A stretch of DNA of 24,801 nucleotides from a virus (IMGVR_UViG_3300041809_000339:1-24801); one strand, 5' to 3'. Positions 1 through 24,801 are shown, counted from the first letter of the stretch. Program-made: numbers and translations. The notes: a model not told the origin generated them from the letters alone.

Positions 1-321
1 CTCCTCGCGGGCGACACGATGGTGGCGACCTACCACACGCACCCGTGCATGGTGAGATATTTTCACCAGTACTTCAGCGTACCGGACGTGATCATCGCAA
101 TCTACACCACGGCCCCGGCGTTCATGCTCGACGAGTGTACGGGCGACGTCCACGAATTTTTCACGGCGATCGACAAGGTGCACGAGACCGGGGACGACGT
201 CGACGTGCAGATGAACTGCAAGAGCAAGACTGTCCACCTGCCGACGGGGCGCATCGTCGGGAATATCGGCGTGAAGGATCCGCCGCACGTCAACAGCGAG
301 CCGGTGACGTGCCCGAAGTGA
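1..321 (+). CDS. JAMM/DUF4329-like metalloprotease domain protein, 5' end missing
   Basis: The frame is open at the window edge, so the true start lies upstream; 106 residues are visible before the TGA. Counting from the edge, residues 12-15 read HTHP, followed by Ser26 and Asp29 in an S-x2-D arrangement. This resembles the zinc-binding H-x-H-P...S-x2-D signature of JAB/MPN (JAMM) metalloproteases and DUF4329 domains. The next stretch (Ile-Tyr-Thr-Thr-Ala-Pro, then Gly-Asp-Val-His) resembles the beta strands that follow the motif in these folds. The upstream catalytic Glu would lie outside the window, so activity cannot be judged. Phage JAB domains are known in tail-assembly and peptidoglycan-processing proteins; a deconjugase role is also possible. 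The motif is seen; the family is inferred. Confidence 0.6.
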   Translation, partial: LLAGDTMVATYHTHPCMVRYFHQYFSVPDVIIAIYTTAPAFMLDECTGDVHEFFTAIDKVHETGDDVDVQMNCKSKTVHLPTGRIVGNIGVKDPPHVNSEPVTCPK

Positions 322-334
322 CGTACCAGCGCAC

Positions 335-484
335 ATGAGTGCCGCGCGGTTGAAGTTTCAGGTGTGGAGCGAACAGTTCCAGCGATGGAAGACAGCGTAC
401 GTGCTCGTCACGATGCTGCACGAGAACCTGATCATGATGAAGGCGTACGGCATGAGGATACGCGTTGGGAGTGAGTGCCGATGA
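335..484 (+). CDS. Small hypothetical protein (49 aa)
   Basis: A short ATG frame begins 13 bases after the preceding stop. Its TGA overlaps the ATG of the next small frame in an ATGA junction, the coupling style used throughout this genome. The protein is basic and aromatic at the N-terminus, with a Met/Leu-rich middle that could be one amphipathic or weakly hydrophobic helix. No clear Shine-Dalgarno precedes the ATG. No family is recognised. It is kept because it fills the gap in coding direction and forms a tight junction; it may be chance. Confidence 0.4.
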   Translation: MSAARLKFQVWSEQFQRWKTAYVLVTMLHENLIMMKAYGMRIRVGSECR

Positions 485-657
485 CAGAGTTTCAACACTA
501 CTGGCGCTGCGCGCACTACCCGAGCGCGATAGAGAATTTTATATCCACTCGACAGACATGCGAGTGGGGCTGCCACACGCAGGAGCTGAAGTGGCACCAC
601 GGCGGCGTGCACCCGATTTTGGCGCGTAGCTCAGTCGGTAGAGCGGCGCCCTGTTAA
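481..657 (+). CDS. Small Cys/His-containing hypothetical protein (58 aa)
   Basis: The ATG at 481 overlaps the previous stop (ATGA) and has GGGAG at 467-471, a good ribosome-site spacing. An in-frame GTG at 475 is an alternative start. The protein carries a CAHY segment and a later CEWGC segment followed by several His residues, which could bind a metal, but no family is recognised. Its stop codon lies inside the tRNA-Asn gene, giving a 38-base overlap between a reading frame and a structural RNA. That makes the last dozen residues doubtful as selected protein sequence, and the ORF may not be expressed. Confidence 0.4.
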   Translation: MTEFQHYWRCAHYPSAIENFISTRQTCEWGCHTQELKWHHGGVHPILARSSVGRAAPC

Positions 658-695
658 GGCGTTGGTCGTAGGTTCGAACCCTACCGCGCCAGCCA
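620..695 (+). tRNA. tRNA-Asn (anticodon GTT)
   Basis: A complete cloverleaf can be drawn by hand. The acceptor TGGCGCG pairs fully with CGCGCCA. The D arm is GCTC/GAGC. The anticodon stem GCGCC/GGCGT holds the loop CTGTTAA, and the T arm is GTAGG-TTCGAAC-CCTAC. The discriminator is G, as usual for Asn, followed by an encoded CCA at 693-695. It is the first of three tRNA genes in a row. Confidence 0.95.
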
Positions 696-741
696 AATCC
701 GTCCAGGGGGACGTTCGCGCATTGCGCGATCACAACTAGAA

Positions 742-759
742 GCTCGATGTATTTCGAGC
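742..759 (+). other. Inverted repeat between tRNA genes
   Basis: GCTCGA and TCGAGC form a perfect 6-bp stem around a six-base loop, in the 75-base spacer between tRNA-Asn and tRNA-Tyr. No T-tract follows directly, so it is a weak terminator. It could be a processing hairpin in a common tRNA transcript. Confidence 0.35.
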
Positions 760-770
760 AAGATTTATGT

Positions 771-856
771 GGGGCGTTAAACGGCTACGGAGACCGCCCG
801 GACTGTAACCCCGGTACGCTTGCGTTCGCTAGGTTCGACTCCTAGGCGACCCACCA
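771..856 (+). tRNA. tRNA-Tyr (anticodon GTA), long variable arm
   Basis: This is an 86-base class II tRNA. The anticodon loop CTGTAAC carries GTA. A long variable arm contains an ACGC/GCGT hairpin. The T arm is CTAGG-TTCGACT-CCTAG, and the 3' end is GCGACCC, then A, then an encoded CCA. The acceptor GGGGCGT pairs with GCGACCC except for a G4-A69 mismatch and a G-T pair at its base. The top of the anticodon stem has an A-C mismatch and the D stem is short. These defects are odd but the identity elements (G1-C72, A73, GTA) are intact. Confidence 0.8.
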
Positions 857-860
857 GAAT

Positions 861-937
861 TGCGAGGTAGCTCAGCCTGGCAGAGCACGAGGCTCATACC
901 CTTGGGGTCACGGGTTCAAATCCCGTCCTCGCTACCA
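861..937 (+). tRNA. tRNA-Met (anticodon CAT); tRNA-Ile2 possible
   Basis: A 77-base cloverleaf lies four bases after tRNA-Tyr. The D arm is GCTC/GAGC, the anticodon loop CTCATAC, and the T arm ACGGG-TTCAAAT-CCCGT. The discriminator is A and CCA is encoded. Acceptor positions 2-7 pair perfectly, but position 1 (T) faces T at 72. An unpaired 1-72 is a hallmark of bacterial initiator tRNA. However, the D stem (C11-G24) and the lack of three G-C pairs in the anticodon stem are elongator-like. A CAT anticodon modified to lysidine would instead read Ile AUA; sequence alone does not settle this. Confidence 0.9.
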
Positions 938-1097
938 AACTTGTCGGTAGTGCAACCAACCGACCTCCGCGAGCCGACGCGAATGGTACGCCGTCACTAT
1001 GTGACCATGCGGCCTCGGCGCCTTTTGATACGGGTGGTGAGAGACCCGCAGAGTGCTCAACGCACTGAGTAAAAATACGCAATGAGGATCTCACACC
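938..1097 (+). other. 160-base leader between tRNAs and first structural-type gene
   Basis: No convincing reading frame is seen. Four short perfect hairpins are visible: GTCGGT/ACCGAC (943-948/959-964), GTCAC/GTGAC (993-997/1001-1005), CGGGT/ACCCG (1031-1035/1044-1048) and AGTGC/GCACT (1052-1056/1062-1066). A GAGGA ribosome-site motif at 1084-1088 serves the ATG at 1098. No clear sigma-70 promoter boxes are seen. It could be a processed 5' leader or an uncharacterised small RNA. Confidence 0.35.
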
Positions 1098-1613
1098 ATG
1101 TCGATTGGTAATCTAGGCGCTGCCCCAGGCGCGCAGCCCTCTGCAACGCAGGCGCTCGGCGCACCGATCTGGCAGGACACCGGCCCCGCCGCCGGCTCTG
1201 CGCCGGTCGGTAACGCGGGCAACCCCGCGCCAACCGGCGGCGTCACGTACTTCAACGCGAGCTACGAGTCGGTTTTGGCCGCGGTATCGCGCGGTGAGGT
1301 CTCGCTGAACCAGGTCGTCGCGAACGGTAGCCAGTTCGGTGGACTGAACAACGGCCCGGCGGGCAGCAACCTGAGCGCGGGCAACCCGACGCTGCTGCAG
1401 GCGATCTCGCAAGGTCTCCCGCAGAACGGCACCAACGGCCTGAACGGTATCGCCGCTGGCGGCGGCACGGTTAACTCCAGCTACGCGAGCTGCAACAACG
1501 CTCCGGGCACGTTCGACCAGGGATTCGATTCGACCGCGACCATCGACCCCAAGCAGGTCATGAACGCGCCGGGCGTGCAGCTCGTGTCGCCAGCCCAGTA
1601 CGGTGGGAACTAA
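1098..1613 (+). CDS. Gly/Asn/Ala-rich motif-family protein 1 (171 aa)
   Basis: GAGGA sits nine bases before the ATG. The protein is low in charge and rich in Gly, Asn, Ala, Ser and Pro, typical of an extended virion-surface or assembly protein, but no known family is recognised. Two copies of a short motif occur: VLAAVSRGEVSLNQ at residues 59-72 and LLQAISQGLPQN at 99-110. The same pattern (hydrophobic-x-A-x3-G-x-hydrophobic-P-x-N-x-Q) recurs in the following genes. The C-terminus ends in a Pro-Ala-Gln-Tyr-Gly-Gly segment like that of the gene at 2357. I infer a family of tandem paralogues; the function is unknown. Confidence 0.8.
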   Translation: MSIGNLGAAPGAQPSATQALGAPIWQDTGPAAGSAPVGNAGNPAPTGGVTYFNASYESVLAAVSRGEVSLNQVVANGSQFGGLNNGPAGSNLSAGNPTLLQAISQGLPQNGTNGLNGIAAGGGTVNSSYASCNNAPGTFDQGFDSTATIDPKQVMNAPGVQLVSPAQYGGN

Positions 1614-1614
1614 G

Positions 1615-1821
1615 ATGCTCACCGGCTACGGCAACTCGCCGCTCAATATGAACCCGGCGGTTCGGGGCCAGGCCCCGCAGCCGATGAGCCAGATACAACC
1701 TGTCGCGCCCGCGGGCGCCGGCAGGGTAACCGCACTCAACCACGCGCCCGCGATCGCGGGCGGCGGGGAGATGCCGTTCACGCCGACCCCCGGCAACCTT
1801 CCCAGGAACCTTTCACAATGA
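1615..1821 (+). CDS. Short Pro/Gly-rich motif-family protein 2 (68 aa)
   Basis: The ATG at 1615 lies one base after the preceding stop; an in-frame GTG at 1603 is possible but less likely. The protein is small and rich in Pro, Gly and Ala. It ends in GNLPRNLSQ, which matches the second half of the motif shared by its neighbours (compare GNLPTNLQ in the gene at 2844). It may be a shortened paralogue that kept only one half-motif. Its TGA overlaps the next ATG. Confidence 0.65.
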   Translation: MLTGYGNSPLNMNPAVRGQAPQPMSQIQPVAPAGAGRVTALNHAPAIAGGGEMPFTPTPGNLPRNLSQ

Positions 1822-2360
1822 CGCTCTACGGCGCAACTGACCCCGTGGTCATCGGTCAGCCGATGTCCCCCTTCTTCGGCGCACAGAACGGTAACGGCAA
1901 GGCCGCGACCGCGGCCGGCGCCGCCCCCATCGTCCCGCAGCCCACCTCCGCCCCCGGCGTCGGCACCCAGGCGACCGGGATCCAGGTCTCGCTCCTTGAG
2001 GCGGTCGCGCGCGGGTCGATCCCGCGGAACGCGCAGATATCGACCATCGCCGGCCAGGCGGTGTCCGCCGGCATCAGCGCGCTGCAGGGCGACGGCCTCA
2101 CGCTCGATGAGGCGCTCAGCTCCGGTAACGGCGCGCAGGTGAGCCTTGGTGTCGCGGTCGCACCGAACGCAGCGAACCCGAACAGCGTCACAACGATGGG
2201 CGTCAACAACCAGATCTTCGTCGAGGGCGTGGCGAACGCGAACGACGGACTCTCGACCGGCCCGACCCCAACGAACACGGAGTCGATTGTGAGCGCGCCG
2301 GTCGCCGGCTCGACCACGACCGCGAACGTGACCTTGCTCACTGGAGTGTTTCAGGGATGA
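1818..2360 (+). CDS. Gly/Ala-rich motif-family protein 3 (180 aa)
   Basis: It starts in an ATGA overlap with the previous gene. The N-terminus MTLYG matches MTIYG of the next gene, which supports common descent. The clearest copy of the family motif is LLEAVARGSIPRNAQ at residues 59-73; a weaker one, TLDEALSSGNGAQVS, starts near residue 95. The remainder is Ala/Gly/Thr/Asn-rich with few charges and a Val/Thr-rich, probably beta, C-terminal part. No enzyme motif is seen. A virion-associated or assembly role is inferred from composition and the setting among phage structural genes. Confidence 0.8.
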   Translation: MTLYGATDPVVIGQPMSPFFGAQNGNGKAATAAGAAPIVPQPTSAPGVGTQATGIQVSLLEAVARGSIPRNAQISTIAGQAVSAGISALQGDGLTLDEALSSGNGAQVSLGVAVAPNAANPNSVTTMGVNNQIFVEGVANANDGLSTGPTPTNTESIVSAPVAGSTTTANVTLLTGVFQG

Positions 2361-2839
2361 CCATCTACGGCACACCGGGCGGCACACCGCTCAACACCTC
2401 AGGCTTCCAGGGCACCACGCCAGGGAACCCTGTCGGCGCTACCGTGCAGACCTTCATACCAGGGCCGGGGCTATTTCCGCCTAACTCTAACTCGGCCAGC
2501 AACGACACGCAGCTCGCGGCGATCTCCGCCGGACGGCTCCCGATCAACGCGCAGCTCACGAACGCGCTCGCTGGCGCCTCGGCGGCGACCAGCATCGGTG
2601 GCCGTACAAACTCCGTCGCCGAGCGCATGGCGGAAAGCGGAACCAACGGCACAGAGAACACCATCGGTGGCGCTAGCGGGTTCCACCCGATGTGCAACTC
2701 TGCGAACGGCGGGAGCGGTCCCGGCGCTGGCGGAATGAACCAAGACCTCGGCGCGAACACCGGCCGCTCCGACACCCAGTGCGGCACGATGCCCGCGTCC
2801 TTGATCTCGGTGGGCGCACCGATACAGTACCAGGGGTAA
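2357..2839 (+). CDS. Gly/Asn-rich motif-family protein 4 (160 aa)
   Basis: It starts in an ATGA overlap. The motif LAAISAGRLPINAQ lies at residues 53-66, with a degenerate second copy (VAERMAESGTNGTEN) beginning near residue 87. The middle is Gly/Ser/Asn-rich with two Cys residues. The C-terminus ends Ala-Pro-Ile-Gln-Tyr-Gln-Gly, like the end of the gene at 1098. No known domain is recognised; it is placed in the local paralogous family. Confidence 0.8.
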   Translation: MTIYGTPGGTPLNTSGFQGTTPGNPVGATVQTFIPGPGLFPPNSNSASNDTQLAAISAGRLPINAQLTNALAGASAATSIGGRTNSVAERMAESGTNGTENTIGGASGFHPMCNSANGGSGPGAGGMNQDLGANTGRSDTQCGTMPASLISVGAPIQYQG

Positions 2840-2843
2840 GCAC

Positions 2844-3326
2844 ATGACATCAAACTTTTGGGTCGCTACCGGATCGTCGTCCGCGGCGGATACGAACACC
2901 GGGATACCTGGCGCGGCGCCGGTTCCCGGCGGCCAGATGACTGGCAACCCGAACACACAAGACAACGACGCCTCGATGCCGTTGACTCAGCCGCCGAACC
3001 CGCAGAACACACCCTCCCAGTTCATGGCGACGCAGTTCTCGAACGGCAACCTCCCGACGAACCTGCAGCCGACGAACGTGCTCCAAGGTTCCGGCCCCCC
3101 GAATCAGGGCGGCGCCACAGGCGGCGACTCGCTGCTGGCGATGTTGTCGCGCGGGCAGGTGATCAAGAACCAGAGCACCTACGGGCAGGCCGGCTTCACT
3201 CCGCAGAACGGCGGCTGCAGCCCGCAGGCGTCATCGCCCGCCGCGAACGTGACGCAGTCTGTGGCGACCGGGCAAGCGAGCGGCGTGACCTACGCAGCGA
3301 ACAACATGAACCTGTCGGGAATGTAA
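2844..3326 (+). CDS. Pro/Asn/Gln-rich motif-family protein 5 (160 aa)
   Basis: The ATG follows GGGGTAAG by three bases. Two motif copies are visible: FMATQFSNGNLPTNLQ at residues 60-75 and LLAMLSRGQVIKNQ at 97-110. Their spacing of about 37 residues is close to that in the genes at 1098 and 1818. The chain is Pro/Asn/Gln/Gly-rich, with little predicted regular structure outside the motifs. The function is unknown; it is probably part of the same assembly as the preceding paralogues. Confidence 0.8.
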   Translation: MTSNFWVATGSSSAADTNTGIPGAAPVPGGQMTGNPNTQDNDASMPLTQPPNPQNTPSQFMATQFSNGNLPTNLQPTNVLQGSGPPNQGGATGGDSLLAMLSRGQVIKNQSTYGQAGFTPQNGGCSPQASSPAANVTQSVATGQASGVTYAANNMNLSGM

Positions 3327-3329
3327 GGC

Positions 3330-4433
3330 GTGGGGCAGCCGGTCTGCGATGTAAATTTTTCGCTGGTCGGGCTGCTGCTCCACATGAACGGAGCGAACAA
3401 CTCGCAGACGTTTGTCGATTCGAGTTCGAACGCGCTGGCCGTAACGAACTTCAACAATAGTATACAATCGAACACTGAGACGCCGGGGTTCACGCCGACC
3501 ACCGGAGATTTCACCAGCGCTGGCTACAACCAGTACGTGAGCGTACCGCTCACTACGGGCGGCCCGATAGACTTGAGCACAGGCGACTGCACGATAGAGG
3601 GTTGGCTCTATATGCCGACGAGTGTCAACAACGGGTCAGGCAACGTCGGAGGAACAACCAACTATGAGTGCGAATTTTCAGTAAATCAGGGCGCTGGCAC
3701 CTACAAGCTATTGTGCACGTTCTCAGGTGTTACGGCACAGTCTGCCATTGGCTCTGTTCCGAACGCTACGTGGGTGGCTTTCGCTGTAACGGTAGCCGGG
3801 ACGTCGGTTCAGATCTGGATAAATGGTGTGGCTAGCGGGGCCTCCGCAACGATCTTAACCCGCGCGCCGATGACTGACCCGGCGTGGATCTTCGGGTCGC
3901 ATCCCGGCACGCCCATCTTGTGCTATCTGTCGGATATCAGAATTACTAAGGGGTTGGCGCGTTACACCGCGAGCTATACCCCGAGCGGCCCGTTCACTGG
4001 AACGTGCACCCCGAACGTACCGAACGTGGTGGGGCAGACGACGGCGGCCGGCACCGCGGCGATGGTGGCCGCAGGGTACCAGGTGGCTGTTCTTCAGCAG
4101 AACAGCAACGTGGTGCCCGGCGATATCATCATCAGCCACGCGCCAACCAGCGGCGGGCTGTTCCCGCTGAACGGTGTGGTGACGCTCACGGTCTCCGCGG
4201 GGCCGGCGCCCACCGCGGGCGTTGGTGGTGACGTGTGGGGCGCGGGTGGCGGCGGTATCGTAGCCGACAACACACGGAACCCGATCGCGGTAGCGCTGTC
4301 GGCGGCACAACAGCCGACAAACGCAGTATATCAAGGTAATCAGTCAGTGTTGGCGGCAGAAGCGAACGCTACGCTACCGCTGACGATGCAGACGCCGGCC
4401 TACACGGTGCCGACGACACCGACGACGGGGTGA
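3330..4433 (+). CDS. LamG-like lectin and PASTA domain protein (367 aa)
   Basis: The GTG start lies three bases after the previous stop. Residues 12-222 look like a concanavalin A/LamG sandwich of the phage-tail kind: a Leu-Leu-Leu-His-Met-Asn-Gly opening, the central IEGWLYMP strand, a WINGV turn and a closing YLSDIRITKGLARYT. Residues 229-291 match a PASTA repeat (VPNVVGQT, an AAGYQV helix end, VPGDIIISHAP, then VVTLTVSAGP). A Gly-rich linker leads to a C-terminal segment, SVLAAEANATLPLTMQ at 339-354, that resembles the motif of the upstream genes. LamG domains often bind glycans, and PASTA repeats bind peptidoglycan or mediate assembly. A virion adhesin or accessory fibre is inferred. Confidence 0.8.
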   Translation: MGQPVCDVNFSLVGLLLHMNGANNSQTFVDSSSNALAVTNFNNSIQSNTETPGFTPTTGDFTSAGYNQYVSVPLTTGGPIDLSTGDCTIEGWLYMPTSVNNGSGNVGGTTNYECEFSVNQGAGTYKLLCTFSGVTAQSAIGSVPNATWVAFAVTVAGTSVQIWINGVASGASATILTRAPMTDPAWIFGSHPGTPILCYLSDIRITKGLARYTASYTPSGPFTGTCTPNVPNVVGQTTAAGTAAMVAAGYQVAVLQQNSNVVPGDIIISHAPTSGGLFPLNGVVTLTVSAGPAPTAGVGGDVWGAGGGGIVADNTRNPIAVALSAAQQPTNAVYQGNQSVLAAEANATLPLTMQTPAYTVPTTPTTG

Positions 4434-4437
4434 GAAC

Positions 4438-4647
4438 ATGATCAAGCAGATGGGCGCGTCCTTCACGGTGCGCGGGTACCTCCTGATTCTGTTGGTCGCC
4501 GCGGGCGCGCTGAGCGCCGCGACGAACCTGTGGCTCTCTGCGCACCGGACGATTGATTTTTCATGCAGGCCCGAAGGGTCTGCTGCTTATCCGTCTCACA
4601 AGGGCGGCGTTGGTATTGTGCGCATGGGCGCGAGGATAATTTCATGA
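4438..4647 (+). CDS. Small single-pass membrane protein (69 aa)
   Basis: The ATG is preceded by GGGGTGAG, which also carries the upstream stop. Residues 13-33 (Gly-Tyr-Leu-Leu-Ile-Leu-Leu-Val onwards) form a clear hydrophobic helix after a short N-terminus with Lys and Arg, consistent with an N-in signal anchor. The remaining 35 residues are polar and contain one Cys. No family is recognised. The stop overlaps the next ATG. Position among virion genes does not reveal its role; a lysis role cannot be excluded, but a holin is already present at 21484. Confidence 0.6.
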   Translation: MIKQMGASFTVRGYLLILLVAAGALSAATNLWLSAHRTIDFSCRPEGSAAYPSHKGGVGIVRMGARIIS

Positions 4648-5144
4648 CAGCATTGGGCGTCTTCCGAGACGATTTTTACAACGCAGTTTCCGTACTGTCG
4701 CAGAGTCAGTACGCGCCGATCACGTCAGCGACCGCGTCGGTCATCCCGGCGGCCTCTATGGCCGGCGCAGGCGACTGCTACCTTGTCGCGAGCGGCAACG
4801 CCACCGCGACAGCGTACACTACCGACTCCGCGGTCAACATCATCGCACTGATCCAGATAGCGGTGGCGAACGCGTACAAACAAGGGCTCGGCAGCTTCGC
4901 GGCTGGCGTGAACCCACCCCCTGGCGTCCCGAACCTGTTCAACGTCGTCTACACGCTGACGATTGTGAACCTGAACACTGGCACGGGCACAATCACGCTC
5001 ACGGGGGGCGCTGGCGTCACGATCACTGGCACCGCCACGGTGTTGATTGGCGCGGAGCGCGTCTTCACGGTGACGATCAACTCACCGACTACGGTCACAT
5101 TGCAGAGCATGTTCGCGAGCGTAGTCTCGACGTTCACGGCGTAA
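4644..5144 (+). CDS. Probable beta-rich virion protein (166 aa)
   Basis: The ATG at 4644 lies in an ATGA overlap with AGGAT about eight bases upstream, so I prefer it to an ATG at 4563 that would sit inside the previous gene. The N-terminal third is helical (GVFRDDFYNAVSVL). The C-terminal half alternates Thr, Val, Ile and Gly in the manner of beta strands (TITLTGGAGVTITG, VFTVTINSPTTVTL). Such composition is typical of small head decoration or fibre-tip proteins. No named family is recognised. Confidence 0.75.
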   Translation: MTALGVFRDDFYNAVSVLSQSQYAPITSATASVIPAASMAGAGDCYLVASGNATATAYTTDSAVNIIALIQIAVANAYKQGLGSFAAGVNPPPGVPNLFNVVYTLTIVNLNTGTGTITLTGGAGVTITGTATVLIGAERVFTVTINSPTTVTLQSMFASVVSTFTA

Positions 5145-5206
5145 AGCTAATAACGGCTAGTACGTTGTCGGCTGATTATATTCAATTAACAGAGGAATTT
5201 TCACAC

Positions 5207-5449
5207 ATGGGCAAGAAAGAAGCCGCCAAGATGAAGGGCGAAGAGTATTTGGAAGGGCGCCGGGCCGGCGTCGAGGGCACGCACGGGGCCGAGCGTAAAG
5301 GTGTCGCCGAGAAGACGAACCTGCCGCACCCGGACGTCAACGACTCCGGCGGAGCCACCGAGCTGACCAGCGCCGCGCGCAGCCTCTACCAAGACGCGGT
5401 ACGCGGTCGTGGCGACAAGATGGGCGACAAAGCGCTGACGGAGCGATAG
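5207..5449 (+). CDS. Small hydrophilic charged protein (80 aa)
   Basis: The start is fixed by AGAGGA at 5191-5196 before the ATG at 5207; an upstream in-frame TTG at 5165 lacks such a site. The protein is almost entirely polar, rich in Lys, Glu, Arg and Gly, and probably helical at both ends. No domain is recognised. It opens a run of small Lys/Arg-rich genes. The 62 bases before it are AT-rich (TATATT at 5177-5182), but no matching -35 box is seen. Confidence 0.7.
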   Translation: MGKKEAAKMKGEEYLEGRRAGVEGTHGAERKGVAEKTNLPHPDVNDSGGATELTSAARSLYQDAVRGRGDKMGDKALTER

Positions 5450-5451
5450 CC

Positions 5452-5631
5452 ATGAGCCTCATCGGTATCGGTATTGGGGTCGGCGTCCTCGTCGTCGGTG
5501 TCGCGGTCTACCAGCTCGTCAAGAGCAAGTCGGCCGTCACCGTGGCGAGCGTAGCGGCAACCGTGAAGGCTGACGCAGCGACAGCGAAGGCTGACGTTGC
5601 TGCGGCGAAGAGCGACGTCAAGAAGCTCTAG
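5452..5631 (+). CDS. Small membrane-anchored coiled-coil protein (59 aa)
   Basis: The ATG lies two bases after the previous stop. Residues 3-24 are a continuous hydrophobic helix of Gly, Ile, Val and Leu. It is followed by an Ala/Lys/Asp repeat (VKADAATAKADVAAAKSDVKK) with heptad-like spacing that suggests a short coiled coil. There is no lipobox or catalytic motif. It resembles inner-membrane spanin or small envelope proteins in outline only. The TAG shares its G with the next GTG start. Confidence 0.6.
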   Translation: MSLIGIGIGVGVLVVGVAVYQLVKSKSAVTVASVAATVKADAATAKADVAAAKSDVKKL

Positions 5632-5840
5632 TGCCAAGCAAGTCGCCAGCGCAGGCGCGGCTCATGCGGGCCGCCGCACACGGGTGGAAGAAGCCCGGAG
5701 GCGGCGGCCCGTCCGTCGAGGTTGGCAAAGAGTTCATGCACGCGGACGAGCGCGCGCACAAGCGCGCACACAAAACAAAAGAAGGTCGTGCAGATCACAA
5801 GCGTGAGATGAACGCCTGGGCAGAAGGAAAATCAAAATGA
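5631..5840 (+). CDS. DUF3008-like small basic phage protein (69 aa)
   Basis: The GTG at 5631 overlaps the preceding TAG. The N-terminus, MPSKSPAQARLMRAAAHG, matches the opening of DUF3008-type small phage proteins (Pro-x-Lys-Ser-x-Ala-Gln-x-x-Leu-Met). The middle GPSVEVGKEFMHAD also recurs in such proteins. The C-terminus is dense in His, Lys and Arg and includes HKTKEGRADHK, similar to segments in the genes at 5837 and 6744. Function is unknown in the family; nucleic-acid or capsid-interior binding is a guess from charge. Confidence 0.7.
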   Translation: MPSKSPAQARLMRAAAHGWKKPGGGGPSVEVGKEFMHADERAHKRAHKTKEGRADHKREMNAWAEGKSK

Positions 5841-6145
5841 TCGGTGACGCGGTAGCGGCCGGCAAGCGGGGGAACACCTACGCCGCCGGCCCCGAGTTCA
5901 AAAAGAAAAATCACAAGGGCCGCAGTCACAAGCACGTCGACGGTCCGCGAGCGAGTCACGGTGGCGGAGACCACGAGACCGCGAAGGTAGCCAAGAGCGC
6001 GCACAAGACAGGTCCGCGCCCTGGCGTCAATGTTGCGGACCGTCAGGCACCGCACAAACAGAAAGAGCGCAAAGAGGTTCGGCATGTCGACCAGGGCCAG
6101 ATCCTGGACGAGTGGTGCAAGGGCAAGCGCGGGAGCTACAAGTAA
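5837..6145 (+). CDS. Very basic Lys/His-rich protein (102 aa)
   Basis: It starts in an ATGA overlap. It is dominated by Lys, His, Arg and Gly, with repeated AHK/PHK units and the segment FKKKNHKGRSHKH, which resembles the neighbours' K-x-K-x-G-R-x-x-H-K motif. It lacks hydrophobic core segments, so it is probably disordered in isolation. No family is recognised. The charge suits DNA or polyanion binding, as in proteins packaged with the genome, but that is inference. Confidence 0.7.
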   Translation: MIGDAVAAGKRGNTYAAGPEFKKKNHKGRSHKHVDGPRASHGGGDHETAKVAKSAHKTGPRPGVNVADRQAPHKQKERKEVRHVDQGQILDEWCKGKRGSYK

Positions 6146-6513
6146 TGGGCGTTGACACAACGTTTCAACCGAAGACGGCCACCTACGCGGTGGACAGCTC
6201 GGCCGCGGTCACCATCGACGGGCGCCAGAACGGCGTCACGTCGTGGCGCATTCGCGCTATCGGTCTGACTGCCGTGGGCGGCGCCGGGGTGACCAGCGTC
6301 TACGTCAAGTGGGCGTCACCTACCGGTGCCGCACCGTCCGCCGCTTCGGTGCCGGCTCTTGGCGCTCCGGTGCCGAACGAGATCGGCATCAACGTCGGGC
6401 AGACCGTATACATCGAAGGTATCGGTGCCGACCTACAATTCATAGCGAGCGGTCTGTTCGCTACGCCGGGATACGTTGAGATCACCGGGGGCCAGGGAGG
6501 CTGCAGTGGCTAA
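6145..6513 (+). CDS. Probable beta-sandwich virion protein (122 aa)
   Basis: The ATG is joined to the previous stop as TAATG. An upstream in-frame start at 6112 would overlap the preceding gene and is rejected. The chain alternates beta-prone segments (SAAVTIDG, WRIRAIGL, TSVYVKWAS, QTVYIEGIGADLQFIASG), with Gly/Ala-Pro loops and almost no charge. This looks like a compact beta protein of the head-decoration type. It contrasts sharply with the basic genes on both sides. No named family is recognised. Confidence 0.75.
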   Translation: MGVDTTFQPKTATYAVDSSAAVTIDGRQNGVTSWRIRAIGLTAVGGAGVTSVYVKWASPTGAAPSAASVPALGAPVPNEIGINVGQTVYIEGIGADLQFIASGLFATPGYVEITGGQGGCSG

Positions 6514-6742
6514 ACTTACAGCGGCGGCTAGGAAGAAAATTTCCGGCAAGAATTTCGCCGGACCCGATCGTTCATATCCGATCGAAGACGCGAGCCACGC
6601 TCGCAACGCGCTCGCGCGCGTCTCGCAGCACGGATCGCCAGAGTTGAAGGCGAAGGTGCGCGCGAAGGTTCACGCGAAGTATCCAGATATCGGCAAGTCG
6701 CACGGAGCGAAGGCCGACCACTACATGAGGACAGGGAAATAA
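6506..6742 (+). CDS. Small basic conserved phage protein with AGPDRSYPI motif (78 aa)
   Basis: The GTG at 6506 is preceded by AGGGAGG at 6494-6500, which fixes the start; it overlaps the previous gene by eight bases. The segments FAGPDRSYPIEDASHARNAL and VSQHGSPELKAKVRAKVHAK recall a small domain of unknown function seen in many phage and prophage proteins. It is usually found near head genes or fused to head-maturation proteins. The C-terminus is Lys/Ala/Val-rich and probably helical. No catalytic residues can be assigned. Confidence 0.75.
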   Translation: MAKLTAAARKKISGKNFAGPDRSYPIEDASHARNALARVSQHGSPELKAKVRAKVHAKYPDIGKSHGAKADHYMRTGK

Positions 6743-6743
6743 C

Positions 6744-7136
6744 ATGGCGGACATCGCACCGATGCTAGGAGCCATCCTCGGCATCAGCAAGACCCCGAAG
6801 GGTCAGGACAAGAAGCGCGCTGTGAAGCCGAAGACCAAGAAAGGTCGCGGCGACCACAAGGTCACGGGCGGCGAGCGCTCCGTCACCGAGCCGGCGCAAC
6901 AGCACGGCGAGCTGGCGAGCTATATGGCGCCGCCCCCGCCGCCCAACGACCGCAAGCTCATGCGCGAGAACGCGAAGCACACGCTGCGGCGCGCGACCGA
7001 CGACTGGGTCGAGGGACGCATCAGTACGAAGGAACACGCCGCCGTCCACCAACGCGCGAAGCACGTCCTCTCGGGTAAGCCGCCGCACGAGTTCAAGGGA
7101 CCGAGCGGCGAACGATCATTCAAGAAAATTAAATGA
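6744..7136 (+). CDS. Basic hypothetical protein (130 aa)
   Basis: The ATG lies one base after the previous stop. The N-terminal 15 residues are hydrophobic (MADIAPMLGAILGI). A Lys-rich stretch follows that includes KTKKGRGDHKVTGGE, close to HKTKEGRADHK in the gene at 5631. A proline run (APPPPPND) splits the protein. The C-terminal half is helical and mixed in charge (RKLMRENAKHTLRRATDDWVE). No known domain is recognised. Confidence 0.7.
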   Translation: MADIAPMLGAILGISKTPKGQDKKRAVKPKTKKGRGDHKVTGGERSVTEPAQQHGELASYMAPPPPPNDRKLMRENAKHTLRRATDDWVEGRISTKEHAAVHQRAKHVLSGKPPHEFKGPSGERSFKKIK

Positions 7137-7204
7137 TTGTGCTACTCCAGGTTCGCGTAGGCGTCTGCTACTGCACGATCCGCATCGACCGCTCGTGGCG
7201 GTGA
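7133..7204 (+). CDS. Possible micro-ORF (23 aa)
   Basis: An ATG in an ATGA overlap with the previous stop opens a 23-residue frame that ends three bases before the next GTG. It bridges two genes that would otherwise be 71 bases apart. The peptide has two Cys residues and several Arg and Val. No independent ribosome site or family is seen. It may be a translation-coupling leader or chance. Confidence 0.3.
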   Translation: MIVLLQVRVGVCYCTIRIDRSWR

Positions 7205-7207
7205 CCT

Positions 7208-7642
7208 GTGCCCATAGGCAATAGGTACCTACAGGGACAGCCGATTCTGCCGTACGCCAACGTAAAGGCGTACCCCGGCACCGACATCTTCATGGACTTC
7301 AGCTTCGTGGACCACACGAACACGCCCGTCGTCCCTACCTCGATCAGCATCGAGATCGACGACATCACGAACAGTGTGGTGATGGCGGGACCGTCAACGC
7401 TGAGCGCCGCCGGCTCGAACGCGAGCCCATTTATTTATCCTGCGTTCGCGTCGACGATGTACCTGCAAGTCTCCGGGTCGGTGTGGCAGATGACGTTCCC
7501 GTACATCGGATCCCAGCTCTGTCAGGTCGGCGCACAGTTTACGGCGATCGACTCCGTGACAGGGCAACCGTTCACGTCGAACGCGGTGATCGCGATCATT
7601 GAATTATGCGCGCTCGCTACAGTGAGCGGCATGGCCTATTGA
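7208..7642 (+). CDS. Probable beta-rich structural protein (144 aa)
   Basis: The GTG at 7208 lies three bases after the micro-ORF stop. The protein has a tail- or head-accessory appearance: an N-terminal Tyr/Pro-rich arm, then alternating strands (FMDFSFVD, SISIEIDDITNSVVM, MYLQVSGSVWQMTFPY) and a hydrophobic C-terminal segment (AVIAIIELCALATV). The layout recalls the immunoglobulin-like folds of phage surface proteins, but no family is identified. It is followed by 43 AT-richer bases before the co-chaperonin pair. Confidence 0.7.
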   Translation: MPIGNRYLQGQPILPYANVKAYPGTDIFMDFSFVDHTNTPVVPTSISIEIDDITNSVVMAGPSTLSAAGSNASPFIYPAFASTMYLQVSGSVWQMTFPYIGSQLCQVGAQFTAIDSVTGQPFTSNAVIAIIELCALATVSGMAY

Positions 7643-7685
7643 ACAGTTAAGTTTCGATTTTTCATTTCGCAGTGAGGTGCGGAGT

Positions 7686-8054
7686 ATGACGAAGATAGAT
7701 TTCAGCCAGCGGTTGCTGGACGATCTTATTGCGGTGGCGCTCCTGGATAAGGCTGAGGGTCGAGTCCTGTTGCCGGATTGGCAGCGGATCCTGCGCGGCA
7801 AAGTTGTCGCGGTCGGGCCCGGACGGATGCTCCCGCTCGGCGAGCGCGCTCCTATGGAGTGCAGGGTAGGAGACATAGTTGCCTTCTCGGCCACCGCAGG
7901 GATGGACGCCGACTACGGCGTCGGCCGCAAGATCCGCCTCATGCGCGACACCGACGTCGACACAATCGAAGAGCCCGGCAAGACGCTGACTGAAACGATC
8001 AATGAAGGCTACATTCGCCTCGTTGAGCGACAGGAAGGGATGGCGCCGCTATGA
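7686..8054 (+). CDS. GroES-like co-chaperonin 1 (122 aa)
   Basis: The ATG at 7686 has GAGG at 7674-7677; an in-frame GTG at 7677 falls on the ribosome site and is rejected. Residues 25-95 follow the GroES (Cpn10) pattern: a mobile-loop-like RVLLPD, then RGKVVAVGPGR, a Pro in the roof region, CRVGDIVAFSATAG, and a final IRLMRDTDVDTI. GroES caps GroEL and closes the folding chamber; T4 gp31 is the classic phage example, needed for coat folding. The ~25 residues at each end are extensions beyond the core. No GroEL gene is present, so it would use the host's. The next gene overlaps by ATGA. Confidence 0.85.
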   Translation: MTKIDFSQRLLDDLIAVALLDKAEGRVLLPDWQRILRGKVVAVGPGRMLPLGERAPMECRVGDIVAFSATAGMDADYGVGRKIRLMRDTDVDTIEEPGKTLTETINEGYIRLVERQEGMAPL

Positions 8055-8593
8055 TCCTCACCGAAGAGCTGGAAGAAGTCGGCCGCCGCACGCGAGTGCT
8101 TCGCGACCGCGTACTCTTGAAGGTATTGCCCTACGTGCACCCGACGCTGGAGACGCCCGGTATAGAGATCAACAAGGGCGTCGTGATCGCGGTCGGCTAC
8201 GGCCGGCGCCAGCGGCGCAAGGTTGCGTTCAAGCAGGAAATCAGCGACGGGCCGCCCGTGCTCGGTCCCGGCGGAAAGGTAATGAAGTTCGCGCCGAGCA
8301 AACTCTCGGGCAAGACGCTGTGGTTCGAAGACGGCCCGGAGACGGGTGCGATAATCCCGATGCAGGTGAAGCCGGGCGATGTCGTCGAATTCAGTTTTCG
8401 CAACATCACGCTGGTTGACTTCGATCGGTGCGGGTTCCCCGGTATAGGGCACCTCGCGTTCATCTGGCAGAAGGCGATTTATTCGGTCGATCCTGACGAG
8501 TCGCTGAACGAGTGCCTGATGTGGCAGCAGAGCGCTGGCTACGATCGGAAGGGTAATTTTATGTCGGGCGCAGAGGATTGGCACCGCGCATGA
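8051..8593 (+). CDS. GroES-like co-chaperonin 2 with large insertion (180 aa)
   Basis: It is translationally coupled to the first co-chaperonin (ATGA). Residues 17-26 (LRDRVLLKVL) match the GroES opening strand. GVVIAVGYGRR, VKPGDVVEFS and IWQKAIYSVDPDES follow the remaining core strands. Compared with GroES there is an extra segment at roughly residues 56-103 between the second and third core blocks, and a C-terminal tail of about 30 residues. The mobile loop region is short. The two adjacent genes differ strongly, so a mixed ring or separate clients is possible. Fold assignment is by motif pattern; function is inferred. Confidence 0.75.
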   Translation: MILTEELEEVGRRTRVLRDRVLLKVLPYVHPTLETPGIEINKGVVIAVGYGRRQRRKVAFKQEISDGPPVLGPGGKVMKFAPSKLSGKTLWFEDGPETGAIIPMQVKPGDVVEFSFRNITLVDFDRCGFPGIGHLAFIWQKAIYSVDPDESLNECLMWQQSAGYDRKGNFMSGAEDWHRA

Positions 8594-9681
8594 TCGGAGC
8601 TGGAGAGTACAACCCTACCAAACCTGAGTGGGGCAAGTGGCCGAAGATCAAGCCGGAGACGGTCGCGCCCCTGCGTGACGGTAAGCCGGACATGTATAAT
8701 TACGTGCCGACGCGGTTCGTCTCGAAGGATGAGGCGAAGGCGCGCGGCTGGACTCATTTTTGGATCGGTGAGCAGTGCGTGACCGGACACCGCGCCGCGC
8801 GCTACGTAAGAAACGGCAGCATCTGCGTCGACTGCCACCGCATCGAGCAAGGACACCTACCGGTCTACGGTAAAGGTATCCCGGAGCTTGAGGAGGCGCG
8901 CAAGCGCAACTATACGCAGAAGAATACGGCACCGCGAGCGGCCGGCCCGTCGCAACCAAACTCTGCAGAGAAGCTATTTCTCACGAAGTACGCAGAGCTG
9001 AAAGACTTCTCGCTCGCCGCTGACGCGTGCGGGCGCAGCGAGTCAGAGTTTTTAGCGATCCTGAGCTGGAACGAAACGTTCCGTGAGGCAGTGAACCGCC
9101 TCGAAGAGAGCCTCGGCATCGCACGTACGCAGCAGATATCGGAATTTTTCGATTGGGATGACCAAAAACGCCAAAGTTTCCTGATCACGTACGCCAACAC
9201 GGCGGATATGAGGCAGGCGCTGCGCGCGGTGGGGGTTACCAACGTGCAATTTCATCGTGAACTGGCCGACAACGCGGACTTTCAACGAAAGTTTGACGAC
9301 GCCACACAGATCGCGCGTGCAGTTTTCGATCACGCAGCGTCTGCGGCAGCCACGAAGGGCGACACGCGCATGCTGGGGCGCATTGCGGCGAATCTTTTCC
9401 CGGAAAAGTTCGGTGAGAACGTAAAAATGGACCTCAACGTCAAGGGGACCATGACGGTGGAACAACAGAATGCGGAATTATCCTCGCTCCTATCAGGACT
9501 TGGTAGACAGGGTGTACTCGTCGCTCGAAGTCCCGAAAGAATTGCTGGACCCGACGTCGTCGACGCAGTCTATTCAGTTGATGAACCCGAGAACGAAGAG
9601 CAAACTGATCGAGATCCTGCGCCAGAGACAGCGGACGCTGGCGCTGACCCAAATAGTGACCTCGTTTCAGGATCCGAGTGA
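8590..9681 (+). CDS. terS: Terminase small subunit with N-terminal zinc ribbon (363 aa)
   Basis: The ATG at 8590 overlaps the previous stop; a TTG at 8578 is less likely. Residues 63-82 carry C-x2-H...C-x2-C (CVTGH, ICVDC), a probable zinc ribbon of the kind seen in phage DNA-binding proteins. Two helix-turn-helix-like repeats follow at about 126-180 and 196-250 (FSLAADACGRSESEF; ADMRQALRAVGVTNVQF). The LFPEKFGENVKMDL segment is typical of small terminases. TerS recognises the packaging site and feeds DNA to TerL. At 363 residues it is about twice the usual length. The acidic C-terminal tail (from about residue 294) overlaps the next gene by 212 bases. Confidence 0.75.
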   Translation: MIGAGEYNPTKPEWGKWPKIKPETVAPLRDGKPDMYNYVPTRFVSKDEAKARGWTHFWIGEQCVTGHRAARYVRNGSICVDCHRIEQGHLPVYGKGIPELEEARKRNYTQKNTAPRAAGPSQPNSAEKLFLTKYAELKDFSLAADACGRSESEFLAILSWNETFREAVNRLEESLGIARTQQISEFFDWDDQKRQSFLITYANTADMRQALRAVGVTNVQFHRELADNADFQRKFDDATQIARAVFDHAASAAATKGDTRMLGRIAANLFPEKFGENVKMDLNVKGTMTVEQQNAELSSLLSGLGRQGVLVARSPERIAGPDVVDAVYSVDEPENEEQTDRDPAPETADAGADPNSDLVSGSE

Positions 9682-10384
9682 CCACCCAGCACTAGAAAAC
9701 TGTCCGCTCGGTAGGAAGCACTACCCGAAACAGATGAAGTTCTTCGCCAACGAGGCGGTGGACGACGAGGTCGCTCTTTTTGGTGGAAACAGAACGGGTA
9801 AGACGCACTGCGGCTGCTTCGCGGACGCATTGCATCTGACTGGGCTATATCCTACATGGTGGCCGGGCCGAAGATTCGACCGGCCGATCGATATGTGGGT
9901 GGCGACAGACACCGCAAAGAACACGCGCGACATTCTGCAGGAAAAACTCTGCGGGAAGCCGGGCGTCGAGTCCGCATATGGCACCGGGATGATCCCCGGC
10001 GACCTGCTCGTGCGCCGGACGGTAAAGCACGGCCTAGCAGACGCATTTGAAACTGTGTTTGTGCGCCACGTGTCCGGCGGTCTCTCGACGCTTCAGTTTA
10101 AGTCGTACGACCAGGGCCGCGAAGCGTTCCAGGGAACACACCAGGACCGGATTCACCTCGACGAGGAGCCGAAGCTGGAGATCTACGCCGAGTGCCTGCT
10201 GCGTCTCATGAGCACGGTGCCCGGCGAGGTTAATGGCACGCTGGTTCTGACTGAGACGCCGATGCTAGGTGTATCTGACCTGATGATCACGTTTATGCCC
10301 GAGCTGTCGCCGGAACCTGAAGCGATGCCGGCGCAGACATGGGATCCAGAGCAAGAGGAGATTATCATCGAGGAGGCAGTTTGA
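9470..10384 (+). CDS. terL: Terminase large subunit, ATPase part (304 aa)
   Basis: This is the packaging motor. Walker A is GGNRTGKT at residues 105-112. Walker B is IHLDEE at 228-233, with the catalytic acid following Asp231. The coupling motif LTETP lies at 260-264. The frame stops at 10384 just where the nuclease domain should begin, and that domain continues in a different frame from 10381. The start is uncertain: ATG 9470 has GGTGGA upstream but sits deep inside terS, while Met38 (9581) would still overlap by 101 bases. The motor should work with TerS, portal and the nuclease part. Confidence 0.85.
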   Translation: MRNYPRSYQDLVDRVYSSLEVPKELLDPTSSTQSIQLMNPRTKSKLIEILRQRQRTLALTQIVTSFQDPSDHPALENCPLGRKHYPKQMKFFANEAVDDEVALFGGNRTGKTHCGCFADALHLTGLYPTWWPGRRFDRPIDMWVATDTAKNTRDILQEKLCGKPGVESAYGTGMIPGDLLVRRTVKHGLADAFETVFVRHVSGGLSTLQFKSYDQGREAFQGTHQDRIHLDEEPKLEIYAECLLRLMSTVPGEVNGTLVLTETPMLGVSDLMITFMPELSPEPEAMPAQTWDPEQEEIIIEEAV

Positions 10385-11157
10385 GCAAAAGCGCAGTCTT
10401 CCTCGATATGGACGATGTTCCGCACCTGAGCGAGAGCGAGAAGAAGAAAATTCTCGCCGGCATCCCGCCGTGGCAGCTGCAGGCGCGTAAGTCTGGTATC
10501 CCCGGTCACGGTGTCGGAGCGATCTACCCGATCCCCGAGAGCGTGATGATGATCCAGCCGTTCGACCTGCCGGCACACTGGCCGCGCTCGTACGGAATGG
10601 ATCCGGGCTGGAACTGCACCGCGGTGATATGGTTCGCGTGGGACATCGACAACGGTTTCAAGGATGCGCAGGGTAACCAACGGTACCCTGCGGTCGCGTA
10701 TGATGAATACTACCGCGGCCAGGCCGACCCCGCGGTGCACGTCGCAGCGATCAATCGCCGCGGCAAGTGGATACCGGGCGTCATCGACCCGGCCGCAGAG
10801 AAAGCGCGCGGCGTCGACGGCGAGCTACTGATCGAGACGTATCGCAACCTCGGACTGAACGTCACGAAGGCCGACAACACTGTCGTCACCGGGTTGATCC
10901 AGACCTGGGACATTCTCTCGACGCAGCAGCTGCGTATCTTCAGCACGCTGACGAACTGGTTCAAAGAAGTTCGCCTGTACCGTCGCGACGAGAAGGGCAA
11001 CGTCATCAAGAAAAACGATCACCTCATGGACGCTACGCGATACAACGTCATGAGCGGGTTCGACGTGGCGAAGGCGCCGCCAGCGGCTGAGGGCGGACTA
11101 CCCTGGTTCGCATGGGACCCTGCGATGGCGACGATTGGTGGCGTGTGGAGTGGGTGA
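10381..11157 (+). CDS. terL: Terminase large subunit, nuclease part (258 aa)
   Basis: The TTG at 10381 overlaps the ATPase stop as TTGA and has AGGAGG at 10371-10376, so it can be translated separately. The protein opens with DMDDVPHLSE, the segment that joins motor and nuclease in intact terminases. It then gives the RNase H-like nuclease: YGMDPGWN (Asp74), YDEYYRGQ, GVIDPA and a closing DHLMDATRY (Asp217). No part of the fold seems missing. An ATG at 10339 in this frame is an alternative start inside the ATPase gene. Whether this is a true gene fission, a frameshift product or a sequencing slip cannot be told from the window. Confidence 0.8.
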   Translation: MSKSAVFLDMDDVPHLSESEKKKILAGIPPWQLQARKSGIPGHGVGAIYPIPESVMMIQPFDLPAHWPRSYGMDPGWNCTAVIWFAWDIDNGFKDAQGNQRYPAVAYDEYYRGQADPAVHVAAINRRGKWIPGVIDPAAEKARGVDGELLIETYRNLGLNVTKADNTVVTGLIQTWDILSTQQLRIFSTLTNWFKEVRLYRRDEKGNVIKKNDHLMDATRYNVMSGFDVAKAPPAAEGGLPWFAWDPAMATIGGVWSG

Positions 11158-11360
11158 AACCCATTGACGAGGTGGCACGAGAGTTTCGCCGTCAAGGGGT
11201 GTTTCTGTTGGTTAATCCGTTCACGAAGCGAATAGTGTTCTATGGCTACAAGCCTGACACTGTCGAGATCAACCGAATGATCGAGGCGCTGAAAGGGCGT
11301 AGCAACGAGATGTTGAAGTATTTAATCGCACAACTACGTGCAGAGGGTGAGACCATATGA
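11154..11360 (+). CDS. Small hypothetical protein (68 aa)
   Basis: The GTG at 11154 overlaps the terminase stop as GTGA, matching the local coupling style. In-frame starts at 11112 and 11145 are alternatives that would overlap the terminase more. The protein is mixed alpha/beta: an amphipathic helix (EVAREFRRQG), two short strands (VFLLVNP, RIVFYGYKP) and a C-terminal helix (EINRMIEALKGRSNEMLKYLIAQL). It is compact and well mixed in charge, as expected for a real gene, but no family is recognised. It lies between packaging and portal genes. Confidence 0.6.
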   Translation: MKPIDEVAREFRRQGVFLLVNPFTKRIVFYGYKPDTVEINRMIEALKGRSNEMLKYLIAQLRAEGETI

Positions 11361-11851
11361 GCGTTACATTGAAGTTGGTGCACGAAGAAGGTATCCGCCT
11401 GCGACAGCAAGCGGCGCATCGCATCGAGCACAAAGACAAAGATGATAAGGTGACACACACCTCCGTCGACTGGCGCTTCGTCAAGCGTCCGGCGTCGGAC
11501 GGTAAGATCGTCGAGGAGTGCCAGCAGGACGAGGATCCGCGGCGCGTCGATTCGAACGGCCGCAAGCTGCAGCTCGGTACTTATACCCTGCACATCACGT
11601 CCGGCATGAACAACCTAGTCATTGAGCGCAAAGGCAAAGTCGCTCCGTTCAATTTCAAGAACGGCGCGATTCGCAACCAGGTCCGCGTCCAGTACCAGAA
11701 ACTGGAAGACAGCGGCCGGAAAACAAAGGACCAAAAACCCGTGCACGAGTGGAAGAACGACGGCCCCGCGAAATATATTCCGTCGAACACGTTCGACGGC
11801 GTCTTCGTCGGTGACGGACAGCGCGCAATCTTGGACGAGATGCCCACGTAA
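11357..11851 (+). CDS. Hypothetical protein between terminase and portal (164 aa)
   Basis: It starts in an ATGA overlap and ends directly against the portal ATG. The sequence is polar and rich in Lys, Asp, Gln and Arg, with beta-like segments (SVTLKLVHEEG, LGTYTLHITSG, NLVIERKGKVAPF). There is no membrane helix and no clear enzyme motif. Its position suggests a head or packaging accessory. I do not recognise a family. Confidence 0.7.
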   Translation: MSVTLKLVHEEGIRLRQQAAHRIEHKDKDDKVTHTSVDWRFVKRPASDGKIVEECQQDEDPRRVDSNGRKLQLGTYTLHITSGMNNLVIERKGKVAPFNFKNGAIRNQVRVQYQKLEDSGRKTKDQKPVHEWKNDGPAKYIPSNTFDGVFVGDGQRAILDEMPT

Positions 11852-14308
11852 ATGGGTACGAACGCGGGTGACAATTGGGATCTGATTGGCGACGTGCCGG
11901 GAAAACCCGGCGCGTTGCCCAGCGTCAAAGGCTTCGACATCGAAGACACTGGCGCGTTGATGACTCGCATCCGCAACTTTCATGACGACGGTGTCGGCGC
12001 CTGGGAAGAGAACCGGCGCATGCACTCCGAGGACCTGAACTTCATCTACAACGCTGAGGCGATGGGTCAGTGGGATCCGGTCGTTCTGCAGAACCGCCGC
12101 GGCAAGCCGTGCTACACGTTCAACCGCTGCTTACAGCCCGTGAACATGGTGGTCGCTGATATGCGTCAGACGCGCCCCGCCGGCAAGGTGCGCCCTGCGT
12201 CCGACGGTGCGTCCGAGGCTGTTGCCGATGTGTTTGCCGGTCTGTGCCGCGACATCGAGAAGTGCAGCCGCGCCGACCAGATCTACAAAGAGCAGTTTAA
12301 GTTCGCTGTCGCTGGCGGGTTCGGTGCGTGGCGCATCATGCCGACCTACATGCAGGACGACGGCGAAGGCGCGTTCGATCAGGTACTACGCGTCATCAAC
12401 ATAGCGAACCCGCAGACGGTGGTGTGGGATCCGCAGTGCGCTGACGCTTGCGCGGCCGACGCCAACCGCTGCATCGTCGCGGAGCGCATCTCCGACGACA
12501 TTTACGACGCGCTGTACCCGGACGGTAACCGCGCGAGCTTCAACATGTCGCGCGACAGCTACGGCTGGTTCACCGACAAGGAAGTGCGCATAGCTGAATA
12601 TTTCGAGCGCATCCCGCGCGAGAAGTGGATCGCCAAGATGACCGACGGCACCGTGCGCGAGTACGACGCCGACCTCCGTGCGACCGAGGAGCACCTCGAC
12701 GATCACGGGCTCACCGAAGCACAACACGTCACGCGCATCGCGACGAACAAGAAGACCGGCGACAAGATGATCCGTAAGACCACGAAGTGGCAGGTGATGT
12801 GGGTCAAGGTCGACGGCGCCAACGTGCTCGAAGGCCCGTACTACTACGACTGGAAGCGTATCCCCGTGGTCCGCTGCCCCGGCCGCTACATCAACATCGA
12901 GGGCCGCAAGAAATTCCAGTCGCTGATCCGTCACTCGAAGGACGCGCAGCGCAGCTACAACTCCCGAGCCTCGGACATGATCGAGCGCAGCGCGCTCCTG
13001 CCGAAGGCGCCATACCTCGTCACTGAGGCGATGATCAAGGGGTACGAAGACCAGTGGGCGCAGGCGAACGTCGCCAGCCGCCCGTACTTACCGTACAACG
13101 TCGACAAGAACGCGGAAGGCGGCATGCCGTTCCGCACGCAGCCGCTCGATCTGCCGCAGGGTGCGATGGCGCTCGCGCAGATGTCGATCCAGGATATCCA
13201 GGCCACCATCGGATACTTCGACCCGGCGCTCGGCAACGCTGAGGATATGAACCGCGTCTCTGGCAAGGCGCTTGTGCAACACACGAAGCGCTCGGACTTG
13301 GGCAGCTACGAATTCATCGACGGGTACAGCTCCGCGATGCAGCTCACCTGGGAGATGATGGTCGACATGATTCCGACCGTCATGGACGCGGAGCGTGTTG
13401 TACGCATCATTGGGCACGACGGCATCGAGAAGATGATCACCGTCAACCAGGAGCACGAGATGACCGGCGACATCATGAACGACCTCTCGAAGGGGTCGTA
13501 CGACGTTGAAGTCACCATCGGGCCGAGCTTCCAGTCCGCGCGCCAGGAAGCGCTCGATACGTTGATCTCGTTCGCTGAGGCGATGCCGACTGCGGCGCCT
13601 GTGATCCAGGACCTGATCGCGAAGAACATCGACTCGCCGGACGCGCAGGAAATGTCGAACCGGCTGCGGATCCCGCTGATACAGCAGGGCATCATCCAAC
13701 CGAACGAGAAGGAAAAAGCGGCTGGCGTTGGCTCGCAGAAGAGTCAACAGCAACAGATGCAGGAGCAACAGCAGCAGCTTGAGATGCAGCTCCTGCAGGG
13801 CAAAACTCAGAAGATGACGGCCGACGCCGCCATCGCGAAGTCTCGCGCCCAGTCCAGCCCGATGGAGCAACAGAAGATCCAGTACGAGACCGCCGGCAAG
13901 CACCTGGCGAACATCAAGCTGGCCCACGAGATCGGTGCCGACGCGAAGCAACAGCAGACCGATATGCAGTCGGCGCAGATGGATCTCGCCGCCAAGCACG
14001 TCGGCAACCTGCAAGACATGGCGCACGCTGCCCAGCAGCATCAGCAGGATCAGCAACAGCAGGTGACGGATCACAAGCACGAGCAGATCCAGACGCATAT
14101 AGCTGCGCAGCTCGAATCACAGCGCGCTCAGCAGCTGCACGAGGCAGAGATGCAGCGTGCTGCCCACGCGCACGAGCATGAGATGCGGCGCATGCACGAG
14201 AAGCACGCGCTGACGATGAAACATCAACAGGAGTTGAACGAGCAGAAGGTCGCCGCCGCGAAGGCGATGGTCGCTGCCAAACCCAAGAAGCCCGCAAAGG
14301 CTGCTTGA
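11852..14308 (+). CDS. P22-type portal protein with long Gln/His-rich C-terminus (818 aa)
   Basis: The ATG directly follows the previous TAA. The body resembles the P22 portal family: the early WEENRRMHSEDLNFIYN helix, GKPCYTFNRC, a long stem/wing region, and the characteristic LLPKAPYLVTEAMIKGYEDQW segment. Portals form the dodecameric ring at one capsid vertex, through which terminase pumps DNA and to which the tail attaches. From about residue 627 to the end the chain is rich in Gln, His, Ala, Lys and Met, and strongly helical. It is comparable in position to the helical barrel of the P22 portal. P22 portal has 725 residues; this one is longer, mainly through that region. Confidence 0.9.
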   Translation: MGTNAGDNWDLIGDVPGKPGALPSVKGFDIEDTGALMTRIRNFHDDGVGAWEENRRMHSEDLNFIYNAEAMGQWDPVVLQNRRGKPCYTFNRCLQPVNMVVADMRQTRPAGKVRPASDGASEAVADVFAGLCRDIEKCSRADQIYKEQFKFAVAGGFGAWRIMPTYMQDDGEGAFDQVLRVINIANPQTVVWDPQCADACAADANRCIVAERISDDIYDALYPDGNRASFNMSRDSYGWFTDKEVRIAEYFERIPREKWIAKMTDGTVREYDADLRATEEHLDDHGLTEAQHVTRIATNKKTGDKMIRKTTKWQVMWVKVDGANVLEGPYYYDWKRIPVVRCPGRYINIEGRKKFQSLIRHSKDAQRSYNSRASDMIERSALLPKAPYLVTEAMIKGYEDQWAQANVASRPYLPYNVDKNAEGGMPFRTQPLDLPQGAMALAQMSIQDIQATIGYFDPALGNAEDMNRVSGKALVQHTKRSDLGSYEFIDGYSSAMQLTWEMMVDMIPTVMDAERVVRIIGHDGIEKMITVNQEHEMTGDIMNDLSKGSYDVEVTIGPSFQSARQEALDTLISFAEAMPTAAPVIQDLIAKNIDSPDAQEMSNRLRIPLIQQGIIQPNEKEKAAGVGSQKSQQQQMQEQQQQLEMQLLQGKTQKMTADAAIAKSRAQSSPMEQQKIQYETAGKHLANIKLAHEIGADAKQQQTDMQSAQMDLAAKHVGNLQDMAHAAQQHQQDQQQQVTDHKHEQIQTHIAAQLESQRAQQLHEAEMQRAAHAHEHEMRRMHEKHALTMKHQQELNEQKVAAAKAMVAAKPKKPAKAA

Positions 14309-14368
14309 TCTTCGATAGTCTGGTGAGACTCGCCTCGCGGCAGCGTATGCCGTGTAATGGAGACAAAC

Positions 14369-15592
14369 ATGGCCTTTACTCGTGACGATTTAAAAACATA
14401 TGAAATGCAACCGCAGAAGCAGGTCGACGACAAAGTCAACCCGTTCCGTGGTGCTACACCCGCCCGCGCCGCTGACGCTGCCGCAGTAGCAGCCGTCGCC
14501 GCCGGCCAAGTTGATGCCACTCCGGGAGGCAGTGCTGCACGAGCAGCCTCGGATCCGTTGGTCGACGAAGATGCCCCCATCGTTGACGAAGACGGAACAC
14601 TCGGCGACCAGACCGATTCTGGTGAGGGGACTTCGGACGAACACGCGGACTCGTCCACCGCAGACGTCGACCCCAGCGATGAAACGGATCCCAACACGGA
14701 CTTGACTGGCGAGCAGACTGACGAAGAGGCGTCACCCGCTCGGCCGGCACCGAAGAAAGGATCTGCTGAGGAACGCATAGTAGAGCTGAATGATCTGCTG
14801 GAAGGCACGAAAATATTTGGCAAGCACATGCAGGGCCAGCTGAAGGATGCTTTAGCTGAGCTGGAGCGGCTCAAGGCCGGCGGGACACCAACCGCCGCAC
14901 AGACCGCAGCTGCAGCTGCTCCTCCCGGAGTTGAAGACGAGCCGATGCCGGACCTATCCGACGCGGATATCGCCTTCGACAACGACAAATATCGTGCGAA
15001 GATGAAGAAGTGGACGAAGGATCAGGCCGCGCTCACCGCGCGTCAGATCGTTCAAGAGATGGTTGGTCAGACCGAAGCGGCCAAGCGCCGCGCGAAAGCC
15101 GAAGAAGAGATCCGGGAGTTTGCAAAGACTCACAAGGATTACACGGCGGTCGTGACCAACAACCCGGTCCTAGCGCAGCATCAGCTGTGCAAGGATGCGG
15201 GTGCAGCCTTAGCTCGATCCGGCTATGTTGGCGAACTGTTGTACGAGTTTGGCAAGGACACCGCGTTGGCAATCAGCACCGCGAAGATGTCCCCAGCAGA
15301 CCAGTGCATCCAGGTCGGCAAGATGATCGCGAAGCTAGAAGCCAAGAAAGAGGCTGCGGGCACTTCAGGATCCAAGCAGAACGGAAACGGTTCGAAGCCC
15401 AACGCGCAGAATGGGCAAAAGAAGTCCATCACTCAGGCGCCTCCTCCCCCTCGGCCAACACCGGCCGGCGGACGTGCACAGTCACGCGATCCACAAGACC
15501 CTAACATGTCTGTGGAAGAATTTGCGCGACAGCACAGAGCAGGCAAACAGTCAGCCCGCGAGACAGCTCGGAAAATGCGCGGCCTGAACTAA
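14369..15592 (+). CDS. Scaffolding protein (407 aa)
   Basis: I chose the ATG at 14369, with GGAGA just upstream; an ATG at 14357 overlaps that ribosome site. The protein has the expected scaffold plan and position between portal and coat. An Ala-rich N-terminus is followed by a very acidic, probably disordered stretch (about 61-121), a helix with heptad character (about 133-170), further charged helices (KKWTKDQAALTARQIVQEM), a Gly/Asn/Pro linker and a basic C-terminal helix. In P22 the basic helix-turn-helix end of gp8 binds coat. It is longer than P22 gp8 (303 residues). Identification rests on composition and gene order rather than motif. Confidence 0.8.
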   Translation: MAFTRDDLKTYEMQPQKQVDDKVNPFRGATPARAADAAAVAAVAAGQVDATPGGSAARAASDPLVDEDAPIVDEDGTLGDQTDSGEGTSDEHADSSTADVDPSDETDPNTDLTGEQTDEEASPARPAPKKGSAEERIVELNDLLEGTKIFGKHMQGQLKDALAELERLKAGGTPTAAQTAAAAAPPGVEDEPMPDLSDADIAFDNDKYRAKMKKWTKDQAALTARQIVQEMVGQTEAAKRRAKAEEEIREFAKTHKDYTAVVTNNPVLAQHQLCKDAGAALARSGYVGELLYEFGKDTALAISTAKMSPADQCIQVGKMIAKLEAKKEAAGTSGSKQNGNGSKPNAQNGQKKSITQAPPPPRPTPAGGRAQSRDPQDPNMSVEEFARQHRAGKQSARETARKMRGLN

Positions 15593-15611
15593 ATAAAATC
15601 GGAAAGGAATA

Positions 15612-16895
15612 ATGGCTAACTCACTAATCACCGCTCAATGGGTCGCACGCAAAGCGCTAGTTTTGCTGCACTCCAAGAGCAACTTCACGGGTCGTACGAA
15701 CCGTGACTACCAGAGCTTGCTGCCCGGCCCCATCAATGGGGTCATCTTGGGCCAACAGCTCTCGATCCGTCTCCCGTTCCAGTACACCCTGCGTACTGGT
15801 CCGCAGATGAACGCACAGAACTCGGTACAGCGTTTCGCCACCCTGTTGGTCAACCAGCAGCTCGGTGTCGATATCAACTTCACTTCGGTGGAGCGTGCCA
15901 TGTTGCTGAACAACTTCGAAGAGCAAGTGCTCGAACCTGCAATGGCGCGTCTCGCGGCCGGCATCGAGAACTTCACTACGGGGCAAGTCAACAACGTGCC
16001 GAAGTTCACGGGCGCCTTCAACACCACGGCAACCTACGATCAGCTGCTCCAGAACGAGCAGTACCTGACGGAAGCCTTAGCGCCGGAAGATGACCGTCGC
16101 ACCTTCACGGCGACCCCGCAGACCTCGCGGTACTTCGTCCGTGACAACAAGGGCCTGTTCCAGCCCGAGTCGACCGTCTCTGACCAGTGGTTGGAAGGCG
16201 TGATCTCGGACAAGGCCGCGGGCTACGTCTGCTTCCGTAACACGAAGCTGCCGACGCACGTCATCGGACAGTTCAGCACCACGGCGGCCCCGGTCGTCAA
16301 CGGTGCTGGTCAGTCCAACCCCGGCGCGGGTAACGCGTTCGTCTCCACCTTCACGCTGAACACTAACGGCTGGGCTTCGGGTCTCACGACCTTGAACGCT
16401 GGCGACGTGATCAGCATCGCGGGCGTGAACGAGGTCGATCCCGAGACGAAGGCGTCGTTGGGTCGTCCCAAGCAGTTCGTCGTGACCGCGACCATCAGCG
16501 ACACCGCTGGTTCGATCTCGATCCCGATCGCCCCCGGCATCATAACCGGTGGCGCCTACCAGAACGTGGACAACGTTCCGGCCGCTGGCGCTCTCATCAG
16601 CGTGTTCGGCCAGAGCGGCGCTGCCGCGATTGCCGCACTGAACGGTGCGTTGATCAAGCAGTCCCTCGGCTGGTACCGGGACGCGATTGTGTTTGCGAAC
16701 CCCCCGATGCTCGACCTCAGCCCCCTCGTCAAGATGACGGCTGCGGAAGCGTTCGAAGGGTACAACATCCGCTTCGCGCAACAGTGGGATCCGTCTAACG
16801 ACGTGCTCCCGGCTCGTCTCGATTCGATTGTCGGCGCCGTGCTCGCTTACCCCGAGCTGGCTGTGCGGAACATCGAAGTCGCGTCGGCTGCCTAA
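15612..16895 (+). CDS. Major capsid protein, P22 coat type (427 aa)
   Basis: AAGGA precedes the ATG. The N-terminus (ANSLITAQWVARKALVLL), the INFTSVERAMLLNNFEEQVLEPAM segment and the C-terminal block (ALNGALIKQSLGWYRDAIVFA, then DSIVGAVLAYPELAVRN) follow the P22 gp5 coat family, as does the length (P22: 430). The family has the HK97 fold with an inserted beta-barrel I-domain; here Thr/Val/Gly-rich strands at roughly 222-340 would be that insertion. Coat assembles with scaffold onto the portal. P22 coat folding mutants are rescued by GroEL/ES, which fits the co-chaperonin genes upstream. Confidence 0.93.
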   Translation: MANSLITAQWVARKALVLLHSKSNFTGRTNRDYQSLLPGPINGVILGQQLSIRLPFQYTLRTGPQMNAQNSVQRFATLLVNQQLGVDINFTSVERAMLLNNFEEQVLEPAMARLAAGIENFTTGQVNNVPKFTGAFNTTATYDQLLQNEQYLTEALAPEDDRRTFTATPQTSRYFVRDNKGLFQPESTVSDQWLEGVISDKAAGYVCFRNTKLPTHVIGQFSTTAAPVVNGAGQSNPGAGNAFVSTFTLNTNGWASGLTTLNAGDVISIAGVNEVDPETKASLGRPKQFVVTATISDTAGSISIPIAPGIITGGAYQNVDNVPAAGALISVFGQSGAAAIAALNGALIKQSLGWYRDAIVFANPPMLDLSPLVKMTAAEAFEGYNIRFAQQWDPSNDVLPARLDSIVGAVLAYPELAVRNIEVASAA

Positions 16896-16919
16896 TCCCT
16901 AACCTGAAAGGAAACTAAA

Positions 16920-17333
16920 ATGAGCAACATTCAAGTTGGTTACGGGCACGGCGACGTTGTCGGCATTCCGTTCGACTTCTACGGTGGAGCGACCCTGGTG
17001 ACAGGGTCGACCATCACGATGCAGACCAGTCTGCTCGTGTTGAACGCTACCGGTGCGATCTCTGTGACGGTCAACCTTCCGCTGAACCCGGTGGACGGCT
17101 GTCTCGCTGAGATCAACAACGTATCGTCGGGTACCTTGACTCTCACCGCGGTTAACGCAAACACTGGCGACAGCATCGTCAACGGTGGTTTGGGTGCTCC
17201 CACGGGTCTTACCGTAGGCGCGGCTACCGCAGGGTCTGCCACGTCGTCGGTTCGCTATCGCTACTCGTTGAACGGCTTCCAGCCGGCCAGCGGCGCAGCG
17301 GTGAACCCGCGCACCTGGTTCCGCGTGCAGTAA
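16920..17333 (+). CDS. Probable head decoration or accessory protein (137 aa)
   Basis: AAGGAAA precedes the ATG, 24 bases after the coat gene. The chain is almost uncharged and strongly beta-like, with repeated Thr/Val/Leu strands (STITMQTSLLVLNATGAISVTVNLPL, here split across two strands; GTLTLTAVNANTG) and a terminal WFRVQ. Small beta proteins directly after coat are commonly capsid decoration proteins. No specific family is recognised, and a tail-side accessory is the alternative. Confidence 0.7.
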   Translation: MSNIQVGYGHGDVVGIPFDFYGGATLVTGSTITMQTSLLVLNATGAISVTVNLPLNPVDGCLAEINNVSSGTLTLTAVNANTGDSIVNGGLGAPTGLTVGAATAGSATSSVRYRYSLNGFQPASGAAVNPRTWFRVQ

Positions 17334-17376
17334 AAGAAGAAAATCAGCGCCGCTGCCCTCACCCAGTAGGCGCGTG

Positions 17377-17397
17377 ATGGTGAACGTCCACCATTTT
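17377..17397 (+). terminator. Candidate rho-independent terminator after capsid genes
   Basis: ATGGTG and CACCAT form a perfect 6-bp stem around a six-base loop, with TTT directly after (the run including the stem end is TTTT). It sits in a 113-base non-coding gap between the capsid and tail-connector genes. The stem is short and only moderately GC-rich, so it may attenuate rather than stop transcription. Confidence 0.45.
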
Positions 17398-17446
17398 AAG
17401 CAGACGTGACAGCCGGAGAGACGGCACCTAATTTCAGAGAGGCGAC

Positions 17447-17881
17447 GTGGCTCAGACCAACCAGCAGATCATCACCGAAGCGTTTCAGATTCTTGGCGTC
17501 GTCCGCGAAGGCAGACAACCTACGCCCACGCAATCCGTGAACGGTATGACGATCCTCAACGACAACCTGCTCACCAACATGCGTGACGGTTGGGGGAACC
17601 TGGGCTGGTACCCGCAGACTGTTGCTCAGCTCAACAGCATCTCACCTCTCAAAGACGAAGACCTGGCAGACGTCAAGTATTGCCTGGCAGCTTGGCTCTC
17701 GGTTCGCTACGGTATCACCATAGCGCCGCCGATGAGCCCTGACGATGATTTCTCATTGGGCGGCATGATCCGTACCGCGTTCCGTCACCTGACGAAGCGG
17801 TACCTGAAGTACGCCGAGTGCGACCTCGGGGAACTGTCTCGCCCGCAAGGTGGCCCGTGGGGCGGCCCGAACTGGCTGTAA
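17447..17881 (+). CDS. P22 gp4-like head-tail adaptor (144 aa)
   Basis: AGAGG precedes the GTG start. The pattern ITEAFQILGVVREGRQPTPT...MTILNDNLLTNMRDGWGNLG is the recognisable N-terminal half of the P22 gp4 tail accessory family: helix, GVV-x-EG turn, second helix, long helix. The later ADVKYCLAAWLSVRYG helix also fits. In P22, twelve gp4 copies bind the portal after packaging and start tail assembly. P22 gp4 is 166 residues, so the length is similar. The gp10-like gene follows four bases after the stop, the same order as in P22-type phages. Confidence 0.85.
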   Translation: MAQTNQQIITEAFQILGVVREGRQPTPTQSVNGMTILNDNLLTNMRDGWGNLGWYPQTVAQLNSISPLKDEDLADVKYCLAAWLSVRYGITIAPPMSPDDDFSLGGMIRTAFRHLTKRYLKYAECDLGELSRPQGGPWGGPNWL

Positions 17882-17884
17882 CGC

Positions 17885-19429
17885 ATGGCACAGGCGCAAC
17901 CGACCGAAGTACCGCTGCCGCTTGCGACGTATCAGCTGGCCGATCTTCGCGCCGGCTCGAAGCGTTTGATCGGGTGCTACCCGGAGCCGGCGCAGCAGAC
18001 GCAGCCTGACGACGAGGAAGATCAGCAGCCCGCGTCACTGCGGCGCTGGCCTGGCATATCGACGTTCACCCCGAGCGGACTGACCAACCCGCTACGCGGA
18101 ATTTGGGAGATGGCCGGCGTCGTGTACGCGGTCGTCGGGTTCGATCTTTACACGGTGTCGAGCGCTGGCGCGTTCACGCTGGTACCAGGATCGGCGAGCG
18201 GTATCATCGGCACCGGCTTCGTGCGCATGACCGACAACGGCGCGTGCCTCGTCGTGCTGGTGCCGGGCACCGACACCTGCTACACGTACACGCCGTTCAC
18301 GGGCGGCAGCGGTGTGCAGCAGCTGACGAACTCGTTCTTCCTGACGTTGGGCGGCGCGCTCGACTGCTGGTTCGTCGACAGCTACATTGTGTTCCTAGCG
18401 AACAATAATAACGGCCAGGGCTCGTACACGTTCTTCAACGACGACGGTCGGCAGGTGTCTGGCAACGCGCAGATCACCTTCACCACCGCCGCATCGTTCA
18501 ATCGACAGTTCGGCACGGACCCGTTCTACGGGATGTGCATCGACCACCGCGAAATCTTGATGTTCGGCTCGCGCTCGTCGGAAGGCTTTGTGAACACCGG
18601 CAACCCTACCGGCACACCATTCAGCGCGGCCGCCGACACGTACATGACGTACGGCGTGCACCCGAGCTGTCCCTACAGCATCGCGCTGCAGGACAACTCG
18701 GCGATATGGGTGGCGAACGATCTCACGGTGCGACGTCGCAACGGGCAGACGCCGACGCGCATCTCGACCGCTGGCGTCGAAGCTATTCTCTCGAACGCGA
18801 ACAAGCGCGGCCTGCTCACGGGCATGTACGCGCTGTCATCGCCCGCTGGCGGCCCGACGTGGAACGGTCACCCGTTCTACGTGCTGACGATACCGCTCGC
18901 TGAGCGCACGATAGTCTACGACTGCGTGACGCAGCAGTGGTTCGATCTGGTGTCGGTGCTCAACGGTCAGGAGGTGCAGTATCGCGGCCTCGCGTACTTC
19001 AACGGCTTCGGCAAGCAGCTGATCGGCGACTCTGAGAGCGGCACCATCGGGTACCTGGACGACACCGTCCAAACTGAATTCGGCAACGCGAACGCGCCAG
19101 TGGTGTGCGCGTTCACGACACAGCCGCTGTACAAACAGAACAACCGCCAGATCGTGCGCCGCGTTGAAGCGGTCGTGACGGCGGGCGCGGGCCCGACGCC
19201 GGCCGTCGCTCCGCGCATCAGCCTGCTGCTCTCGGACAACTGGGGCCAAACCTTCGATGTGTCCGGCGACGATTCGCAGACGCTCGGCGTGCCGGGCGAC
19301 ACCTCGAACCGCGCGGTGTGGTGGAACCTTGGACAGTACTATAGCCTCGTGCTTCAGTTCCGCGTGACGGACGCGTCGCCAACGTTCACGGTCGATGTGA
19401 CCGCGTACGTCGAACCCTGCAAGTGGTAA
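17885..19429 (+). CDS. P22 gp10-like DNA stabilisation/tail hub protein (514 aa)
   Basis: The ATG lies three bases after the previous stop. The N-terminus (LPLATYQLADLRAGSKRLIGCYPE) and the RRWPGISTF segment are typical of gp10-like packaged-DNA stabilisation proteins. The body shows repeated beta blades (GIWEMAGVVYAVVGFDLYTV, CWFVDSYIVFLANN, then IVYDCVTQQWFDL), consistent with a beta-propeller. In P22, a gp10 hexamer sits between gp4 and the needle/tailspikes and keeps DNA in the head. P22 gp10 is 472 residues. Identification is by pattern and gene order. Confidence 0.85.
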   Translation: MAQAQPTEVPLPLATYQLADLRAGSKRLIGCYPEPAQQTQPDDEEDQQPASLRRWPGISTFTPSGLTNPLRGIWEMAGVVYAVVGFDLYTVSSAGAFTLVPGSASGIIGTGFVRMTDNGACLVVLVPGTDTCYTYTPFTGGSGVQQLTNSFFLTLGGALDCWFVDSYIVFLANNNNGQGSYTFFNDDGRQVSGNAQITFTTAASFNRQFGTDPFYGMCIDHREILMFGSRSSEGFVNTGNPTGTPFSAAADTYMTYGVHPSCPYSIALQDNSAIWVANDLTVRRRNGQTPTRISTAGVEAILSNANKRGLLTGMYALSSPAGGPTWNGHPFYVLTIPLAERTIVYDCVTQQWFDLVSVLNGQEVQYRGLAYFNGFGKQLIGDSESGTIGYLDDTVQTEFGNANAPVVCAFTTQPLYKQNNRQIVRRVEAVVTAGAGPTPAVAPRISLLLSDNWGQTFDVSGDDSQTLGVPGDTSNRAVWWNLGQYYSLVLQFRVTDASPTFTVDVTAYVEPCKW

Positions 19430-19430
19430 C

Positions 19431-20414
19431 GTGGCTATAGTCCTCCAATCGAAGCCCGGTCTGTCCAGCACGACGACGCTGAACATACCGAAGACGTGGG
19501 ATCCTACCTGGTTCCGCAGCTTCATCAGTAACCAGCTGAAGGGCGCGGACGTTCGCAATGCAGTCGGCGCGAACGGCATCTCGGTGACGGGCAACATCAG
19601 CAGCCCGTACGCGACGATAACGATTGGAAACGGCCCGATAGTTATCCCTGCGCCTACTACGTCAGCCCTCGCGCTGACTGTAAACGGCATCGCGCGAACT
19701 GGCTACGGTCCTACCGTTTTAATTCAAGCTCCAGACACCGCGAGCGAATCGAACGGATTGCAGATCATAGCCGGCACGAACACCAACGACGCCTCGTTTG
19801 TAGTTACGAACGCCGCGCATACGTTCAACGTCTATAATTTGATAGGGGATTCGGAGTGGTCGTATTTTCGAGGGCCTGTGCTGCCGACTCTCGCGATGAG
19901 TGCGAACGGTAACCTATCCCTACAAGCGCCAGCAAGTGGAAATGCGCTCTCGGTTTATGGAGTCGCTGGTGCAGGAAATAGTGTAGGCTATTTTTCTAGT
20001 GCCCAGGGCACAGCGGGAGGTACCTCTGACGTCCTCATCCTCCGTAGTGGCAGCACGGCAAATTCTGCTCAAGCTGGGCCATGCATTGGTCTAGGTGACT
20101 CCATTGGCGGAACGTTTTCGATCCTTCAGCAGTCGGGCGGCCAGACCGAACTGTGGCAATATAGCGGCGCCTGGAACCAGATCCTAAAGGTCTTGAGTAC
20201 GCGTGGCGTCGTGATCAACGCGCCAGCGAGCGGGCAGACCCTGACATTAGCGCCGTCGCCCTCCGCCGGAGAATTGATAGCAACATCAGCGGCGCTTACA
20301 ACTGGCGCCGGAGCAGCCGTAGGTACGCTGACAAACGCACCGTCCGCAGGTAACCCGACGAAATGGATCAAGATAAATGATAACGGCACTATTCGTAGTG
20401 TACCGGCTTGGTAG
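19431..20414 (+). CDS. Tail fibre-like/virion surface protein (327 aa)
   Basis: The GTG lies one base after the previous stop. The N-terminal segment WFRSFISNQLKGADVRNAV, followed by a Gly/Ser/Thr beta stretch, looks like a virion-attachment region. The middle is beta-rich, with repeated Pro-Ala-Ser-Gly turns (PASGNALSVYG, PASGQTLTLAP). The C-terminus KWIKINDNGTIRSVPAW resembles the ends of small phage fibre proteins. Likely a trimeric fibre or its tip that contacts the host. No endosialidase, lyase or chaperone domain is visible. Base composition in 19700-20000 is more AT-rich by eye, as often seen in exchanged receptor-binding modules. Confidence 0.65.
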   Translation: MAIVLQSKPGLSSTTTLNIPKTWDPTWFRSFISNQLKGADVRNAVGANGISVTGNISSPYATITIGNGPIVIPAPTTSALALTVNGIARTGYGPTVLIQAPDTASESNGLQIIAGTNTNDASFVVTNAAHTFNVYNLIGDSEWSYFRGPVLPTLAMSANGNLSLQAPASGNALSVYGVAGAGNSVGYFSSAQGTAGGTSDVLILRSGSTANSAQAGPCIGLGDSIGGTFSILQQSGGQTELWQYSGAWNQILKVLSTRGVVINAPASGQTLTLAPSPSAGELIATSAALTTGAGAAVGTLTNAPSAGNPTKWIKINDNGTIRSVPAW

Positions 20415-20438
20415 GATCAATTAAAGAGGTGAGCATAT

Positions 20439-20705
20439 ATGTTGAACGACGAGACGAATGATAATCTGGCGCAGCACATCAGAGACGCGCTGAAAGACCA
20501 CCCGCACGCAGAGGTGCGCGTGAACCCGGTAATCGAAGCCATCCCGCCGCACATTGCCAACAACTTGCTGGAGTTTCTGCGCCGCGTCCAGTCGACCGGC
20601 ATGGAGGCTGTGGCGTGGGTAGAGTGCTATCAGTTCGTTCAGAAGAGCGTGCCGCAGCAACAGCAGCCCGGCGTGCCGTTCGGCGGACTGCCTAAGCAGG
20701 GGTGA
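20439..20705 (+). CDS. Small hypothetical protein before lysis genes (88 aa)
   Basis: AAAGAGGTGAG precedes the ATG, an excellent ribosome site. The protein is acidic to neutral and mostly helical: LAQHIRDALKDHP, then an IPPHIANNLLEFLRRVQ helix, then an aromatic VAWVECYQFVQK segment and a Gln/Pro/Gly tail. There is no membrane helix. No family is recognised. It is spaced one base from the next gene, so it is probably co-translated with the lysis cassette. Confidence 0.7.
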   Translation: MLNDETNDNLAQHIRDALKDHPHAEVRVNPVIEAIPPHIANNLLEFLRRVQSTGMEAVAWVECYQFVQKSVPQQQQPGVPFGGLPKQG

Positions 20706-20706
20706 G

Positions 20707-21003
20707 ATGTCGATCATGTTGAAGTGGACAATGGAATCCGCGATGGCCGCCATAGCGATAGCGGTGACTACCGCTGGCGGCCTGTACTCGACCGTCTATC
20801 ATGGCGGCCAAGTCAATCAGCAGATCGTCGAGCTGCAGCAGAAGAACGCGGAGACTGAGTCTCACGTCGCGAAGCACGACGATCAGCTGGCGAACATCCA
20901 ACAGCAAAACGCTGCGATGAAGCAGTCGCTGGATGATATCAAAGATACTGTCCACGATATCCAACTTCAGGTGAGGAAACCGCAACATGGCAATCACGAA
21001 TGA
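20707..21003 (+). CDS. Membrane-anchored coiled-coil protein, possible spanin-like (98 aa)
   Basis: A single hydrophobic helix at about residues 11-30 (AMAAIAIAVTTAGGLYSTVY) follows a short N-terminus. From about 35 to 90 there is a continuous heptad-like coiled coil rich in Gln, Asp and Lys (VELQQKNAETESHV, DDQLANIQQQNAAM). This plan fits an inner-membrane spanin, which links the membranes during lysis. No partner lipoprotein with a lipobox is seen nested or downstream, so the label is tentative. The gene overlaps the lysozyme start by 17 bases. Confidence 0.7.
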   Translation: MSIMLKWTMESAMAAIAIAVTTAGGLYSTVYHGGQVNQQIVELQQKNAETESHVAKHDDQLANIQQQNAAMKQSLDDIKDTVHDIQLQVRKPQHGNHE

Positions 21004-21484
21004 AACAGTTCTCGATCCGTCAATCGATAGGCGTCTGGCAGTTGATCTGGATGCTGCAGAGAGGGATGAACTCACGGCCTATCTCGATACTCGTGGCAAT
21101 TGGACGTGTGGTCGCGGGCATCTGATGCCGCGCCCGGCGCCGGGCCGCTCGTGGGAGGGGTTCACGGTACCGCAGTCGACCAGCGACCGCTGGTTCTGCA
21201 CTGACATCCTGAACGCGATACGCCTCGCATCGAGGTGGGATGAACTCGCCTCATGCGACACCGACTGCCGTAAGAACGCGCTCTACGAGATCGCGTTCAA
21301 TATGGGCGGCAGGTGGGAGGGGTTCGGGCCGACGCGTGCCGCGATCAAAGCGCAGGAATGGCAGACGGTGCACGATCACTTGCTCGGCAGCTTGTGGGCG
21401 AAGGAAGTTCAGCCAGACGGCTTCGACAAGCCGGGCCGCGCCACGCGCATCGCAAATTATTTTCTGAGTGGGGAGTATCCTTGA
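20987..21484 (+). CDS. Endolysin, GH24 (T4-type) lysozyme (165 aa)
   Basis: GGAAA precedes the ATG, inside the end of the previous gene. The catalytic signature of glycoside hydrolase family 24 is intact: Glu25, then Asp34 and Thr40 in LDTRGNWTCGRGHL. These have the same 9- and 6-residue spacings as Glu11, Asp20 and Thr26 of T4 lysozyme. The enzyme cleaves the MurNAc-GlcNAc bond of peptidoglycan. The C-terminal FDKPGRATRIANYFLSGEY fits the family's closing helices. There is no signal peptide or SAR helix, so it should need the holin to reach the wall. T4 lysozyme has 164 residues. Confidence 0.9.
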   Translation: MAITNETVLDPSIDRRLAVDLDAAERDELTAYLDTRGNWTCGRGHLMPRPAPGRSWEGFTVPQSTSDRWFCTDILNAIRLASRWDELASCDTDCRKNALYEIAFNMGGRWEGFGPTRAAIKAQEWQTVHDHLLGSLWAKEVQPDGFDKPGRATRIANYFLSGEYP

Positions 21485-21903
21485 TGGGCATTTCAGTGGG
21501 TGATATTACAGGCATCGGATCCGTCGCCTCGCTGGCGAGCACCGTACTCGACAAGATCTTCCCTGACAAGTCACAGGCAGCGGCGGCGAAGGCCGCGCTC
21601 GCGCAGGCGCAGCTCGCTGGCGACTTGAAGTCTATCGACGATCAGTACCAGATCCAGATCGAACAGATCAAGGCGAACGCCGCGGCCGAAGCAAAGCCGG
21701 GCCTCAGCTTCCGTGATGGCGCCGGCTGGGTATGCGTCATCGGCTTCACGATTGCGATTCTGAAGTCCCCCATCGAATGGGCGTGCTCGCTCGCCGGTCA
21801 CCCGGTAACGCTGCCGTCCGTCGACACCAGCACGATCACGACCATGCTCTTTGCACTGCTCGGTATCGGTGGCATGCACCTTTACGAAACCACCCAAAAG
21901 TAA
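21484..21903 (+). CDS. Holin, GTA-type 3TM family-like (139 aa)
   Basis: The start is a TGATG overlap with the lysozyme stop. After an Ala/Gln-rich amphipathic helix (about 29-70), the FRDGAGWVCVIGFTIAILKSP segment gives one membrane helix (about 80-95, perhaps extended to 102). A second lies at about 116-135 (TITTMLFALLGIGGMHLYE). This arrangement matches holin families of the gene-transfer-agent 3TM type. A holin permeabilises the inner membrane and releases the lysozyme. The longer in-frame ORF starting at 21313 lies inside the lysozyme gene and is rejected. Confidence 0.8.
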   Translation: MGISVGDITGIGSVASLASTVLDKIFPDKSQAAAAKAALAQAQLAGDLKSIDDQYQIQIEQIKANAAAEAKPGLSFRDGAGWVCVIGFTIAILKSPIEWACSLAGHPVTLPSVDTSTITTMLFALLGIGGMHLYETTQK

Positions 21904-21909
21904 TTCTAA

Positions 21910-24024
21910 GTGGGGCAGACGATTCCGCCTTTTCTTGCTGGCAGTCTGGAGACAGCGGACCCGAGCGCGTTCAGCCCTATGCCGCTGGCGTCGATGCTGG
22001 GCGGAGCGAGCGGGCCCATCGCTTCTTTTTGGAATAATCTGCAGGCATCTCAAGATCAGGCAGTAAATCAGTATGGTGGCACGGTCGAATCTGACCTGAG
22101 CAGCGGAAACTATACTGGGGCGTGGAACGCCGCCGTCGCGTCCGAGGGGGCTATTAAAAGCCCCGCGGGCGGCATCATTGCAACTAACTCCGCCACCACC
22201 GACCCACTCGTGCAGATGATGGAGACAAGCAGCGGATTACAGGCGCTTGATCCGTCGATGACGATGACACCCGCACAGATGAATGCCTACTATCAGGCAT
22301 TCGGAAAAGCGACGCAGGACAATACGACTGGAGCTAGTACGACACTCGCCGGGTCTAATCCGTACGGCCAGTGGGGTAATGTCGTCAACTCGGTATCTGG
22401 CTTAAGCTCCGCCGCAGCCACGAACGCAAAGGCGGGAGGTCTCGCGAACATACAACAGTATGCGGGCGCTCGCCCTTCGCCGAGCTATCCGACGTGGGCC
22501 CCCGGAGTGTTCGCCGATATCGTGCTCGCGGGCATGGGCGGAGTCGGCGCGGCGGCGCTCGCACCAGAGTTATCTGCCGGCGCCGCAGTACTTTCTGGAG
22601 GCGCGACCGGAGCGGCAACTGGGGCGATCGGCGCGACCGCCGCGGGCTCGCTCGTAGGCGCTGCCGGGGGCGCTATCAGTGGCGACATCAGCGGCGGGAA
22701 CATCGGCAAGTCTGCACTCATGGGCGCCATCGGTGGCGGCCTTGCCGGAGCCGCCCCGAGCATTTCGAACTCTCTTCAAAACGCGGGGCTCGGCAACACA
22801 GCCGCCAACGCAATAACTAAGGGCGGCACCAGCGCAGTAGCTGGTGCGGCAAGCGGACAGAACCCGCTCGTCAGCGGGCTATCCGCCGGGGTCGGGTCTG
22901 CGGTAGGGGGCGCCACGGGGAGCAACATCGCCGGCTCGGCGGCTGGACAGGTTGCGTCAGGGTTAGCTAAGTCAGCGTTTAACCCGACACAACAGGGCGC
23001 GCCACAAGTGGGCACGGCACCTTCGATGAGTAACATTGGAAACATCAACGGCGCAGCCGTAGGTGGACAGGGGAACAGTACAGGCATGGGCAACATAGAC
23101 ACATCTCTCGCGAGCACGATCACGGGCGCGTTGCCCGGCGTGCTGCAAGCTGGCGTGGGTACGGCCGGGTCGCTCGCGGCCGCTAACGCGGAGACGAACG
23201 CATACGGCAACGCGATCACCACGCAGCAGAACACCCTCGGCAACATCAACAATCTGTGGTCGACGCAGCAAGGTCTCGGCGCTGGCGCCGACACTGCGCT
23301 CGGTAGCGCGCTCGGCACGAACGGCGCAGCTCCGAACTATTCTGGCTTCGAGAACATGCCCGGTTACCAGTTCGCTGTGAACCAGGGTACGCAAGCCATA
23401 CAGCGCCAGGCCGCTGCGATGGGTAGCGCGTACACGCCGAACACTGCAGCCGCTGTCGGTCAGTATGTGACTGGCACCGCCGCGAGTGATTACAATACGT
23501 ACATCAGTCAGCTGATGGGCGCGGCCGGACTCGGCAGCACCGCGAACACGCAGCTGCAGGGCGCCAACATCAACGCTGGCAACAACATCAGCACGCTGCA
23601 AGGGAACATCGGCAAGGCTCAGGCGCAAGGCTATCTCGGCACCGCCAGCTCGGTGGGTAGCCTCTTCGGAACGAACGGTGCCGGCACGGGCTTAATCAAC
23701 GCTGCGGGCAACGCTGCGGCCAACGCGGTCATCCCCAGCGGGGTGGCAGGTGTGGGTGGCATAAGCTCCAACGGACTGAACAACGATATCGGCTCGTCCA
23801 GCACGATGGCGCCCTACGACCCGTCCGCGCTCGGGCTAAACGGCCCGACGTTCGACCCAGGCATGAGCAACGCCGACATGGGGCTGAACGGCAGCGGCGT
23901 ACCGAACTCTATCGCCGCCAACGGAAACACCGGCAACATCTTGGACAGCTTGAACAACTCCAGCTTCGCTAATGCGTCCAATAACGGCGCCTCAAGCTAC
24001 TTTAACTTTGCGGGGACGAGTTAA
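21910..24024 (+). CDS. Glycine-zipper DNA ejection (pilot) protein candidate (704 aa)
   Basis: The GTG start follows the holin by six bases. Residues about 199-290 form a hydrophobic Gly/Ala zipper (GAATGAIGATAAGSLVGAAG, GKSALMGAIGGGLAGAAP), as in proteins that insert in membranes. Near residue 478 a segment FENMPGYQFAVNQGTQAI, then GQYVTGTAASDYNTYISQL, resembles a module found in podovirus DNA-transfer proteins. The ends are Asn/Gly/Ser-rich. In P22-like phages, gp7, gp16 and gp20 are packaged and ejected to help DNA cross the envelope. I infer that role; no lytic transglycosylase motif is seen. Confidence 0.7.
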   Translation: MGQTIPPFLAGSLETADPSAFSPMPLASMLGGASGPIASFWNNLQASQDQAVNQYGGTVESDLSSGNYTGAWNAAVASEGAIKSPAGGIIATNSATTDPLVQMMETSSGLQALDPSMTMTPAQMNAYYQAFGKATQDNTTGASTTLAGSNPYGQWGNVVNSVSGLSSAAATNAKAGGLANIQQYAGARPSPSYPTWAPGVFADIVLAGMGGVGAAALAPELSAGAAVLSGGATGAATGAIGATAAGSLVGAAGGAISGDISGGNIGKSALMGAIGGGLAGAAPSISNSLQNAGLGNTAANAITKGGTSAVAGAASGQNPLVSGLSAGVGSAVGGATGSNIAGSAAGQVASGLAKSAFNPTQQGAPQVGTAPSMSNIGNINGAAVGGQGNSTGMGNIDTSLASTITGALPGVLQAGVGTAGSLAAANAETNAYGNAITTQQNTLGNINNLWSTQQGLGAGADTALGSALGTNGAAPNYSGFENMPGYQFAVNQGTQAIQRQAAAMGSAYTPNTAAAVGQYVTGTAASDYNTYISQLMGAAGLGSTANTQLQGANINAGNNISTLQGNIGKAQAQGYLGTASSVGSLFGTNGAGTGLINAAGNAAANAVIPSGVAGVGGISSNGLNNDIGSSSTMAPYDPSALGLNGPTFDPGMSNADMGLNGSGVPNSIAANGNTGNILDSLNNSSFANASNNGASSYFNFAGTS

Positions 24025-24026
24025 TA

Positions 24027-24801
24027 ATGAGCGACATTAGTGCTGATCCCGCTGCCGATATCGCGGGCAACATCTCACAGAACTTCGGCCCGAACGCGGT
24101 CACAAACCAGGCGAACACCGCGGCGAACACGCAGGTCCAGCAGCAGGAAGCGCAAGGGAAGCAGATACAGAACGCGAACGCGCGACTGCAGTACCAACTC
24201 TTTCAGAGCGCGATGGCGCACCTCACCGATTTCGGCGACAAACAGAACGGCCCAACCCTTGGCGATGCCCGCGACGACGCCTCCGGCGTAACGCCGACGA
24301 GCGCGTTACCGGCGAACGCTGGCGGCGCGGCACCCTCTGGCGTAGTCTCCCCCGAGAGCGCCCTCGGTAAGTCAGCGTCGGACCAGGCGAAGATCTATGA
24401 CATGCTGGAGCGCGAATACAACCCCAACCCGATGGGGACACCACAGGAGCAGCAGGCGATATTTCAGGCTGAGACGTACGCCACGCAGATGAAGCTCTCC
24501 GGCAACAAGGGGCTCGCCGACGCCGCGGACCAGCGCGTCCAGACGCTGAAGGATCTGCGCGACATGAACGTCGGCACGCGCAAGAACGCCGCGCAGGTGG
24601 ACGCGAGCGGGCACTACGACAAGCTCTCAGCCGTGAGCGACGCGTACGACAAGGGCAAGGCGTGGGACACGCTGGTCGCCATCGCGCCGGACAGCGCGAA
24701 GCAGATCAAGCTACAGAACCCGAAGGCCACGCCCGAAGAGCTGGAGGATATCGCGAAGGATACCGCCGACCACGTCAGCTCCTTCATGCACCGATTCACG
24801 A
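24027..24801 (+). CDS. Probable second ejection/virion protein, 3' end missing
   Basis: The ATG lies two bases after the previous stop, and the frame stays open to the window edge, giving 258 residues. The N-terminus is Asn/Gln/Ala-rich (QANTAANTQVQQQEAQGKQ) and helical, followed by a Pro/Gly/Ala linker. Then come charged helices (KIYDMLEREYNP, QQAIFQAETYATQMKL, DQRVQTLKDLRDM). Long helical proteins after a glycine-zipper protein are usual for podovirus internal virion proteins. No catalytic motif is visible in this part; a domain may follow beyond the window. Confidence 0.7.
   Translation, partial: MSDISADPAADIAGNISQNFGPNAVTNQANTAANTQVQQQEAQGKQIQNANARLQYQLFQSAMAHLTDFGDKQNGPTLGDARDDASGVTPTSALPANAGGAAPSGVVSPESALGKSASDQAKIYDMLEREYNPNPMGTPQEQQAIFQAETYATQMKLSGNKGLADAADQRVQTLKDLRDMNVGTRKNAAQVDASGHYDKLSAVSDAYDKGKAWDTLVAIAPDSAKQIKLQNPKATPEELEDIAKDTADHVSSFMHRFT

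Follow-up and report, generated by a model that had tools for sequence, protein, structure and literature searches.

Examination of the window, i.e. the whole 24.8-kb stretch of DNA from an IMG/VR record of a soil virus, which carries two tRNA genes close to the left end, reveals a cassette of four small genes (A to D, Table 1) whose products share a doubled short motif and a common C-terminus. Sequence comparison brings the common ancestry of A-D as tandem paralogues close to proof. Judged by the P22-type head genes nearby and by a lone version of the family beside portal and scaffold genes in distant relatives, A-D most probably belong to the virion of a P22-like podovirus. Our searches support the view that they form a family with no described counterpart among known families. 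A fifth gene (E) encodes an adhesin with a conserved C-terminal anchor and is likely, but not proven, to be a further relative.

Table 1. Genes of the cassette and their conserved elements (window coordinates).
Feature	Coordinates	Strand	Evidence
Gene A, 171 aa: N-terminal GNxGAAPGAQP segment, motif 1, motif 2, C-terminal QYGGN	1098..1613	+	18 aligned sequences
A motif 1, SVLAAVSRGEVSLNQV, residues 58-73	1269..1316	+	motif profile
A motif 2, NPTLLQAISQGLPQNG, residues 96-111	1383..1430	+	alignment, profile comparison
A C-terminal tail QYGGN	1596..1610	+	alignment
Gene B, 180 aa	1818..2360	+	15 aligned sequences
B motif 1, SLLEAVARGSIPRNAQ, residues 58-73	1989..2036	+	motif profile
B motif 2, degenerate, GLTLDEALSSGNGAQ, residues 93-107	2094..2138	+	hhalign pairs with A motif 2
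B C-terminal tail GVFQG	2343..2357	+	alignment
Gene C, 160 aa; start overlaps the B stop (ATGA)	2357..2839	+	19 aligned sequences
C motif 1, TQLAAISAGRLPINAQ, residues 51-66	2507..2554	+	motif profile
C motif 2, degenerate, RTNSVAERMAESGTNG, residues 83-98	2603..2650	+	profile comparison
C C-terminal tail IQYQG	2822..2836	+	alignment
Gene D, 160 aa	2844..3326	+	22 aligned sequences
D motif 1, FMATQFSNGNLPTNLQ, residues 60-75	3021..3068	+	motif profile
D motif 2, SLLAMLSRGQVIKNQS, residues 96-111	3129..3176	+	motif profile, alignment
D C-terminal tail NLSGM; commonest orthologue form NYTGN	3309..3323	+	alignment
Gene E, fused form: LamG (residues 66-205), PASTA (230-289) and conserved C-terminal anchor	3330..4433	+	Pfam, relatives
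E anchor, GVGGDVWGAGGGG ... PIAVALSAAQQPTNAV ... SVLAAEANATLPLTMQ ... TPAYTVPTTPTTG, residues 297-367	4218..4430	+	alignment of relatives

The motif, [LIV][LM]xAxSRGx[IV]PxN, lies at residues 51-75 in all of A, B, C and D, and relatives yield a motif profile with the consensus SGDSLLAAVSRGQIPANQQPTN. Each protein has a second copy 33-38 residues further on. This copy is readily recognized in A and D but is present in degenerate form in B (LDEALSSGNG) and C (VAERMAESG); the initial annotation was right in assigning two copies to four genes if these degenerate copies are counted. Most members of the four gene families score above 20 bits with the motif profile, and opposite-strand ORFs reach at most 8.4 bits. 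With the profile of all families A-E score 21.4-35.2 bits, the 29 other window genes all 12.9 bits or less. Because the A-D proteins are rich in Gly, Asn and Pro, each family was tested with a profile trained solely on the other families. In this leave-one-family-out test (gapless profile, 1000 shuffles of each window protein) the window proteins score 24.7 (A), 21.3 (B), 15.8 (C) and 20.7 bits (D), values equalled by none of the 1000 shuffles for A, B and D and by two for C. The recurrence of the motif, as first noticed by eye, is therefore borne out: the sites are located, the similarity exceeds that of shuffled controls of the same composition, and the motif is strongly conserved in orthologues.

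Not all orthologues outscore all pooled shuffles, and the evidence from the single motif is therefore uneven across the families. Every one of thousands of pooled shuffles is beaten by 18 of 18 orthologues of A, but by 8 of 15 of B, 5 of 19 of C and only one of 22 of D. On these sequence scores the single-motif evidence is strong for A and fair for B and C, while D relies on motif 2. An earlier leave-one-family-out run, based on local HMMER profiles, was uneven, with high support for A and D and little for B, C and E, as its matches were shortened; the gapless profile was used instead. The single-motif evidence for B and C hinges on this choice; the comparison of whole families is independent of it. 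A half copy of the motif had also been ascribed to gene 1603, but its profile score is low and no relative retains the gene, and we rejected it as a half member.

The whole-family comparison with hhalign gives E-values of 6e-5 for A-B, 2e-6 for A-C, 1e-6 for B-C (from residue 1), 1e-3 for A-D and 6e-4 for C-D. Five of the six pairs lie above 30 column-shuffled controls, the exception being the marginal pair B-D, which is at noise level. The profile alignments of A-B, A-C and B-C match both motif 1 and the second motif. A further common feature, overlooked in the initial annotation, is the C-terminus: the proteins terminate in [YF]-x-G, followed by no more than a single residue, in all members of A (18/18), B (15/15) and C (19/19) and in 15 of 22 members of D. 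In total, 67 of 74 A-D proteins have this [YF]xG(N) ending, as compared to none of the 31 other window genes.

In the relatives (designated L with a number) the order A-B-C-D is kept in 23 of 28 non-redundant records spanning the region, by our own count with the family profiles. Nearly all records with the cassette are uncultivated P22-type relatives. As exceptions, L085 and L086 have no B, L012 has no A and most of B is missing, L069 has no C, and in L064 D and E alone are seen, although the contig extends upstream. Outside the cassette no copy of the motif was found in virus records of up to 61 kb, and L080, whose coat protein is 45% identical, has no cassette motif that we could find.

Two distant relatives harbour a lone short version. 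In L076 (TerL 55%) a protein of 92 aa encoded between portal and scaffold carries motif 1 (ITILAAMANGSLPAQTQ), then a motif-2-like stretch (GNGAVNPTIASLISNG) and the C-terminal NYGGN. Its 94-aa orthologue in L178 (68%) is encoded directly before scaffold and coat. The C family profile scores 11-13 bits on both short proteins, with all shuffles at 7.2 or below; the B profile exceeds the shuffles for L076 alone, the A and D profiles for neither. The position beside portal and scaffold ties the A-D family to the head module. The lone version is consistent with duplication having enlarged the family; that the change went this way is an inference. The local duplication proposed in the initial annotation is thus well supported by the profile similarity across families, the alignment of both motifs, the common C-terminus, synteny and the lone short version.

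Besides TerL the window contains, in the P22-type order, genes for portal (PHROG 156), scaffold (PHROG 8865), coat (PHROG 283 and Pfam P22_CoatProtein, PF11651) and gp10/Hc3-type head closure (gp10-like gene at 17885), as well as a gp4-like gene at 17447 and a gene for an ejection-type protein at 21910. It shares with P22-like podoviruses the coat Pfam PF11651 and the PHROGs of portal and gp10-type head closure. However, the best INPHARED matches of its portal and coat are only about 30-35% identical, and these P22-like podoviruses have no match to A, B, D and E. Related TerL genes occur at at least 80 places in IMG/VR. The sole match in genome collections comes from a Solirubrobacterales bog MAG; the matching contig is possibly mis-binned and was not used as evidence for a host.

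Searches of Pfam, PHROGs, PDB and INPHARED support the statement of the initial annotation that the motif belongs to no named family. The profile search of phage proteomes that it suggested finds the motif families in the IMG/VR relatives; none of the 50,697 INPHARED phage records matches A, B, D or E. A-D have no Pfam hit. The A and D profiles match no PDB chain significantly, hence none of the solved decoration proteins. A named fold or family for A-D was rejected, as PHROG and PDB matches are at chance level (proteasome, E 0.15; phrog_35546, E 0.006 in one of 18 members).

Gene E is a variable slot. Laminin_G_3 is recognized in the window protein with 37.6 bits (Pfam cut-off 27.6), and PASTA with 22.8 bits is just under its cut-off of 23.2, but the orthologues L003 and L040 reach 46-50 bits. 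The last ~70 residues form the anchor, GGDxWGANGG ... QSVLAAMSxG ... PTTP. In relatives, variant anchors stand behind PASTA only (L029, L075), BNR-like repeats (L064, L069) or a Gly-rich domain (L108), or are free-standing; the DxWGANGG pattern search of viral contigs also matched unrelated proteins, which were removed by eye. Where E is free-standing and of the ADSQL/ASQL type, the next gene encodes a fibre with an N-terminal GDSxKxAFDK (7 of 7 records); no such fibre gene follows E in the roughly 22 records with other E types. The E types are scattered on the TerL tree and ADSQL requires four changes, of which well-supported branches enforce at least three, in a tree that is partly resolved and with records that are not independent. 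The type of anchor switches together with the attached adhesin or fibre, i.e. a conserved anchor with variable cargo.

The copy of the motif that had been noticed in the adhesin lies at residues 339-354 and is kept in orthologues (L075 SVLAALANGNIPLSQ, L053 QSILAAMSQG). The adhesins of L003 and L040 are matched at E 3e-4 and 5e-4 by a query that contained the adhesin motifs of the window, L053 and L075. For the adhesin motif a relationship to A-D is suggestive only. The E-anchor profile matches A with E 0.013 and D with 0.08, exactly on the motif; the ADSQL type matches A with 0.005, and the SNAG-type E has no profile match to A-D. Because the match falls on the motif but is weak, we regard E as a likely and not as a proven relative.

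The A-D chains are rich in Gly, Asn, Ser, Thr and Ala, and charged residues (DEKR) make up 4-6% as compared to 14% in the coat and 25% in the portal. AlphaFold2 gives no confident fold, with a mean pLDDT of 43 for A (18 sequences) and 39 for B (15 sequences); with values this low and alignments this shallow, "disordered" may mean merely "not predictable". The models of A and B contain short helices at residues 59-64 and about 96-101, which are the two motifs, and that of A an extra helix at 70-76. A helix that is ended by glycine and followed by a hydrophobic residue and proline is a usual helix cap. It is plausible that the motif is an interaction peptide by which every subunit, the adhesin among them, docks to one partner, because, the extra helix of A aside, AlphaFold2 predicts helices in A and B at the two motif sites only, and because the anchor stays constant while the cargo changes. 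The inclusion of the adhesin is weakly indicated by the in-register profile match.

We consider the chances about even that A-D are virion pegs which stay disordered until docked into one common partner, and that the last slot presents adhesins. A-D would remain extended until assembly, when the two motifs and the C-terminal tail of each protein would insert as pegs into equivalent sites of one virion partner, with the coat lattice or the portal/neck as candidates. Several different proteins could thereby be mounted on one scaffold. Receptor-binding proteins that attach through a conserved peptide provide a precedent (PMC6872550). E, as a conserved anchor with a related-looking motif, would present the variable host-binding part, which is fused to it in some cases (LamG/PASTA, BNR-like, Gly-rich) and in others is a separate fibre encoded by the adjacent gene. 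More tentatively, the cassette might represent a new family of virion pegs, duplicated from one short head-module protein into a kit of four to five members, in which the doubled helix-glycine motif and the aromatic-glycine C-terminus would serve as a standard plug for several proteins and a swappable adhesin on equivalent sockets.

The main rival is that the motif mediates contacts between subunits, A-E forming one hetero-oligomeric appendage (collar, whisker or fibre shaft) with the helices in a shared bundle. The fixed order and near-constant co-occurrence of A-E speak for it, and the same two short helices in A-D are expected of pseudo-equivalent subunits. However, L085/L086, L012, L069 and L064 do without some members, so that a full hetero-set is not required, and distant relatives have one lone copy; we regard this rival as unlikely, though it deserves attention. 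The motif could also be a head-targeting signal, with A-D as internal capsid proteins that are ejected like T4 internal proteins. In favour of this, A-D are small tandem proteins with one short element in common, the lone version adjoins portal and scaffold genes, and T4 offers a precedent (PMC3012670). Against this, the motif is internal (residues 51-75) and accompanied by a second copy and a conserved C-terminus, the charge of A-D is very low, a related-looking motif occurs in the LamG/PASTA adhesin, which should be external, and an ejection-type gene is found elsewhere (21910), all of which make head targeting improbable. That A-D are non-virion proteins, small and secreted or intracellular, which alter the infected host by a motif binding a host partner, would agree with the missing homologues of known function in database searches. 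We think it very improbable, as the cassette is co-directional and overlaps or abuts the adhesin slot upstream of the head genes, is conserved across phages with different adhesins, and has its lone version inside a head gene block. A protease processing site used at maturation is hardly credible despite the short conserved S-R-G core, since conservation spans a helix-like register and the PxN beyond the core, the R is frequently replaced by N, S or A, and we saw no protease among the genes examined.

If the docking of pegs into one common partner is true, a podovirus would assemble a surface or collar of several proteins by tandem duplication of a single short disordered protein, and one plug-in slot would exchange lectin-like, PASTA, sialidase-like or fibre modules. 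The cassette would offer a simple test of how receptor-binding modules can be swapped without altering the remaining particle. In addition, the motif is searchable in an uncultivated, mostly soil clade with unannotated accessory proteins at the cassette site.

Among known systems, the T4 capsid targeting sequence lies N-terminally, whereas the common motif of A-D is internal. The T4 internal proteins are small phage proteins with such a common sequence (PMC3012670), and the likeness consists in several small proteins with a common short targeting element, nothing more; A-D differ in where the element lies, in its doubling, in their low charge and in being linked to an adhesin anchor. Phage decoration proteins are small accessory head proteins, some of which aid target-cell binding (PMC7602432). 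A-D resemble them as small accessory proteins putatively mounted on the head, but comprise four paralogues instead of one or two proteins, and the A and D profiles lack a significant PDB match. Closer in principle are the second receptor-binding proteins of the K1-5/SP6, G7C, Klebsiella KP32 and PhiK64-1 groups, which are thought to attach to adapters via a short conserved peptide, N-terminal on these large proteins, with a T4gp10-like domain often as the socket (PMC6872550). Pfam finds no T4gp10-like domain in the window proteins scanned, which are part of the genes of an incomplete record. In both cases a short peptide would mount different virion proteins, on an adapter that is putative here, with the receptor-binding parts being swapped; according to the sequence profiles the peptide is common to A-D and weaker in the E anchor. 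However, the motif of A-D is internal (51-75 and about 83-111), doubled and carried by small low-complexity paralogues with a common C-terminus, and the adhesin copy is C-terminal. Because position and doubling of the motif differ, the resemblance of A-D and E to this mode of attachment is one of analogy: the cassette may work like these systems and is not a member of them.

A related virus record (L012 2738-2899; L091) lacks A and most of B of the tandem paralogous genes and retains C, D, the adhesin-slot gene E and a fibre gene, apparently as the result of a natural deletion. The ORF lying between A and B in the window has no homologue in the relatives and looks like an insertion peculiar to this record.

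Features of the window outside the paralogous genes
Position	Feature	Remark
1-321	partial ORF	contains YHTHP
1603-1821	72-aa ORF	lies between A and B
4438-4647	small gene, single hydrophobic stretch	immediately 3' of adhesin slot
4563-5144	small protein	sequence MTALGVFRDDFYNA...
7677-8054	Cpn10 (GroES)-like gene	Pfam; neighbour of 8051-8593
8051-8593	Cpn10 (GroES)-like gene	Pfam; neighbour of 7677-8054

Several other E genes, fused or free-standing, are likewise followed by a small gene comparable to that at 4438-4647 (relatives L064, L125/L144, L069 and L108/L152). The protein encoded at 4563-5144 is present in almost all relatives and, because a related domain in the relative L075 is joined to a Gly-rich tail-tip-like region, may represent a further fibre base.

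The left-end ORF resembles DUF4329 weakly (E 0.009, under the cut-off). The Cpn10 matches of the neighbouring pair have E-values of 7e-8 and 1e-3, the latter slightly under the cut-off, and both genes are conserved beside TerS in relatives.
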